Source: a virus. From it: DNA of 47,202 bases. The position numbers were made by a program, and so were the translations under genes. The stretch lies in the IMG/VR virus record IMGVR_UViG_3300025536_000021, positions 1-47,202 of that record. One strand, given 5' to 3'. The notes under the pieces were generated by a model. The model was given only the letters and a program-made list of their open reading frames with translations. It made no database searches and was not told the DNA's origin. Positions 1 through 47,202 of the stretch are shown here, one piece after another. How positions within the stretch are numbered: position 1 is the first letter of the stretch; the number at the start of each line of letters is the position of its first letter.

Positions 1-155
1 GGGACAGCATATTCGCAGTCAAGCTCGCACTTGGCAGCGATGCTCGCGGCATAATCTTCTGCTGTCTTGCGGTATTGGAAACGGGCCAGCAATTCGGTTC
101 CAGCGTCTCGCCAGATGCGATGAAGCATCGTGCCGTTAGTGAACTTCTCGCTCAT
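1..155 (-). CDS. Small phage protein, N-terminal part (gene crosses the contig ends)
   Basis: First 51 codons of a 76-residue protein whose remainder lies at 46999-47202. The ATG at 155 begins MSEKFTNGT, and after the 126-bp end repeat the same frame continues in the right-hand copy, so the gene is intact only on a circular molecule. I recognise no family. The product is small and soluble, with two cysteines in an AAKCELDCEYAV stretch. It belongs to the leftward operon and overlaps the next gene (220 aa, 47002-46340) by an ATGA-type overlap. Confidence 0.75.
   Translation of the reverse strand, partial: MSEKFTNGTMLHRIWRDAGTELLARFQYRKTAEDYAASIAAKCELDCEYAV
3..128. repeat. Terminal direct repeat, left copy (126 bp)
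   Basis: Identical to 47077-47202. Base 2 differs (G versus A at 47076), so the exact match starts at base 3. The length fits the overlap left by a k-mer assembler on a circular molecule, and an open reading frame passes through the join without a break. A true short terminal redundancy is possible but less likely. Confidence 0.9.
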
Positions 156-158
156 CAC

Positions 159-266
159 CTAGTCCTTTGCAGACTTGCCTTTAGTTAGTAGCCCCGATCC
201 GCCGCAGTACCGACAGACCGGGGCTTGTGGGTCGATTCCAATTCTCAGTGAGTTACTCGCGTTCCT
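159..266 (-). other. In-frame 35-codon extension after an amber stop (CxxC peptide)
   Basis: Directly after the TAG that ends the 90-aa gene (267-539), the same frame stays open for 35 codons to a second TAG. It encodes a protein-like sequence with PVCRYCGGSG, a zinc-knuckle style CxxC. No ATG, GTG or TTG exists in this stretch; only CTG or ATT could start it. It may be an amber-readthrough tail, a separate gene with a rare start, or a remnant of a gene that lost its start. The next gene starts at 155. Confidence 0.35.
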
Positions 267-539
267 CTATTTTATCGCGTCGGCGGATTGCTCAAGTGAC
301 GCGAACTCTCCGGGTTTGTCCCGGCCCACTTCCGACTTGGCATCGCGAAGCTCTTCCTCCAGTTCTCCAATGCGGCGGTACAAACTGGAGTTCTCAAATT
401 CCCGCGCTTTAAGTCTGTGATGCAGAGATTCATTCGCTGACTGTAGTCTTGTGTTTTCCTCGCGCTGATCTGGCCAGGGTGGCAGCTCTGGATTGAGCCT
501 TGCTTCAATACGAGCAAGCGTTTCGTCGTGGTCGGTCAT
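267..539 (-). CDS. Coiled-coil phage protein, 90 aa
   Basis: Unknown function. The sequence is highly charged and heptad-like from about residue 25 to 75 (RLQSANESLHHRLKAREF, then IGELEEELRDAKSEV), predicting a long coiled coil. The ATG at 539 overlaps the stop of the preceding gene (536) by the usual ATGA pattern, which supports this start. It ends in TAG followed by an open in-frame extension (159-266). Leftward operon member. Confidence 0.75.
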   Translation of the reverse strand: MTDHDETLARIEARLNPELPPWPDQREENTRLQSANESLHHRLKAREFENSSLYRRIGELEEELRDAKSEVGRDKPGEFASLEQSADAIK

Positions 540-805
540 GACTTTGCACCGTAGGTAGTGATGTACTCCTTGGCCTCATCCTTGGTCACAAATTTGCCGT
601 CCCAATCGAGGAAGATTGTTCCCTCCAGTTGGTTGATTAGTTCGCAGAGGATTTGCTTGCGGTCGGCGTCAGGACGGTCAGTGGCGCATGACGACGGCAC
701 ACCGTCTTCAAAATAGCGGGCCATTATCGCCTGAGATTTTTCGCTCAGGTTGTCCCAGCCCTTGACCGTTCCCCACTTCAGCGTAAGCTTTTCCTTCTCG
801 TTCAT
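536..805 (-). CDS. Hypothetical phage protein, 89 aa
   Basis: Not recognised. A small soluble protein, acidic in its C-terminal half, with a central DRPDADRKQI segment and a C-terminal FVTKDEAKEYITTYG helix. Start and stop overlap both neighbours by 4 bases (802-805 and 536-539), so it is translated in a tightly coupled leftward operon. Confidence 0.75.
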   Translation of the reverse strand: MNEKEKLTLKWGTVKGWDNLSEKSQAIMARYFEDGVPSSCATDRPDADRKQILCELINQLEGTIFLDWDGKFVTKDEAKEYITTYGAKS

Positions 806-1200
806 GACCTACCCCTATGTGCCTCGATCACCCTCAACATTGCTTCGTCATCGCCACGCGCGTTCCACAATGCTGTTGCAAGCTCTAGACAGTTGATGCC
901 GTGTTTCATGAAGTGTGCGAACTCTTGTCTCGATCCAAGGCGTTCGATCTGATTGTGCTCGTCTCGCGTGATCGGGATGGCATAGCGATCGGTAGCTTTA
1001 AGTCCGATGCCGCGCTCTCTTCCGGCCGCTCCACATTTTAAGTGATGTGGATCGCAAGGGCGCAACCCGCTGATGCAGGATGGCATCCGCCTAATCGCAG
1101 CTAGATATTCAGGACTCATCCCCGGACGCTTAGAGGCTGCGTTGGGCTCTTTGCGTTTGGGAGCCTTGGGAGGTTTGAAGAATGTGCGGACCTCAGTCAT
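802..1200 (-). CDS. DUF968/Ref-like HNH-type nuclease
   Basis: 132 aa from the ATG at 1200 (MTEVRTFFKPP), chosen because it overlaps the stop of the upstream gene as ATGA; longer starts lie inside that gene. The pattern is CISGLRPCDPHHLKC (paired cysteines and a double histidine), then RGIGLKATDRYAIPI and TRDEHNQIERLGSRQEFAHF, then HGINCLELATALW. I associate this arrangement with the DUF968 and P1 Ref families, metal-binding nucleases linked to phage recombination. The family call rests on motif memory. A role in phage recombination or repair is inferred. Confidence 0.7.
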   Translation of the reverse strand: MTEVRTFFKPPKAPKRKEPNAASKRPGMSPEYLAAIRRMPSCISGLRPCDPHHLKCGAAGRERGIGLKATDRYAIPITRDEHNQIERLGSRQEFAHFMKHGINCLELATALWNARGDDEAMLRVIEAHRGRS

Positions 1201-1526
1201 ACAATCTTTCCCATTACCCGCTGGTTTGCCTGCTCGCTTCTCCACGCCTCGATCTTCGCCTGCGCTGCCGCCAGCAGAAACCTATGGCGCTCGTCCATCT
1301 CGATTGCCGTCCGCATAGCATCAAGGTGCTTGGTGTAGTCGGGGTGAGCGTAGGCGAACCTCTCTTGAGCGCCGACTGCGCCTTCGTTGCTAATTCCCAT
1401 GAGAGATGCCTTCACCACCTTGCGGTATTCTTCCATGTAGATTCGATTGGCCCGCGCTTGCGCTGCCGGCGTGGCGTTGTCGCGCAGGTAGTCGAGCGCC
1501 TTGTCTATTTCTTCGTCAGAGATCAC
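1197..1526 (-). CDS. Hypothetical phage protein, 109 aa
   Basis: Predominantly helical (ISDEEIDKALDYLRDNATPAAQARANRIYMEEYRKVVKASLM, quoted in pieces: EEIDKALDYLRD then RANRIYMEEYRKVV). It resembles small phage proteins of recombination clusters whose biochemical role is unknown to me. It sits between the 118-aa conserved gene and the Ref-like nuclease, overlapping both by 4 bases, so a shared role in DNA recombination is possible by context only. Confidence 0.75.
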   Translation of the reverse strand: MISDEEIDKALDYLRDNATPAAQARANRIYMEEYRKVVKASLMGISNEGAVGAQERFAYAHPDYTKHLDAMRTAIEMDERHRFLLAAAQAKIEAWRSEQANQRVMGKIV

Positions 1527-1879
1527 TGCCAGCTCATCTCGAATGGGATCTCGTCATCCAACGCTGCTGCCATCGGAATGCGGACACGGATGCAGTCCAC
1601 TAGCTTGCCCTGGAACTCGGTTTTAGTCGGGTAGAGGATGATTTCCTTTCCTGACCAATCGTCCGAGTCCTTCCCGTAGCTCTCCGCGATCATGCGGGCG
1701 TTGGTCTTGTTTAAAGCCAGGCCCTTGTCCTTGCCTTTGAAGTAGACGACGAGCTTGTGATTTTCGCCGACTTCCTCGACCTTGCTCTCGTCAATGGCGA
1801 GTTTGATTTCTCTTCCCTTGAGGTCTGGTGCGGAAAGCCACTTGGAATCTGACTGGTACACTTCATCTACGTTTGCCAT
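1523..1879 (-). CDS. Conserved phage protein of recombination clusters, 118 aa
   Basis: Characteristic block DWSGKEIILYPTKTEFQGK followed by VDCIRVRIP, which I recall in many phage hypothetical proteins near recombination or ssDNA-binding genes. Alternating hydrophobic strands (REIKLAID, HKLVVYFKG, EIILYPT) suggest a small beta-barrel. It starts at ATG 1879, five bases after the preceding gene. Function unknown; nucleic-acid binding is only a guess. Confidence 0.75.
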   Translation of the reverse strand: MANVDEVYQSDSKWLSAPDLKGREIKLAIDESKVEEVGENHKLVVYFKGKDKGLALNKTNARMIAESYGKDSDDWSGKEIILYPTKTEFQGKLVDCIRVRIPMAAALDDEIPFEMSWQ

Positions 1880-1883
1880 TGTG

Positions 1884-2228
1884 CTAATCTCCTCTCAGTT
1901 CGGTCATTCGGGTTTGGAAGGTTTCGTTCAAAGGTTCGATCCACGTCGGCGGAAGAACGGCAATTCGATTTGAACTCTCGATCTGCCAGCGACGAAGATC
2001 ATCAACAGACTCACACGCTTTGATCTCGGCAATGAGTCTCTCCCAGTCACCATCCTGCCGAGCCCGGTAAGCAGACTTTCGACCTTGAAGGATTCCTGAA
2101 AGCTTCAAGGCAATCGCGCACTCATCAAGAAGTGCAATGGCTCGATCCCGATAGCCAGTCTCGTTAAGCTGGATGAAGCTGTCCTTGATCGACTGCTCTA
2201 GAACTGCGGGATCGTCATTCGGCTGCAT
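1884..2228 (-). CDS. Hypothetical phage protein, 114 aa
   Basis: Helical, with two similar-looking segments (YRDRAIALLDECAIALK and WERLIAEIKACESVDDLRRW). No family recognised. The ATG at 2228 lies inside the end of the preceding 58-aa gene (stop at 2215), a 14-base overlap in a different frame. Leftward operon member. Confidence 0.7.
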   Translation of the reverse strand: MQPNDDPAVLEQSIKDSFIQLNETGYRDRAIALLDECAIALKLSGILQGRKSAYRARQDGDWERLIAEIKACESVDDLRRWQIESSNRIAVLPPTWIEPLNETFQTRMTELRGD

Positions 2229-2391
2229 CGCTCACCTGCATTTGAGAATGCCCAGCTGCATAAGCCTTGCATTCCTCTAGAGCCTCATACTTCGCGTGAT
2301 ACGGAGCGAGTTGGCAGAGGTCTTTGAACTCCTCTACCCAGCGATAGAGTCTCTCTTCAATGAGTTGGGCTCTTGATCCGGGTTCGGTCAT
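2215..2391 (-). CDS. Small hypothetical protein, 58 aa
   Basis: The ATG at 2391 overlaps the stop of the signal-peptide protein upstream (ATGA), and the frame fills the otherwise empty gap. The product begins MTEPGSRAQLIEERLYRWVEEF and continues as an amphipathic helix (YEALEECKAYAAGH). No family recognised. Start/stop coupling on both sides is the main support. Confidence 0.7.
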   Translation of the reverse strand: MTEPGSRAQLIEERLYRWVEEFKDLCQLAPYHAKYEALEECKAYAAGHSQMQVSDAAE

Positions 2392-2666
2392 GGCGTTTCA
2401 CTCTTATCGCAAGGTCGCATCAGAGCGAGAGCCTCCCAAAATCTGCGCGCAGCTAAATCTGGAGTGTAGTTCTTGCCATAGGTTGCTGTGTTCTTTTCCG
2501 GGTTGATTTCGATCAGCATTTCTCCGTTTTTGTCGTAGATGACAAAGGTCCAATCATCGCTGATCGTGGCAATGGCAAAATTTCCTTTTTCCCAATCCAT
2601 GCCTTCCTCCGAGTGAACTGCCCCAGTCATCCAAGCTGACACAATAAGAGCGAGAAAGAATTTCAT
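2388..2666 (-). CDS. Small exported protein with signal peptide
   Basis: 92 aa from ATG 2666, chosen over an upstream ATG because it opens directly on a Sec-type signal: MKFFLALIVSAWMTGAVHS, with probable cleavage after VHS. The mature part (EEGMDWEKGNFAIATISDD...) contains a short beta-rich domain. A secreted or periplasmic protein in the early/lysogenic operon is a candidate for superinfection exclusion or host-surface change, but that is inference. It overlaps the downstream 58-aa gene by ATGA. Confidence 0.7.
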   Translation of the reverse strand: MKFFLALIVSAWMTGAVHSEEGMDWEKGNFAIATISDDWTFVIYDKNGEMLIEINPEKNTATYGKNYTPDLAARRFWEALALMRPCDKSETP

Positions 2667-2667
2667 C

Positions 2668-3126
2668 TCAATGCACTCCGCTCCCATTGGCTTGTTGAAG
2701 ACGTTTCAGGAGAGAGGGGTTGGGGAGGCTAGGCATTTTGCTAGCTCGGGGTTCCGCGTGCTCGGGCGCATCGCTAATCTCTTGCGAGGTTCGCGTTGCC
2801 GTCCCGCGCGTTCCGAACGGCTGGGATTTCCCATTACCTTCTGACCGTGCCCGTCCTTCCGGGCCGCTCCCCATAAGCTCTGTGGTATTCCCTTCCTGCT
2901 TCTTTAAATCCTCCGATCCATGTCCGAGCGCACGGAAGAAGCATTGATAGTTGGCTATTAGAGTTGCTTGTCGCTGGATGATCTTGTCCTGCTGTCCAAT
3001 TCTGGCTCTGTTTTCCATAATTGCGCCGGCTTGTTTTGCTATGCGTTCCTCTTGCTTCTCGCATTGAACGAGGAGCGAATCTCTTTCGGTTTCCAGTGCG
3101 GCAATGGCGTCGGAGAGTTTGGTCAC
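2668..3126 (-). CDS. Coiled-coil protein with disordered tail, 152 aa
   Basis: Residues 1-60 form an evident coiled coil (AIAALETERDSLLVQCEKQEE...). Residues 70-152 are low-complexity, rich in Gly, Ser, Pro and Arg, and look disordered. No family recognised. It starts one base after the stop of the zinc-finger gene upstream and ends one base before the start of the exported protein. Confidence 0.65.
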   Translation of the reverse strand: MTKLSDAIAALETERDSLLVQCEKQEERIAKQAGAIMENRARIGQQDKIIQRQATLIANYQCFFRALGHGSEDLKKQEGNTTELMGSGPEGRARSEGNGKSQPFGTRGTATRTSQEISDAPEHAEPRASKMPSLPNPSLLKRLQQANGSGVH

Positions 3127-3127
3127 G

Positions 3128-3364
3128 TCAGCTTCCCCGTTTCGTGTAGTCGTCCAACACGCCCAATTTCACGCAACGCTGACAGATGAGACCTTGTGAG
3201 CCATCCACGTCCTTGACGTATTCTCGGATGTCATCCGACGCGCGGTCGTGGCCGCAGAAATCGCACTCGTATGTCGCCGGCCCATAAGGATCCGGTCCAA
3301 GCCAATCTTCTTCGAGCTTGGTGCAATTCTCTCCGGTGAGGATTGTCGGGTAGTGCTTGGTCAT
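3128..3364 (-). CDS. Zinc-ribbon protein, 78 aa
   Basis: Contains ECDFCGHDR at about residues 34-42 and LICQRCVKLG at about 59-68, a CxxC...CxxC arrangement that would bind one zinc ion. Such small zinc ribbons are common in phage early regions and often act as host-interaction or transcription factors, but nothing here specifies a target. Leftward operon. Confidence 0.75.
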   Translation of the reverse strand: MTKHYPTILTGENCTKLEEDWLGPDPYGPATYECDFCGHDRASDDIREYVKDVDGSQGLICQRCVKLGVLDDYTKRGS

Positions 3365-3455
3365 CTTCTCTTTCCTCGTTTCCCCCCATCCCGACAGCCA
3401 CGAGAGGACTGCCGGGACTTTGGAGGGAGATTCTTTCGGTGATACGCACTGCGTA

Positions 3456-3584
3456 CTAGGCTAGGCAAAAGTCAGAAATGGCTTTCAAGGGGAGGCCGGG
3501 CGCGTATGCATGCAGTGCCCAGTCCCGGCAGGGCGTCAGACCGCTGATCTCGGTTCCACATGCGCGACTCCCCATGAAAACCAT
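3456..3584 (-). CDS. Possible 42-aa protein
   Basis: Frame opening at ATG 3584, whose A is the last base of the TGA ending the upstream gene (TGATG coupling). The sequence (MVFMGSRACGTEISGL...) is not clearly protein-like and has no family. It is listed because it fills a 220-bp gap in a dense operon and has coupled start context. The remaining 3365-3455 contains nothing I can assign. Confidence 0.35.
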   Translation of the reverse strand: MVFMGSRACGTEISGLTPCRDWALHAYAPGLPLKAISDFCLA

Positions 3585-3778
3585 CACTGCTCGTCCGTCA
3601 AAACAACGCCACGCTCTTGGAGATACTTGATGCTCGCTTTGGCGCGAGGGATGAACCAATGCCAGTGGGGCCGCGTTACGCCGTCCGCAAATTCGTGCGG
3701 CTCATCTGCGGAAGACTTGTCTCGGTTAGGATCACACTCGATCCACATGCGGGCGAAAGTCTCGATCAGTTTCTCCAT
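3584..3778 (-). CDS. Hypothetical protein, 64 aa
   Basis: Small soluble protein with an N-terminal helix (MEKLIETFARMWIECDPNRDK), a central HWHWFIPRAKASIKYL segment and a C-terminal LTDEQ. Not recognised. It is the second gene of the pL transcript, 47 bases after the HTPGPW-type gene. Confidence 0.65.
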   Translation of the reverse strand: MEKLIETFARMWIECDPNRDKSSADEPHEFADGVTRPHWHWFIPRAKASIKYLQERGVVLTDEQ

Positions 3779-3825
3779 CTTCCTTCTCCATCAAACTTGT
3801 TTGCCCCGGTATGTGAGAACGGGGG

Positions 3826-4101
3826 TTAGGTGGATTCAGCTTTCGCGATTGCGTTCGCGATCTTGTTTGCAATTACGCTTGGAGCTTTGTAGTCCAACCA
3901 CGATTGCGCATCTTTCAGCGCTTCCAGAAGATTGGGGGCGGCGGCGATCAGAGTTGCATCGGCCTCTTTCTGACCCAGAGGCTTGTCCGCTTTTTGAGTC
4001 ACTCTGGCGACGACAAGGCCTGACGGCTCCGAAACAATTCGCATACCGTTCACGCCCGCGATCGATCGCTGCGTGATCCAAGGCCCAGGTGTGTGTGCCA
4101 T
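3826..4101 (-). CDS. HTPGPW-type phage protein
   Basis: Opens MAHTPGPW and contains EADATLIAAAPNLLEALKDAQSWL, the signature of a very common small phage family of unknown function that is usually found in early regions. 91 aa, near the usual length. First gene of the leftward transcript, about 250 bases downstream of the promoter. The start at 4101 is fixed by the conserved N-terminus. Confidence 0.85.
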   Translation of the reverse strand: MAHTPGPWITQRSIAGVNGMRIVSEPSGLVVARVTQKADKPLGQKEADATLIAAAPNLLEALKDAQSWLDYKAPSVIANKIANAIAKAEST

Positions 4102-4353
4102 CGTTCTATCTCCAATCTCGCTCCCCCAGAGGGGGTAAAAAGCAGGCCGGAAGCTCAGATCGGCTTTCGCTTCTTCGTGTTCTCCCGGCCTTAGTCTAGG
4201 GAGGGACGCCCTATGGGTTCAGTTGGCACTTGCCCCAAAGGGACAGCATCTTAGTCAAGTGCGGGGACGCTGCTTCCCGCTGCCCGAACGGGCGGAAAGT
4301 CATTGGCTGGTGGCATATTCCTCAGACACCGCCCATCCGAAAACTGAGCGTGA
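4102..4353 (-). other. Structured leader of the leftward transcript
   Basis: About 250 bases between the leftward promoter and the first gene, with no reading frame I can support. It holds several short perfect hairpins: 7-bp arms GCACTTG at 4226-4232 and CAAGTGC at 4256-4262, the GCCCGAACGGGC palindrome at 4282-4293, and GGCCGG/CCGGCC arms near 4143-4192. None has a T-run, so they are not obvious terminators. An attenuation or antitermination leader is possible. Confidence 0.45.
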
Positions 4354-4372
4354 CCGTACTTATAAGGTACGG
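4354..4372. promoter_or_regulatory. Operator O1
   Basis: 19-bp imperfect palindrome CCGTACTTATAAGGTACGG with perfect 6-bp outer arms CCGTAC/GTACGG, covering the -10 box of the leftward promoter. Arms are identical to those of the site at 4767-4785. Probable binding site of the XRE repressor encoded next to it. Confidence 0.75.
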
Positions 4373-4387
4373 ATGGGGGCACGTCAA
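4359..4387 (-). promoter_or_regulatory. Leftward early promoter (pL)
   Basis: On the minus strand: -35 TTGACG (4387-4382), 17-bp spacer, -10 TATAAG (4364-4359), close to the sigma-70 consensus. It reads into the HTPGPW gene and the long leftward operon. An operator palindrome (4354-4372) covers the -10 box and a second (4394-4412) lies just upstream of the -35, so the promoter should be off when repressor is bound. Confidence 0.75.
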
Positions 4388-4393
4388 TAGAAA

Positions 4394-4412
4394 TCGTAAT
4401 TACGAGGTACGA
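4394..4412. promoter_or_regulatory. Operator O2
   Basis: 19-bp site TCGTAATTACGAGGTACGA, 14 of 19 positions equal to O1 when aligned without gaps. It lies inside an 8-bp perfect inverted repeat AAATCGTA (4391-4398) / TACGATTT (4408-4415). It sits upstream of the -35 of the leftward promoter, with centres 40 bp apart from O1, about four helical turns, which would permit cooperative binding on one face. Confidence 0.7.
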
Positions 4413-4446
4413 TTTTTGTTAACAGGGGGATAGGTGCTAGGAGGGC

Positions 4447-4698
4447 CTAGGAAGCCCGCTGAGGGGCATTAGCCGCGTCGGGCAGTAGATCGTTCGGCGT
4501 AATGCTCAAGTCCTCACACAGCCTCACGAGCGTCTCAAAATTGGGTTCTGTCTCGCCCCGCTCATATTTCCTGTAGGCGTGGGGATCGAGGCCCATCTTA
4601 TTAGCGAAGGCCTGCGCCGATTTATATTTCCGTGCCCGAGCGGCCCGGAGCTGCTTGGCGAACTTACTCATTATCTGTTGATGCCGCGTGTACGCCAT
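4447..4698 (-). CDS. XRE-family phage repressor (single HTH domain)
   Basis: 83 aa; an internal ATG at 4671 (MSKFAKQLRAARARK) is an alternative start. Residues about 13-70 form a Cro/CI helix-turn-helix: QAFANKMGLDPHAYRKYERGETEPNFETLVRLCEDLSITPNDLL. There is no C-terminal oligomerisation or peptidase domain, so it is not a LexA-type cleavable repressor. Operators O1/O2 lie on its 3-prime side and O3 on its 5-prime side, so it probably controls both the early promoter and itself. Alternatively it is a Cro-like protein. Confidence 0.85.
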   Translation of the reverse strand: MAYTRHQQIMSKFAKQLRAARARKYKSAQAFANKMGLDPHAYRKYERGETEPNFETLVRLCEDLSITPNDLLPDAANAPQRAS

Positions 4699-4766
4699 GG
4701 CCCTAGGATAGGGCCGGTCAGCATGATTTCGTTAGTAAGACCTAAGTCCGTGAAATTCATGCTTGA

Positions 4767-4806
4767 CCGTACCCCGAAAGTACGGTACTTGTCAATTACT
4801 TTCGGG
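4767..4806. promoter_or_regulatory. Operator O3 and repressor promoter region
   Basis: CCGTACCCCGAAAGTACGG (4767-4785) has the same 6-bp arms and 19-bp length as O1. It overlaps a second perfect inverted repeat, CCCGAAAGTA (4773-4782) / TACTTTCGGG (4797-4806). On the minus strand TTGACA (4795-4790) is followed after 18 bp by TACGGT, a plausible promoter for the repressor whose -10 falls in the operator. On the plus strand TTGACC (4763-4768) precedes TACTTG (4786-4791) by 17 bp, a weaker rightward promoter. Confidence 0.65.
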
Positions 4807-4819
4807 AAACGGCTAGATG

Positions 4820-5209
4820 CTAAGTCACGAGACGCAACGGATTGAGCTTCTTAAACTCCACCGCGAGCGCGGCGGCTTCTTCTCCGTTCATCTCAACCGC
4901 TCTGGCAAGCGGTATGACAAGCCTAGCCTTCAGCACGAGCACGCCACCCTCTTTGGCGTAGAGGTAGCTTCTCATCCATCCAGGCTCAGGAAATTCGAGC
5001 TTCCCAAGCTTGGTAACGAATGTGTCTTCAATCGGCAAAAGCTCCACAAGCTTGGCCTGTTGCATTGCTGCCCCCGCATCGTTGGTATTGGCGATTGCCC
5101 CCAATCGCACTGCCATAAAACTGCCATAAATCGGCGCGGGCAACTCAAATCGTACGCAACCGCACAATCCGTGGGCAGACTGTTGCTGCAGCGCAACATG
5201 CTCAGCCAT
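4820..5209 (-). CDS. Hypothetical protein of the immunity region, 129 aa
   Basis: Starts at ATG 5209 (MAEHVALQQQ); a TTG at 5224 is less likely. The middle and C-terminal parts read as a folded protein (FEFPEPGW-like segment, SYLYAKEGGVLVLKARLVIPLARAV, EEAAALAVEFKKLNP), but I recognise no family. It is transcribed toward the repressor and ends just upstream of operator O3. A rightward transcript from O3 would be antisense to it. Confidence 0.6.
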   Translation of the reverse strand: MAEHVALQQQSAHGLCGCVRFELPAPIYGSFMAVRLGAIANTNDAGAAMQQAKLVELLPIEDTFVTKLGKLEFPEPGWMRSYLYAKEGGVLVLKARLVIPLARAVEMNGEEAAALAVEFKKLNPLRLVT

Positions 5210-5220
5210 CGGATTAACTC

Positions 5221-5394
5221 TCAAGCCGCAGCCAACATTTGGGCTTCAACATGCTGAAGCCCCTGCCGCGCCAAATACCACCTGGCGAAATCAGGGTTGT
5301 CGGCCAACAGCCTGGGAACCTCTTCATCCGGGATTTGCCCGGACTGAATGAGCAGCCAGAACGTCTCGTATTCATGCGGTTGTATCCCGCTCAT
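5221..5394 (-). CDS. Small hypothetical protein, 57 aa
   Basis: ATG 5394, beginning MSGIQPHEYETFWLLIQSGQ, then PDEEVPRLLADNPDFARWY, then a C-terminal amphipathic helix. Protein-like throughout, but no family recognised. Its ATG is only 26 bp from the divergent ATG at 5421, so any promoter for the rightward unit must lie inside coding sequence or further left. It ends 11 bases before the next leftward gene. Confidence 0.65.
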   Translation of the reverse strand: MSGIQPHEYETFWLLIQSGQIPDEEVPRLLADNPDFARWYLARQGLQHVEAQMLAAA

Positions 5395-5420
5395 TCGTAC
5401 AGCTTAACAGAGGTTGGGTC

Positions 5421-5624
5421 ATGAGCGAATGGCAACCGATTGAGACGGCGCCGAAAGATGGGACGCGCATTTTGGTTTGGCCGAGGAGAATGCAACACAC
5501 CGGAGAGCTCCGACACACGATTGTTAGGTGGTTCGTCCCCAAGAGGGGGAATCCTTTCTGGATTGGTTCTGATGGCTCGTGCAAGCCCACTCACTGGATG
5601 CATCTCCCGGAGCCGCCCAAGTGA
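5421..5624 (+). CDS. DUF551-type phage protein
   Basis: 67 aa with the family signature WQPIETAPKDGTRILVW near the start, a second block VRWFVPKRGNPFWIG, and THWMHLPEPP at the end. DUF551 proteins are small phage-encoded proteins of unknown function. First gene of the rightward unit. A GAGG Shine-Dalgarno lies 8 bases before the ATG. Confidence 0.88.
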   Translation: MSEWQPIETAPKDGTRILVWPRRMQHTGELRHTIVRWFVPKRGNPFWIGSDGSCKPTHWMHLPEPPK

Positions 5625-5758
5625 CACACCACGCCTTCGGCAATCTCCTGGTTGTCCTTGCTTTGCTCGTTGGAACGGTTCTCGCGTTCACGCTGCACAG
5701 CGCATTCAAGAACGATGTTGAGTTCGACCGGAGTCAGTTCGCACCTGAGCACAGGTAA
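5621..5758 (+). CDS. Small single-pass membrane protein, 45 aa
   Basis: GTG start at 5621 overlapping the TGA of the DUF551 gene (GTGA). One transmembrane helix near the N-terminus (NLLVVLALLVGTVLAFTL), followed by a charged tail (FKNDVEFDRSQFAPEHR). No family recognised. The coupling and clear membrane segment support it despite its size. Confidence 0.65.
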   Translation: MTHHAFGNLLVVLALLVGTVLAFTLHSAFKNDVEFDRSQFAPEHR

Positions 5759-5792
5759 CAGCATTCAAGTTTCGCCTCCGAGTTAGTGGGGG

Positions 5793-5881
5793 AGGTCTCC
5801 AGGCGCCGATGCGGTAACTATCAAGGCAGCCTGGAGACCTGAGTTTCGCTGCGGGTCGGGGGGCATCCCGTAGCGACCCGC
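5793..5881. repeat. Two tandem inverted repeats in the 5759-5905 gap
   Basis: The first is a perfect 12-bp inverted repeat, AGGTCTCCAGGC (5793-5804) with GCCTGGAGACCT (5829-5840). The second has 7-bp arms GCGGGTC (5851-5857) and GACCCGC (5875-5881). Neither is followed by a T-run on either strand. They could be RNA hairpins controlling the downstream regulator gene, or a protein-binding site. The gap holds no gene. Confidence 0.6.
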
Positions 5882-5905
5882 AATTTGTAACCAGTGGAGT
5901 CAGCG

Positions 5906-6310
5906 ATGAGTAAGCAAATCGAGTGCTTGAACTTTGTCGATTGTGCAACGCAACAAGAGGTTCAAGCAAATCTGGTGCTTGAAGCACAACGGATGGTTTT
6001 TTGGGCTGCGGAACCGGCCCAACCGGGGGAAAGAATTGGAGCGCAAATCCTTAGAGCAGCTAGAGAATTACGACTCCATTACGGAGTTGTGTGGCGCGCT
6101 TGGTATCAGCGAAGCGGACCTGAAATCTACCCCACGATACGCGCCGCCCATATCGCCCTTGTCGAACGAAGGCACCAAGCCATGCTTAGGCCCTCGCCCT
6201 GGAACCCAATGGAGCGACGAGAGCGAAGGACTATTAAGGAAGCTATGGCGCGAGGGATTACCGAAGAGGGAAATCGCCAAGCGGTTAGGGCGAAGCTATC
6301 AGGCTGTTGA
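5906..6310 (+). CDS. Hypothetical phage regulator-like protein, 134 aa
   Basis: ATG 5906 with a TGGAG Shine-Dalgarno. Residues about 40-90 (GERIGAQILRAARELRLHY, then GVVWRAWYQRSG) resemble a helical motif I recall from small rhizobial prophage proteins of unknown role. The C-terminal third is Arg-rich and overlaps the next gene in another frame by 152 bp, so the true C-terminus is uncertain. A frameshift joining the two frames is possible. Confidence 0.55.
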   Translation: MSKQIECLNFVDCATQQEVQANLVLEAQRMVFWAAEPAQPGERIGAQILRAARELRLHYGVVWRAWYQRSGPEIYPTIRAAHIALVERRHQAMLRPSPWNPMERRERRTIKEAMARGITEEGNRQAVRAKLSGC

Positions 6311-6518
6311 AGCTAAAGCCTCCGATCTAAACCTTCCCCGCCGTGGTCGCATCGTCGGAGCCTCGAAAGTCACTCTTAGAGATACAGGCGACACTGAAAA
6401 CAATTTCCGCCAAGAGTGCGAAGAATCCAACGCCCGTTATGTCCAAGCTGTCTTGGATGCTGGTGGAGGTTCTTGGTCCGGATATGTCTCCGCTAACGCC
6501 GCGGGAAGCTCACGATGA
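6159..6518 (+). CDS. GcrA-like helix-turn-helix protein
   Basis: The frame contains TQWSDESEGLLRKLWREGLPKREIAKRLGRS, close to the N-terminal DNA-binding motif of GcrA-type regulators (WSDERVELLKKLW...). No ATG precedes the motif; TTG 6159 is the nearest start and has no clear Shine-Dalgarno. The frame is open back to 5934, so translation might arrive by frameshift from the 5906 gene. Likely a transcription factor for alphaproteobacterial sigma-70 promoters, by family inference. It ends in ATGA overlap with the HNH-AP2 gene. Confidence 0.6.
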   Translation: MSNEGTKPCLGPRPGTQWSDESEGLLRKLWREGLPKREIAKRLGRSYQAVEAKASDLNLPRRGRIVGASKVTLRDTGDTENNFRQECEESNARYVQAVLDAGGGSWSGYVSANAAGSSR

Positions 6519-7018
6519 GCAAACCAACCAGGGAGGAAGTGCTCTCGCGCCTACATTATGATCCAGAGTCTGGTGCGTTTACATGGCGCCGGACTGGAAA
6601 GCCCGCAGGATTTAGAGATAGGGGATACATAAAAATTGGCTTTGTTATCGATGGGCGATCGCGAGCACGAAAAGCTCACCGTTTGGCATGGCTTTATGTC
6701 TATGGCGAGTGGCCGAAGCATGAAATCGATCATATCAACGGCGTTCGGCACGACAATAGAATTGCCAACCTGCGCGAGGCGACAAGATCTCAAAATCGAT
6801 TCAACGTCCCCAAAGGTAAAACCAACACGAGCGGGTACAAAGGCGTCTTTCAAGAGGGAGAAGGCGGCAAATGGATTGCGAAACTAGTTCATAAGAAGAA
6901 GCAATGCTGGCTTGGGCGTTACGCCACTCCTGAGTTAGCGGCTCTAGCCTACGACAAAGCGGCCGAGACCGTCTTTGGTCAATTCGCCTCCCTTAATTTT
7001 CCTGAGGAGGCAGCATGA
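6515..7018 (+). CDS. HNH-AP2 homing endonuclease
   Basis: 167 aa. The N-terminal half holds an HNH core (HRLAWLYVYGEWPKHEIDHI, then NGVRHDNRIANLREAT, with His-Asp-His and the Asn typical of the family). The C-terminal half is an AP2 DNA-binding domain (TSGYKGVFQEGEGGKWIAKL, then LGRYATPELAALAYDKAA). This combination defines freestanding phage homing endonucleases. ATG 6515 overlaps the previous stop by 4 bases. It looks intact. Confidence 0.92.
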   Translation: MSKPTREEVLSRLHYDPESGAFTWRRTGKPAGFRDRGYIKIGFVIDGRSRARKAHRLAWLYVYGEWPKHEIDHINGVRHDNRIANLREATRSQNRFNVPKGKTNTSGYKGVFQEGEGGKWIAKLVHKKKQCWLGRYATPELAALAYDKAAETVFGQFASLNFPEEAA

Positions 7019-7329
7019 GCCACCCATCCTACGCCAAAGGCTATCGCTTCGAGAAAGCCGTTCAGACTGTCCTAAATCTCATTGGCGATTGCACTCGGAC
7101 TTTCATGAGCGGTGCCTATACCGGCGCTAAAGACCTTGAATGGTGGTGGCAGAATCGCAAGTGGGGTGTGTCCTGCAAGATCAAAAAGGACGGTTACAAA
7201 ACCATCTATGACGAACTGGAGAAAGACGACACGGACCTGATTGTTTTTCGGTCGGATAGAAAACCAGCGATCATAGCTCTCTACCTCCACGACCTTCCTG
7301 AATTTCTCGGTGAGAAGGTCGAGCCATGA
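7015..7329 (+). CDS. Resolvase-like nuclease (PDDEXK type, putative)
   Basis: 104 aa. The pattern YRFEKAVQTVL...GAYTGAKDLEWWW...WGVSCKIKKDGYKTIYDEL matches small Holliday-junction-resolvase-like nucleases: an N-terminal Glu, a G-x-x-D-L aspartate, and a beta-strand lysine pair in place of the usual E-x-K. The substituted catalytic strand (SCKIKK) makes activity uncertain. Likely role in branched DNA processing during recombination or packaging. Coupled to both neighbours by 4-base overlaps. Confidence 0.65.
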   Translation: MSHPSYAKGYRFEKAVQTVLNLIGDCTRTFMSGAYTGAKDLEWWWQNRKWGVSCKIKKDGYKTIYDELEKDDTDLIVFRSDRKPAIIALYLHDLPEFLGEKVEP

Positions 7330-7430
7330 TTCTCATCGCCCACGTCATCGGTTGGTATCTCTTCATAGCTGCCTGCACTTTAGCACTCGTTTGTGCATTT
7401 GCGGCTTGGCAAATCGGGGGAAGAGAATGA
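7326..7430 (+). CDS. Tiny membrane protein, 34 aa
   Basis: ATG 7326 overlaps the stop of the nuclease gene and its own stop overlaps the next ATG (both ATGA). Nearly the whole peptide is one transmembrane helix (GWYLFIAACTLALVCAFAAW) with a short polar tail GGRE. Function unknown. Confidence 0.65.
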   Translation: MILIAHVIGWYLFIAACTLALVCAFAAWQIGGRE

Positions 7431-7645
7431 ACGCGGGCGAAATTCTCAAGAAGATGCAGACCGGCTGCGCCCTCCACATGGAGTTTGCGGAAGGTGGAAA
7501 GGCCTTCTGGCTCACCGATAAACGCAAACGATACAGCGTCCCCGTTCCAAAGCGTGAGGCTCAGCAGCTCATCGACCTCGGCGCTATCAAGCCATGCGGC
7601 GACGGGCTGTTTGAATTTGCCTCTCAGAGTTGGGTAGCGAAATGA
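7427..7645 (+). CDS. Hypothetical protein, 72 aa
   Basis: Begins MNAGEILKKMQTGCALHMEF at ATG 7427, coupled to the upstream stop. Strand-rich: KAFWLTDKRKRYSVPVPKREA, then a helix and GDGLFEFASQSWV. The pattern resembles small winged-helix or regulatory phage proteins, but I cannot place it. Located directly before the replication gene. Confidence 0.7.
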   Translation: MNAGEILKKMQTGCALHMEFAEGGKAFWLTDKRKRYSVPVPKREAQQLIDLGAIKPCGDGLFEFASQSWVAK

Positions 7646-7673
7646 CCCCCACACACCAGCGGAGGGAGAGAGG

Positions 7674-8411
7674 GTGAGCACACTCCGCATCAAAGATTGG
7701 AACAGCTTCCAGCACTACCAGGACGGCAAGAGAAAGCCCGAATGGATCAAGCTCTATCGCCGGCTGCTCGATGATGTCGAGTGGCACGAACTCGACCCGA
7801 AGGCCAGCAAGGTGCTCGTCATGCTGTGGTTGCTCGCGTCGGAAAATGGCGGCGAGCTTCCGAGTATCAAGAAGATTGCCTTCAGGCTCAGACTATCAGA
7901 AAGCGAAACAAAATCAACAATTTCCAAGCTCTCTCATTGGGTGGAACAAGACGCTAGCGACACGCTAGCAGAAGGCTATCAGGATGCTAGCCTAGAAGAA
8001 GAAAGAGAAGAAGAAGAGAATAAGAAGGAGAAGAAGAAACAGAGCGGCGCTAGCACGCCGACTGTGGTGAGTGTTCTCTCCGAGGTTTTGGATGATGAGC
8101 GAACGAATGCCGTTATCGCTCACCGGAGGGCCCTGAAGGCCCCACTCACCCCACACGCCGCAAAACTCCTAGCGCGTGATTTGTCCCGCGTCGGCGACCC
8201 TAACGAAAACGCCGACATGATGATCCGTAAGAATTGGCGCGGGTTCGATCCGTCTTGGCTAAACGGCCGAGCCACGGGACCGCCGCAGCACAAAGGCTCG
8301 ACGCTCATGGATGCTTGCGAAGATCGACTAAGCGAAATCAGGGAACCCAAACTTGTCGCACAATCTGCCAGCCTGCTCATTCAGGATAGCCGAACTCAGA
8401 AAAGAGATTGA
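7674..8411 (+). CDS. Phage replication initiator (O-like, winged helix)
   Basis: 245 aa from GTG 7674 (Shine-Dalgarno GAGAGGG). The N-terminal half (LYRRLLDDVEWHELDPKASK, then VLVMLWLLASENGG...LPSIKKIAFRLRLSESETKSTISKL) is a winged-helix domain typical of phage replication initiators. A charged linker of Glu and Lys runs follows (about residues 107-125), then a variable C-terminal part. By analogy it binds the origin, often located inside its own gene. No iterons were identified, so the origin is unplaced. Confidence 0.75.
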   Translation: MSTLRIKDWNSFQHYQDGKRKPEWIKLYRRLLDDVEWHELDPKASKVLVMLWLLASENGGELPSIKKIAFRLRLSESETKSTISKLSHWVEQDASDTLAEGYQDASLEEEREEEENKKEKKKQSGASTPTVVSVLSEVLDDERTNAVIAHRRALKAPLTPHAAKLLARDLSRVGDPNENADMMIRKNWRGFDPSWLNGRATGPPQHKGSTLMDACEDRLSEIREPKLVAQSASLLIQDSRTQKRD

Positions 8412-8958
8412 CGCTATCGCCAATTGTCCGAAGGCGAGCGAGGAAACCGCGACCAAAGCGGTGACGCTATTGCTTGCCAATTACCCAGGCCAGCAAAACC
8501 CGGACCCTCGGATAGCTCAGGCAATGGTGCGGCAGATGGTCAATGTTTGCACCGGGGTCGATCTCGACGTGCTGCAAGCCATGATCGAACTCAAGTCGAG
8601 CACGAGTTTGCTCAGGCAGGAGTCGAGCTTCCTGCCAAACCCGGCGAAGGTTGCCGAGTGGATCGATTGGAAGATGGATCCCAAGCGTTCGCGCATCGGA
8701 TTTTACCTGGACGAAATCGCGATGCTTGAGCGCAGGTCTGCGCCTCCACCATCAGAGGCCGAGCGTGAGAGGGTGGAGGAAGGCTTTGCCAAACTCGTCG
8801 CTGACCTGAAGGCCAAGAGCCCGAAACATCGTCCGGCATGGAAGCCTGGGGAGAGCCTCACCCCGGAAGAAAACGCCAAGCTGGATGCGTGGATTGCCGA
8901 TCCGAACACGCCAGACTTGGAAACCAAATGGAAAACTGCTGGCGAGCAAGTGAAGTAA
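8353..8958 (+). CDS. Replication-associated protein (possible helicase-loader analogue)
   Basis: 201 aa from TTG 8353, overlapping the initiator gene by 59 bp in another frame. Early residues IAELRKEIDAIANCPKASEE and the following helical region resemble small proteins paired with phage initiators. The centre has SSFLPNPAKVAEWIDWKMD; the tail is basic and proline-rich. No Walker motif is present, so it is not itself an ATPase loader. The position after the initiator suggests recruitment of the host replisome. Confidence 0.6.
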   Translation: MSHNLPACSFRIAELRKEIDAIANCPKASEETATKAVTLLLANYPGQQNPDPRIAQAMVRQMVNVCTGVDLDVLQAMIELKSSTSLLRQESSFLPNPAKVAEWIDWKMDPKRSRIGFYLDEIAMLERRSAPPPSEAERERVEEGFAKLVADLKAKSPKHRPAWKPGESLTPEENAKLDAWIADPNTPDLETKWKTAGEQVK

Positions 8959-8996
8959 TCGCGTTTGGTCAACACCAAACCAGGGGAACTGACTCA

Positions 8997-9245
8997 ATGG
9001 AACCCGTAACAATGGCCTTCTTGGTAGCTCTCGCTACTCCCAATATTCAGCCCATGCCGTATCACGACTGCCTAGCCTTGGAAGTCGCCAATGAAAGCCG
9101 CTGCGTCTTAGTCGAACCTCCCTGTGGGGGAGAGGGGGAAGAAATTTGTTTCGTTGCTGAAAAATCCGCGAAGAAAAAAACTACATATAAGCGGAAATAC
9201 TACACGAAGAACGGCAGGCGGTATTACCGACTGGTGAAGCAATGA
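8997..9245 (+). CDS. Hypothetical protein with hydrophobic N-terminus, 82 aa
   Basis: ATG 8997, preceded by AGGGGA. MEPVTMAFLVALATPNIQP could be a weak signal or membrane segment. The mature part has four cysteines and ends in a strongly basic stretch rich in Lys and Tyr (KKKTTYKRKYYTKNGRRYY). Function unknown. It overlaps the next gene by ATGA. Confidence 0.65.
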   Translation: MEPVTMAFLVALATPNIQPMPYHDCLALEVANESRCVLVEPPCGGEGEEICFVAEKSAKKKTTYKRKYYTKNGRRYYRLVKQ

Positions 9246-9409
9246 GCGAGCGACTGGATGAGCATGACGTGGCGGTTATGATTCTGAACGCCTTTGGGTT
9301 GTGGCGCAAAGAGCAGGACGTAACGATAGGCGTGTCTCAAGGGGTTGTTTGGTTCGCGTTTGATAGTGGCGAAGAATTCAAGGCTGTTATTGAGCGAGCC
9401 GCCCCATGA
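9242..9409 (+). CDS. Small hypothetical protein, 55 aa
   Basis: MSERLDEHDVAVMILNAFGLW at the start, then a short beta-rich segment VTIGVSQGVVWFAFDSGEEF. Both ends overlap neighbouring genes by 4 bases (ATGA at 9242 and 9406), which strongly supports it although it is short. No family recognised. Confidence 0.7.
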   Translation: MSERLDEHDVAVMILNAFGLWRKEQDVTIGVSQGVVWFAFDSGEEFKAVIERAAP

Positions 9410-9639
9410 CCGACAAACGAGACCTAGAAAAGAGGGTTGCTGACGCTATGGAGCGTTATGCCGAAGACAACATGATTCCCCATCTAGCTTATTTAGCTCC
9501 ATCAGAGATGAGAGAAATGGCCCGCGCCGCGATCACCGAGACGCTCCAACACCTTTACGACGAGTTTTTCTTTGAAGGCAAATGGGACATTGAGAACTTC
9601 GCCGAACGAAACGGGTTCACACTCAAGAAGGAAGAATAA
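9406..9639 (+). CDS. Hypothetical protein, 77 aa
   Basis: Helical and acidic (LEKRVADAMERYAEDNMIPH, MREMARAAITETLQHLYDEF). No family recognised. It starts by ATGA overlap and its stop shares a base with the next ATG (9639). Part of a run of four small rightward genes between replication and packaging. Confidence 0.7.
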   Translation: MTDKRDLEKRVADAMERYAEDNMIPHLAYLAPSEMREMARAAITETLQHLYDEFFFEGKWDIENFAERNGFTLKKEE

Positions 9640-9875
9640 TGAAAACTTGGACGCTTAGTACACTGCTTTCCTGCCTAGCTGAGGCTAGAGAAAGGGTCGA
9701 AAAGGTTATAGCTTCTGGCGGGGAACTAGCGAAAAGCGAAAAACAGAGCGAGAAGTCTAAAGCTTATTTCGTCAAGCAACATGACGAAGCGTTAGTAGTT
9801 CTAGAAGAACTTGAGGAATTTTCGCTGCGTCTTACCAAGGAATACTGGGAGGCTGTGAAGGAAGACAATGGCTAA
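9639..9875 (+). CDS. Coiled-coil protein, 78 aa
   Basis: Almost entirely amphipathic helix (CLAEARERVEKVIASGGELAK, VVLEELEEFSLRLTKEYWEA). No family recognised. It overlaps the following gene by 8 bases. Confidence 0.65.
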   Translation: MKTWTLSTLLSCLAEARERVEKVIASGGELAKSEKQSEKSKAYFVKQHDEALVVLEELEEFSLRLTKEYWEAVKEDNG

Positions 9876-10338
9876 GGATTCAGGGGGGGTGCCATCGGAG
9901 GCAAAGATAGACCCTAGGATTAGAGATGTGGTTAAGTTCAACCGCATCAGAGACCTTGTTGAACGAGAAATACTACATCAGGCTTGGGGGTGTGCACTTT
10001 GGTCATTGGAGCGCCAAGAGAAAATTACTCGTGAGCAGAGGATGGCTGGCGACTCCTACATTAACCTTTGCGAGAACTATAACTACATAATGCAAAATGA
10101 GGAACCTCCGTCTAACCCAGACGACCGCAAGAAGTGGGAAGAATGGGTTGCGCGTGTCAAGCGGAGATATGCGGAGTGCCAAGACTTGTTGGCAAGGGGT
10201 GATATTAGGATACGGCGAGCCATTGATGAGTTGTGCTTCTTTGACCTTATTCCAATTTGTGAAGTTGATTTAAAGCGTGTGGATGATGGCCTTACTAGAC
10301 TTGAAGTTTTCTTTAATCCTGGTATGAACAGATCATGA
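9868..10338 (+). CDS. Hypothetical protein, 156 aa
   Basis: Soluble helical protein rich in Trp, Arg and Glu (IHQAW-like EILHQAWGCALWSLERQEK, KRRYAECQDLLARGD, ELCFFDLIPICEVDLKRVDD). No recognised domain. Codon choice is somewhat more AT-rich than in its neighbours, as in the next gene, so this pair may be a recent acquisition. Confidence 0.65.
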   Translation: MAKDSGGVPSEAKIDPRIRDVVKFNRIRDLVEREILHQAWGCALWSLERQEKITREQRMAGDSYINLCENYNYIMQNEEPPSNPDDRKKWEEWVARVKRRYAECQDLLARGDIRIRRAIDELCFFDLIPICEVDLKRVDDGLTRLEVFFNPGMNRS

Positions 10339-10742
10339 ACGCACTTCCGGGGCCAGGGCCTAAGCATCAGTGGGCGGTTTATGTGTGTGGGGGCGAAAAT
10401 GGTGGAGGTCCGGTAAAGATTGGACACAGCAAAGATCCGTATCGACGAAAGTTGGCAATACAAACCGCATGGCCGGGGCGAGTACAGATGCACTTTACGT
10501 TTTGGGTTAAGACTAAACGCGCTGCTCTTGCGGCCGAATCCAGCACGAAATGGTTACTGAGGAGCTATAGGGTGCATGGGGAAGTCTTTGGCGTAAGTGC
10601 TCGCGAGGCTGCGTTGGCGGTTCGCAATGTTTTCAGAGATATGGGGGTGTCGGTTGATTGGTTGCCGGACAATGTACATTCCGATAATTTAGGGGGTTTC
10701 AAATATAAAGGAAAATCGCCCTGGGATAGAGTTTGTCTATAA
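10335..10742 (+). CDS. GIY-YIG/T5orf172-type nuclease-like protein
   Basis: 135 aa. WAVYVCGG...PVKIGHSKDPYRRKLAIQTA...RVQMHFTFWV matches the VYVIG-x-KIG-x-(S/T)-x-x-P-x-x-R start of T5orf172/MUG113-type GIY-YIG domains, with the conserved Arg and a later Glu (AAESSTKWLL). These are often small phage nucleases or mobile-gene endonucleases. Relatively AT-rich, and placed between replication and packaging genes as homing-type genes often are. Confidence 0.7.
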   Translation: MNALPGPGPKHQWAVYVCGGENGGGPVKIGHSKDPYRRKLAIQTAWPGRVQMHFTFWVKTKRAALAAESSTKWLLRSYRVHGEVFGVSAREAALAVRNVFRDMGVSVDWLPDNVHSDNLGGFKYKGKSPWDRVCL

Positions 10743-10862
10743 TTTACTGGCGTGGGTTGGCTCTAAGGGGCTCAGGAGCTTCGCGCCAGCCCCACCCTCC
10801 CCCGGTGAGGACTGGCCGCCCTCGCTAAACTAGCGGCTAAACCTAATTCTGGAGGATTAACC
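10743..10862. other. 120-bp gap with short hairpins before the packaging genes
   Basis: No gene. An 8-bp stem, GGGTTGGC near 10753 pairing with GCCAGCCC near 10785 with one G-U pair, and the small hairpin CGCTA-AAC-TAGCG are visible. Neither has a T-run. The segment ends with a strong Shine-Dalgarno (GGAGGA) for the 17-aa gene. A promoter for the packaging operon could lie here, but I see no convincing -35/-10 pair. Confidence 0.4.
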
Positions 10863-10916
10863 ATGCCCTGTGGTGGCAAGAAGAAACCCAAAGGCGGGAA
10901 GCCTAAGCCGAAGTGA
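10863..10916 (+). CDS. 17-aa Lys/Gly-rich peptide
   Basis: MPCGGKKKPKGGKPKPK from ATG 10863, preceded at optimal spacing by GGAGGATTAACC. Similar tiny Cys-Gly-Lys peptides occur before virion genes in many phages. The strong ribosome-binding site and GTGA overlap with the next gene indicate genuine translation. Function unknown; nucleic-acid or charge-neutralising roles are guesses. Confidence 0.6.
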   Translation: MPCGGKKKPKGGKPKPK

Positions 10917-11107
10917 TTAGAGCAGCTAAATCGGTCTACTATTGGTTTAGAGACTATTGCCCGCCGTGGGGTCGCAAGATTTGGTACAATGACCAAGAGT
11001 GGGCAGAAAACCTCCGAAGGTCAATTATTGTAGCGGCTGCAGAATACGCAAAGGACGGCCATTTCAAGCCGTATAAGCATAATGGCCCGATTTCAACCGG
11101 GGAATAA
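10913..11107 (+). CDS. Small hypothetical protein, 64 aa
   Basis: GTG 10913 overlaps the stop of the 17-aa gene. Rich in aromatics near the start (KSVYYWFRDYCPPWGRKIWY), then a helical segment (ENLRRSIIVAAAEYAKDG). No family recognised. It ends inside the first codons of the small terminase gene. Confidence 0.6.
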   Translation: MIRAAKSVYYWFRDYCPPWGRKIWYNDQEWAENLRRSIIVAAAEYAKDGHFKPYKHNGPISTGE

Positions 11108-11447
11108 CGGGGGGCCAGGTCGCCCCAAAGGATCGCGCAATAAGCTCCAAGAAACCTTCTGGAAGGATTTCTACGAGGTCTGGGAGACGAACGGTAAAGA
11201 CGCCCTCATGCGGGTGCTGGCTAGTGATCCCGCTGTGTTTGTGAAGGTTGCGGCCAGCCTCATGCCGAAGCAAGTGGAAGCGGATGTTGATGGTCGCCTT
11301 ACAGTGGATGTGCCGTGGACGATCAACGAGTTAAGCTCTATTCCCCGCGACCTCAATTCATCCCATTCCACGAACGGCAGCACAGATGGGCAGTCCTTGT
11401 CTGCCATCGACGCGCCGGAAAAACCGTCGCCTGCATCGCTGAATTAA
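11082..11447 (+). CDS. Terminase small subunit (putative)
   Basis: 121 aa. The N-terminus MARFQPGNNGGPGRPKGSRN matches the DUF5681-type start common in phage small terminases. It is followed by KLQETFWKDFYEVWETNGKD and DPAVFVKVAASLMPKQVE. It binds DNA and guides the large subunit in packaging, by family role. The last 44 codons overlap the large-subunit gene in another frame. Identity rests on the N-terminal motif and position. Confidence 0.78.
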   Translation: MARFQPGNNGGPGRPKGSRNKLQETFWKDFYEVWETNGKDALMRVLASDPAVFVKVAASLMPKQVEADVDGRLTVDVPWTINELSSIPRDLNSSHSTNGSTDGQSLSAIDAPEKPSPASLN

Positions 11448-12592
11448 TCGCACGAGCCTTAAAGACAAATGGGCAAGCACGATTCGCCTACATCGCTCCG
11501 TTCTACGCGCAAGCAAAAGCTGTCGCTTGGGACTACCTCAAGCACTACGCAGCTCCCTTCCTTGCCGGACAACCCAATGAGTCAGAGCTTCGAGTCGATC
11601 TTAAAAACGGCGCACGAATTAGACTGTATGGTGCTGATAATGCCGAGGCCCTGCGTGGAATTTATCTCCATGGTGTTGTCCTTGATGAATATGGACAGTT
11701 CCGCCCCTCAGTCTGGGGAGAGATCGTCCGCCCTACATTAGCCGATCATGAGGGCTGGGCTGTATTCATCGGAACCCCTAAAGGCCGGGTTGGGCTTTAC
11801 GACATTTGGGCCGGCACAAATCAATGGAAGGGTGTTGAGCGGTATCGCCTCATGCTGAAGGCGAGCGAGACGGGCATCCTCGCCTCTAGTGAGGTAGAGG
11901 ATATGCGCCGGACCATGACGCCAGAGCAATTTGAGCAGGAAGCTGAGTGCTCATTTGAGGCGGCTATTATTGGAGCGATCTACGGCAAGCTCATGGCGGA
12001 AGCTGAAACAGACAAGCGCGTCTGTTCTGTCCCGCATGATCCATCAACGCTGGTTTACACCGCCTGGGATCTTGGAATAGGCGATCCGACCGCGATCTGG
12101 TTCGCGCAGCAGGTTGGGAAAGAAATCCGCCTAATCGACTATTACGAGTCCTCAGGCGTGGACATCGCTCACTACGCCGCGCTCGTAAAATCCAAACCGT
12201 ATAACTACGGCGGGCACATTCTTCCTCATGATGCAGAACCTAAACAGCTGACCTCTAACAAGAGCGTCAAGGACGTAATCGGGGGCCTGGAGCTAGATCC
12301 TCTCACGGTTCTACCGATTCATAGAATAGAAGACGGGATCAATGCAGCTCGGCTCTTGATACCCATGTGCTGGTTTGACAGCAAGAAATGCGAACGTGGG
12401 ATAGAGGCATTGAAGCTCTATCGCTACGAGTATGACGAGAAGATAGGCACCTTAAAGAACAGGCCGATACACGATTGGACAAGCCACGCTGCAGATGCGT
12501 TCCGGTATCTGGCTGAAGGCTTGGCTCAGGGTGTGACTCACTCGAGCGCCTTCCACCGCAAGATCAACTATCCACGAATTGGGATTGCCTGA
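11315..12592 (+). CDS. Terminase large subunit
   Basis: 425 aa from GTG 11315. Walker A is CHRRAGKT (residues 30-37) and Walker B is GVVLDEY with Asp124-Glu125. The nuclease half starts TAWDLGIGDPTAIW, with the catalytic Asp, and ends HDWTSHAADAFRY with the final Asp/His. This is the ATP-driven DNA packaging motor and genome-cutting nuclease. Length is normal for the family. The in-frame GTG falls within the small-subunit gene, a 133-bp overlap; no later ATG precedes Walker A. Confidence 0.95.
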   Translation: MDDQRVKLYSPRPQFIPFHERQHRWAVLVCHRRAGKTVACIAELIARALKTNGQARFAYIAPFYAQAKAVAWDYLKHYAAPFLAGQPNESELRVDLKNGARIRLYGADNAEALRGIYLHGVVLDEYGQFRPSVWGEIVRPTLADHEGWAVFIGTPKGRVGLYDIWAGTNQWKGVERYRLMLKASETGILASSEVEDMRRTMTPEQFEQEAECSFEAAIIGAIYGKLMAEAETDKRVCSVPHDPSTLVYTAWDLGIGDPTAIWFAQQVGKEIRLIDYYESSGVDIAHYAALVKSKPYNYGGHILPHDAEPKQLTSNKSVKDVIGGLELDPLTVLPIHRIEDGINAARLLIPMCWFDSKKCERGIEALKLYRYEYDEKIGTLKNRPIHDWTSHAADAFRYLAEGLAQGVTHSSAFHRKINYPRIGIA

Positions 12593-12993
12593 TGCCGCTA
12601 GACGCTAACGCTGTAGGCCAAGCCCAGGGGGGAATCCCCAAATGGATGCTTGGTCTGCACAACGCGATTGATCCGGTTAAGGCAATGGGCGGCTACGGCA
12701 ATCTAGCAGCGATGGCATTGCCGGTAGGTAGAATGCCGATGATGCCCAGTTTGGTGGTTGCTCGTCGCATGGCAGACGGGACAATCCGCTATGGCAAGCC
12801 CGGACAGACTCATGCGGACTTACTCACCAAGAGCGACACGCTGATGAGCAAGCGAGATGCGGAGATCGGCAATCAAATGGGCTTTGCCATTCCTGGTGGT
12901 CAATACATGACGAGGCACGAGGCTGCTTCGTTTGTGAACTCGCCCGCAAAAGTGCTTGAGGCTACCGCCTACCAGAGCATGCTCAAGAAATAG
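12592..12993 (+). CDS. Virion-cluster hypothetical protein, 133 aa
   Basis: Between terminase and portal; starts on the last base of the terminase stop (TGATG) and abuts the portal ATG. The second half (PGQTHADLLTKSDTLMSKRD, then QMGFAIPGGQYMTRHEAASFV) resembles short modules seen in other phage virion-region proteins where a peptide ends in an MTRxEA block. Function unknown. Confidence 0.7.
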   Translation: MPLDANAVGQAQGGIPKWMLGLHNAIDPVKAMGGYGNLAAMALPVGRMPMMPSLVVARRMADGTIRYGKPGQTHADLLTKSDTLMSKRDAEIGNQMGFAIPGGQYMTRHEAASFVNSPAKVLEATAYQSMLKK

Positions 12994-15234
12994 ATGCCAA
13001 AACTCACTGAGCGCGACCTCAAGGCCCTATTACAAGCCGAGAGGCTAGACGCTCTTTCGTCCTCGCAAAGCTCCGAACTATCGAAGCAGCGCGAAGACGC
13101 CATGCGCTATTACATGGGGGATATGTCAACCGACATGCCCTCGATTGAAGGCAGAAGCTCGGCTGTTTCAACTGACGTAAGTGACACCATCGAAGGGCTG
13201 ATGCCCAACCTGATGGATATCTTCGCCGGCTCGGATGACGTGGTTAGATTCGATCCGGTAGGGCCGGAGGACGTAGACGCAGCCCAGCAGGAGACAGATT
13301 ACGTAAATTACGTATTCATGCAGCTTAATCAGGGCTTCATGGTCCTGTACAGCATGATCAAGGACGCGCTGTTATCCAAAACTGGCATCTGCAAGGTCTG
13401 GTGGGAGGAGAAAGAGTCTGAAGACAGGGATACCTACTACTCCCAGCCGGAAGACGTTTATGCCTTTATCGCGTCAGATCCAGATGTCGAAATTGTCGAG
13501 CACACCGCCAACGAAGACGGGACTCACGACTTTACGATCAAGAGTACCAAGGACGAGTCCAAGTGTTGCGTCGAGCCTGTTCCCCCAGAGGAATTTGGCA
13601 TCTCACGCCGCGCGAGAATGGACATTCAGTCCGCGCACTATATGTTTCATGAGACAACCGACCGCACTCAATCTTCCCTCATCGAGGATGGCTACGACGC
13701 GGAGCAAATCAAAGGGCTAAGCTCTTACGCCACTCCCACCGAACAATCTTCACAAGAAGAATACGCTCGCGACACGGTGCAGGAAACCTCCGAACCTGGA
13801 GGCGATGAAAGCCTGAATAAGGCAATGCGCCGGATCAGGACCACAGAACACTACGTCAAGATGGACTATAAGGGCGATGGTGTAGCTCGACGCTATATGG
13901 TCGTTACCGGAGGGGAAGATTCTACAGTCCTGAGACGGGATGGCAAGCCTCATATCGAGGAAATAGATTGGTGGCCGTTCGCTGCCATGACGCCTGTACC
14001 TCAGACTCATCGTTGGGTTGGCCGGTCTGTTGCTGACTTGGTGATGGACATTCAGCGGATTAACACCGCGCTCACCAGGGGGCTATTAGATAACGTCTAT
14101 CTCTCAACGAACGTAAGAACTGAGGTTCCAGAGCAGGCAGCAACGCCTGAGACGTTTGATGACCTTCTAAATTCCCGCCCCGGAGGCATTGTCAGAACTA
14201 GGCAGCCTGGGATGCTGAGGGAGATTGTTCATACCGATATCGGCGGAACGGTCTACCCAGCACTGCAGTATTTTGATGCTAAGCGTGAATGGCGCACTGG
14301 CGTAAGTAGGCAAGGCCAAGGCCTAGATGCCGACGCGCTGAACAACCAAACCGCCACTGCTGCGATGCAGCTCTACAACGCTGCTCAGTCTAGAATGAAG
14401 CTCATTGCTAGAATATTCGCAGAGACTGGCGTCTGCGATATGTTCTGGCTGATCCATTCCACCATCAGGAAATACGGAGATCAAGCCGCTACCGTTAAGC
14501 TGAGAAACCAATGGGTGACGGTCGATCCGCGCAATTGGAAATCCCGCAAGGACATGACCATCGATGTTGGTCTAGGACGGGGCGGAAAAGCGGAAGAGAT
14601 GCAGTCCATCATGGGGCTGATTGGCCTGCAAAAGGCGGCACTTGAGGGCGGGCTGTCCATGCTTGTTGCTCCGAAACAGCTTTACAACTCTGCGGCGGAT
14701 TACGCCAAGATCATCGGCAAGAAGGACATTGATCGGTATTTCACTGATCCTGGTGACGACGCTGAGATGCCCCCAGCTCCACCAGATCCGCAAGTCATTA
14801 AAGCCCAGATCGACGCGCAGCTTAAGATGCAGGAACTGCAGGGCAAGGCTGAGATTGAGAGGCTCCAGGCCCAAGCCGACATCACCACGCAGCAAACCAA
14901 GATTGCTGCCGAGCTGGAGATGAAGCGCGAAGAGCATCAGATGAAGATGGCTCAGATGCAGGCCGAGCACTCGATCAAAATGCAGGAGATGGGCGCTAAG
15001 GTCATGGTCGATCAAGTCTCGACCGAAAACAAGATGGCGTTAGGCGAGCAGAAGTTAGCCCAATCCGACGAAACACATAAGCAGAAGATGGAGCAGGCCA
15101 AGACCAACGACATTGCCAAGGCTCTGAAGCCGTTCGAGCAGGCCAGTCCGAAGAAGAAGCCCAGCACCAAGAAGGTGAAGAAGACCAAGGGCAAGGACGG
15201 TTCCACGGTCTATGAGATCATGGATGCCGACTAA
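12994..15234 (+). CDS. Portal protein
   Basis: 746 aa. N-terminal segments REDAMRYYMGD, SDTIEGLMPNLMDIFAGSDD and FMVLYSMIKDALLSKTGICK are typical of podoviral portals of the P22/SU10 type. The wing/stem region contains VGRSVADLVMDIQRINTALT. The C-terminal 170 residues form a long Gln/Glu/Lys coiled coil (about residues 600-700), the barrel-like extension, and end in a Lys-rich tail. It forms the dodecameric ring through which DNA is packaged. Confidence 0.9.
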   Translation: MPKLTERDLKALLQAERLDALSSSQSSELSKQREDAMRYYMGDMSTDMPSIEGRSSAVSTDVSDTIEGLMPNLMDIFAGSDDVVRFDPVGPEDVDAAQQETDYVNYVFMQLNQGFMVLYSMIKDALLSKTGICKVWWEEKESEDRDTYYSQPEDVYAFIASDPDVEIVEHTANEDGTHDFTIKSTKDESKCCVEPVPPEEFGISRRARMDIQSAHYMFHETTDRTQSSLIEDGYDAEQIKGLSSYATPTEQSSQEEYARDTVQETSEPGGDESLNKAMRRIRTTEHYVKMDYKGDGVARRYMVVTGGEDSTVLRRDGKPHIEEIDWWPFAAMTPVPQTHRWVGRSVADLVMDIQRINTALTRGLLDNVYLSTNVRTEVPEQAATPETFDDLLNSRPGGIVRTRQPGMLREIVHTDIGGTVYPALQYFDAKREWRTGVSRQGQGLDADALNNQTATAAMQLYNAAQSRMKLIARIFAETGVCDMFWLIHSTIRKYGDQAATVKLRNQWVTVDPRNWKSRKDMTIDVGLGRGGKAEEMQSIMGLIGLQKAALEGGLSMLVAPKQLYNSAADYAKIIGKKDIDRYFTDPGDDAEMPPAPPDPQVIKAQIDAQLKMQELQGKAEIERLQAQADITTQQTKIAAELEMKREEHQMKMAQMQAEHSIKMQEMGAKVMVDQVSTENKMALGEQKLAQSDETHKQKMEQAKTNDIAKALKPFEQASPKKKPSTKKVKKTKGKDGSTVYEIMDAD

Positions 15235-15846
15235 ATGCGTATCGTTCTTGCGAACCGCGCACGCATGGCGACAAATGCGGCGGGGACAGGAACTTGGACA
15301 CTAGGTAGTGCGGTTTCAGGGCACCAGACCTTCGCTGAAGGCGGGATCGCTGACGGGGATAGGGTTTATTACGCGGCTGAGAATGACTCTCGAACTGAGT
15401 GGGAAGTCGGTAGGGGAACGTACACCTCTTCCGGCACCACGCTAAGCCGGGATGCGATCTTCGATAATTCCAACGGTGACACCAGCGCGGTTAATTTCAC
15501 CAATCCGCCGCAAGTGTGGGTTGACGCTCCGGCGCAGATATTTCGTTTCAGACGCATAACCGTCACCGCAGCCGGCGACATAACGGTCAACGTCGATACC
15601 GACGACCTAATTGTGGTCAATAAAAGCTCTGGTGCCGCTACGGGAGTAACGCTGCCCTCTGCCGTGAACAGATTACGTCCTCTCACCATCAAGGATGGCA
15701 AGGGGGACGCTGACACAAACAACATCACCATTACCCCAAACGGAGTTGAGACAATCGACGGCCAATCGACCTGGTTGATCAATTTCGCTTACGGGGCTGT
15801 GACGCTTGACCCTAAAGACGATGGGACTGGATGGCTTGTAATATGA
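15235..15846 (+). CDS. Tail spike-associated structural protein, 203 aa
   Basis: Begins MRIVLANRARMATNAAGTG with features common to phage fibre N-terminal or adaptor proteins: a Gly/Ala/Thr-rich beta region, SGTTLSRDAIFDNSN, and later IDGQSTWLINFAYGAVTL. It likely links a receptor-binding spike to the virion. It directly follows the portal gene, and its stop overlaps the ATG of the large spike gene. Confidence 0.7.
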   Translation: MRIVLANRARMATNAAGTGTWTLGSAVSGHQTFAEGGIADGDRVYYAAENDSRTEWEVGRGTYTSSGTTLSRDAIFDNSNGDTSAVNFTNPPQVWVDAPAQIFRFRRITVTAAGDITVNVDTDDLIVVNKSSGAATGVTLPSAVNRLRPLTIKDGKGDADTNNITITPNGVETIDGQSTWLINFAYGAVTLDPKDDGTGWLVI

Positions 15847-18800
15847 CATTGCGCAAACTTGTCCTCTCGGCCGCCCTCTTGGCGGCTTTTTTATTGCCTG
15901 CTTTCGGGCAGTCATTCCAAGGACAGGTCGGTGCGAAGAAGATCCTTGGCCGTGATGAAGCGACCACAGGCCAGGTCGAGCAGCTCTCTGTCGCTAATGT
16001 TAATGCTCTCCTCGGTCATTCATACACGGCAGCGGAATACGGGATTGTCTGCGACGGCTCAACTAATGATGTCTCAGCTTTAAACACCGCACTAGCTGCG
16101 ATCAATACCGCAGGCGGTGGCATTCTGAATCTGCCTGAAGGTACATGCCTTCTGAACGGTGCGACCAACGTCACCATGAAGTCGAAGGTGCTGCTTAAGG
16201 GCGCCGGTATCGACGCGACCATTCTTGACTATGGTTCAAGTTTCGGCGACGGCACCAACGGACTGATCAACTTCTCCAGCATTTCCTATGCTGGCATTAC
16301 CGATCTGACCATTGCTGCCAATGGTGACACCTCGGGTGGGGGTAACGCAGAAGCGATTCAGATTTCAGATTCTGATCGGATCACTGTCCAACGAATCAAA
16401 ATAACTAATCAGGGTGAGTTCGGCATTGGCGGGCAGGGGATGACGAACATCCTCATCGCCGATTCTATCTTTCTTCGTACTAGTCAAACCTCGACCGTAT
16501 TCAATTGCTGGTTCTGTGATTTCTCGACCACGGGCAACGGCTTCACCTCGCGCAATTTGGAGATCACGCGGAACTACATCCAGAACGGCACGATCCAAGC
16601 TGCCGGCACCTTCTACTCGATGGTGTTCACGGACAACTACTCGACTGGAGCGGCATACGGCGGACACATGGGCATCGGCGGTGCCTATCACATCATCGCC
16701 AACAACACTTTCATCGACAGTTTGGATGCAGTTGACGGCGCTTCCACCATCATCGGCGGATTGGAGGTCTACGGCGAATACCAGACTATCATGGGCAACT
16801 ACATTGCCCGCAATGCGTCTTGTGGAATTAAGCTCATTGCTAATGACTCTGTAGTTGCCAACAACGTAGTTGAGGGAAATTCGATCAACACGGGAAGCAC
16901 GGAAGCGGGTATCTGCCTGTTTTCGTTCTCTACGCTTGGCAGACCTGACGATGCGGTGATTGTAGGAAATAGATCGCAGAACCAAGACTACGGCCTCTCG
17001 ATCAACCAGGTCGATGGCGATCCGATTGAGAGAGTGTACATTTCGGGGAATAACTTCTCAGGAAACACCACTTCTGAAATTCAGCCTAATGGAGCCGCCA
17101 CGGGATCGAACTCGCCTCGTTATCATACCTACTACAAAGACGCTGTTACTGACAATCACGTCCCAAGATTCGATAGCACCCAAGGGGTTTTGCAAGACAG
17201 CGACGTTGTGATTGACGATGACGGTGATTTGTTCCTGCCGGATGGAGCGGCAACAGCGCCGTCGCTCTCGTTTACCTCCGACACCGATACTGGCCTGTTC
17301 TGGGCATCGGGACTGATAGGAGCGGCAATTGATGGGGCCGAAGTTGGCCGCTGGTGGAAAAACGCAGCGACAGATTTTAGAATGCGAACTGGCAATCCCA
17401 CTGCCGCGAGCACGAACAACAATGCATCGATAGACCTTACGGCTCAATCGTCAACGGCAGCCAGAACAATGGCGTTGTTAGGGGCTCATTTCACCGACAC
17501 CACAGATGCAACGCGCACCTCGGAAGCGTTTTTGAATTTAGTCAACGGCGGGACCATAGCCCAAGGAATTTCTGGAGCCACCGTAAGCTGGACGCCAACG
17601 GCGATGACGTTCAATGGGCCGGGCTCGGATGATGTTTCCATCAGGTATGACGTTGACAACTTCCTGACCTTTCGCTCGTCGGCTGCCGGCTCTTTAGGCC
17701 CAGGTCTGGTTATCGATCAAGCAAGCGCCTCTCCATTAGCGAGCGATGTCAGCGGCTGCCTCTATTTCAACTATCGAGACGCTAGCACCAACGCAACGAC
17801 AGGCTCCAATATCTGCAATGTCGTTCTGGACACTACGGATGGAAACGAAGACGCCAAGATCACCTTCGATGTGATGACTGGGGGCACTAAGGCGACCGAG
17901 TTAGAACTGACAGGCGCTGCCCTCTACGCCACGACCGATCAGGGTCTTGATCTAGGTTCGACCGGGGGCGGCTTTGCCACGGCTCATATCAACAGTATTG
18001 AACTCGCAAACGGTACAGCAAATACGCTGACGGCCGCGAGCGGTCATCTCGCCATCGAGGCAAACACCGTTTGGGACTCTGGGAATGACGGCTCAGGCTC
18101 TACGCTCGACGCGGACCTGCTTGACGGCAAGAATACTGGAACATCCGGCAATGTTGTCCCTTTGCTTGACGGCGCGAATACCTTCAGCGCCCTGCAAACC
18201 TTTAGCCTCGGTTCTGACTCTGCTAATGAACCGCTGCGCGCTGTCAACACGACTGATAGTGCGGCGGCAGAAACGGCGAGTTTTGAGGGCGACCGTGCGA
18301 CTCCTACTGTTGGGGATTTGGGCTATATCAGCCTGAAGCTGTCCAACACATCTGGTACGCAAACGCCTATTGCCCAGATTGGGTGGGGCGCATCCAATCT
18401 CACGGCTGGCTCCGAGGCCGGTAGATATGATTATGCCGTTGCCATTGCCGGCGTAATGACGAACGTCATACAGATCAATTCTGCCGGTCTGCGGCCGGCA
18501 GCGGACGGCACATACGATCTTGGGACAGCCGCGTTGCAATGGAAGAGTGGCTATCTCAGCGGCCTTTTGGCTACATCATCTGGCGCGAGAACTATAGCAT
18601 CGGGCGCAATTGCGGCCGTCAAAACCTTCCATATCGTAGATACCGAGGCTGCTGGGGCGTCTGACGATCTCGACACCATCAGCGGTGGCGTAAACGGTTT
18701 GCATCTCTATTTAAGAGCCGCGAACGATGCACGCACCGTAGTTATCAAAGATGGAACTGGAAACATCCAAGGGCCGGGTGATTGCACACTTGATAACACG

Positions 18801-18878
18801 CAGGACATTGCTCAGTTGTTGTATGACTCTACCCTTACTGCGTGGCTTGTGGTGGCCTGTTCCAACAATGGGGCTTAG
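15843..18878 (+). CDS. Tail spike protein with pectate-lyase-like beta-helix and signal-like N-terminus
   Basis: 1011 aa from ATG 15843 (ATGA overlap; an ATG 12 bases upstream lies in the previous gene). It opens with a classical signal sequence, MTLRKLVLSAALLAAFLLPA, unusual for a virion protein. The fold segment EYGIVCDGSTNDVSALNTAL...GGGILNLPEGTCLLNG and repeated NN/GN-rich strands to about residue 430 indicate a right-handed beta-helix (pectate-lyase/tail spike). The rest resembles phage fibre repeats and ends TLDNTQDIAQLLYDSTLTAW. Probably binds or degrades a host polysaccharide. Confidence 0.8.
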   Translation: MTLRKLVLSAALLAAFLLPAFGQSFQGQVGAKKILGRDEATTGQVEQLSVANVNALLGHSYTAAEYGIVCDGSTNDVSALNTALAAINTAGGGILNLPEGTCLLNGATNVTMKSKVLLKGAGIDATILDYGSSFGDGTNGLINFSSISYAGITDLTIAANGDTSGGGNAEAIQISDSDRITVQRIKITNQGEFGIGGQGMTNILIADSIFLRTSQTSTVFNCWFCDFSTTGNGFTSRNLEITRNYIQNGTIQAAGTFYSMVFTDNYSTGAAYGGHMGIGGAYHIIANNTFIDSLDAVDGASTIIGGLEVYGEYQTIMGNYIARNASCGIKLIANDSVVANNVVEGNSINTGSTEAGICLFSFSTLGRPDDAVIVGNRSQNQDYGLSINQVDGDPIERVYISGNNFSGNTTSEIQPNGAATGSNSPRYHTYYKDAVTDNHVPRFDSTQGVLQDSDVVIDDDGDLFLPDGAATAPSLSFTSDTDTGLFWASGLIGAAIDGAEVGRWWKNAATDFRMRTGNPTAASTNNNASIDLTAQSSTAARTMALLGAHFTDTTDATRTSEAFLNLVNGGTIAQGISGATVSWTPTAMTFNGPGSDDVSIRYDVDNFLTFRSSAAGSLGPGLVIDQASASPLASDVSGCLYFNYRDASTNATTGSNICNVVLDTTDGNEDAKITFDVMTGGTKATELELTGAALYATTDQGLDLGSTGGGFATAHINSIELANGTANTLTAASGHLAIEANTVWDSGNDGSGSTLDADLLDGKNTGTSGNVVPLLDGANTFSALQTFSLGSDSANEPLRAVNTTDSAAAETASFEGDRATPTVGDLGYISLKLSNTSGTQTPIAQIGWGASNLTAGSEAGRYDYAVAIAGVMTNVIQINSAGLRPAADGTYDLGTAALQWKSGYLSGLLATSSGARTIASGAIAAVKTFHIVDTEAAGASDDLDTISGGVNGLHLYLRAANDARTVVIKDGTGNIQGPGDCTLDNTQDIAQLLYDSTLTAWLVVACSNNGA
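15870..15892 (+). terminator. Intrinsic terminator-like hairpin inside the spike signal-peptide codons
   Basis: Perfect 6-bp stem GCCGCC (15870-15875) and GGCGGC (15881-15886) with a 5-base loop, followed at once by six T (15887-15892). This is a textbook rho-independent terminator on the coding strand, formed by codons 10-17 of the spike gene. Translation close behind the polymerase could suppress it. It may also arise by chance from Ala-Ala...Ala-Ala-Phe-Leu codons. Confidence 0.55.
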
Positions 18879-19683
18879 CGAATTTGAGTTCGAGGCGCTA
18901 TTTGCGGCTTACTCGGAAACCGGAGATACAGACAAAGCCTATTGCCGGATTAGCGATAGACCTGGGAGCCATCCAGCCAATTCGCGAAACACGGTTGCAA
19001 TTGTTACTCGTCCACTTGGGTCTGATGATGCAGGGCCGGTAGTTGCTGATTATTCGCTTTGTCTCAGCAATATAAAAAGGAATTGGACCAATCCGTCCTT
19101 AGCGCAAGCAGGAGAGATCGACGGCGCAACGATAGTCGTTAGACAGGGCGGGCCTTCTGACCCGTCTCCGCGCTCGGATGCTTCCGGGCTTCTACTTAAT
19201 GTCGCCAACTACGGTGATTGCGGGTTTGTCTCTTGCTGGGAGGGCTCGCTTAACAACTACGTTAGCGACGGCTCTGGCGGTACGGTTGCGAACTACACCG
19301 CGCAATTCACAGGCGGCGGGTTCGATGCCAAGAGTGGTAGAGCTTATGGGTTTACCTTCAGACTCCACGCTGGCGAGTGCAAAGACGGCTTTCGGGTTGC
19401 CCTGGAAAGCCCCAGCGTCAATATCGAATACGCCTATCACTATGTTGATAATGGCGTCACCAAATTCAGCGTTAGCAGAGACGGCACGGTTTATAGCGCT
19501 GCTGGTGTGAAAGTCGGAGACAACAAGGTTGTCGGAGCCAGAGACACTGGTTGGACGCTGATGACGGGAACGGCGAACAAGAGTTCAGCTCTGGACACTG
19601 CGAACGCAACGATTTCTCAGTTGGCGGAGAGGGTGAAGGCACTTGAGGCGGCTCTGGCAGCTCACGGATTGATAGGAGCCTAG
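18868..19683 (+). CDS. Second tail spike/fibre protein, 271 aa
   Basis: ATG 18868 (MGLSEFEFEALFAAYSETG), overlapping the end of the large spike gene. Residues about 90-220 resemble the receptor-binding part of phage fibres (SGLLLNVANYGDCGFVSCW, AFTFRLHAG-like GFTFRLHAGECKDGFRVAL). The C-terminus is a short trimeric-type coiled coil (LAERVKALEAALAAHGL). Probably assembles with the preceding spike. Confidence 0.7.
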   Translation: MGLSEFEFEALFAAYSETGDTDKAYCRISDRPGSHPANSRNTVAIVTRPLGSDDAGPVVADYSLCLSNIKRNWTNPSLAQAGEIDGATIVVRQGGPSDPSPRSDASGLLLNVANYGDCGFVSCWEGSLNNYVSDGSGGTVANYTAQFTGGGFDAKSGRAYGFTFRLHAGECKDGFRVALESPSVNIEYAYHYVDNGVTKFSVSRDGTVYSAAGVKVGDNKVVGARDTGWTLMTGTANKSSALDTANATISQLAERVKALEAALAAHGLIGA

Positions 19684-19811
19684 TCGCTGTTCAGTTCCAT
19701 GCCTTCCTCGGCAAGCGGATCGATGAAGTTAGGCTTGGGGTCGGGAACCTCTACTTTCTTCAGCCGCAGATAGTCGAGCTCTTCTTCAGTAATCTGGACA
19801 ACCCTTGCCAT
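19680..19811 (-). CDS. Antisense-strand small protein, 43 aa
   Basis: A leftward frame alone within the rightward virion operon, exactly filling the gap between the spike and the next gene. MARVVQITEEELDYLRLKKV and the following acidic PDPKPNFIDPLAEEG read as a real protein. Its ATG (19811-19809) overlaps the ATG of the opposite-strand gene at 19810, and its stop overlaps the spike stop. No family recognised. Confidence 0.55.
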   Translation of the reverse strand: MARVVQITEEELDYLRLKKVEVPDPKPNFIDPLAEEGMELNSD

Positions 19812-20268
19812 GCTCGGATTTTACGCCATATGCGCCGGGACTGCAATTGCCGGCGGGAGTACTGGGCAGGGGGTAGCCACTTCCTCCCATATCGGTGGAA
19901 GGATCCTTGGCGGCTATTGGTCCAAGGGGAAATGGCGTACTTTCGTTGCGGCTGAGATAGCCAGACAAGAGCAGATCAACAGAAAGAAGCGGCAACAGGC
20001 GCTTGTAAGCGAGCAAGCAAGGATTGATGGGCTAGGCCGGCTAACGCCTTTCCAAAAGGCTCTCGCTGCAATTGAAGCTGAATCAATCGCCAGACAGAAG
20101 CACGTCATGGTCTTGGCTCGGGACAACGCGATTGAAGCCCGCAAGGCGATAATCGAGTTAGCCAAGAGGACGCAGATCCTGTCCCAGATGGAAGCCTTTG
20201 CGCGACTGAGACAGGTCGAGGAAGACGAAGATGATGAGGAGGCAATAGCCTTTTTGCTGGATGATTGA
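19810..20268 (+). CDS. Virion-cluster hypothetical protein, 152 aa
   Basis: Short Gly-rich hydrophobic N-terminus (FYAICAGTAIAGGSTG) that could insert in membrane. A long charged helix follows (residues about 45-152: ARQEQINRKKRQQALVSEQA..., RQVEEDEDDEEAIAF). Unknown function; the composition resembles small internal or scaffold-associated proteins. It overlaps the next gene by 8 bases. Confidence 0.6.
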   Translation: MLGFYAICAGTAIAGGSTGQGVATSSHIGGRILGGYWSKGKWRTFVAAEIARQEQINRKKRQQALVSEQARIDGLGRLTPFQKALAAIEAESIARQKHVMVLARDNAIEARKAIIELAKRTQILSQMEAFARLRQVEEDEDDEEAIAFLLDD

Positions 20269-20509
20269 AGACAAAACTGCCCGTGACATTGAACTTGGCA
20301 AGCGAGCCAAGATACTCATGGACGACGACCTACTGATGGCCTGTTTTGAGGCGCTGAGACAGGACTTCGCCGACGCCTGGTCTAACGCAACCACGACCGA
20401 AGATCGGGAAATGATCTGGTCAAAACAGGCTGTTCTAGGTGAGGTAAAGCAGAAGCTCCTCACCCTCGTCAACAACGGCAAGATCGCTTCTAAACGACTG
20501 CAGAACTAA
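20261..20509 (+). CDS. Hypothetical protein before the scaffold, 82 aa
   Basis: Helical protein (LGKRAKILMDDDLLMACFEAL, FADAWSNATTTEDREMIWSK, LKTLVNN-like end). I recall similar 80-90-residue proteins immediately upstream of scaffold genes in podophages, without known role. An Asp-rich DDD motif is present. Confidence 0.7.
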   Translation: MIEDKTARDIELGKRAKILMDDDLLMACFEALRQDFADAWSNATTTEDREMIWSKQAVLGEVKQKLLTLVNNGKIASKRLQN

Positions 20510-20526
20510 AACCTAAAGGACATTTT

Positions 20527-21621
20527 ATGAACTTGGAAGCCAACGCAACCACAGAGGTTGCGAGCGAAACCCCTGCGCCCGAGTCCCCGCCAGTCTCGGA
20601 CAAGATCACGTCTATTCGGGAAGCTGCACGTCAGCTCTCCAATTGGCGGAAAGAGAAACAGGCGACCAGCGCGGACGAAGCTCCTGCAGCGGTCGAAGAC
20701 GAATCTCCCCCGGAACCCACTAGTGGGGAAGGGGAAGGCGATGCGGCTGAAGAGCCCCCCATCGAGACGCAAGAGACTGACGCGGCAGAAGACCTGCCTC
20801 CCGTCGAGCCTCCCAGGTCATGGTCAAAGGAAGACAAGGAGACATTCAAGGGCCTCCCCCGTGAGACGCAAGAGAGACTTGCCGAACGCGAGCGGTCACG
20901 AGAAGTCGATTTCAACCGGAGACAGCAAGACGCCGCTGAAAAGCAGAAGGCCCTTGAGGCCCAGCTTAGCGCGGCGGAACAGACTAGGCAGCAATACGAA
21001 GCTGCGTTGCCGATCCTGCTCCAAAATCTGCAACAGGCCCAAGCCGGCGAGTTTTCCGACATCCAGACAATGGCTGATGTCGAGAAGATGGCCCGCGAAG
21101 ATTGGCCTCGATATGTCCTGTGGGACGCGCAGCAAAAGAAGATCGCTGCAGTTCATCAGGAGATGATCACCAGCCAGCAAAGGCAAGAGGCGGAACACAC
21201 CCAACAGTGGCGCGACTTTGCCACCAAGGAAGATTCGCTCTTTGCCGAGAAGGTGCCTGAGATTGCAGACCCGGAGAAGGGACCAAAACTCAGAGACGCA
21301 GCGGTTTCAGTCTTACGTGATTTAGGCTTCAGCAACGACGAGCTGACCAAGGCGTGGAACGGACAAGAGAAGCTTTCTCTCCGCGACCATCGCTTCCAGC
21401 AGATCCTCGTTGATGCGGTCAAATACCGTGAAGCTAAGACCAAAGCCAAAACCCAGCCGAAACCTGTTCCCCCAGTCGCACAGCGCCCCGGTGTTTCTCG
21501 CGGACCCAACGTGGCCGCAGAGGAAGCCGTGAAAGCCCTGGAACAGAAACTCGACAAGACCGGAAGCGCCAAAGACGCAGCGAGACTGTTGATAGCCCGC
21601 CGCAAGATGGCTGCCCGGTAG
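20527..21621 (+). CDS. Head scaffolding protein (putative)
   Basis: 364 aa, strongly acidic and disordered N-terminus (residues 1-100, Glu/Pro/Ala-rich). A long coiled coil follows (REVDFNRRQQDAAEKQKALEAQ...; about 125-175), then LPILLQNLQQAQAG and a basic Lys/Pro-rich C-terminus. Composition and location just before the capsid gene fit an internal scaffold that templates procapsid assembly. Identity is from position and architecture, not a specific motif. Confidence 0.8.
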   Translation: MNLEANATTEVASETPAPESPPVSDKITSIREAARQLSNWRKEKQATSADEAPAAVEDESPPEPTSGEGEGDAAEEPPIETQETDAAEDLPPVEPPRSWSKEDKETFKGLPRETQERLAERERSREVDFNRRQQDAAEKQKALEAQLSAAEQTRQQYEAALPILLQNLQQAQAGEFSDIQTMADVEKMAREDWPRYVLWDAQQKKIAAVHQEMITSQQRQEAEHTQQWRDFATKEDSLFAEKVPEIADPEKGPKLRDAAVSVLRDLGFSNDELTKAWNGQEKLSLRDHRFQQILVDAVKYREAKTKAKTQPKPVPPVAQRPGVSRGPNVAAEEAVKALEQKLDKTGSAKDAARLLIARRKMAAR

Positions 21622-21632
21622 GAGAACTTAAA

Positions 21633-22586
21633 ATGGCACTACCGACAAATACCTTCACGACCTATACCGCTATCGGTAATCGTGAAGACCTCTCGGATAT
21701 GATCTACAGGATCGATCCGACCGATACGCCCTTCATCTCTGGCATTGAAAGAGAGAAGGCAACTGCAGTTACTCACGAATGGCAGACCCAGGCCCTTGCC
21801 TCGGTCGATACCGCCAACGCACAGTTGGAAGGCGACGACGCCGTTACCATCGCAGCCACGCCCACTGTTCGCTTGAAGAACTATTGCCAGATCTCAAGCA
21901 AGGTCGGCCGCGTCACGGGAACGCAGCAGGTCGTTGACCACGCTGGCCGTGACGATGAATTGGCCTATCAGGAGATGCTGAAGGGCCTTGAACTCAAGAG
22001 GGATATGGAGTCGATCCTGCTTGCCTCTCAGGCTTCAAATGCCGGTGCTGCAGCTACCGCTCGTGTCACTGGTGGTATCAATGCCTGGATCGCCACCAAC
22101 GACGATTTTGACTCTGGTGGCTCGTCCCCGACCGCTTCAGGTTCGGATGGTTCGGATGCGCGTAATGACGGCACTCAAAGAGCCTTCACCGAAGCACAGT
22201 TGAAGAACGTGTTCCAGCTCTGCTGGGCCTCTGGCGGCAAGCCGGACACGGTGATGCTTGGAGGTTTCAATAAGCAGGTCATGTCCACCTTCACCGGCCG
22301 CGCAACGCCGACCGAGGACGTGAAGTCCAAGAAGATTGTTGCTGCGGTTGACGCATATGAGTCGGATTTCGGCACGGTCAAGGTCGTTGCCAACCGCTTC
22401 CAGCGTTCGCGTGATTGCCATGTGCTGCAGATGGATATGTGGGCCGTTGCCTATCTCCGCAAGTTCGTTCGCAATGCTCTTGCCAAGACTGGCGACTCGG
22501 AACGTTTCCAGATTCTCTCGGAGTATGCCCTCGTGGCGCGCAACGAGAAATCGTCTGGAGGCGTCTACGATCTGACGACCTCGTAA
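21633..22586 (+). CDS. Major capsid protein (SU10-type, DUF5309)
   Basis: 317 aa. The N-terminus MALPTNTFTTYTAIGNREDL followed by IYRIDPTDTPFISGI and AVTHEWQTQALASVDTANAQ is the hallmark of SU10/DUF5309 major head proteins, which adopt an HK97-like fold. The middle contains a Gly/Ser/Asp-rich loop (about residues 160-185). The C-terminal VLQMDMWAVAYLRKF...VARNEKSSG is also typical. Preceded by a GGAG ribosome-binding site. Confidence 0.92.
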   Translation: MALPTNTFTTYTAIGNREDLSDMIYRIDPTDTPFISGIEREKATAVTHEWQTQALASVDTANAQLEGDDAVTIAATPTVRLKNYCQISSKVGRVTGTQQVVDHAGRDDELAYQEMLKGLELKRDMESILLASQASNAGAAATARVTGGINAWIATNDDFDSGGSSPTASGSDGSDARNDGTQRAFTEAQLKNVFQLCWASGGKPDTVMLGGFNKQVMSTFTGRATPTEDVKSKKIVAAVDAYESDFGTVKVVANRFQRSRDCHVLQMDMWAVAYLRKFVRNALAKTGDSERFQILSEYALVARNEKSSGGVYDLTTS

Positions 22587-22598
22587 TCATCGGAGCTA

Positions 22599-22668
22599 GG
22601 GAGCTGAGGCCGGGGGACACTGGAGCCCACGGGCTATGAAGGTACGCCGACCTCACTCCCATTTTTTT
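22599..22668 (+). terminator. Intrinsic terminator after the capsid gene
   Basis: Arms 22599-22613 (GGGAGCTGAGGCCGG) and 22647-22660 (CCGACCTCACTCCC) pair over 14 positions with one bulged C and one G-U, followed by A and seven T (22662-22668). A small inner hairpin AGCCC/GGGCT lies in the loop. It would stop part of the transcription after capsid and lower expression of downstream genes. Confidence 0.7.
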
Positions 22669-22682
22669 CAAGGAGGGTTCTT

Positions 22683-23090
22683 ATGAGCACGATTTACACA
22701 TTCCATCGTGAGTGTGCATCGCTTGCTACGCCCGCCGCTGGGGATAGGCTGTTGACTGCGGACATTTCGACCAACGCAACATCGCCTACCTCAAAGGACG
22801 CGACTTTTACCGTTATTCGCACTGCTTGCCGGGGCGTCGCCGCTACGGACCTCATCGGGTTTTATGGCGCAACTCCGGTTGACCAGGGCACCATGACGGC
22901 AACGTGTCTCACGGCGCTGACGACCAACCCGACCTTCTCCGCCTCCAATACCGGAGCCGGGGTGTTTGGGTTTTCCTCGTCAACGGTAGCGAACGCATAC
23001 GTCACCCGCGTTCAACAGATGCAGGCCGATCTCGATACCCTCATGGGTAAGGTCAACTCGACCGGCATCGTCAACATCACGGGTCTATAG
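22683..23090 (+). CDS. Surface/decoration-type protein, paralogue 1
   Basis: 135 aa, first of three tandem homologues. Shared blocks: MSTIYTF start, LIGFYGATPVDQGTMTATCL, then VFGFSSSTVANAYVTRVQQM and QADLDTLMGKVNSTGIVNI. Preceded by AAGGAGGG. Position after the capsid suggests a capsid decoration or virion surface protein, but no family was recognised. Confidence 0.75.
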   Translation: MSTIYTFHRECASLATPAAGDRLLTADISTNATSPTSKDATFTVIRTACRGVAATDLIGFYGATPVDQGTMTATCLTALTTNPTFSASNTGAGVFGFSSSTVANAYVTRVQQMQADLDTLMGKVNSTGIVNITGL

Positions 23091-23092
23091 CC

Positions 23093-23473
23093 ATGAGCAC
23101 CATTTATTCATGGACTGCGGAAATGTCGGCGGACACCACAGGAGCCGCAGGCGACTGGACCCTAATCTACGACACGTCCGCTGGACGCACGAAGAAGGCA
23201 TCTCTTGCTTCTGTGTTCCTCGGGCAGGCACCCGATCGGGTTATTGGCTTCTACGGAGAGACTGGCGTTAATCAAGGAACGATGACGGCCTCGGCCCTCA
23301 CCGCCTTGGCTACCGCAACTATCTCCGCAGCCAATAGCGCAACTGTGTTTGGCTTCGCCTCAAGTACGGTGGCGATAGCCTATGCCAAGCGGGCATCGCA
23401 GATTCAAGCAGACCTCGAAACACTGATGGGCAAGATCGACTCGACCGGCCTCATCTCAATCGCGGGAGTGTAA
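23093..23473 (+). CDS. Surface/decoration-type protein, paralogue 2
   Basis: 126 aa, second of the tandem set, two bases after paralogue 1. Aligns with it through VIGFYGETGVNQGTMTASAL, VFGFASSTVAIAYAKRASQI and QADLETLMGKIDSTGLISI. Compared with paralogue 1, the N-terminal 45 residues diverge most. Likely the same fold and location in the virion. Confidence 0.75.
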   Translation: MSTIYSWTAEMSADTTGAAGDWTLIYDTSAGRTKKASLASVFLGQAPDRVIGFYGETGVNQGTMTASALTALATATISAANSATVFGFASSTVAIAYAKRASQIQADLETLMGKIDSTGLISIAGV

Positions 23474-23477
23474 CACC

Positions 23478-23873
23478 ATGTCTACACCCTTTGTTTTTAG
23501 CGATGAGCTGCCGACGCTTCTCAGCCCAGCAGCTACCGACATCTTGCTTGTCTGGGATACCTCGGCAGGCTTGATGAAGCGTGTCACCGTCTCGGCAGCG
23601 GATGCGCTTGTCGATGCTCGCGGCACGGCCGCTTCAACTATCGTTGGCTTCTACGGGGAAACTGGTGTGAACCAGGGCACCCAGGCAGCCACGGCTATCA
23701 CTGCGCTTGCAACCGCAACTATGTCTGCCGGTAACGCGGCAGGTGTATGGGCGTGGGCATCTAGCACCGAGGCTACGGCTTTTGTGACTCGCATGAAGCA
23801 AGCGCAAGCCGATTTGGGAACCTTGATGGCCCGCATTGACTCAGTGGGCGTTGTTTCCATCGCCGGAGTCTAA
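23478..23873 (+). CDS. Surface/decoration-type protein, paralogue 3
   Basis: 131 aa, third tandem copy. Matching blocks: IVGFYGETGVNQGTQAATAI, VWAWASSTEATAFVTRMKQA and QADLGTLMARIDSVGVVSIA. The N-terminus (MSTPFVFSDELPTLLSPAAT) is again divergent. Three copies kept side by side suggest functional specialisation or an immune-variation role. Confidence 0.75.
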   Translation: MSTPFVFSDELPTLLSPAATDILLVWDTSAGLMKRVTVSAADALVDARGTAASTIVGFYGETGVNQGTQAATAITALATATMSAGNAAGVWAWASSTEATAFVTRMKQAQADLGTLMARIDSVGVVSIAGV

Positions 23874-23893
23874 CTCCAACCAAGAGAGGTTTT

Positions 23894-25243
23894 ATGCCGT
23901 TTTCCCATTACAGGGTAGGCCGCAAAGATGGTCTGCCCGATGTGTTTATTGCGACTCCGTGCAATTCGGGTCGCCCGTGCTGCAATTACACGATGTCGAT
24001 GGTGGACAGCGCGGCTTATATGGAGGCGAACGGCGTAAAATTCGACTACTGGCTACACACAGAAGATTGCCACGTCGATGATGCCCGCAACTTCCTTGTC
24101 AAGCAGTTCCTAAATTCAGGTGCTCCATATCTCATCTTCATTGATGATGATGTGGGTTGGGCCACCGAGGATTTAGCCAAACTGCTTCTGTACAAGGATG
24201 CGGACATTGTCGGCGGGGCCTATCCGTTAAAACAGCGGCACGAGGATTATCCGGTCAGGATCAAGTCTGACGAGAAATTCCTTCAGGCCAGAAAAGACGG
24301 ATTGTTGGAAGTTGACGGAGTTCCTACCGGCTTCATGCGAGTGAGTCGGGAAGTGATTCTAGCACTCTCGGAAAAACGAAAGCATATGACCTTTCTGCCG
24401 AAAGAGGCAAAGGAGGGCGATGAAAAGCTGCAGGTGATTTTCGAGCGCATGATGGTTGACGGGCGGAGATGGTCCGGCGATCTGAATTTCTGCCGCGAAG
24501 CGCGACTGTTAGGCTTCAAGGTGTGGGTTTCTCCTGAAATGACTTTCACTCACCAGGGCCAAATGCGCTGGGAGGGAAATTTAGGAGAATATCTTCGGAA
24601 GAAGAACGGCGTGCTCGATTCTCGGCTAGACGCTGCAATGGAAAAGCTGATTACGGGAGACAACAGCAAAGAGGTTTTCGAGACCATCTGGAAGTACCAC
24701 AACAACGACTTCTCGATGGGGCCGCATTCGCTCAAAACCATCTACGACAAAGCCAAAGAGGCAAAGGGTCCGATCCTTGAGGTTGGGTCTGGTATCACCA
24801 CGATCATCGCTGGACTTGCCTGCCAGAGAAACGGGCAGATGGTCCATGCCCTCGAACATGACATTGAGTGGTTCCGAAAAATCCGCAACTTCATCCAGTT
24901 GTGGAAGGTCAAGGGGGTTGCCCTATATTACGCGCCATTGAAGGAACACCCCGAGATTGGTGAACCAAATTCGCCGATGCCGCCGATGTGGTACGGCGAT
25001 TTAGAGGATCTTCCGGAGAAGTTCGATCTGGCGATTATTGACGGTCCGCCACGAAGGTTCGGGCGTGAGGCGGTCTACAAGCTCGCGATGGATCGCATCA
25101 AGGATGCGACGTGGATCGTGGATGATTGCGACGATCCAGAACAGCTCAGGCTCGTTAACAAATACGCCGACGAGTTGGGCAAGAAGGTTGAGGTTGTCGG
25201 CGCCCAGGTGAAGGGCCGGAGAAACTATGCCATCGTTATTTGA
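23894..25243 (+). CDS. Glycosyltransferase-methyltransferase-like fusion
   Basis: 449 aa. Residues about 1-235 form a GT-A-type glycosyltransferase: VFIATPCNSGRPCCNYT, then LIFIDDDVGWATEDLAKLL with the DxD metal/nucleotide-sugar motif, DIVGGAYPLK and GFMRVSREVI. Residues about 260-449 form a Rossmann domain: GPILEVGSGITTIIAGLA (SAM-binding glycine motif), VHALEHDIEWF and FDLAIIDGPPRRF. Probably modifies a glycan on virion or host surface. Located among surface-protein genes. The C-terminal enzyme activity is inferred from motifs only. Confidence 0.78.
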   Translation: MPFSHYRVGRKDGLPDVFIATPCNSGRPCCNYTMSMVDSAAYMEANGVKFDYWLHTEDCHVDDARNFLVKQFLNSGAPYLIFIDDDVGWATEDLAKLLLYKDADIVGGAYPLKQRHEDYPVRIKSDEKFLQARKDGLLEVDGVPTGFMRVSREVILALSEKRKHMTFLPKEAKEGDEKLQVIFERMMVDGRRWSGDLNFCREARLLGFKVWVSPEMTFTHQGQMRWEGNLGEYLRKKNGVLDSRLDAAMEKLITGDNSKEVFETIWKYHNNDFSMGPHSLKTIYDKAKEAKGPILEVGSGITTIIAGLACQRNGQMVHALEHDIEWFRKIRNFIQLWKVKGVALYYAPLKEHPEIGEPNSPMPPMWYGDLEDLPEKFDLAIIDGPPRRFGREAVYKLAMDRIKDATWIVDDCDDPEQLRLVNKYADELGKKVEVVGAQVKGRRNYAIVI

Positions 25244-25898
25244 TGGTGTGTCTGTCCTAATCGCAACTCCGACCACAAGGGACTTCCCGCTTCAGACTGT
25301 TCGCTCCTATCTCGATACGCAAGAGGCGTGCTTTAACTACGGACTGAAAGCGGACTTCGCGTTCTTTACCGGCTCGCTTCCGCATCATGCGCGGACTTTG
25401 GCGGCGAACCATTTTCTAGCGTCAGACCACAACCTGCTTTTCTTCACAGACTCAGACATCGACTGGTCTCCGGTCGATTTCATGAAGGTCGTGCTTCACA
25501 TGCAGAAGCATGACTGTATCGCCGGTGTCTATCCAAGGCGGCAAGATCCAACTGGATATTTCGTCAAGTTCACGCATGACAAGCCAGAGCCCAACGAAGA
25601 AGGACTGGTTGAGATTGACGCTACGGGAATGGGGTTCTGTTGCATCAAGCGTGGGGTAATAGAGCACCTATCAGCTCTCGCTCCGAAACTGCGATTTGGG
25701 ACTTCGCTGGAGGCCGTTCCATCCATCTTCCGTTGTGACGACGATGGCACGAATGCCCGAGGGGAAGATTTTGCGTTTTGGGCTGACGTGAGGGGTGCGG
25801 GTTATCGCATCTTCGCCGACGCCACCATTAGCCTCGGACACATAGGCCAGAAGGTCTATCGCCGCAGTGGATCGAGCCAGATTCACACGAGCGGCTAA
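25227..25898 (+). CDS. GT-A glycosyltransferase-like protein
   Basis: 223 aa, overlapping the fusion gene by 17 bp. Same fold signature: VLIATPTTRDFPLQTVRSYL, LLFFTDSDIDWSPVDFMKVV (DSD motif), CIAGVYPRRQDP, GMGFCCIKRGVIEHL and a C-terminal GEDFAFWADVRGAGYRIF typical of family-2-like transferases. Lacks the second domain of its neighbour. Likely acts in the same pathway on a virion or host surface glycan. Confidence 0.8.
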   Translation: MPSLFDGVSVLIATPTTRDFPLQTVRSYLDTQEACFNYGLKADFAFFTGSLPHHARTLAANHFLASDHNLLFFTDSDIDWSPVDFMKVVLHMQKHDCIAGVYPRRQDPTGYFVKFTHDKPEPNEEGLVEIDATGMGFCCIKRGVIEHLSALAPKLRFGTSLEAVPSIFRCDDDGTNARGEDFAFWADVRGAGYRIFADATISLGHIGQKVYRRSGSSQIHTSG

Positions 25899-25913
25899 AC
25901 ACGGAGAACTAAA

Positions 25914-26282
25914 ATGGCACTTCCTATCAACAGAGCGGTCGATGAGATCGTTGTTCATGCCCGGATGGCTGACGTGGCTGCTACGACTTCTTGCTGGGCA
26001 GTCGCACCATGCAAGGGCCGCTTGCGTCGCATGTATAGCGTCATCCACGGAACGGTAAATGGTGACGCAGTTATTAGTGTCGCTATCGCCGGCCGCACAG
26101 CGTTGACAGATAATTTAACCATTGCCGACACCTCAACTGCCGGAACGGTTGACTCGGTTGAGTTCAACCAGGGCGAAACGCTTACCTCAGTGGTCGAAGG
26201 CGACAAGATCGATATTGATTCCGATGGTGGCGGTTCAACTACAGTTATTGGCGACTTCACGCTTGTTATTGAAAAGACGTAG
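25914..26282 (+). CDS. Virion surface-type protein, paralogue A
   Basis: 122 aa. MALPINRAVDEIVVHARMAD followed by beta-rich repeats. The C-terminus IGDFTLVIEKT aligns with its neighbour (LTRFCAVIERTN). Probably a small virion protein; no family recognised. Preceded by an A/G-rich ribosome-binding site (GGAGAACTAAA). Confidence 0.7.
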   Translation: MALPINRAVDEIVVHARMADVAATTSCWAVAPCKGRLRRMYSVIHGTVNGDAVISVAIAGRTALTDNLTIADTSTAGTVDSVEFNQGETLTSVVEGDKIDIDSDGGGSTTVIGDFTLVIEKT

Positions 26283-26293
26283 GAGGCGCGCAC

Positions 26294-26668
26294 ATGGCAC
26301 TTCCTGTCAATAGACCAGTCAACGAGGTCGCTGTCTTCGCCGAAATGGCTGACCTTTCTACTGCTGGGTCTACCTACGCGGTAGCGACTCATCGTGGAAG
26401 GATCAAGCGGGCCTATTCCGTCATTGGAGCTGCAATTACCGGCGCCAACTGCACTTGGACAATTCATGTCCGTAGCGGCTCGGCTCTCAGGACCGCTACT
26501 GTTACTCAGTCTGGTTCCGCAGCGGGCGACGTAGATAGCGTCGATCTTGGCTACATGGGCACGGAGAACTTTGTAAATGAGGGGGATTTGATCACCTTCA
26601 CGTCAGGCGGGGAAAGCTCAACCACCAGTCTAACCCGGTTCTGCGCCGTGATTGAGAGGACGAACTAA
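26294..26668 (+). CDS. Virion surface-type protein, paralogue B
   Basis: 124 aa, paralogue of the preceding gene: MALPVNRPVNEVAVFAEMAD versus MALPINRAVDEIVVHARMAD at the start, RGRIKRAYSVIGAA versus KGRLRRMYSVIHGT in the middle, and DSVDLGY versus DSVEFNQ later. Tandem duplication is evident. Function presumed structural. Confidence 0.72.
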   Translation: MALPVNRPVNEVAVFAEMADLSTAGSTYAVATHRGRIKRAYSVIGAAITGANCTWTIHVRSGSALRTATVTQSGSAAGDVDSVDLGYMGTENFVNEGDLITFTSGGESSTTSLTRFCAVIERTN

Positions 26669-26958
26669 TGGCATTCCGAGGAACAGTTTACCGGCTGGGC
26701 ACAACTCAGGTTGCGGCCTACACCTCCGTAGCTACTTCCATCAGTACTGCTTTTGCGGCAGGAACCAACGTGGTTCGCGTGTCGGCTACTACCGGGGCCT
26801 ATATCAAGTTCGGCTCTACTCCTACCGCAGCGGCAACCAATTCAGCCTACATCAAAGCGGGTGAGCCTGAGTATTTCGTGGTCACTCCTGGGCAGAAGCT
26901 CTCCGCGATTAGAACCGCCACTAACGGCACGGTGACGGTGACGGAGTGCAGCGGTTGA
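26668..26958 (+). CDS. Small virion protein, 96 aa
   Basis: MAFRGTVYRLGTTQVAAYTS with a beta-rich body (VVRVSATTGAYIKFGSTPTA, EPEYFVVTPGQKLSAIR). This pattern, with a Thr/Ala-rich core and a GQKLSAI end, recurs in small phage structural proteins. The start shares a base with the preceding stop. Confidence 0.7.
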   Translation: MAFRGTVYRLGTTQVAAYTSVATSISTAFAAGTNVVRVSATTGAYIKFGSTPTAAATNSAYIKAGEPEYFVVTPGQKLSAIRTATNGTVTVTECSG

Positions 26959-27257
26959 AAGACGAGGTTGTAACTCGCCTCAAGTATGATCCGTCTAAAA
27001 GACTCGTAACCGCGCACACCTGGCAAGACGTAGAGGACATCATTGAGCGCAATAAGCAGCTCAAGACGCAACCTCAGAAGCGTGGCCGATCCTGGCACCA
27101 TAAAGCCTCCATCCCGAACAACATCTATTACCAGTGGATGGTTGAGGAGTGGAACCGGGGCAACACGAAGCTAAAGCTGTTCAGCGAAGAGATGGACAAG
27201 GTCGTGGAGCGCAAGCTTCAAGATCCTGATTGGGCGCATTTGCGGACGGATAAATAA
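26955..27257 (+). CDS. Hypothetical head-completion-region protein, 100 aa
   Basis: TTG 26955 overlaps the previous stop (TTGA) with a GGAG 10 bases upstream; a GTG at 26946 would add three residues. Basic and Trp-rich (HTWQDVEDIIERNKQLK, WHHKASIPNNIYYQWMVEEW). I recall similar proteins just before adaptor genes in SU10-like clusters, role unknown. Confidence 0.7.
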   Translation: MKDEVVTRLKYDPSKRLVTAHTWQDVEDIIERNKQLKTQPQKRGRSWHHKASIPNNIYYQWMVEEWNRGNTKLKLFSEEMDKVVERKLQDPDWAHLRTDK

Positions 27258-27865
27258 TGGCCATCACGACTTACGCCGAGCTCCAATCTTCGCTGGCAAC
27301 TTGGCTCGAGCGGGCCGACCTCGGTGAGGTGATTCCAGACTTTATCACCCTGTTCGAGGCTAATGCCAACCGCATGCTGCGAACGCGGCAGATGGAGAAC
27401 TCCACGTCGCTAAGCACGGTTAATGGCGAGATCAACATTCCGTCAGACTACCTCAATTGGCGGAGTGTTACTTGGGATGGGAATGCAAGTCGAGAATTGG
27501 AATACGTCACCCCGACATATCTTCGAGCCAGGTATCCCTCGACCGATGCGGGCACGCCAAAAATCTTCACCATTGAAGGCTTGAATTTTGTTACCCGCTC
27601 GGTAGACGACACGACCGGATTTACGTTTCGCTACTACCAGAAAATCCCGGTCCTGTCGGATGCCAACACGACGAACTGGCTCTTAACCGCACATCCTGAC
27701 GCTTATCTGTTCGGCTCGCTCGTAGAGGCCCATGCGTATATCCCGGATGCAGAAAAGGCAATCCTGTGGAAGGCGCGACGGGATGAGATGCTTGGTGAGA
27801 TTCAGAGGCTTTCCAACGTCACACGCGGCGGCGGTCAGATCAGGCCGATGGGATGGGTGGTATGA
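27257..27865 (+). CDS. Head-tail adaptor protein 1 (SU10-type)
   Basis: 202 aa. MAITTYAELQSSLATWLERA, PDFITLFEANANRMLRTRQM, LPSDYLNW-like INIPSDYLNWRSVTW and FRYYQKIPVLSDANTTNWLL are the recurring blocks of podoviral adaptors that dock on the portal. The C-terminal helix region (AILWKARRDEMLGEIQRLSN) is also typical. Paralogous to the next gene. Confidence 0.82.
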   Translation: MAITTYAELQSSLATWLERADLGEVIPDFITLFEANANRMLRTRQMENSTSLSTVNGEINIPSDYLNWRSVTWDGNASRELEYVTPTYLRARYPSTDAGTPKIFTIEGLNFVTRSVDDTTGFTFRYYQKIPVLSDANTTNWLLTAHPDAYLFGSLVEAHAYIPDAEKAILWKARRDEMLGEIQRLSNVTRGGGQIRPMGWVV

Positions 27866-28509
27866 GCATCAGCAATTACACCGAACTTCAAACCGCCATC
27901 ACTAATTGGCTAACGCGGGACGACTTCTCGTCTCGCTATCCTGAGTTCATCGCCAATGCTGAAGCGCGATTGAATCGTGCCTTGCGGGTGAGGGACATGG
28001 AAACCTCAACCACACTAGTTCTTGCGAGCGGCAGTGCATCTCTGCCCTCAAACTATCTTGAATGGTTGTCGGCACGATGGGTTGGCGCGAGTCGCTCGCA
28101 AGACTTGCTCTACGTCACGCCGGATTCGGAAGCTTGGAGATTTCGCTACAGGCCAAATCAAGACCCGACCATGTTCACTATCATGGCTGGCAGTTTTCAT
28201 ACCAGGCCAGCTGGTAGTACGGAGAACGTAACATTCTACTATTACCGCACCATCCCCGACCTCGCGGCCAACTCGACAAATTGGCTCCTGAGCAAAGCGC
28301 CCGATCTTTATCTCAACCTCTCTTTGATGGAGGCCGCGATCTACGTCATGGACGATCAGCGGGCCATGAGTTTTTGGGCATTGGCTGAACAAGACATCAA
28401 TCGCCTAAACGGCGAAGCGGATTCCAACAAGGTCTGGAGACGAGAGGGCCACGACAAGACGGTGCAAGACAAGGCTGAGTCGCGGAGCATTCAGACGGGG
28501 CCTGTCTAA
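27862..28509 (+). CDS. Head-tail adaptor protein 2 (SU10-type)
   Basis: 215 aa from ATG 27862 (ATGA overlap). Same block order as its neighbour: NYTELQTAITNWLTRDDF, PEFIANAEARLNRALRVRDM, LPSNYLEWLSARW, FYYYRTIPDLAANSTNWLL. Two adjacent adaptors indicate duplication; one may instead form the nozzle-adjacent ring. Confidence 0.8.
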   Translation: MSISNYTELQTAITNWLTRDDFSSRYPEFIANAEARLNRALRVRDMETSTTLVLASGSASLPSNYLEWLSARWVGASRSQDLLYVTPDSEAWRFRYRPNQDPTMFTIMAGSFHTRPAGSTENVTFYYYRTIPDLAANSTNWLLSKAPDLYLNLSLMEAAIYVMDDQRAMSFWALAEQDINRLNGEADSNKVWRREGHDKTVQDKAESRSIQTGPV

Positions 28510-28814
28510 TGGCTGAACCATATCGCGGCTTGCTTAGCATGTTTGACATGAAGCAGCCGGGGAACATCGATCTCGCAAGTCGTAAGCAATTCTCAAATCC
28601 GGACGGGTCATTCAGCACGCTTCGGAGTATGTCGTTTGGCACGCCACAGGGAGAGACGCTGGTTCCAACTGTGCGACCAGATGGCTGGTATATGTCTCCG
28701 CATGAAGCCATTGCCCGCTTTTATCAAACCGGCCAACACCTCGGAATGTTCGACTCTCCGCAAAGAGCTAATGAGTTTGCGGCCTTACTGAGCGCCTTGC
28801 AGGGTGGCCGGTAA
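28509..28814 (+). CDS. Small virion-associated protein with MSxxEA module
   Basis: 101 aa. The block NPDGSFSTLRSMSFGTPQGE...LVPTVRPDGWYMSPHEAIARFYQTGQHLGMFDS is a module I know from many phage virion proteins (a conserved fold around Arg-Ser and the EAI helix), often fused to internal proteins. Here it stands alone, between adaptors and nozzle. Role unknown. Confidence 0.7.
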   Translation: MAEPYRGLLSMFDMKQPGNIDLASRKQFSNPDGSFSTLRSMSFGTPQGETLVPTVRPDGWYMSPHEAIARFYQTGQHLGMFDSPQRANEFAALLSALQGGR

Positions 28815-30727
28815 TGGCGATCGTAAGTTGGGGGGAATGGAAACCCGATGTATCTAGTTACAACGGCGGCCACACTCAGCTCATTGAGAATGTGTTTCCT
28901 AGGGGAGACGGTTACGGCCCGGTAGGGAATCTTTCCGCCTTTACCGATGCCTTGCCTGCTGCATGTCGGGGAGCGTTCTTAGCTCTAGACGATGACGGCA
29001 CGATTGCCATTTTCGCTGGCACCTCGACCAAGCTATACAAGATGAACAACACCTCCCTTGCTTGGGAGGAAGTCACTAGGGCAAACGCTACCGAGCTTGA
29101 TTACACGTCGAGCACTAATATCGGCGATATGTCTGCCGCGGGTGGGTTGACGGCAGCGTTCGACGGAACAACGGCGCAGGCTGCAGCAGCTTGTGCGGCG
29201 AAGTCGTCTGCGACTTCCGCTTATGTAGGCAAGACGCTTGCTACCGCAGCGGTGATTTCGAGCGTCAAGATTTATGGCTCGAATGACGCTGGGTACGTCA
29301 GTGGTGCCAATCCTGGGATGACCGTCACCCTATACGGCAAGACTGGAACAGCCCCAGCCAATGCCACCGATGGCACCTCTCTTGGCTCAACCACGTTTAC
29401 GGACACGGCTGACGAAAGTTCTGCCCGGACTATAACGTCAACCAGCACATCAGAGTGGCTTCATACTTGGGTGACGTTCGCCCAAGACGGTTCGGCAGCG
29501 ACGATGAATGTTGCCGAACTGGAGTTTTTCTCGGTCGAGAATTATTCGCTAACTGCTGCCTCGCAATGGCAGTTCGCTCAGTCTGGAACTGACGTTGTTG
29601 CGGTTGCCACTGGTAACGCCCCTCAAAGGTACACGTTAGGAACATCGGTCCGGTTTGCAGCTTTGGCGGGAAGTCCGCCCCAAGCATCCTACGCCACGAT
29701 GGTCAACGGGTTTCTAGTTTTATCTGGACTAACATCAAATCCGTTTCGCATCGCCTGGTCGGCTCTGAACAACATTGCCGGATGGACTGCTGGAACTAAT
29801 GGCTCAGATGTTCAGGACTTCCCAGATGGAGGTATCGTCCGAGGTGTAGCTGGGGGCGAGTTCGGTTGGGTGTTCCAGGACAATGCCACCCGGCGGATGA
29901 CGTTCGTTGGCGGCGATGTGAATTTCGAGTTCGACCGCCTTACCGAAGACAGGGGATTAAGAGCACCGTACTCTCTGATCAGGGGCGGAGATAAAGTCTA
30001 TTTCCTGTCCGCCGATGGGTTCTGTGAACTTTCACCTAGCGGATTGATCATCCCCATCGGAAGAGAGAAATTCGACCGCACGTTCTATGAGGAGTGGGAT
30101 ACCGGCAGCACTCAGTTGATGGTCGGCGCATACGATTCAAGAAACAACCGCGTTCACTGGTTCTACAAATCCACGACCGGCGCAAGCGGACTGTTTGATA
30201 AGGGCATCGTTTACGACCCTGCTCTGCAGCGTGCTGCACCATTAGAAATCAGCGGTGAGTTTGCCTGCACCTTGGCGAGTCCTGGTGTCACGCTTGATGG
30301 CCTGGATACGCTTGGATTTACCTCAATCGATGCGTTGGGGATCTCATTAGACGATTTTCCAGCCTCTACAAACATCGCTCTCGGATTATTCAATTCATCG
30401 CATCAGGGCGCGTTTCTATCCGGGGATAATCTAGAGGCGACGCTAGAAACGCCGCAGATGGCTCTGCATGACGGGGCGAGGCGGTACTTCGTCCGAGGTT
30501 CAAGACCGGACACAGATGCAGCCACCGTCTACGGCTCGATCTTTACACGTCAGAAGCTGACGGACGTAGAGACGCAGAGCGGCGAAACCCTGATGAACGA
30601 CACCGGCTACACACCTCATAGGGTGGATGGCCGAGTGACGAAATTACGCAACCGCATACCAGCAGCAACCTCATGGAGCTATTCGATTGGTGTTGAGCCT
30701 GACGTTGTGCAAACGGGCAAGAGATGA
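28814..30727 (+). CDS. Tail nozzle/stabilisation protein with inserted discoidin-like domain
   Basis: 637 aa. Starts MAIVSWGEWKPDVSSYNGGH; ENVFPRGDGYGPV and the beta-propeller-like body (NIAGWTAGTNGSDVQDFPDG, FEFDRLTEDRGLRAPYSLIR) fit podoviral nozzle/gp10-type proteins. Residues about 100-240 (MSAAGGLTAAFDGTTAQA...VTLYGKTGTAPANATDGTSL...LHTWVTFAQ...VAELEFFSV) look like an inserted F5/8 type C (discoidin) domain that may bind sugar. Completes the tail and retains DNA. Confidence 0.78.
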   Translation: MAIVSWGEWKPDVSSYNGGHTQLIENVFPRGDGYGPVGNLSAFTDALPAACRGAFLALDDDGTIAIFAGTSTKLYKMNNTSLAWEEVTRANATELDYTSSTNIGDMSAAGGLTAAFDGTTAQAAAACAAKSSATSAYVGKTLATAAVISSVKIYGSNDAGYVSGANPGMTVTLYGKTGTAPANATDGTSLGSTTFTDTADESSARTITSTSTSEWLHTWVTFAQDGSAATMNVAELEFFSVENYSLTAASQWQFAQSGTDVVAVATGNAPQRYTLGTSVRFAALAGSPPQASYATMVNGFLVLSGLTSNPFRIAWSALNNIAGWTAGTNGSDVQDFPDGGIVRGVAGGEFGWVFQDNATRRMTFVGGDVNFEFDRLTEDRGLRAPYSLIRGGDKVYFLSADGFCELSPSGLIIPIGREKFDRTFYEEWDTGSTQLMVGAYDSRNNRVHWFYKSTTGASGLFDKGIVYDPALQRAAPLEISGEFACTLASPGVTLDGLDTLGFTSIDALGISLDDFPASTNIALGLFNSSHQGAFLSGDNLEATLETPQMALHDGARRYFVRGSRPDTDAATVYGSIFTRQKLTDVETQSGETLMNDTGYTPHRVDGRVTKLRNRIPAATSWSYSIGVEPDVVQTGKR

Positions 30728-31050
30728 CCACGCCTCCGCAATGGAAAGGCGTCAATCCAATTGGGGCGACTCTATTCGATATAGCCCAGGTCGTTCGTGG
30801 AATTATGCTGGGTCGGGTGAACGCTCACGGCGAATTTACACTGACAGAAAACGACACGAGCACGGTCGTTACGACAGCCCTATGCAGGCCGAATAGCCAT
30901 GTCACGATCACGCCGCAGACGGCTACGGCGGCAGCGGATGTCGGATCAGCAACGGGCGTCTACGTTGTTGCCGGAGATGGAAGTTTCACCGTCACCCACC
31001 CCAACACCGCAGACACAGACAAGACCTTCACCTTCGGAATTATTGGCTGA
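30724..31050 (+). CDS. Small virion protein, 108 aa
   Basis: MTTPPQWKGVNPIGATLFDI, then a beta-rich region similar in pattern to other small structural proteins here (TITPQTATAAADVGSATGVY, VTHPNTADTDKTFTFG). No family recognised. ATGA overlap with the nozzle gene. Confidence 0.65.
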   Translation: MTTPPQWKGVNPIGATLFDIAQVVRGIMLGRVNAHGEFTLTENDTSTVVTTALCRPNSHVTITPQTATAAADVGSATGVYVVAGDGSFTVTHPNTADTDKTFTFGIIG

Positions 31051-31438
31051 GCTTATCGCCATTCCATCTGGTGAAGTCGCCGAGACGTGGCCGCTCTGTG
31101 CTGGGTTTATCGAATCAGGACTTAAAGGAAGCGAGACAACAGCTTCCGATCTTTACGACCGCTGCGTGAGTGGCGACGCGCTGTTGTGGTTCGCGTGGTC
31201 TGACCATTTGGAAGCCGCAGCAGTCACCGCAGTGATCGACACACCCACTGGTTGGAAATGTGTCGTGGTTTCCGCTGGGGGAAAGAACATGACGCGTTGG
31301 CTTGGGCTTCTCGATGAGATCGAAGCCAAGGCGAAAGAAAACGGATGCAACGGCATGAGACTTTATGGACGCAAGGGATGGATGCGGATGCTTAAGGACT
31401 ATCGCCTTTCGCGCGTTATCCTAGACAAGGATCTATAG
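31043..31438 (+). CDS. Acetyltransferase-fold-like protein (putative), 131 aa
   Basis: TTG 31043, overlapping the previous stop by 8 bases; longer frames upstream are shadows of the previous gene. Residues run LLWFAWSDHLEAAAVTAVID, CVVVSAGGKNMTRWLGLLDE and a late AKENGCNGMRLYGRKGWMRM, an alternation that resembles phage GNAT-like proteins in podoviral virion clusters. No definite cofactor motif, so the activity is unproven. Confidence 0.6.
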   Translation: MAELIAIPSGEVAETWPLCAGFIESGLKGSETTASDLYDRCVSGDALLWFAWSDHLEAAAVTAVIDTPTGWKCVVVSAGGKNMTRWLGLLDEIEAKAKENGCNGMRLYGRKGWMRMLKDYRLSRVILDKDL

Positions 31439-31439
31439 A

Positions 31440-32366
31440 ATGGGCGGGGAAAACAAATCCACTCAATCGACCAACCAGCAGACCAAGAGCAAGCAGAAGC
31501 AAAACGTCCGCACTGGACCTTGGCGTCCGACGCAGGCCCCTCTTGCTGGAATGGTCAATGCCGCGAGTGAGATTCCGGGTGCGACTTCCACTGCGGTTAC
31601 TCCAGAACAGAATCAGGCCATCGGTGGATTGTTCGGCAACGCCCAACAGGCGATAGATCAATTCAATCCGCAACAGACCGCGCTCATCAATGACCTCTAT
31701 TCGGCAAAGGGATTAGGCCAGGGACAAGAAGGGCTCAATCAAGCCTCTAGTGCTCTGAGCGGATACCTCCAGCCTGGATACCTCGATCCGAATACGAATC
31801 CCTATCTTCAACCTTCACTGAATGCCCTCGGGGATCAGGTCAAGAATAGCGTTTCTAATCAGTTCGCTCTCGCTGGAAGGGATTTCTCAGGAGATTTTTC
31901 TAATGCACTTGGTAAGGGATACGCTCAGAATTTAGCTCCGCTCTTGATGGGGCAATATAATCAGAACGTAGGCGCTCAGCAGAACGCAGCTGGGATGATG
32001 CCCGGTATTTCTGGGGCAATGGATGCCTCTGCGCTCAATCAATTAAGCGCTCGTTCTGGTGCCGCTGGAAATGTCGCTGCACTGAACAATCCTTATCTCC
32101 AGCAACTCGCCACGGCACAGACTCAAGCTGGTCTTCCCTACACCAATCTAAACGCAGCTCAGCAATTCCTCCTGCCTATTGCCGGCCTTGGCGGGACTAA
32201 TCAGGGCACCACGAGTGGTACAAGCAATACCACTGGCACAGCGACGATGACGCAAGCGAGCAACCCGCTACAAACTGGAATCGGCGCTGGATTAGGTGGA
32301 CTCGGATTACTAGGCGGGATGGGTGCGTTTGGTTCCGGCGGTTGGTTGAACTTCGGAGGCGCCTAA
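31440..32366 (+). CDS. Internal virion/ejection protein 1
   Basis: 308 aa. Gln/Asn/Gly/Ala-rich, starting with a low-complexity Lys/Gln/Ser N-terminus. It has GLGQGQEGLNQASSALSGYL and PYLQPSLNALGDQVKNSVSN typical of podoviral internal proteins, and a hydrophobic Gly-rich C-terminal segment (GAGLGGLGLLGGMGAFGSGG) that could insert into membrane. Likely ejected with DNA to form the translocation channel. Confidence 0.75.
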   Translation: MGGENKSTQSTNQQTKSKQKQNVRTGPWRPTQAPLAGMVNAASEIPGATSTAVTPEQNQAIGGLFGNAQQAIDQFNPQQTALINDLYSAKGLGQGQEGLNQASSALSGYLQPGYLDPNTNPYLQPSLNALGDQVKNSVSNQFALAGRDFSGDFSNALGKGYAQNLAPLLMGQYNQNVGAQQNAAGMMPGISGAMDASALNQLSARSGAAGNVAALNNPYLQQLATAQTQAGLPYTNLNAAQQFLLPIAGLGGTNQGTTSGTSNTTGTATMTQASNPLQTGIGAGLGGLGLLGGMGAFGSGGWLNFGGA

Positions 32367-33328
32367 TGGCCGGACTCTTCAACTTCCCCCCGTTCGATCA
32401 ATCAGGCTCCACGGGATTTCTTGATCCTGCATTGGCCTATCAGGCTCAGGCGTCGTTGCTTGGTCAGCAAGGTCAACCGGCTCCGCAACCGCAACAGTCA
32501 GGGATGAACTTTGGTTCTGGCGGCTCGATCTGGCCGACGCTTATGGGATTGGGTGCCGGGATTGCCAGCGGCAACGGCTGGGGCGAGGGGGTCGGCAAAG
32601 GGCTTATGGGCGGGGCAGCCCTTTCGCAGCAACAACGCGAGAACGAAATTCGCCAGCAGGCCTATGCGTTGCAGCAATCAACGCTAGAGAACGAACTTCG
32701 CCACCAGGGGGTGATGGAAAGCATTGCCAAGCAGCAGGCCAATACGGCGGAAACTACGCGCACGGATGCAATTGATATTCGCCGTTCTGGCGAGGCACGT
32801 GAGCAGTCCAAACTTGCCGGACCTGTCAACCTCATAAAGTCTGGCATCAAGCAATACCCTGCAGCTCGCGAGGCAATCCTGTCGGGCAGATGGGAAACCG
32901 CTACCGGCCCTGGGGTGAATGCAGTTCGCAACATGATCATCGGTGCGGCAAAAATTAACGGCGACAATCCAAAAGAACTTTTCGAGACGATGCTGCCTAC
33001 TCCGATTGATGGGCAGGATACGCGGTTGCAGAAATTACAAATGCTTGAGGACTATGTGAACGGCGTTGGGCCGATCATCGAGCAGAACTATCCCGCTCTG
33101 GGGTCGCAAGCTGATTTCGCTATTTCACCCGCAACCCCTCCGGGCAGCACGGTCGCCCCAAAGGGTGCCCCGATACAAGCTGGCGTTATGCCAGAAAGGT
33201 CTGGCGGTGGGGCAGGCATGATCCCTCCAAGCGCCGTTCAGTACCTGAAGGCTAACGCCAACAACCCAGCCGTGATTGAGGCATTTCGGCAGAAGTACGG
33301 GCAAGACCCGAGTGCCTTTCTGAGGTAG
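32366..33328 (+). CDS. Internal virion/ejection protein 2
   Basis: 320 aa from ATG 32366 (TAATG overlap). Gly/Gln-rich N-terminus, a hydrophobic glycine segment (IWPTLMGLGAGIASGNGWGE), then a long coiled coil (SQQQRENEIRQQAYALQQST..., residues about 90-150). The C-terminal GGAGMIPPSAVQYLKANANN...FRQKYG is a short module common in ejection proteins. Same functional group as its neighbours. Confidence 0.75.
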   Translation: MAGLFNFPPFDQSGSTGFLDPALAYQAQASLLGQQGQPAPQPQQSGMNFGSGGSIWPTLMGLGAGIASGNGWGEGVGKGLMGGAALSQQQRENEIRQQAYALQQSTLENELRHQGVMESIAKQQANTAETTRTDAIDIRRSGEAREQSKLAGPVNLIKSGIKQYPAAREAILSGRWETATGPGVNAVRNMIIGAAKINGDNPKELFETMLPTPIDGQDTRLQKLQMLEDYVNGVGPIIEQNYPALGSQADFAISPATPPGSTVAPKGAPIQAGVMPERSGGGAGMIPPSAVQYLKANANNPAVIEAFRQKYGQDPSAFLR

Positions 33329-33330
33329 CA

Positions 33331-34791
33331 ATGGCAAATCCCTTTGACCAATTTGATGCTGGTGGGAACGTCTTCGACCAGTTTGACGCGCCGACCATCG
33401 GGTCAGACGTTTTGAAGTCCATTCCCAAATATGCTGAGAGTGCCGCTGTGAGCGTCCTGGGACTTCCGGGTGATATTGTCAAAGGCGGTAGGTGGCTGGG
33501 TGAGCAAGTTGGGTTGGGAGATTCAAGCAATAACGCTCGCATCATGGGATCGACAGAGGTGCGGGAGGATTTGCGCAAGACGTATGGCGACCTATACGAG
33601 CCACAGACAAAAGTAGGAAAGGGCATCGATCTGGCTGCAGCCATTGCCCCAGCGGCAATTGGTGGTCCTGGTTCAATTGCTGCAAGGGTTGGAACCCGCG
33701 TAGCCGCTCCTGCTGCTGTATCAACTGCTGCTGGTGCCGCTACAGAAGGGACCGAGTTGCAACCATTGGCAGAGTTTGTCGGCCTTCTCGCCACGCCGTT
33801 TGCTGCCAATAAAACCATTAGGGCTGTGGGTGAATGGAGCCAGCGTGGCAGGGTGCCTACCACCCCCATGATCAAAGGCGCTCGCGATAGTCTTTATAAG
33901 CTGGCCGATATGAGCGGCACGCAAGTCAAGCAGTCATCTTATCTGCCGTTTATGGCGCAACTTACGCGTGACTTGCAGCACCAGAACCAGGACATGCGAA
34001 AAGCCAACCCAGCCGTTGCGGGGATTGTGAGTCTAATGGCCGACGCCCTGAACCAAAGAAAGCCCGTCACGCTGCGACAAATGCAAATATGGCGCAAGAT
34101 GGCTGGCAAGATCATGGACAAGCACGACAGTGACATCATGGGTCAGGGTGCTTTGCTGTGGTCGAAGATAAACGGCTATATGCGCGGCCTTACTGCAAAT
34201 GAGCTATCTGGCCGCAACGCCCAATATAGTATCGACGCGCTAAAGCAGGCCGATACATTGCATGGCCGCTATAAGAACAGCCAGATGATGGATAAGTTCT
34301 ATGCCCAGGCCAAGAACCGCCTAGCCAACTATTCTCAGGCCGGAGAGGCGACCGGCCTTAAGCAAAAATTTCGCGCACTGGCTGATAAGTTTGCAGACGA
34401 AAACACCAAGGAGTTTCGCTTCTTCTCGGCAGAACAGCGCAAGGCTATCGAGGAGGTAGCTAGAGGCTCTGTCACAGAACGGACGTTGCGGGCCATTGGT
34501 AGCTTCGTGCCTTGGGGGCTGAAGGGCGCAGCAACAATTGGTAGCCCGACAATCACCGCAGCCCTTCTGGGTTTTGATGGACTCATGTCGAGCCTCACGG
34601 CTGGTATCCCGTCTGCAATTGCGACAGGGGCTAAGGTCGGAAGTCACATGATGACCAAGCGTGCTGCAAACAAAGCGGCTGACTTGGTTAGACTGGGCCA
34701 GCCATTGCCTCCGGTAACCACGCCCGGTTATGGGCCTCTATCGGTCCCGCTGTCGCTTGAGCAGCTTTTGCAGCAGCAGCGCACCCAATAG
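33331..34791 (+). CDS. Internal virion/ejection protein 3
   Basis: 486 aa. The FDQFDAGGNVFDQFDAP start is a short repeat that marks many phage internal proteins. Residues about 95-150 are Ala/Gly-rich and hydrophobic, and a second hydrophobic stretch lies near 395-430 (LLGFDGLMSSLTAGIPSAIA). Probably enters the host membrane on infection. The last 54 bp overlap an opposite-strand gene. Confidence 0.75.
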   Translation: MANPFDQFDAGGNVFDQFDAPTIGSDVLKSIPKYAESAAVSVLGLPGDIVKGGRWLGEQVGLGDSSNNARIMGSTEVREDLRKTYGDLYEPQTKVGKGIDLAAAIAPAAIGGPGSIAARVGTRVAAPAAVSTAAGAATEGTELQPLAEFVGLLATPFAANKTIRAVGEWSQRGRVPTTPMIKGARDSLYKLADMSGTQVKQSSYLPFMAQLTRDLQHQNQDMRKANPAVAGIVSLMADALNQRKPVTLRQMQIWRKMAGKIMDKHDSDIMGQGALLWSKINGYMRGLTANELSGRNAQYSIDALKQADTLHGRYKNSQMMDKFYAQAKNRLANYSQAGEATGLKQKFRALADKFADENTKEFRFFSAEQRKAIEEVARGSVTERTLRAIGSFVPWGLKGAATIGSPTITAALLGFDGLMSSLTAGIPSAIATGAKVGSHMMTKRAANKAADLVRLGQPLPPVTTPGYGPLSVPLSLEQLLQQQRTQ

Positions 34792-34914
34792 CCCAAGAAC
34801 GATAAACCAGAATCTGACGCCGCGTTCGGTCCCGTCTTGCGGAGCCGATCTAGCAAGATAGTCGCCGTATAGCGCGAAGGCACTAAACACCCCTAATTGC
34901 AGGAGTCTAACCAT
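34738..34914 (-). CDS. Antisense-strand two-helix membrane protein, 58 aa
   Basis: Leftward frame isolated in the rightward late unit: MVRLLQLGVFSAFALYGDYL, a polar charged loop (ARSAPQDGTERGVR), then FWFIVLGLLGALLLQKLLKR. Two transmembrane helices with a basic end make it strongly protein-like. It overlaps the end of the ejection gene and its ATG overlaps the TTG of the tail fibre. Could be a holin/antiholin or exclusion protein. Confidence 0.6.
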   Translation of the reverse strand: MVRLLQLGVFSAFALYGDYLARSAPQDGTERGVRFWFIVLGLLGALLLQKLLKRQRDR

Positions 34915-36182
34915 TGGCCACGGGAATCTATTCTTGGTCACAAACCGCGTCGTCTAACTCGACAGCGGATTCGACCATCAACTGGGCAGAGGGACAAGCC
35001 CCATCGTCGGTCAACGATTCTGCCCGTGCGATGATGGCTATTCTCGCCAAGGCAAGAGACGATTGGGCCGGGGTTACTACGTCCAATGGTGTAATTCTTT
35101 CTGGGGGAGCACAAGATGCGCTTACCCTAACCACTAACGGATCAATTGCAGCTTTAACCAACGGCTGGACCGTCACTTTCCGAATTGACACTGGGCATAA
35201 TAACACCGGGTCATGTACCCTGAATGTGGATTCGACCGGAGCAAAACAGCTAAGAGGCGTCACCGGATCAACCCTTGCTGCCGGCGTGCTTCAAGTCGGG
35301 GGTGTATATACAGCAACCTATTACCAGCCTTTAGATCAATGGATTCTGCATAATTACCACGGCGGCGGAACCACTGTCACCCTTCCCGGCTCTTCGACTG
35401 ACAACGCCGTAGTTCGCTGGAATGGGACTGGCGGGGCGACAATCCAGAACTCGATTGTTCTGGTTGACGATTCAGGAAACATCTGCCCGGTCACGACCGA
35501 CACCGGCGGGCTTGGAACGTCTTCGCTGAATTGGTCCGATCTGTTCCTCGATTCCGGCGCGGTGATCAACTTCGATTCCGGCGACGTCACCATTACCCAT
35601 TCCGCCAACACGCTAACCGTGGCGGGGGGCGATTTCAAGGCGGCAACCCTTTACGACAATACCTATCGAGTTGGACAAGTTCTCTTAGCTACAGGTTCCG
35701 CTAGTGCCGGGACCGAGATGGATATAGCCCTTTCGAGCTACACCGGCTTTCGTGGGATTATCGTCAAGGTCTATGGCTGCGTTCCGGGGACTGACGGATC
35801 GGGGTTGAGGGTGCTTTTCTCTACTGACGGAGGCTCGACATTTATCAGCTCCGGCTACAATTACGCTAGAACCGACAACACCGAGGGCACGAACGCCGGT
35901 GCTGGTTCTGGAAATTCAGCCTTCATCGCAGCTACAGGTGCTATCGGAAGCGCAGCCGCGGAAGGCGGGAATTTCTCCTTCGAGATTCTCAATCAGACAT
36001 CCGGGACATTCTATCCCCGAATCACCTGGAACGGCTACTACATCAATAGCAGCTCTCCCCTTGCCGGAGTTTACACCAGCGGCGGCGGGGCGAACGAAAC
36101 CGGCCAGGACTGCAATGGCCTCCGGTTCTTAATGTCTTCTGGAACCATCACAGCATCATACGCGGTCTACGGACTGCTCTAG
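34914..36182 (+). CDS. Tail fibre protein
   Basis: 422 aa from TTG 34914 (Shine-Dalgarno CAGGAG 7 bases upstream). The N-terminus GIYSWSQTASSNSTADSTINW...PSSVNDSARAMMAILAKARD is a widespread phage fibre attachment module. The middle, TVTFRIDTGHNNTGSCTLNVD, and the beta-rich tail (about 280-422, with GDFKAATLYDNTYRVGQVLL) fit a fibre with a distal beta-sandwich. Receptor binding is inferred. Confidence 0.8.
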   Translation: MATGIYSWSQTASSNSTADSTINWAEGQAPSSVNDSARAMMAILAKARDDWAGVTTSNGVILSGGAQDALTLTTNGSIAALTNGWTVTFRIDTGHNNTGSCTLNVDSTGAKQLRGVTGSTLAAGVLQVGGVYTATYYQPLDQWILHNYHGGGTTVTLPGSSTDNAVVRWNGTGGATIQNSIVLVDDSGNICPVTTDTGGLGTSSLNWSDLFLDSGAVINFDSGDVTITHSANTLTVAGGDFKAATLYDNTYRVGQVLLATGSASAGTEMDIALSSYTGFRGIIVKVYGCVPGTDGSGLRVLFSTDGGSTFISSGYNYARTDNTEGTNAGAGSGNSAFIAATGAIGSAAAEGGNFSFEILNQTSGTFYPRITWNGYYINSSSPLAGVYTSGGGANETGQDCNGLRFLMSSGTITASYAVYGLL

Positions 36183-36280
36183 GCGGGATGCCCAAGGCGC
36201 TAGGAGCACCAAGGGCACCCCTAACCATCAACACAGCAACCTCCTTATAAGGTCACTCTTATGACGGCTCACAACATTAC

Positions 36281-36511
36281 ATGCCCCAAGCCCTCCGCTT
36301 ACAAATCACAAATGATGTAAGGCGCATGTGGCTTCAACATAGCGAGGCGATAAAAGACTGGGCCGCCGCCTCGGCCGCTGGCGGTGTTCCATTAGTGGCA
36401 TACCTTGCTGATTTTAATGTCATCCTGACAACGGTGTCTCTCGCGATAGCTTGTGGGATTGGTCTTCTCCGTTTGCGGCATCATTGGGTGCATCGCAACG
36501 ACAAGGAATAA
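36281..36511 (+). CDS. Holin-like membrane protein (putative)
   Basis: 76 aa, start uncertain. The body MWLQHSEAIKDWAAASAAGG...VPLVAYLADFNVILTTVSLAIACGIGLLRLRHHW has two membrane segments and a charged end, as in small podophage holins. An ATG at 36261 with a better Shine-Dalgarno opens another frame (MTAHNITCPKPSAYKS) that ends at 36320. The gene may thus be split by a frameshift; ATG 36326 is the conservative start. Confidence 0.6.
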   Translation: MPQALRLQITNDVRRMWLQHSEAIKDWAAASAAGGVPLVAYLADFNVILTTVSLAIACGIGLLRLRHHWVHRNDKE

Positions 36512-36514
36512 TTG

Positions 36515-36637
36515 ATGCTCACCTGGCTCCTCGTCATCGATCCCAAGTCAGGTGAGGAGACATTGGTCTATCTCGTCGTTGCCCTGTTCATTGGATTTGC
36601 CGCCGGCTGGCTGGCTCGTTGGTTCTTCTCTCGCTAA
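36515..36637 (+). CDS. Small membrane protein, 40 aa
   Basis: MLTWLLVIDPKSGEETLVYL, then VVALFIGFAAGWLARWFFSR. One membrane helix with an arginine-rich end. It starts 3 bases after the holin candidate's stop. Possibly an antiholin or accessory of lysis, from position only. Confidence 0.6.
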   Translation: MLTWLLVIDPKSGEETLVYLVVALFIGFAAGWLARWFFSR

Positions 36638-36653
36638 CAAAGGAATCTCTGAA

Positions 36654-36881
36654 ATGAAACTCACCGTTCTAGCGGCCGGTGCCGCTTGTCTATTGCTTGC
36701 GTCTTGCACCGAGACGCCAACCATGAATGCACCCAAGCCCTGCAAGCACGCAACCGTGGAGGCGTGCAACGCCGATCCTCTATGCGCCTGGGACAAGAAC
36801 CACGATCCGGCAAAATCGAGATGCAAGACGAAAGAGAAAGCCGGAACCATGGAAGGTTCGAGCCCTGACGGCAAGCAATAG
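36654..36881 (+). CDS. Cys-rich lipoprotein 1
   Basis: 75 aa from ATG 36654. Lipoprotein signal MKLTVLAAGAACLLLASC, with lipidated Cys at residue 18. The mature part has C-x(8)-C-x(5)-C-x-W with CNADPLCAWDKNHDP followed by SRC. The same CxxDxxCxW pattern occurs in the next lipoprotein (37022). Preceded by AGGA. Outer-membrane location likely; role in lysis or exclusion is inferred. Confidence 0.7.
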   Translation: MKLTVLAAGAACLLLASCTETPTMNAPKPCKHATVEACNADPLCAWDKNHDPAKSRCKTKEKAGTMEGSSPDGKQ

Positions 36882-37077
36882 ACCAGATCCTTACCGCTGC
36901 GCTCGTTGCGGCGGCGACAATTCAGAATCTAACCCCCTCGTTCCCATAGGGATCAAAAATCACGTTTGGCTCCATCGGCTATGTTGGGAGCCGTGGTTCT
37001 CACTCAGAAACGGAGAGACACATGAGACTGGCAATCCTGCTGCTGGCGGCGATGACGCTTGCCGGGTGCAACGTTGA
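36865..37077 (+). CDS. Zinc-finger peptide between the two lipoproteins
   Basis: Frame containing CARCGGDNSESNPLVPIG and HVWLHRLCWEPW, a CxxC...HxxxC zinc-binding pattern common in tiny phage proteins. No ATG/GTG/TTG exists near its start; CTG 36865 is the only start-like codon. Its end runs 56 bases into the next gene in another frame. Real coding potential, uncertain start. Confidence 0.45.
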   Translation: MTASNRPDPYRCARCGGDNSESNPLVPIGIKNHVWLHRLCWEPWFSLRNGETHETGNPAAGGDDACRVQR

Positions 37078-37246
37078 GAAGGTGAAGGAAATCACCAAGG
37101 AAGTCTATGAAAAGCTGAAGGCAACCGGCGTCAGCGATCAGTGCCGATCCTATGTCGTTCAATCGTCCTGCATGATCGACACGCGTTGCCAGTGGGTATC
37201 CGTGACCGGGGCGGGCAAGCCGCTTGAGGTCTGCATCCAGAAATGA
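37022..37246 (+). CDS. Cys-rich lipoprotein 2
   Basis: 74 aa. Signal MRLAILLLAAMTLAGC with lipobox LAGC at residues 13-16. A helix follows (VEKVKEITKEVYEKLKATGV), then a CxxDxxCxW motif (SCMIDTRCQWVSVTGAG) like that of lipoprotein 1. The ribosome-binding site GGAGAGACAC precedes ATG 37022. ATGA overlap with the endolysin suggests a lysis-operon role. Confidence 0.72.
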   Translation: MRLAILLLAAMTLAGCNVEKVKEITKEVYEKLKATGVSDQCRSYVVQSSCMIDTRCQWVSVTGAGKPLEVCIQK

Positions 37247-37797
37247 ACCGCGCTGCGTTCTTCTCGGCCATTCGTTCGTATATGCCGAACGGCAAACTCA
37301 CCCAAACCCAAGTCACTCGTATAGACGCCGTTCTTGACGGGATCGAGGCTAGGGAACTTTCACTTCCCAAGGCAGCCTACATCCTAGGGACCGCTCATCA
37401 TGAGAGTGACGCTTGGAGGACTTTGACCGAGTACGCAAGCGGCGCTGCTTATGAAGGCAGAAAGGATCTGGGGAACACCCAACGAGGCGACGGCAGAAAA
37501 TACAAGGGCAGAGGATTCGTTCAAATCACCGGACGAAGGAACTACGCCGACTGGTCGAAGAGGCTGAACGTCGATCTGGTCACAAGCCCGACTTTTGCAT
37601 CCGAATTGAAATACGCCGTTCCCATTTTGGTCGATGGAATGATTCTCGGAACCTTCACCGGAAAGAGGCTCGCTGACTATTTTACCAAGAGCAAGAGCGA
37701 CTGGCTTAACGCGCGTCGGGTCGTGAACGGCAAGGACAAAGCCTCACTCATTGCCGGCCATGCCAGAGCCTTTCTGAAGGCACTGGAAGCGGCATGA
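37243..37797 (+). CDS. Endolysin, GH19-type muralytic enzyme
   Basis: 184 aa. ILGTAHHESDAWRTLTEYAS (catalytic Glu in HHES), GDGRKYKGRGFVQITGRRNY and ADWSKRLNVDLVTSP are the signature of GH19/chitinase-type phage endolysins. The N-terminal MNRAAFFSAIRSY is short and has no signal peptide, so a holin is needed for release. Cleaves peptidoglycan at the end of infection. Start fixed by ATGA overlap. Confidence 0.9.
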   Translation: MNRAAFFSAIRSYMPNGKLTQTQVTRIDAVLDGIEARELSLPKAAYILGTAHHESDAWRTLTEYASGAAYEGRKDLGNTQRGDGRKYKGRGFVQITGRRNYADWSKRLNVDLVTSPTFASELKYAVPILVDGMILGTFTGKRLADYFTKSKSDWLNARRVVNGKDKASLIAGHARAFLKALEAA

Positions 37798-37883
37798 ACT
37801 CGTCATGGCTCGCCTTCATCATCGGCTTCGTGCTGTCCGCCATGTTCGTGCAGTTGATGGCCGCCTATCTCGGACATTGGTGA
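37794..37883 (+). CDS. Tiny membrane peptide, 29 aa
   Basis: MNSSWLAFIIGFVLSAMFVQ followed by LMAAYLGHW, essentially one transmembrane helix. Starts by ATGA overlap with the endolysin stop and ends where an ATG (37883) begins. Likely a lysis accessory; function unproven. Confidence 0.6.
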   Translation: MNSSWLAFIIGFVLSAMFVQLMAAYLGHW

Positions 37884-37951
37884 TGGTTATGCCCGACTAC
37901 TCGGTGCATGGGGATTATGAGCTTTTAGAAGAACCTAACAGGAGAATTGGA

Positions 37952-38122
37952 ATGGACCCGAAACTTAGAGACGTGATTTCCAGCTTTATTACTTCCATCG
38001 GTGTGCTGGCTGTTTACATGGGTTGGACTGATAGCGCGACATGGGCACAGATCGGCGGCGGCATCTTGACCGTTGTTGGTATCGTCCTGCCCTTCGTCTG
38101 GAAGCCCAAAACTGAATCCTAG
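37952..38122 (+). CDS. Holin-like membrane protein with dual start, 56 or 79 aa
   Basis: The ATG at 37952 has the strong ribosome-binding site AGGAGAATTGGA and gives a 56-residue two-helix protein (ISSFITSIGVLAVYMGW, GGGILTVVGIVLPFVWKPKT). The same frame also opens at ATG 37883, coupled to the previous stop, adding 23 residues (MVMPDYSVHGDYELLEEPNR...). Two starts could give holin and antiholin forms. Located between the endolysin and spanins. Confidence 0.65.
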   Translation: MDPKLRDVISSFITSIGVLAVYMGWTDSATWAQIGGGILTVVGIVLPFVWKPKTES

Positions 38123-38350
38123 ATGGCAATGACTTGGGCCAAGATTGTCTCTGCCCTCCTCGGACTAATAAAGCCCCTAATGTACTTCCTGATTTATCTG
38201 GGAGGCAAAAAGGCGGCGTTTAAAGAGGTTGAGGCCGAACAAGCAAAGAAGGATGCGGAACTCAATGCTGGCTATGCTGAGGACTTGGCTCGTCGTCCTG
38301 AGCCTGGGGAGTCTACTGGCGGGATGCGTCGTGGAGATTGGCCCACGTAG
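38123..38350 (+). CDS. Inner-membrane spanin (Rz-like)
   Basis: 75 aa. N-terminal membrane helix (ALLGLIKPLMYFLIYLGG) followed by a charged coiled coil (AAFKEVEAEQAKKDAELNAG), the layout of i-spanins. An outer lipoprotein gene is nested at its 3-prime end in another frame, as in Rz/Rz1. Together they would fuse inner and outer membranes at lysis. Short compared with lambda Rz. Confidence 0.7.
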   Translation: MAMTWAKIVSALLGLIKPLMYFLIYLGGKKAAFKEVEAEQAKKDAELNAGYAEDLARRPEPGESTGGMRRGDWPT

Positions 38351-38516
38351 TTGTCCCGTACTAATCCCCCATCCGCAATCCTTCTGGGACGGACTAGCGG
38401 ATGATATAGACTCCGTTGTGGACAAGTATCCGAGAATCCAAGTCTTGGTAGACGATTACCGCACATCTATTAAAATGATCAAGCGATGTATTGCCGCACA
38501 GAAAGCTAAGCCATGA
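38253..38516 (+). CDS. Outer-membrane spanin (Rz1-like lipoprotein)
   Basis: 87 aa from ATG 38253 (an internal ATG at 38265 or 38274 is possible). MRNSMLAMLRTWLVVLSLGS then LLAGC gives the lipobox. The mature region is polar (PHPQSFWDGLADDIDSVVDK). It overlaps the i-spanin gene by 98 bp out of frame, which is the diagnostic Rz/Rz1 arrangement. Lipid-anchored in the outer membrane. Confidence 0.7.
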   Translation: MRNSMLAMLRTWLVVLSLGSLLAGCVVEIGPRSCPVLIPHPQSFWDGLADDIDSVVDKYPRIQVLVDDYRTSIKMIKRCIAAQKAKP

Positions 38517-38557
38517 CCAAACGATTCACTGAACGCGAAACAGATCCGGGGTACTAA
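38513..38557 (+). CDS. Possible 14-aa peptide
   Basis: MTKRFTERETDPGY from ATG 38513 (ATGA overlap with the o-spanin stop), ending one base before the next ATG. It may be a coupling leader for the exported protein downstream rather than a functional product. Confidence 0.3.
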   Translation: MTKRFTERETDPGY

Positions 38558-38558
38558 A

Positions 38559-38972
38559 ATGGTTCCGATGCCCGCCGTTGTCATCTTGATTGTTTGCAAG
38601 GTAGCAGTGGCGGGACCGCCAGATCAGAACTCCCAATATACCCACGCTGAAAACCTCCAATGGCATACTGAGTTCAGCAAAATGGTCTGTCGAAGACAAG
38701 AGGTTCAGGTGGTCGATATGTCTGCCGAGCTTGGCGCGGATCCCCAGCCTTTCGATCAGAACAAATGCCAAAGGTCCGCAATGCTTCTTGGGCCCCAGTG
38801 GGACGCGCAGCACAAGGGTTCAAAGTACCGCTTCTGGCGTGTTGCTTGCCCAACACCGATAATGGATGACCAAGGAACGCCGGACACCAGAGATGATGTG
38901 GTTGTAGGATATTCCCTCCCCGATTGCGGCCACCGCGAATACGTCATCTGCGAGCGAGACAGTTTCATATAG
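38559..38972 (+). CDS. Exported hypothetical protein, 137 aa
   Basis: MVPMPAVVILIVCKVAVAGP is a short signal peptide with cleavage near VAG. The mature part has five cysteines (VCRRQEV, NKCQRSA, RVACPTP, LPDCGHREYVICERD) suggesting disulfides in the periplasm. No family recognised. Last member of the lysis group before the intergenic 38973-39139. Confidence 0.65.
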   Translation: MVPMPAVVILIVCKVAVAGPPDQNSQYTHAENLQWHTEFSKMVCRRQEVQVVDMSAELGADPQPFDQNKCQRSAMLLGPQWDAQHKGSKYRFWRVACPTPIMDDQGTPDTRDDVVVGYSLPDCGHREYVICERDSFI

Positions 38973-39011
38973 TTTCGCGCTCGTCCAACCATGGCACTTG
39001 CGAGCGCAATA

Positions 39012-39078
39012 GCGGGACGGGTTCTCGGAATACGAGGCAACGGGTCCAGCCAGTCACACCCCTGGCCATCCGTCCCGC
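39012..39078. other. Inverted repeat in the 38973-39139 gap
   Basis: 9-bp perfect arms GCGGGACGG (39012-39020) and CCGTCCCGC (39070-39078) enclose a 49-base loop. No T-run follows. Could be a transcriptional pause or a folded 5-prime leader of the next gene. No gene seen in the gap; the phosphoesterase gene has the strong ribosome-binding site TAGGAGGATAG at its start. Confidence 0.45.
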
Positions 39079-39139
39079 ACCCCTTTCCCCACCCCATGCC
39101 TGGACAGAATAGGGTGCAGGCCGACAACTAGGAGGATAG

Positions 39140-40270
39140 ATGGGTGTCCCCCAGCTTTCCGATGACGAGTGGTCGCGTACCAAAGAAGCCTTAGACAAGC
39201 ATAAGTGGAACCAAGCGAAGGCCGGGATCGAGCTCGGTATTCCTCGGACCACAGTGCAAAGCCGGATTATCGCAGCTAGAGCGAAGAAGCTCATTCCCGA
39301 TGGCGCTCCGCTTGAAGGATTCAAAGTCAAAGGCACCTCTACGCTCTATGATGCTGAGGGAGAGGTTAAAGCCACTTGGGTCAAAACCGCTGAGGATGGT
39401 CCCGATCCTCTTTGGGTTGCTGAGAGGCTGAAAGAGGCCTTCGAGGGGTTGACCTTTGAGGTTCCCCAAGTCCCCCAACCTTCCGAAACAAACCCTGACT
39501 GCCTTTCTCTATTTAATGTCCCCGACCTTCATATGGGCCTCTATGCCTACGGTAAGGAGGTTGCTGAGAATTGGGATTTGAAAAAGTCCGACCGCGTCTA
39601 CCGGCAAGCTTTCTCCGATCTCGTTGCGATGACTCCGAAGAACGGCACAGCAATATTGCTGGGCGGCGGAGATCAGATGCACTCCGACAACTCGTCCAAT
39701 GTTACCTTTGCTTCCGGGCATAGTCTAGACGTGGACGGGAGATACGAACGGGTTTTGCAAGTAACCTGTGAATTGTTTCTGCACTTCGCTACACTCCTGC
39801 TACAAACCCACGATAGTCTGATTATCCGCATCCTCAAGGGTAATCACGACCCACATGCCTACGCAGCTATTGCCTTCTTTCTTCTGGCGAGCTTTAGGAA
39901 CGAGCCGCGCGTTACTGTCGATGTCAGCCCAAGTCTTTTCTGGGTGTATCAGTTCGGCAAGGTCATGCTCGCGGCCACCCACGGTCACGCAGCGAAGCCT
40001 CAAAAGATGCCGGGGATCATGGCGGCTCGCTGGCCGGAGATTTGGGGCAAGACCCAGTTCCGCTACGCCCACACCTTCCACATTCACCACAGAGCCAAGT
40101 TCCTCGACGAAGACGGAGGGGCCATCGTGGAAACGCATCACTCCCCAGCTCCGCAAGATTCATACAACTACGGCCACGGATACCTCTCAGGCCGATCACT
40201 CAAGTCGATCATCTATCACAAGAAGTTCGGAGAGTTTGGCGGGGCCGTTCGCCCGATCTTGCCGGAGTGA
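39140..40270 (+). CDS. HTH-calcineurin-like phosphoesterase
   Basis: 376 aa. N-terminal helix-turn-helix (WNQAKAGIELGIPRTTVQSR, about residues 24-45). The metallophosphoesterase core has motifs PDLHMG (about 128), GGGDQMHSDN, GNHDPH, THGH and HIHH. Such phage proteins resemble exonuclease/phosphatase SbcD-like folds and are common next to DUF3310 genes. Probable metal-dependent nuclease or phosphatase acting on nucleic acid. Confidence 0.82.
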   Translation: MGVPQLSDDEWSRTKEALDKHKWNQAKAGIELGIPRTTVQSRIIAARAKKLIPDGAPLEGFKVKGTSTLYDAEGEVKATWVKTAEDGPDPLWVAERLKEAFEGLTFEVPQVPQPSETNPDCLSLFNVPDLHMGLYAYGKEVAENWDLKKSDRVYRQAFSDLVAMTPKNGTAILLGGGDQMHSDNSSNVTFASGHSLDVDGRYERVLQVTCELFLHFATLLLQTHDSLIIRILKGNHDPHAYAAIAFFLLASFRNEPRVTVDVSPSLFWVYQFGKVMLAATHGHAAKPQKMPGIMAARWPEIWGKTQFRYAHTFHIHHRAKFLDEDGGAIVETHHSPAPQDSYNYGHGYLSGRSLKSIIYHKKFGEFGGAVRPILPE

Positions 40271-40276
40271 CTTCGC

Positions 40277-40516
40277 ATGGACGAGGAGCAATACGACCTG
40301 TGGCGAAAGGAATACGCCAATCTTCTCCTGAAAGCCTGTGAAGCCGCGAAACAAATGCAACTCCACGCCCCCGACGATGCAAACACAGAATGGTATGAAA
40401 GCCGTATTATCTGGTGCCAAGAAGAAGCCGATAAAGTCTGGCCCTCGGAACATTCATGGCCGAAAGGCGGCGCGGAAATTATCGACATAGCTACCAAGCA
40501 GAAGGTGAATACATGA
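40277..40516 (+). CDS. Hypothetical protein, 79 aa
   Basis: Helical and acidic (EEQYDLWRKEYANLLLKACE, AAKQMQLHAPDDANTEWY). No family recognised. It overlaps the DUF3310 gene by ATGA. Probably part of the nucleotide/DNA-metabolism group with its neighbours. Confidence 0.7.
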   Translation: MDEEQYDLWRKEYANLLLKACEAAKQMQLHAPDDANTEWYESRIIWCQEEADKVWPSEHSWPKGGAEIIDIATKQKVNT

Positions 40517-40947
40517 GCCTTAGCTACGACGAAATGGTCAACCTCGGCAAGGTGGTTAAGCTCAATACTCCAGCGCCTCCACCTGGAGAACCTTCCAAGA
40601 AGCTGGACGAAATCAACTGGGACACAACCCTAGGCAACCCTCATGGCGTCGTGGGGGATAATGGCATCCGAGAGCCCGCCAACGACCTCGCCCGCTATAA
40701 GGACATGGTGAACCACCCCCCGCACTACACATCCCATCCGTCAGGCATTGAATGCATCGATGTGGTTCGGCACATGCCCTACAACATCGGCGTAGCCATG
40801 GCCTATCTCTGGCGGCACGAACAAAAGGGCGGAACCGAGGATCTTAGAAAAGCAATATGGCACATAGAGGATCAAATCAAATGGCGCGAGAAGTGTTCTA
40901 CGGCGAAATCGTCAGGATCTGACGCGGACGGCTATCATGGGTGCTGA
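40513..40947 (+). CDS. DUF3310 protein
   Basis: 144 aa from ATG 40513. The domain VNHPPHYTSHPSGIECIDVV...IGVAMAYLWRHEQKGGTEDLRKAIWHIEDQ is the DUF3310 (SaV-like) signature, in residues about 70-130. Widespread in phages; nucleotide-related roles are suggested but unproven. The N-terminal 65 residues are less conserved. Ends overlapping the next gene. Confidence 0.85.
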   Translation: MSLSYDEMVNLGKVVKLNTPAPPPGEPSKKLDEINWDTTLGNPHGVVGDNGIREPANDLARYKDMVNHPPHYTSHPSGIECIDVVRHMPYNIGVAMAYLWRHEQKGGTEDLRKAIWHIEDQIKWREKCSTAKSSGSDADGYHGC

Positions 40948-41220
40948 GTGGGAGATCAAATACCATCCTCTCAACAAGCCAATCCCTGAAGGCTGGGAGA
41001 GACATGACGGGCTTGACGGAACACATCATGGGGATCACGCGACGTTTATTGTAAAGATGCGGGAAGACATTAAGGCACGTTATCCCGTGACCCTCGCTCG
41101 CTTAGCCGAATCTCCCACCCTGTGCGAATGCGGTCAGCCTCTAAAGACGATAGACGAGGGAGGGCATGTCAGGACTGCTTGCTGTGGTCGGATTTCTAGA
41201 GGGGTGTTGCGGGGATTTTT
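40937..41220 (+). pseudogene. Zinc-ribbon protein interrupted by the transposon
   Basis: MGAEWEIKYHPLNKPIPEGW...NIVKMREDIKARYPVTLARL-like helix, then CECGQPLKTIDEGGHVRTAC followed by CG, a CxC...CC zinc-ribbon pattern, up to residue 94. The frame runs into the insertion at 41221 and then continues through transposon sequence to 41644, which is not the native end. Joining the flanks at the target duplication restores an open frame to a stop near 43215, overlapping the opposite-strand genes. Confidence 0.65.
41213..41220. repeat. Target-site duplication, left copy (8 bp)
   Basis: GGATTTTT directly outside the left inverted repeat, identical to 43070-43077 outside the right repeat and in the same orientation. 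The length fits IS1-family insertion. Confidence 0.8.
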
Positions 41221-41236
41221 GGTAGTGTCTCAGTTT
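41221..41236 (+). repeat. Left terminal inverted repeat
   Basis: GGTAGTGTCTCAGTTT, complementary to 43054-43069. Inwards it continues GAC then TTAGGAATA (41240-41248). Confidence 0.8.
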
Positions 41237-41277
41237 GACTTAGGAATAAATTCCCGGAAGGCTAGACAATCTTGGTG

Positions 41278-41295
41278 GCGCCGACGTGTCGGCGC
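41278..41295. other. Perfect hairpin near the left end of the transposon
   Basis: 8-bp arms GCGCCGAC (41278-41285) and GTCGGCGC (41288-41295) with a 2-base loop. No T-run on either side. It may protect the element from outside transcription, or bind protein. Confidence 0.5.
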
Positions 41296-41325
41296 TCTAT
41301 TCGCAATAATGAGCGTATTTGCTCC

Positions 41326-41556
41326 TCAGAACGGAGCCGGTTTCGCTCCAACAGTTAGCGTTAGTTGGTCGGCGGGAGCACCGGGCACCATAACAACATC
41401 GAAACCAGCTTTGCCGAGTGCCACTGCCAAAGCGTGCGGCTCTTTATCGGATGTTGCCAGATCACCGATGCGCTCGGCAGTTTCCAGTGACATCCAGGAG
41501 AACCAGGAAAGCCACATACCTCTCCCCATGTGGTTCGTGCTTGGTTCTATGTTCAT
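41326..41556 (-). CDS. Hypothetical protein downstream of the transposase fragment
   Basis: 76 aa if started at ATG 41556 (ATGA overlap with the transposase-fragment stop). An internal ATG gives 54 aa beginning MSLETAERIGDLATSDKEPH followed by ALAVALGKAGFDVVMVPGAP, the more protein-like part. No family recognised. It occupies the place where the rest of the transposase would be in a complete element, but does not look like transposase. Confidence 0.45.
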   Translation of the reverse strand: MNIEPSTNHMGRGMWLSWFSWMSLETAERIGDLATSDKEPHALAVALGKAGFDVVMVPGAPADQLTLTVGAKPAPF

Positions 41557-41741
41557 AGTACTTTTGGGTGGAATTTTAGGAATTGTGTTTCTTTTGCGGG
41601 CGCAGCACCTCCGGCGTCAACAAGGAGCTTGGAAACGGTGTTGATCGACACGTCGCAGACCCGGGATATCGACCGCAGAGACGAACCCTCGACCATCATT
41701 GAAAGGATGCGAACGCGAGTTTCGAGGGGGAGCCGGTTCAT
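41553..41741 (-). pseudogene. IS1-family transposase, N-terminal fragment
   Basis: From ATG 41741: MNRLPLETRVRILSMMVEGS, SLRSISRVCDVSINTVSKLL, then VDAG. This is the N-terminal helix-turn-helix of IS1-family transposases common in Bradyrhizobium and relatives. After about residue 44 the match stops (GAAPAKETQFLKFHPKVL) and the frame ends at 41553. The zinc-finger and DDE catalytic parts are missing. A 9-bp inverted repeat GGGAGTCAA/TTGACTCCC (41754-41762, 41792-41800) spans its promoter region. Confidence 0.82.
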
Positions 41742-41815
41742 GTCTGTCAATATGGGAGTCAACGTCTATTTTGTCAAGCATTTTGCTCAGTTTGACTCCC
41801 AATCCTTTTACACAC

Positions 41816-41840
41816 AAAACCCTTGATTCCCAAGGGTTTT
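41816..41840. terminator. Bidirectional intrinsic terminator downstream of the tRNA-like gene
   Basis: 10-bp perfect stem AAAACCCTTG (41816-41825) and CAAGGGTTTT (41831-41840) with a 5-base loop. A/T-runs at both feet make it active in either direction. It lies 38 bases beyond the 3-prime end of the tRNA-like gene, as is common for tRNA operons. It also separates the passenger genes from the transposase fragment. Confidence 0.8.
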
Positions 41841-41877
41841 TGCTTGAAACGGGCGTTGTCAGTGACTATAAGAAGGG

Positions 41878-41950
41878 TGACCCCGGTCGGTTATTCTCCG
41901 ACGACCTCCGGCTTAGCAGGCCGGTGCTCTATGGGCTGAGCTACGGGGCC
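41878..41950 (-). tRNA. Degenerate tRNA-like gene, anticodon GCU, class I shape (probable pseudo-tRNA)
   Basis: Acceptor arms GGCCCCG (41950-41944) and CGGGGTC (41885-41879) pair with one G-U. The D stem is GCTC/GAGC with loop AGCCCATA, which lacks the G18-G19 pair. The anticodon stem CCGGC/GCCGG has loop CTGCTAA, anticodon GCT. Variable loop of 5 bases. T stem GTCGG/CCGAC with loop AGAATAA, not the TTC consensus. GCU would mean serine, but serine tRNAs have a long variable arm and this does not. The 3-prime end reads ACCC rather than ACCA. Folding is sound in all four stems, yet both tertiary-contact loops are lost. Confidence 0.6.
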
Positions 41951-41971
41951 ATAAGGAGTGAATGGACGGGC

Positions 41972-42058
41972 CGAGGCGGGGAGTAGCGTCCCCACCTACA
42001 GCCTCGACCGATCAGAATCTCCAACGGACCATGTGCTGCATGGTGCATGTCTCCTTTC
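41972..42058 (-). other. Hairpin and possible 36-aa reading frame upstream of the tRNA-like gene
   Basis: Arms CGAGGC (41972-41977) and GCCTCG (42001-42006), with inner GGGGA (41978-41982) and TCCCC (41989-41993), form a strong stem-loop. On the minus strand a frame of about 36 codons (MHHAAHGPLEILIGRG...) has an ideal AAAGGAGAC ribosome-binding site and ends inside the tRNA-like acceptor. It may be a leader peptide or chance; the 42007-42058 part has no other content. Confidence 0.35.
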
Positions 42059-42679
42059 TCATTCGGACGACTTATCGAGCCCCGGCGCGTCAACGCCGGG
42101 GTTCTCCGTTTCCGCCTCGGGCGGAACGAAGAACCAAGTGCGGCCCTTGCGTTGAACCTTCCCGTCTTGGGCAAGGCGGTACAACGTCATTCCGGCCGTT
42201 TTCTCATGGATTTCAGTATTGTAGACACGCTCAATATAGCGACGGAGGGCTGCGGCGCTCGTGCCCTCTTTCCCCGCTGTTTTTAGGCGGTCTAGGACAA
42301 TCTCCCGGATCGGGGGCCGCTTGGTGATTGGCTCAATAGCGGGCGGCGGTGGCGGCGTCGGAACCGGTGTCGATGAGATAGATGGTGAACGCGCCACTGT
42401 CGTCTCGGACATGATCCGCCCATCTGGCGAGATACGCCGCCGCACCTCAGTACCGTCGGGTAGGGTGAGATACCGGACGCGAGGGCGCTCTTCATCTTCG
42501 GGAAGTGCGAGCCGGATGCCGAAGACCCGCGCGGCAGCGCGCAGGTCGGCGATCTCGCGGTCAATGTCGCGATCTTGCATGGCAAGCGCTGTCATTGAGT
42601 GTCGGACGGCCTTTCGCCGGTCCAAAAGCTCAGCAAGCTTCTGTTTGATGACAGCTTCGGGAGATTCCGAGTCGCTCAT
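42059..42679 (-). CDS. Passenger gene: helical/winged-helix-like protein, 206 aa
   Basis: Residues 1-60 form a coiled coil (VIKQKLAELLDRRKAVRHSM...DRDIDREIADLRAAARV). Next comes a short beta region (RVRYLTLPDGTEVRRRISPD), then a Pro-rich linker (about 105-118) and a C-terminal domain IREIVLDRLKTAGKEGTSAA...LYRLAQDGKVQRKGRTWFFV that looks like a winged helix. I recall similar proteins encoded in Rhizobiales chromosomes. Likely DNA-binding. Minus strand, upstream of the tRNA-like gene. Confidence 0.72.
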   Translation of the reverse strand: MSDSESPEAVIKQKLAELLDRRKAVRHSMTALAMQDRDIDREIADLRAAARVFGIRLALPEDEERPRVRYLTLPDGTEVRRRISPDGRIMSETTVARSPSISSTPVPTPPPPPAIEPITKRPPIREIVLDRLKTAGKEGTSAAALRRYIERVYNTEIHEKTAGMTLYRLAQDGKVQRKGRTWFFVPPEAETENPGVDAPGLDKSSE

Positions 42680-42710
42680 CCATAATATATGGCGAGCAAA
42701 ATCATTAAAG

Positions 42711-42950
42711 TCAATCGCGCTGACTTCGTTTCCGCCCCCAACGACTCCTTGCCGCGTTGGTCGCGATCTCTGTTCGTTCCTCTGGAGACAGCTTTTCGGC
42801 CCGGGCCTTACCGCCGACTTTACCCCCCTTGGAGCGATTGGGGGCTTTCGAGGTGATGTCCTCGATCTCGCCCGTGGCGATCTTGCCGACCATGATGGCG
42901 GCGCCGATCACGTCAGCGGGTCTTTTCTCGCCTTTGGGGCCTTTTGGCAT
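42711..42950 (-). CDS. Passenger gene: small basic protein, 79 aa
   Basis: ATG 42950, MPKGPKGEKRPADVIGAAIM, then VGKIATGEIEDITSKAPN, GGKVGGKARAEKLSPEERTE and AARSRWG. A small, Gly/Ala/Lys-rich protein common in Bradyrhizobium-type genomes and sometimes annotated RNA-binding or histone-like; the activity is unproven. A TATAAT box (43038-43033, minus strand) just inside the right inverted repeat could drive it and the downstream passenger gene. Confidence 0.75.
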   Translation of the reverse strand: MPKGPKGEKRPADVIGAAIMVGKIATGEIEDITSKAPNRSKGGKVGGKARAEKLSPEERTEIATNAARSRWGRKRSQRD

Positions 42951-43053
42951 CAATTCTCTAGCTTTCCTGCCGAGTAACACTATGTCCTTAATTTGGGGCA
43001 GTGAAGCGCCGTTGATAACCCCTACGCAAGAGATTATATTCCTAAGACGCGCG

Positions 43054-43069
43054 AAACTGAGACACTACC
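43054..43069 (-). repeat. Right terminal inverted repeat
   Basis: AAACTGAGACACTACC on the plus strand, exact complement of 41221-41236. The inner block TTAGGAATA is also mirrored (near 43036-43044). Confidence 0.8.
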
Positions 43070-43077
43070 GGATTTTT
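43070..43077. repeat. Target-site duplication, right copy (8 bp)
   Basis: GGATTTTT, matching 41213-41220. It overlaps the stop codon (43076-43078) of the adjacent leftward gene. Confidence 0.8.
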
Positions 43078-43189
43078 AGCAGCCACTAACCCATGGGGCT
43101 ATGCAGGGGCCGTAGACGATTATTGCGGCAACCCAAACCAGCCAATAGGCACACCACAAGGCAGACATGCCATACACCAACCAGTCCAT
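43076..43189 (-). CDS. Small membrane protein, 37 aa
   Basis: ATG 43189 shares its A with the TGA of the preceding gene (TGATG). MDWLVYGMSALWCAYWLVWV followed by AAIIVYGPCIAPWVSGC is one or two membrane helices with a high Trp/Tyr content. Last gene of the leftward unit. Its stop codon uses two bases of the transposon target duplication, so the insertion left it intact. Confidence 0.65.
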   Translation of the reverse strand: MDWLVYGMSALWCAYWLVWVAAIIVYGPCIAPWVSGC

Positions 43190-43533
43190 CAATCTGCCAT
43201 CCCCTGTGGGGATATTTGAACGTCTCGGCAGAACTCATCAATGCATTTAGCCACGTCTCCAAATGGTCCCCAGGTTTTTTGTTCATTGTCCCATTTTTCA
43301 CCATGCCAGCGCCTAATCTCGGCAACACAGATTTGCATACAGCGATGATGACCGTCTTCGGCTACTGCCGCGCCCGTTTCTTTCATCAACCCAATCGCCG
43401 CCCTTGACATGCCAATCTCAAATGCAGCCTCGCGCATCAAATCTCCTTCTACAGTCGCTCTCCCGTAGTAATAGTCAATTTGGCTCGCCTTTTGAACTAG
43501 GCGCTCCGCAATTTCACTTTCCATCATTCTCAT
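43189..43533 (-). CDS. Hypothetical phage protein, 114 aa
   Basis: Helical and soluble. It has IDYYYGRATVEGDLMREAAF and ICVAEIRRWHGEKWDNEQKT. No family recognised. The frame begins at ATG 43533 near two Met (MRMMES), so the start could be the third Met. Coupled to the 37-aa gene downstream. Confidence 0.7.
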   Translation of the reverse strand: MRMMESEIAERLVQKASQIDYYYGRATVEGDLMREAAFEIGMSRAAIGLMKETGAAVAEDGHHRCMQICVAEIRRWHGEKWDNEQKTWGPFGDVAKCIDEFCRDVQISPQGMAD

Positions 43534-43559
43534 CCTCTAAGTTCGGGGGCTAGAAGGGG

Positions 43560-43787
43560 TTAGGCGCACCAACGAGAGAATTTGATTTCGTTTGTTGTAA
43601 GGGCGAGGCGGGCGCATTCTGCTGGATCGGTTGCTGTGCCACGCGAAATCGCCAGCAAGACGGCATGGTGTAAGCCATCCTCTTGGCAATGGGCAGCTTC
43701 ATCGTCTCCGGCCATGTCTCTGACGAGCTCCACATTTCGCCGCACCCAATCAGGATCAATCCTCACTTCTTTCTCTTCAATCTCCAT
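43560..43787 (-). CDS. Hypothetical phage protein, 75 aa
   Basis: MEIEEKEVRIDPDWVRRNVE then LVRDMAGDDEAAHCQEDGLH and an ARLALTTNEIKF end. No family recognised. It begins one base after the stop of the gene upstream (43788). Confidence 0.65.
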   Translation of the reverse strand: MEIEEKEVRIDPDWVRRNVELVRDMAGDDEAAHCQEDGLHHAVLLAISRGTATDPAECARLALTTNEIKFSRWCA

Positions 43788-44018
43788 CTACCCCTCCCTC
43801 GCATCGGCCCGAAAGGGTGGGGACAGAGCTTCAGCAGCAAGTGTCCCGGCGTAGGTATCAAGACCGCTTTGGTCCATTTTACCAAAATCGCGGATGTTGC
43901 GAAGGACGCCCCTTAGTCGCTCTATCTCGTCTGCGGCTTGGTTCATCAGATCTTGCTCCGGACTTTCGTCCGCGTCATGCAGACGTAACAGCTCAACAAT
44001 GTCAGTCGTCAGTTCCAT
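43788..44018 (-). CDS. Hypothetical phage protein, 76 aa
   Basis: Begins MELTTDIVELLRLHDADESP, then MNQAADEIERLRGVLRNIRD, a layout shared by many small phage early proteins with an AADEIERLR helix. Function unknown. Downstream of the interrupted zinc-ribbon frame. Confidence 0.75.
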   Translation of the reverse strand: MELTTDIVELLRLHDADESPEQDLMNQAADEIERLRGVLRNIRDFGKMDQSGLDTYAGTLAAEALSPPFRADAREG

Positions 44019-44057
44019 CTTTTCCTATTCCTTTATCCCGGAGAGGAGAGGTTAGAA

Positions 44058-44219
44058 TCAGCCGGTATGTTCGCGATAGGCGTCACAGCCCACGCACAGG
44101 CTTGATGGCTCGTCGGCTGGGTACTTTCCTCACCTATCGCACATCTTCCGCCGAGGCCGACGCCTGGGCTTCTCCCCCTTGGGCTTCTCTGCCCCTTCCT
44201 TGCCCCGCTCCTTCTCCAT
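44058..44219 (-). pseudogene. Zinc-ribbon gene with in-frame TGA at a cysteine position
   Basis: ATG 44219 with a GGAG ribosome-binding site. A basic N-terminus of about 25 residues (MEKERGKEGAEKPKGEKPRR...) is followed by KMCDR, then TGA (44132-44130), then GKYPADEPSSLCVGCDAYRE and HTG, then a stop at 44058. Reading TGA as Cys would give CDRC...CVGC, a normal zinc ribbon. Either a nonsense mutation of TGC/TGT, an assembly error or recoding. No clear SECIS hairpin follows the TGA. Confidence 0.55.
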
Positions 44220-44269
44220 GTTTTCGCTCCGTTCTCGTAAGTTCCGTCAAGTTTTAGCAATTAAAAGCC

Positions 44270-44289
44270 TTGGTTTCCGTTGGTTTCCT
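44270..44289. repeat. 10-bp tandem repeat 3-prime of the integrase gene
   Basis: TTGGTTTCCG followed by TTGGTTTCCT in the 113-bp space between the integrase stop and the zinc-ribbon gene. Phage attP and integrase arm-sites often lie here, so this is a candidate arm-site pair. No tRNA-like core is seen, and attP itself is unplaced. Confidence 0.3.
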
Positions 44290-44332
44290 TGGCTGGAGTA
44301 TACGCCACTAGTTCCTTCGCCAGGATACACAT

Positions 44333-45367
44333 CTACTCGGTTTTGTCCTTATTTTCTGCCAATTTCTCCCCTAGATTTCTGGCCTTGGCCCACTCCTGCC
44401 CAAGGGCCTCTGCATCCCGCGCCACTTCGCTTTGCTCTAGATGGAGATAGCGAAACATGGACTGCATGCTTTTCCACCCCCCCGCCTCCTTGATCCACTT
44501 CAATGACTTTCCGGCCTTAAGGCCACGAGATGCGAAGGCGTGCCGACCAAGTTTGTGGAATGAGTAGTAAGGGACTCCAGCGCGTTCGCATGTACGCCTG
44601 AGAGCCACACTGGCTGACTGTAGGCTGGCGTAGCCGAACAGTCTCTTCGAAGGTTGTCCAACTCCCTTTCGCCGATAAAATGCGCGACTATCATTGAGCA
44701 AAGACTTACATAGGTCAGGAAGAACAACCACCACGGGCACCCCTGTTTTGGTGCGGCCAATGTGGACACGATTATCCTCATCTACGTCTTTCTCCGTGAG
44801 CGCGATGGCTTCTCCGACGCGGCGGCCGGTGAGGGTGAGGAAGACGATAAGTGCTGCCAACTTGGGAGGCCCGTGACTGAGTACAGAATCGAACCACTGC
44901 TCATCAGGGATACTAATGGTTCCCCGGTGACTATCTTGGGGGCGCTTAAGGCCCCTAACCCCAATTGCAGAGAGCGGTGTGTAGATTGCTCTGTTAAGGC
45001 TTGACCCCTTCCACCCCGGATAGAGCTTGCTTGCCGCTTCCGTGGCTTTGGCTTGGTCGATTTCATCTAACGGTGTGTCCTTAAAGTGGGCTATCAGGGC
45101 CGTCACGAAGCGGTCGGACCGTCCTCGGGTGTTAATGTAAGTAAGCGCAGCTTCGGCAAATGTTGGTCCTCGCTTCTTGATTTTGCCGTGCGCGAGGTTC
45201 CAATAATATCGGTCGAGATCCGATGCCCGCTTGAGGGCGTCAGCTCGATTGACCGTCTTAAGGCTTCTTTCAATGCGGACGTTGATGATGTGGCCGGAGG
45301 CTTGCCTGGACGGCACAGATCCTCGCGCGAAATAGTAGCGGCCTTTCTTCCGTATCGTAAGAGACAC
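44333..45367 (-). CDS. int: Tyrosine recombinase (phage integrase)
   Basis: 344 aa. Catalytic residues visible: Arg in TLTGRRVGEA (about 182/183), His and Arg in HKLGRHAFAS (271 and 275), Trp of GGWKS (298), Tyr in MFRYLH (307). Residues 60-140 are the core-binding domain (TFAEAALTYINTRGRSDRFV...). Integrates the phage into, and with excisionase excises it from, the host chromosome. Full length. The N-terminal 88 codons overlap the excisionase frame. Confidence 0.95.
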   Translation of the reverse strand: MSLTIRKKGRYYFARGSVPSRQASGHIINVRIERSLKTVNRADALKRASDLDRYYWNLAHGKIKKRGPTFAEAALTYINTRGRSDRFVTALIAHFKDTPLDEIDQAKATEAASKLYPGWKGSSLNRAIYTPLSAIGVRGLKRPQDSHRGTISIPDEQWFDSVLSHGPPKLAALIVFLTLTGRRVGEAIALTEKDVDEDNRVHIGRTKTGVPVVVVLPDLCKSLLNDSRAFYRRKGVGQPSKRLFGYASLQSASVALRRTCERAGVPYYSFHKLGRHAFASRGLKAGKSLKWIKEAGGWKSMQSMFRYLHLEQSEVARDAEALGQEWAKARNLGEKLAENKDKTE

Positions 45368-45537
45368 TCGCCTTCGGCCTCAGTGATGTAGAATTTGCGC
45401 CCAACCTTCTCACCCAAATTTAGCCTATTGGCGCGATCACGCAAGGTGCGCAGACAAGGCCAGTCGCCGTCAGGGAACACCCTTTGACACCATTGGTGGA
45501 AGGTGAAGCGTGGAGTCACCTTAAGTCCTCCCGCCAT
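45103..45537 (-). CDS. Excisionase-like protein with overlapping tail
   Basis: 144 aa. The N-terminal 60 residues (VTPRFTFHQWCQRVFPDGDW, then TLRDRANRLNLGEKVGRKFY and ITEAEGECLLRYG) match phage excisionases with a winged-helix DNA-bending fold. The C-terminal 88 codons overlap the integrase gene in another frame; this tail is Arg/Ser/Thr-rich. Likely directs excision by int. The gene may functionally end soon after residue 60-75. Confidence 0.7.
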   Translation of the reverse strand: MAGGLKVTPRFTFHQWCQRVFPDGDWPCLRTLRDRANRLNLGEKVGRKFYITEAEGECLLRYGRKAATISREDLCRPGKPPATSSTSALKEALRRSIELTPSSGHRISTDIIGTSRTAKSRSEDQHLPKLRLLTLTPEDGPTAS

Positions 45538-45713
45538 GTTTTTCCTGTGCGTATATTAGAGATGCAACAGGTGCTCACGCCGTAACGGCGTGCCAACTCT
45601 CTGAACGTGGCATGTGCAGTGCGTATTTCCCTAGCTTGCTCCCATGTTAGCTTGGCGCTTCCAGCATCTGCTCCTCTGCTGGCTTTGGTGCAGGCGCGGC
45701 CCTTACTCACCAT
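45516..45713 (-). CDS. HNH endonuclease, C-terminal HTH part (split gene)
   Basis: 65 aa. MVSKGRACTKASRGADAGSA, then KLTWEQAREIRTAHATFREL, ARRYGVSTCCISNIRTGKTW. This is the helix-turn-helix that normally follows the HNH domain in one protein, here in a separate frame starting at ATG 45713, seven bases before the stop of the HNH part. Coupled reinitiation or a -1 frameshift would join them. Confidence 0.7.
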   Translation of the reverse strand: MVSKGRACTKASRGADAGSAKLTWEQAREIRTAHATFRELARRYGVSTCCISNIRTGKTWREDLR

Positions 45714-46009
45714 GTCTCCCTACGATTGTCCTCGTGCGACCCCATCCAAAGATGGTGCGGGTTCACGCAAGCCGGATTGTCGCAGGCATGGCAGATGCAA
45801 ACATTTGGGGGGATGCACCCGCCTTTATGCAGCCGGTAGGAAAATCTGTTGGCCTGATGGTATTTTCCGCCGAATGAAAATAGGCCATAGCCGTGCTCGT
45901 TCAGCGTTCCAGTCCAAAGCCAACACTCATTGCGGTCGCGTTTGTTTGCGCGTTCCCAGAACGTCTCGATGGTGTTGCTAATGCCGGGTTGGGCGCGAGA
46001 TTTTATCAT
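45707..46009 (-). CDS. HNH endonuclease, N-terminal catalytic part
   Basis: 100 aa. ECWLWTGTLNEHGYGLFSFG, HQANRFSYRLHKG, then VCICHACDNPACVNPHHLWM and GSHEDNRRETW form the HNH domain with zinc-binding cysteines and the NPxHL motif. The frame stops where family members continue MVSKGR..., which is found in the -1 frame. Phage homing-type nuclease; likely functional only if the halves associate or a frameshift occurs. Confidence 0.82.
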   Translation of the reverse strand: MIKSRAQPGISNTIETFWERANKRDRNECWLWTGTLNEHGYGLFSFGGKYHQANRFSYRLHKGGCIPPNVCICHACDNPACVNPHHLWMGSHEDNRRETW

Positions 46010-46012
46010 CCC

Positions 46013-46330
46013 TCACCCTTTGGTCTGGACGGAGAGAGAGCAGACGCGAGCAGCAGCATCATTTATGCCATCACAATATCCCGCGTAGAAATCCAGTTCA
46101 GTGGTGTGGCCGTCCTTAAGACGAAGAACCGCCAATTCGGCTTTCTCAAGCGTCTCCCGCCTTACGCGCTCCTCGGAACGACGAACAGCTCCTGCCCATT
46201 CGGCCTCGACTCTGTTCCGCATGCGCTCCTCGGCTTCGCGGATGGCAAAACGAATTAACTCACACTCAAAACAGTCACATGCGCCATGTATAGCGTTGAG
46301 ATAGTAGGTTCGCATTTCCTCTGGTGTCAT
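46013..46330 (-). CDS. Hypothetical phage protein, 105 aa
   Basis: MTPEEMRTYYLNAIHGACDC, FECELIRFAIREAEERMRNR and a C-terminal GHTTELDFYAGYCDGINDAA. A helical soluble protein; CDCFEC has three cysteines. No family recognised. Immediately upstream of the HNH gene in the leftward operon. Confidence 0.7.
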   Translation of the reverse strand: MTPEEMRTYYLNAIHGACDCFECELIRFAIREAEERMRNRVEAEWAGAVRRSEERVRRETLEKAELAVLRLKDGHTTELDFYAGYCDGINDAAARVCSLSVQTKG

Positions 46331-46339
46331 TTCCCCTCC

Positions 46340-47002
46340 TCAGCCTGTGTGCGGGGAGAGAGGATTGCGCGGCGAGTTAGGACTGTGGATTGGGCATGGC
46401 CCGTCCCACGGCATCGTGTAGCCTTCCAGCTTGCAGTTGCACTCCCCGTCCTCCTGTGGCTCTAGAGGAGAGGGTGGATGGGGAATATGCACTGCGAGAG
46501 GTGCATTCGGATGAGCATTGCGATATTTAATCTTCGCATCGCACACCATGCCATCGGTCCATGTAGACTTATGCGTGCGGCACCAATGGCGGTCGTCGCG
46601 TGTAGACCAACAAGCACGTTGCATGTCTTCTCGCTCTCCACCTCCCACGTCACCCTCCCGTCTCTCTGTGGAGGTGGGGGCCTTCGGATAATCGAGCTTC
46701 AAACCTTGGTCGCGCGCATAGCAATAAATCACAGAACAAGCCCCAGCCCACTGGGGGCTGTTTAGGCGTGCGAACATGGTCCATATTTCGAGGAAGGCCT
46801 TCTCTCGCTCACCCTGCCCCAAGGGAGTCTGTACAGCCTTGCTATGCGCAGCTTGGGCGCGGGCGGATGCCAAGAGGCGAGCCATGGTGTTGTCGTTCGA
46901 CACAATGCCTGTAAGCGCGTAGGACCGCTCAATAGCGTTAATCTCCTCCACCGTCAGCGTCTCTACGGGCGGGGGCGTGTCCTTGGGGATCTGCTCTGTC
47001 AT
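46340..47002 (-). CDS. Hypothetical phage protein, 220 aa
   Basis: N-terminal helical part (VETLTVEEINAIERSYALTG..., LLASARAQAAHSKAV), a middle with WTMFARLNSPQWAGACSVIY, then a Cys/His/Trp-rich C-terminal part (QRACWSTRDDRHWCRTHKST, CNCKLEGYTMPWDGPCPIHS) that may bind zinc. Function unknown. ATGA overlap with the upstream end-crossing gene. Confidence 0.65.
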   Translation of the reverse strand: MTEQIPKDTPPPVETLTVEEINAIERSYALTGIVSNDNTMARLLASARAQAAHSKAVQTPLGQGEREKAFLEIWTMFARLNSPQWAGACSVIYCYARDQGLKLDYPKAPTSTERREGDVGGGEREDMQRACWSTRDDRHWCRTHKSTWTDGMVCDAKIKYRNAHPNAPLAVHIPHPPSPLEPQEDGECNCKLEGYTMPWDGPCPIHSPNSPRNPLSPHTG

Positions 47003-47202
47003 GGCGATGGTTCCTGAGAGAGGGCGGCGCGTTTGGCGCTAGGGAAGATTTTCAGCGTTCCATCGTTGTCACAGGAGACAGCATATTCGCAGTCAAGCTC
47101 GCACTTGGCAGCGATGCTCGCGGCATAATCTTCTGCTGTCTTGCGGTATTGGAAACGGGCCAGCAATTCGGTTCCAGCGTCTCGCCAGATGCGATGAAGC
47201 AT
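46999..47202 (-). CDS. Small phage protein, C-terminal part (continues at 1-155)
   Basis: The remaining part of the 76-aa protein that starts at 155 in the left copy of the terminal repeat. The internal ATG at 47202 is codon 10 of the full gene, not the true start. The product ends CDNDGTLKIFPSAKRAALSQ and the stop at 46999 overlaps the next start. Unknown function. Confidence 0.72.
   Translation of the reverse strand: MLHRIWRDAGTELLARFQYRKTAEDYAASIAAKCELDCEYAVSCDNDGTLKIFPSAKRAALSQEPSP
47077..47202. repeat. Terminal direct repeat, right copy (126 bp)
   Basis: Identical to 3-128. Removing one copy gives a circular genome of about 47.07 kb with an unbroken gene across the join. Confidence 0.9.

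What the first reader, a model, noticed from the sequence alone, without database searches (positions are those of the whole stretch)
41878..41950. tRNA-like gene with serine anticodon but class I shape and erased loop contacts
All four stems fold, yet the D-loop lacks GG, the T-loop lacks TTC, the anticodon GCU is serine-type and the long variable arm required of serine tRNAs is absent. A flanking intrinsic terminator and an upstream hairpin are retained. Stems kept while both tertiary loops changed could mean a decoy, a regulatory RNA, or a decaying tRNA used as a mobile module.
Basis: partly seen in the sequence, partly recalled or inferred. Interest (0 to 1): 0.7.

Follow-up and report, generated by a model that had tools for sequence, protein, structure and literature searches.

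The report
Remodelled tRNA inside a phage transposon
The odd tRNA-like gene is real: it is an arginine-type tRNA with its anticodon and both contact loops rewritten, carried inside a small jumping element in a phage, and related jumping elements repeatedly carry other tRNAs with the 'wrong' anticodon, which points to an unrecognised mobile tRNA-based system.

Summary
On the minus strand, 41878-41950 is a complete cloverleaf (Rfam tRNA, 53.6 bits; all 21 pairs intact): class I, anticodon GCU, no D-loop GG, T-loop AGAATAA. Its body is an alphaproteobacterial tRNA-Arg(UCU), not a serine tRNA. It is not decaying at random: 17 changes, no broken pair, about 7 expected.

It sits in a 1,849-bp non-autonomous IS1-family element (41221-43069) with perfect 16-bp inverted repeats and an 8-bp target duplication. 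Of about 120 related transposase loci in phages, plasmids and bacteria, 10 carry tRNAs, mostly in the same slot just upstream of the transposase: Arg bodies with GCU or CGU, Glu bodies with UGC or UAC, Ser and Leu bodies with UUA (ochre). They are scattered over the transposase tree, sit behind strong hairpins and often lie beside small winged-helix-like proteins. A search with one such protein (P1) alone found tRNA-like genes beside 4 of 6 new loci outside the transposon.

Best reading: a mobile protein-plus-remodelled-tRNA module travelling with toxin-antitoxin-type cargo. Mobility and recurrence are shown; function is inferred. This tRNA itself has no sequence homologue.

The parts
41878..41950 (-). 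Remodelled tRNA: tRNA-Arg(UCU)-type body, anticodon GCU, D-loop AGCCCATA, T-loop AGAATAA, A73, no encoded CCA
41221..43069 (.). 1,849-bp non-autonomous IS1-family cargo transposon
   Evidence: perfect IR pair and TSD; Tnp remnant
41221..41236 (+). Left inverted repeat GGTAGTGTCTCAGTTT
43054..43069 (-). Right inverted repeat, perfect complement
41213..41220 (.). Target-site duplication GGATTTTT, left copy
43070..43077 (.). Target-site duplication GGATTTTT, right copy
41975..41996 (-). Hairpin just upstream of the tRNA
   Evidence: sequence; upstream folding z -2.5
42077..42104 (-). Strong hairpin at the end of ORF206
   Evidence: I13
41816..41840 (-). Terminator-like hairpin downstream of the tRNA (AAAACCCTTG/CAAGGGTTTT)
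   Evidence: I12; not called by the strict scan
41749..41777 (-). Transposase promoter-like site TTGACA-17-CATATT
   Evidence: same position and TTGAC motif as in related elements
41560..41741 (-). N-terminal remnant of an IS1-family transposase (MNRLPLETRVRILSMMVEGSS...); decayed similarity runs to 41391
42059..42679 (-). ORF206 ('P2'): coiled-coil plus winged-helix-like protein, co-directional and directly upstream of the tRNA
42711..42980 (-). ORF89: accessory protein (GGKARAxxLxPEERxEIA motif) conserved across the transposon family
40937..41220 (+). Phage ORF apparently interrupted by the element; frame stays open across the joined empty site (141 aa), no homologue found

Best explanation
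The gene is a tRNA-Arg(UCU) copy that was captured and remodelled as cargo of an IS1-family transposon, which later inserted into this temperate phage. Shown: the tRNA fold; the inverted repeats, target duplication and transposase family; tRNAs with non-matching anticodons in the same slot of other members; scattered, repeated occurrence on the transposase tree; an associated upstream hairpin; and a protein partner (P1) whose homologues outside the transposon also have an adjacent tRNA-like gene. Inferred: protein and tRNA form a two-part, toxin-antitoxin-like or defence-like module. The tRNA is transcribed behind its hairpin as an aminoacylatable but mis-decoding RNA (missense or ochre suppressor; here possibly Arg at AGU/AGC serine codons, since A20, C35 and U36 are kept). 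The winged-helix partner controls it, so it is harmful or protective only when released. Weakening the elbow contacts, as here, would limit the tRNA's cost.
For: tRNA call; nearest native tRNA is Arg(UCU) in 19 of the 20 best alphaproteobacterial hits, Arg(CCU) in the other; no broken pairs; element and TSD; IR in 19 of 240 alphaproteobacterial genomes and none for the reversed control; 67 of 122 loci with IR plus identical 8-bp TSD; tRNAs in related elements; 4 of about 10 independent tRNA places in 80 unselected viral transposase loci fall in the 2.1% slot, P about 4e-5; anticodon isotype matches nearest body in 0 of 11, against 122 of 150 native tRNAs; 8 changes on the tree for 8 tRNA rows; upstream hairpin z -2.8 against -0.14 (P 7e-6); TA-type cargo: Peptidase_M78+HTH, SocA_Panacea, HigB, NYN; P1 searches outside the element: tRNA-like genes at L334, L335/L336, L342, L344.
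Against: No homologue of this exact tRNA and no expression data. P2 (ORF206), the partner next to this tRNA, is poorly conserved and its own search found nothing. P1 and P2 were defined from tRNA-bearing elements, so their in-family association P values (0.004 and 0.0004 to 0.0016) are biased. Most elements carry no tRNA. Two new P1 loci lack a convincing tRNA (L343, L345), as do two P1-bearing elements (L097, L199). No in-frame UAA was found in the checked genes of the UUA-tRNA elements. L118 has a degenerate anticodon arm. Several bodies (L239, L273, L169, L210) are only weakly assigned.
Confidence: 0.5

Rival explanations
1. Nuclease-proof replacement or decoy tRNA: the changed anticodon and loops make it resistant to anticodon nucleases or other tRNA-cleaving defences, protecting the phage or transposon host.
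For: Phage tRNAs carry anticodon-loop changes that predict resistance to anticodon nucleases (PMC10264068). Many of these transposons lie in phage contigs, and one tRNA element (L118) carries a NYN-type nuclease gene.
Against: Replacement tRNAs should keep the anticodon that matches their body; here it is changed in 11 of 11 by nearest match. With D- and T-loop contacts gone, normal decoding by the window's tRNA is doubtful.
Confidence: 0.2
2. Structural, non-decoding RNA: a tRNA-shaped element plus hairpin and terminator that is cut by tRNA-processing enzymes and shields the transposase promoter from upstream transcription. Anticodon and loops drift freely while the stems are kept.
For: Fixed position 100-210 nt upstream of the transposase promoter, hairpin before and hairpin after. 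The L118 anticodon arm and the window's loops are non-canonical while stems are kept.
Against: Most members keep a 7-nt anticodon loop and normal T-loop. Most elements lack a tRNA. P1-tRNA pairs also exist without the transposase, and L183/L184 hold the tRNA away from the transposase.
Confidence: 0.2
3. Neutral passenger: a captured host tRNA fragment that hitch-hikes and drifts.
For: No homologue of this tRNA; the transposase is dead; most related elements have no tRNA.
Against: 0 of 21 pairs broken against about 7 expected; repeated occurrence in one slot with mismatched anticodons and hairpins.
Confidence: 0.1

Closest known systems
tRNA-Arg(UCU) of Alphaproteobacteria and of Pseudomonas phage Persinger
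   Same: About 77% identity over the whole gene; acceptor stem and most of the 5' half the same; A20 kept
   Different: Anticodon GCU, D-loop GG lost, T-loop AGAATAA, A73, no CCA. Persinger's copy lies next to its integrase like an attachment-site tRNA; this one is transposon cargo
allo-tRNAs, especially the allo-tRNA(UAU) group (Krahn, Fischer and Soll review, PMC7609411)
   Same: Body and anticodon do not match, very diverse anticodons including ochre; one pseudogene overlaps a transposon-related ORF; [quoted passage not shown]
   Different: Ours are canonical 7/5 tRNAs of several body types, inside a defined IS1-family transposon and beside a protein partner
Nuclease-resistant phage tRNAs (PMC10264068)
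   Same: Phage-borne tRNA with anticodon-loop changes
   Different: Those keep the anticodon identity; here the anticodon itself is changed, and both elbow loops too
IS1-family insertion sequences with passenger genes / transposase-less cassettes
   Same: IS1-type transposase, terminal repeats, 8-bp target duplication, cargo between the ends
   Different: A tRNA gene as recurrent cargo was not found in the literature searched

Membership tests
tRNA (Rfam RF00005) | Cloverleaf scoring above the curated threshold | tested here: met
   53.6 bits against 29
tRNA (Rfam RF00005) | D-loop G18G19 and T-loop TTC elbow contacts | tested here: not met
   AGCCCATA and AGAATAA
tRNA-Ser (bacterial, class II) | Long variable arm | tested here: not met
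   5-nt variable loop; nearest bodies are tRNA-Arg(UCU)
tRNA-Arg(UCU) | Body similarity | tested here: met
tRNA-Arg(UCU) | Anticodon UCU | tested here: not met
   GCU
tRNA-Arg(UCU) | Charging by ArgRS | not testable with these tools
   A20, C35 and U36 kept; needs an aminoacylation assay
allo-tRNA | 8/4 or 9/3 acceptor branch and serine-type long arm | tested here: not met
   7/5 branch, class I
IS1-family transposon | IS1-type transposase gene | tested here: met
   Decayed remnant, 65-81% identical over 43-59 aa to family members annotated as IS1 transposases
IS1-family transposon | Terminal inverted repeats and 8-bp target duplication | tested here: met
IS1-family transposon | Autonomous (intact transposase) | tested here: not met
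   Only the N-terminal part remains
Toxin-antitoxin system with an RNA partner | Recurrent two-gene linkage | tested here: met
   P1 beside a tRNA-like gene in L094, L183, L184 and at 4 of 6 new loci; for the window's P2 only 4 divergent cases
Toxin-antitoxin system with an RNA partner | Toxicity and neutralisation | not testable with these tools
   needs expression assays

The most novel reading that the evidence does not exclude
A new kind of mobile toxin-antitoxin or defence module whose RNA component is a remodelled tRNA with a non-cognate or stop-reading anticodon, controlled by a small winged-helix protein and a leader hairpin, and spread by IS1-family transposons among phages and bacteria.
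Probability: 0.3. Interest if true: 0.92.

Novelty: new variant of a known kind. Interest (0 to 1): 0.78.

Why it matters
tRNAs are not known to me, nor in the papers I could search, as recurrent cargo of insertion-sequence transposons. A transposon family that repeatedly picks up tRNAs with changed anticodons, including ochre suppressors and Arg bodies reading serine codons, would spread mistranslation or stop-codon suppression between phages and bacteria. It would give irregular tRNAs from metagenomes, including some allo-tRNAs, a mobile context and a testable protein partner. It also means that tRNA finders label such genes with the wrong amino acid.

Tried and rejected
[quoted passage not shown] 2) Class I tRNAs with GCU in 84,980 genomes: seven found, all with intact D- and T-loops apart from one TTA T-loop, not close to this one; sporadic anticodon changes elsewhere. 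3) Bifidobacterium longum megaplasmid tRNA with T-loop ATCATAA and a FemA/B-type gene nearby: looked like a lead to a non-ribosomal tRNA, but it belongs to a normal tRNA array with matching Thr anticodon; dropped. 4) Integrase attachment site: the tRNA lies 2.4 kb from the integrase and inside the transposon, so attP is not the explanation. 5) Readthrough by the element's own suppressor: no in-frame stops in the genes checked. 6) ORF206 and P2 relatives in IMG/VR: none; one weak genome match. 7) Homologue of the interrupted phage gene: none. 8) The careful transposase tree did not finish; the quick tree is reported.

Full report
OBSERVATION. The window is a 47,202-bp IMG/VR virus record. It is a temperate podovirus-like phage with an SU10-type portal and a tyrosine integrase at 44333-45367. 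Its closest portal relative is a Bradyrhizobium prophage (52% identity). On the minus strand, 41878-41950 matches the Rfam tRNA model at 53.6 bits, and ARAGORN names it Ser(GCU). All stems pair; the D-loop has no GG and the T-loop is AGAATAA; the variable loop is 5 nt.

WHAT THE BODY IS. Among 240 alphaproteobacterial genomes the 20 best matches fetched are all tRNA-Arg, 19 with anticodon UCU. Against 155 native tRNAs the top hits are tRNA-Arg(UCU) at 77% identity. The changes are U34 to G, D-loop GG to a CC-type sequence with one deletion, the whole T-loop, A73, and loss of encoded CCA. Of 17 differences, 4-6 are in stems, and no pair is broken. Random change of the same amount breaks about 7 pairs (P at most 5e-5). 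So it is a remodelled tRNA-Arg with a kept fold, not a stripped serine tRNA and not random decay. For this tRNA alone covariation cannot be tested, because no sequence homologue was found.

THE MOBILE ELEMENT. The tRNA lies between perfect 16-bp inverted repeats (41221-41236, 43054-43069), flanked on both sides by GGATTTTT. Inside are an N-terminal remnant of an IS1-type transposase, ORF206 and ORF89. The same repeat ends elements with intact IS1-family transposases in Acidiphilium and Hoeflea plasmids. It occurs in 19 of 240 alphaproteobacterial genomes, often as forward/reverse pairs, with no hit for the reversed control pattern. In one order it is in 14 of 43 genomes, against one hit for the reversed control pattern. 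Of 122 transposase or repeat loci collected, 67 have recognisable ends and an identical 8-bp target duplication. Most carry an ORF89-like protein and variable cargo. That cargo includes toxin-antitoxin-type genes: Peptidase_M78 with HTH, SocA/Panacea, HigB and NYN.

OTHER tRNAs IN THE FAMILY. Besides the window: L094 (CGU on an Arg body), L118 (CGU, degenerate anticodon arm, Arg body), L273 (GCU, class I, Arg-like), L239 (AGU), L261 (UGC on a Glu body, T-loop ATCATAC), L246 (UUA on a Leu body; the element holds little else), L183 and L184 (UUA on Ser bodies), L210 and L169 (tandem irregular tRNAs, Glu-like second copy in L210). Element ends could not be defined for L210 and L169 or with a matching duplication for L239, L261 and L273, so for these 'inside' rests on position next to the transposase. 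Except L183 and L184, they sit just upstream of the transposase on its strand. In 80 IMG/VR loci chosen only by transposase, 4 of about 10 independent tRNA places fall in this 400-nt slot, which is 2.1% of the sequence (P about 4e-5). A tRNA covariance model found no further slot tRNAs. The nearest-body isotype equals the anticodon isotype in 0 of 11, against 122 of 150 native tRNAs; the weakly matched bodies are less certain. The 8 tRNA-bearing rows on the transposase tree need 8 changes, no fewer than shuffled labels (quick tree): repeated capture, or very frequent loss. The 130 nt upstream of these tRNAs fold far better than shuffles (median z -2.8) than the same stretch before 68 native tRNAs (-0.14; P 7e-6).

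A PROTEIN PARTNER. L094, L183 and L184 encode a homologous protein P1 (265-275 aa, winged-helix-like by eye, no Pfam match), divergent from the tRNA across a gap of roughly 240-280 nt with a short ORF and a hairpin. A search of IMG/VR with P1 alone gave three contigs, two of them near-identical, none with this transposase or its repeats. All have an adjacent tRNA-like gene: L335/L336 in the same divergent arrangement; L334 with a Leu-like body whose anticodon loop reads UGG, next to an IS1595-like transposase (identification of that transposase is mine). A second search in 385 genomes gave four new P1 loci; L342 and L344 have divergent tRNA-like hits (E 0.0027 and 1.5e-6), L343 and L345 do not convincingly. 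So 4 of 6 independent new loci are positive; at the background rate I estimate about 0.2 expected. The window's neighbour ORF206 (P2) is a coiled-coil plus winged-helix-like protein. Similar but very divergent proteins precede the tRNAs in L273, L169 and L210; searches with P2 found no further relatives.

MECHANISM. Shown: mobility, recurrence, anticodon change, and P1 linkage. Inferred: a protein-plus-tRNA module of toxin-antitoxin or defence type in which the tRNA mis-decodes. For the window's tRNA, A20, C35 and U36 (established ArgRS identity positions, from my own knowledge) would allow Arg charging, and GCU would then read serine AGU/AGC codons; the lost elbow contacts would weaken it. 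The suppressor types do not serve the element's own genes as far as checked. The nuclease-proof decoy (PMC10264068) and the structural insulator remain live rivals.

KNOWN. [quoted passage not shown] Our tRNAs are not allo-tRNAs (7/5 branch). Literature searches found no tRNA-carrying insertion sequence, but the original allo-tRNA paper was not held and subscription journals are mostly missing, so novelty is provisional.

VERDICT. Observation confirmed; the 'mobile module' reading is supported and extended; function is open.

Noticed in passing
L183:3817-3914, L184:3758-3844, L246:4773-4856: tRNA-Ser- and tRNA-Leu-type genes with UUA (ochre suppressor) anticodons inside or beside IS1-family transposons.
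   Followed up: partly
L169:826-976 and L210:4742-4889: Tandem irregular tRNAs upstream of a divergent IS1-type transposase; the second in L169 has an 8-nt anticodon loop (CATTACAA) and the first lacks a normal D-arm. The L169 transposase is split in two frames.
   Followed up: partly
L115, L116, L117, L131, L139: Very short elements (about 110-250 bp) with the same inverted repeats and matching 8-bp duplications: MITE-like derivatives of the transposon.
   Followed up: no
window:42711-42980 and most related elements: ORF89-like protein (GGKARAxxLTPEQRxEIAxKAA) is nearly always present at one end of the transposon; no Pfam match; role unknown, possibly a transposition accessory factor.
   Followed up: partly
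L334, L335, L342, L344: P1 protein genes with adjacent class II tRNA-like genes outside the IS1-family transposon; L334 sits beside an IS1595-like transposase.
   Followed up: partly
L018-L024: Seven class I tRNA genes with GCU anticodon in bacterial genomes; in L019 a tmRNA/tRNA block is duplicated, with tRNA-Asn(GTT) in one copy and the GCT tRNA at the matching place in the other.
   Followed up: partly
L002:5010-5083, L004:2996-3069: Bifidobacterium longum megaplasmid tRNA-Thr(TGT) with altered T-loop ATCATAA in a large tRNA array, with RNA ligase and (L002) FemA/B-type genes nearby.
   Followed up: partly
L094, L097, L183, L184, L334: A short basic leader ORF (often starting M-x-R-R) followed by a strong hairpin precedes the tRNA; L097 has P1, leader and hairpin but no tRNA.
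   Followed up: partly
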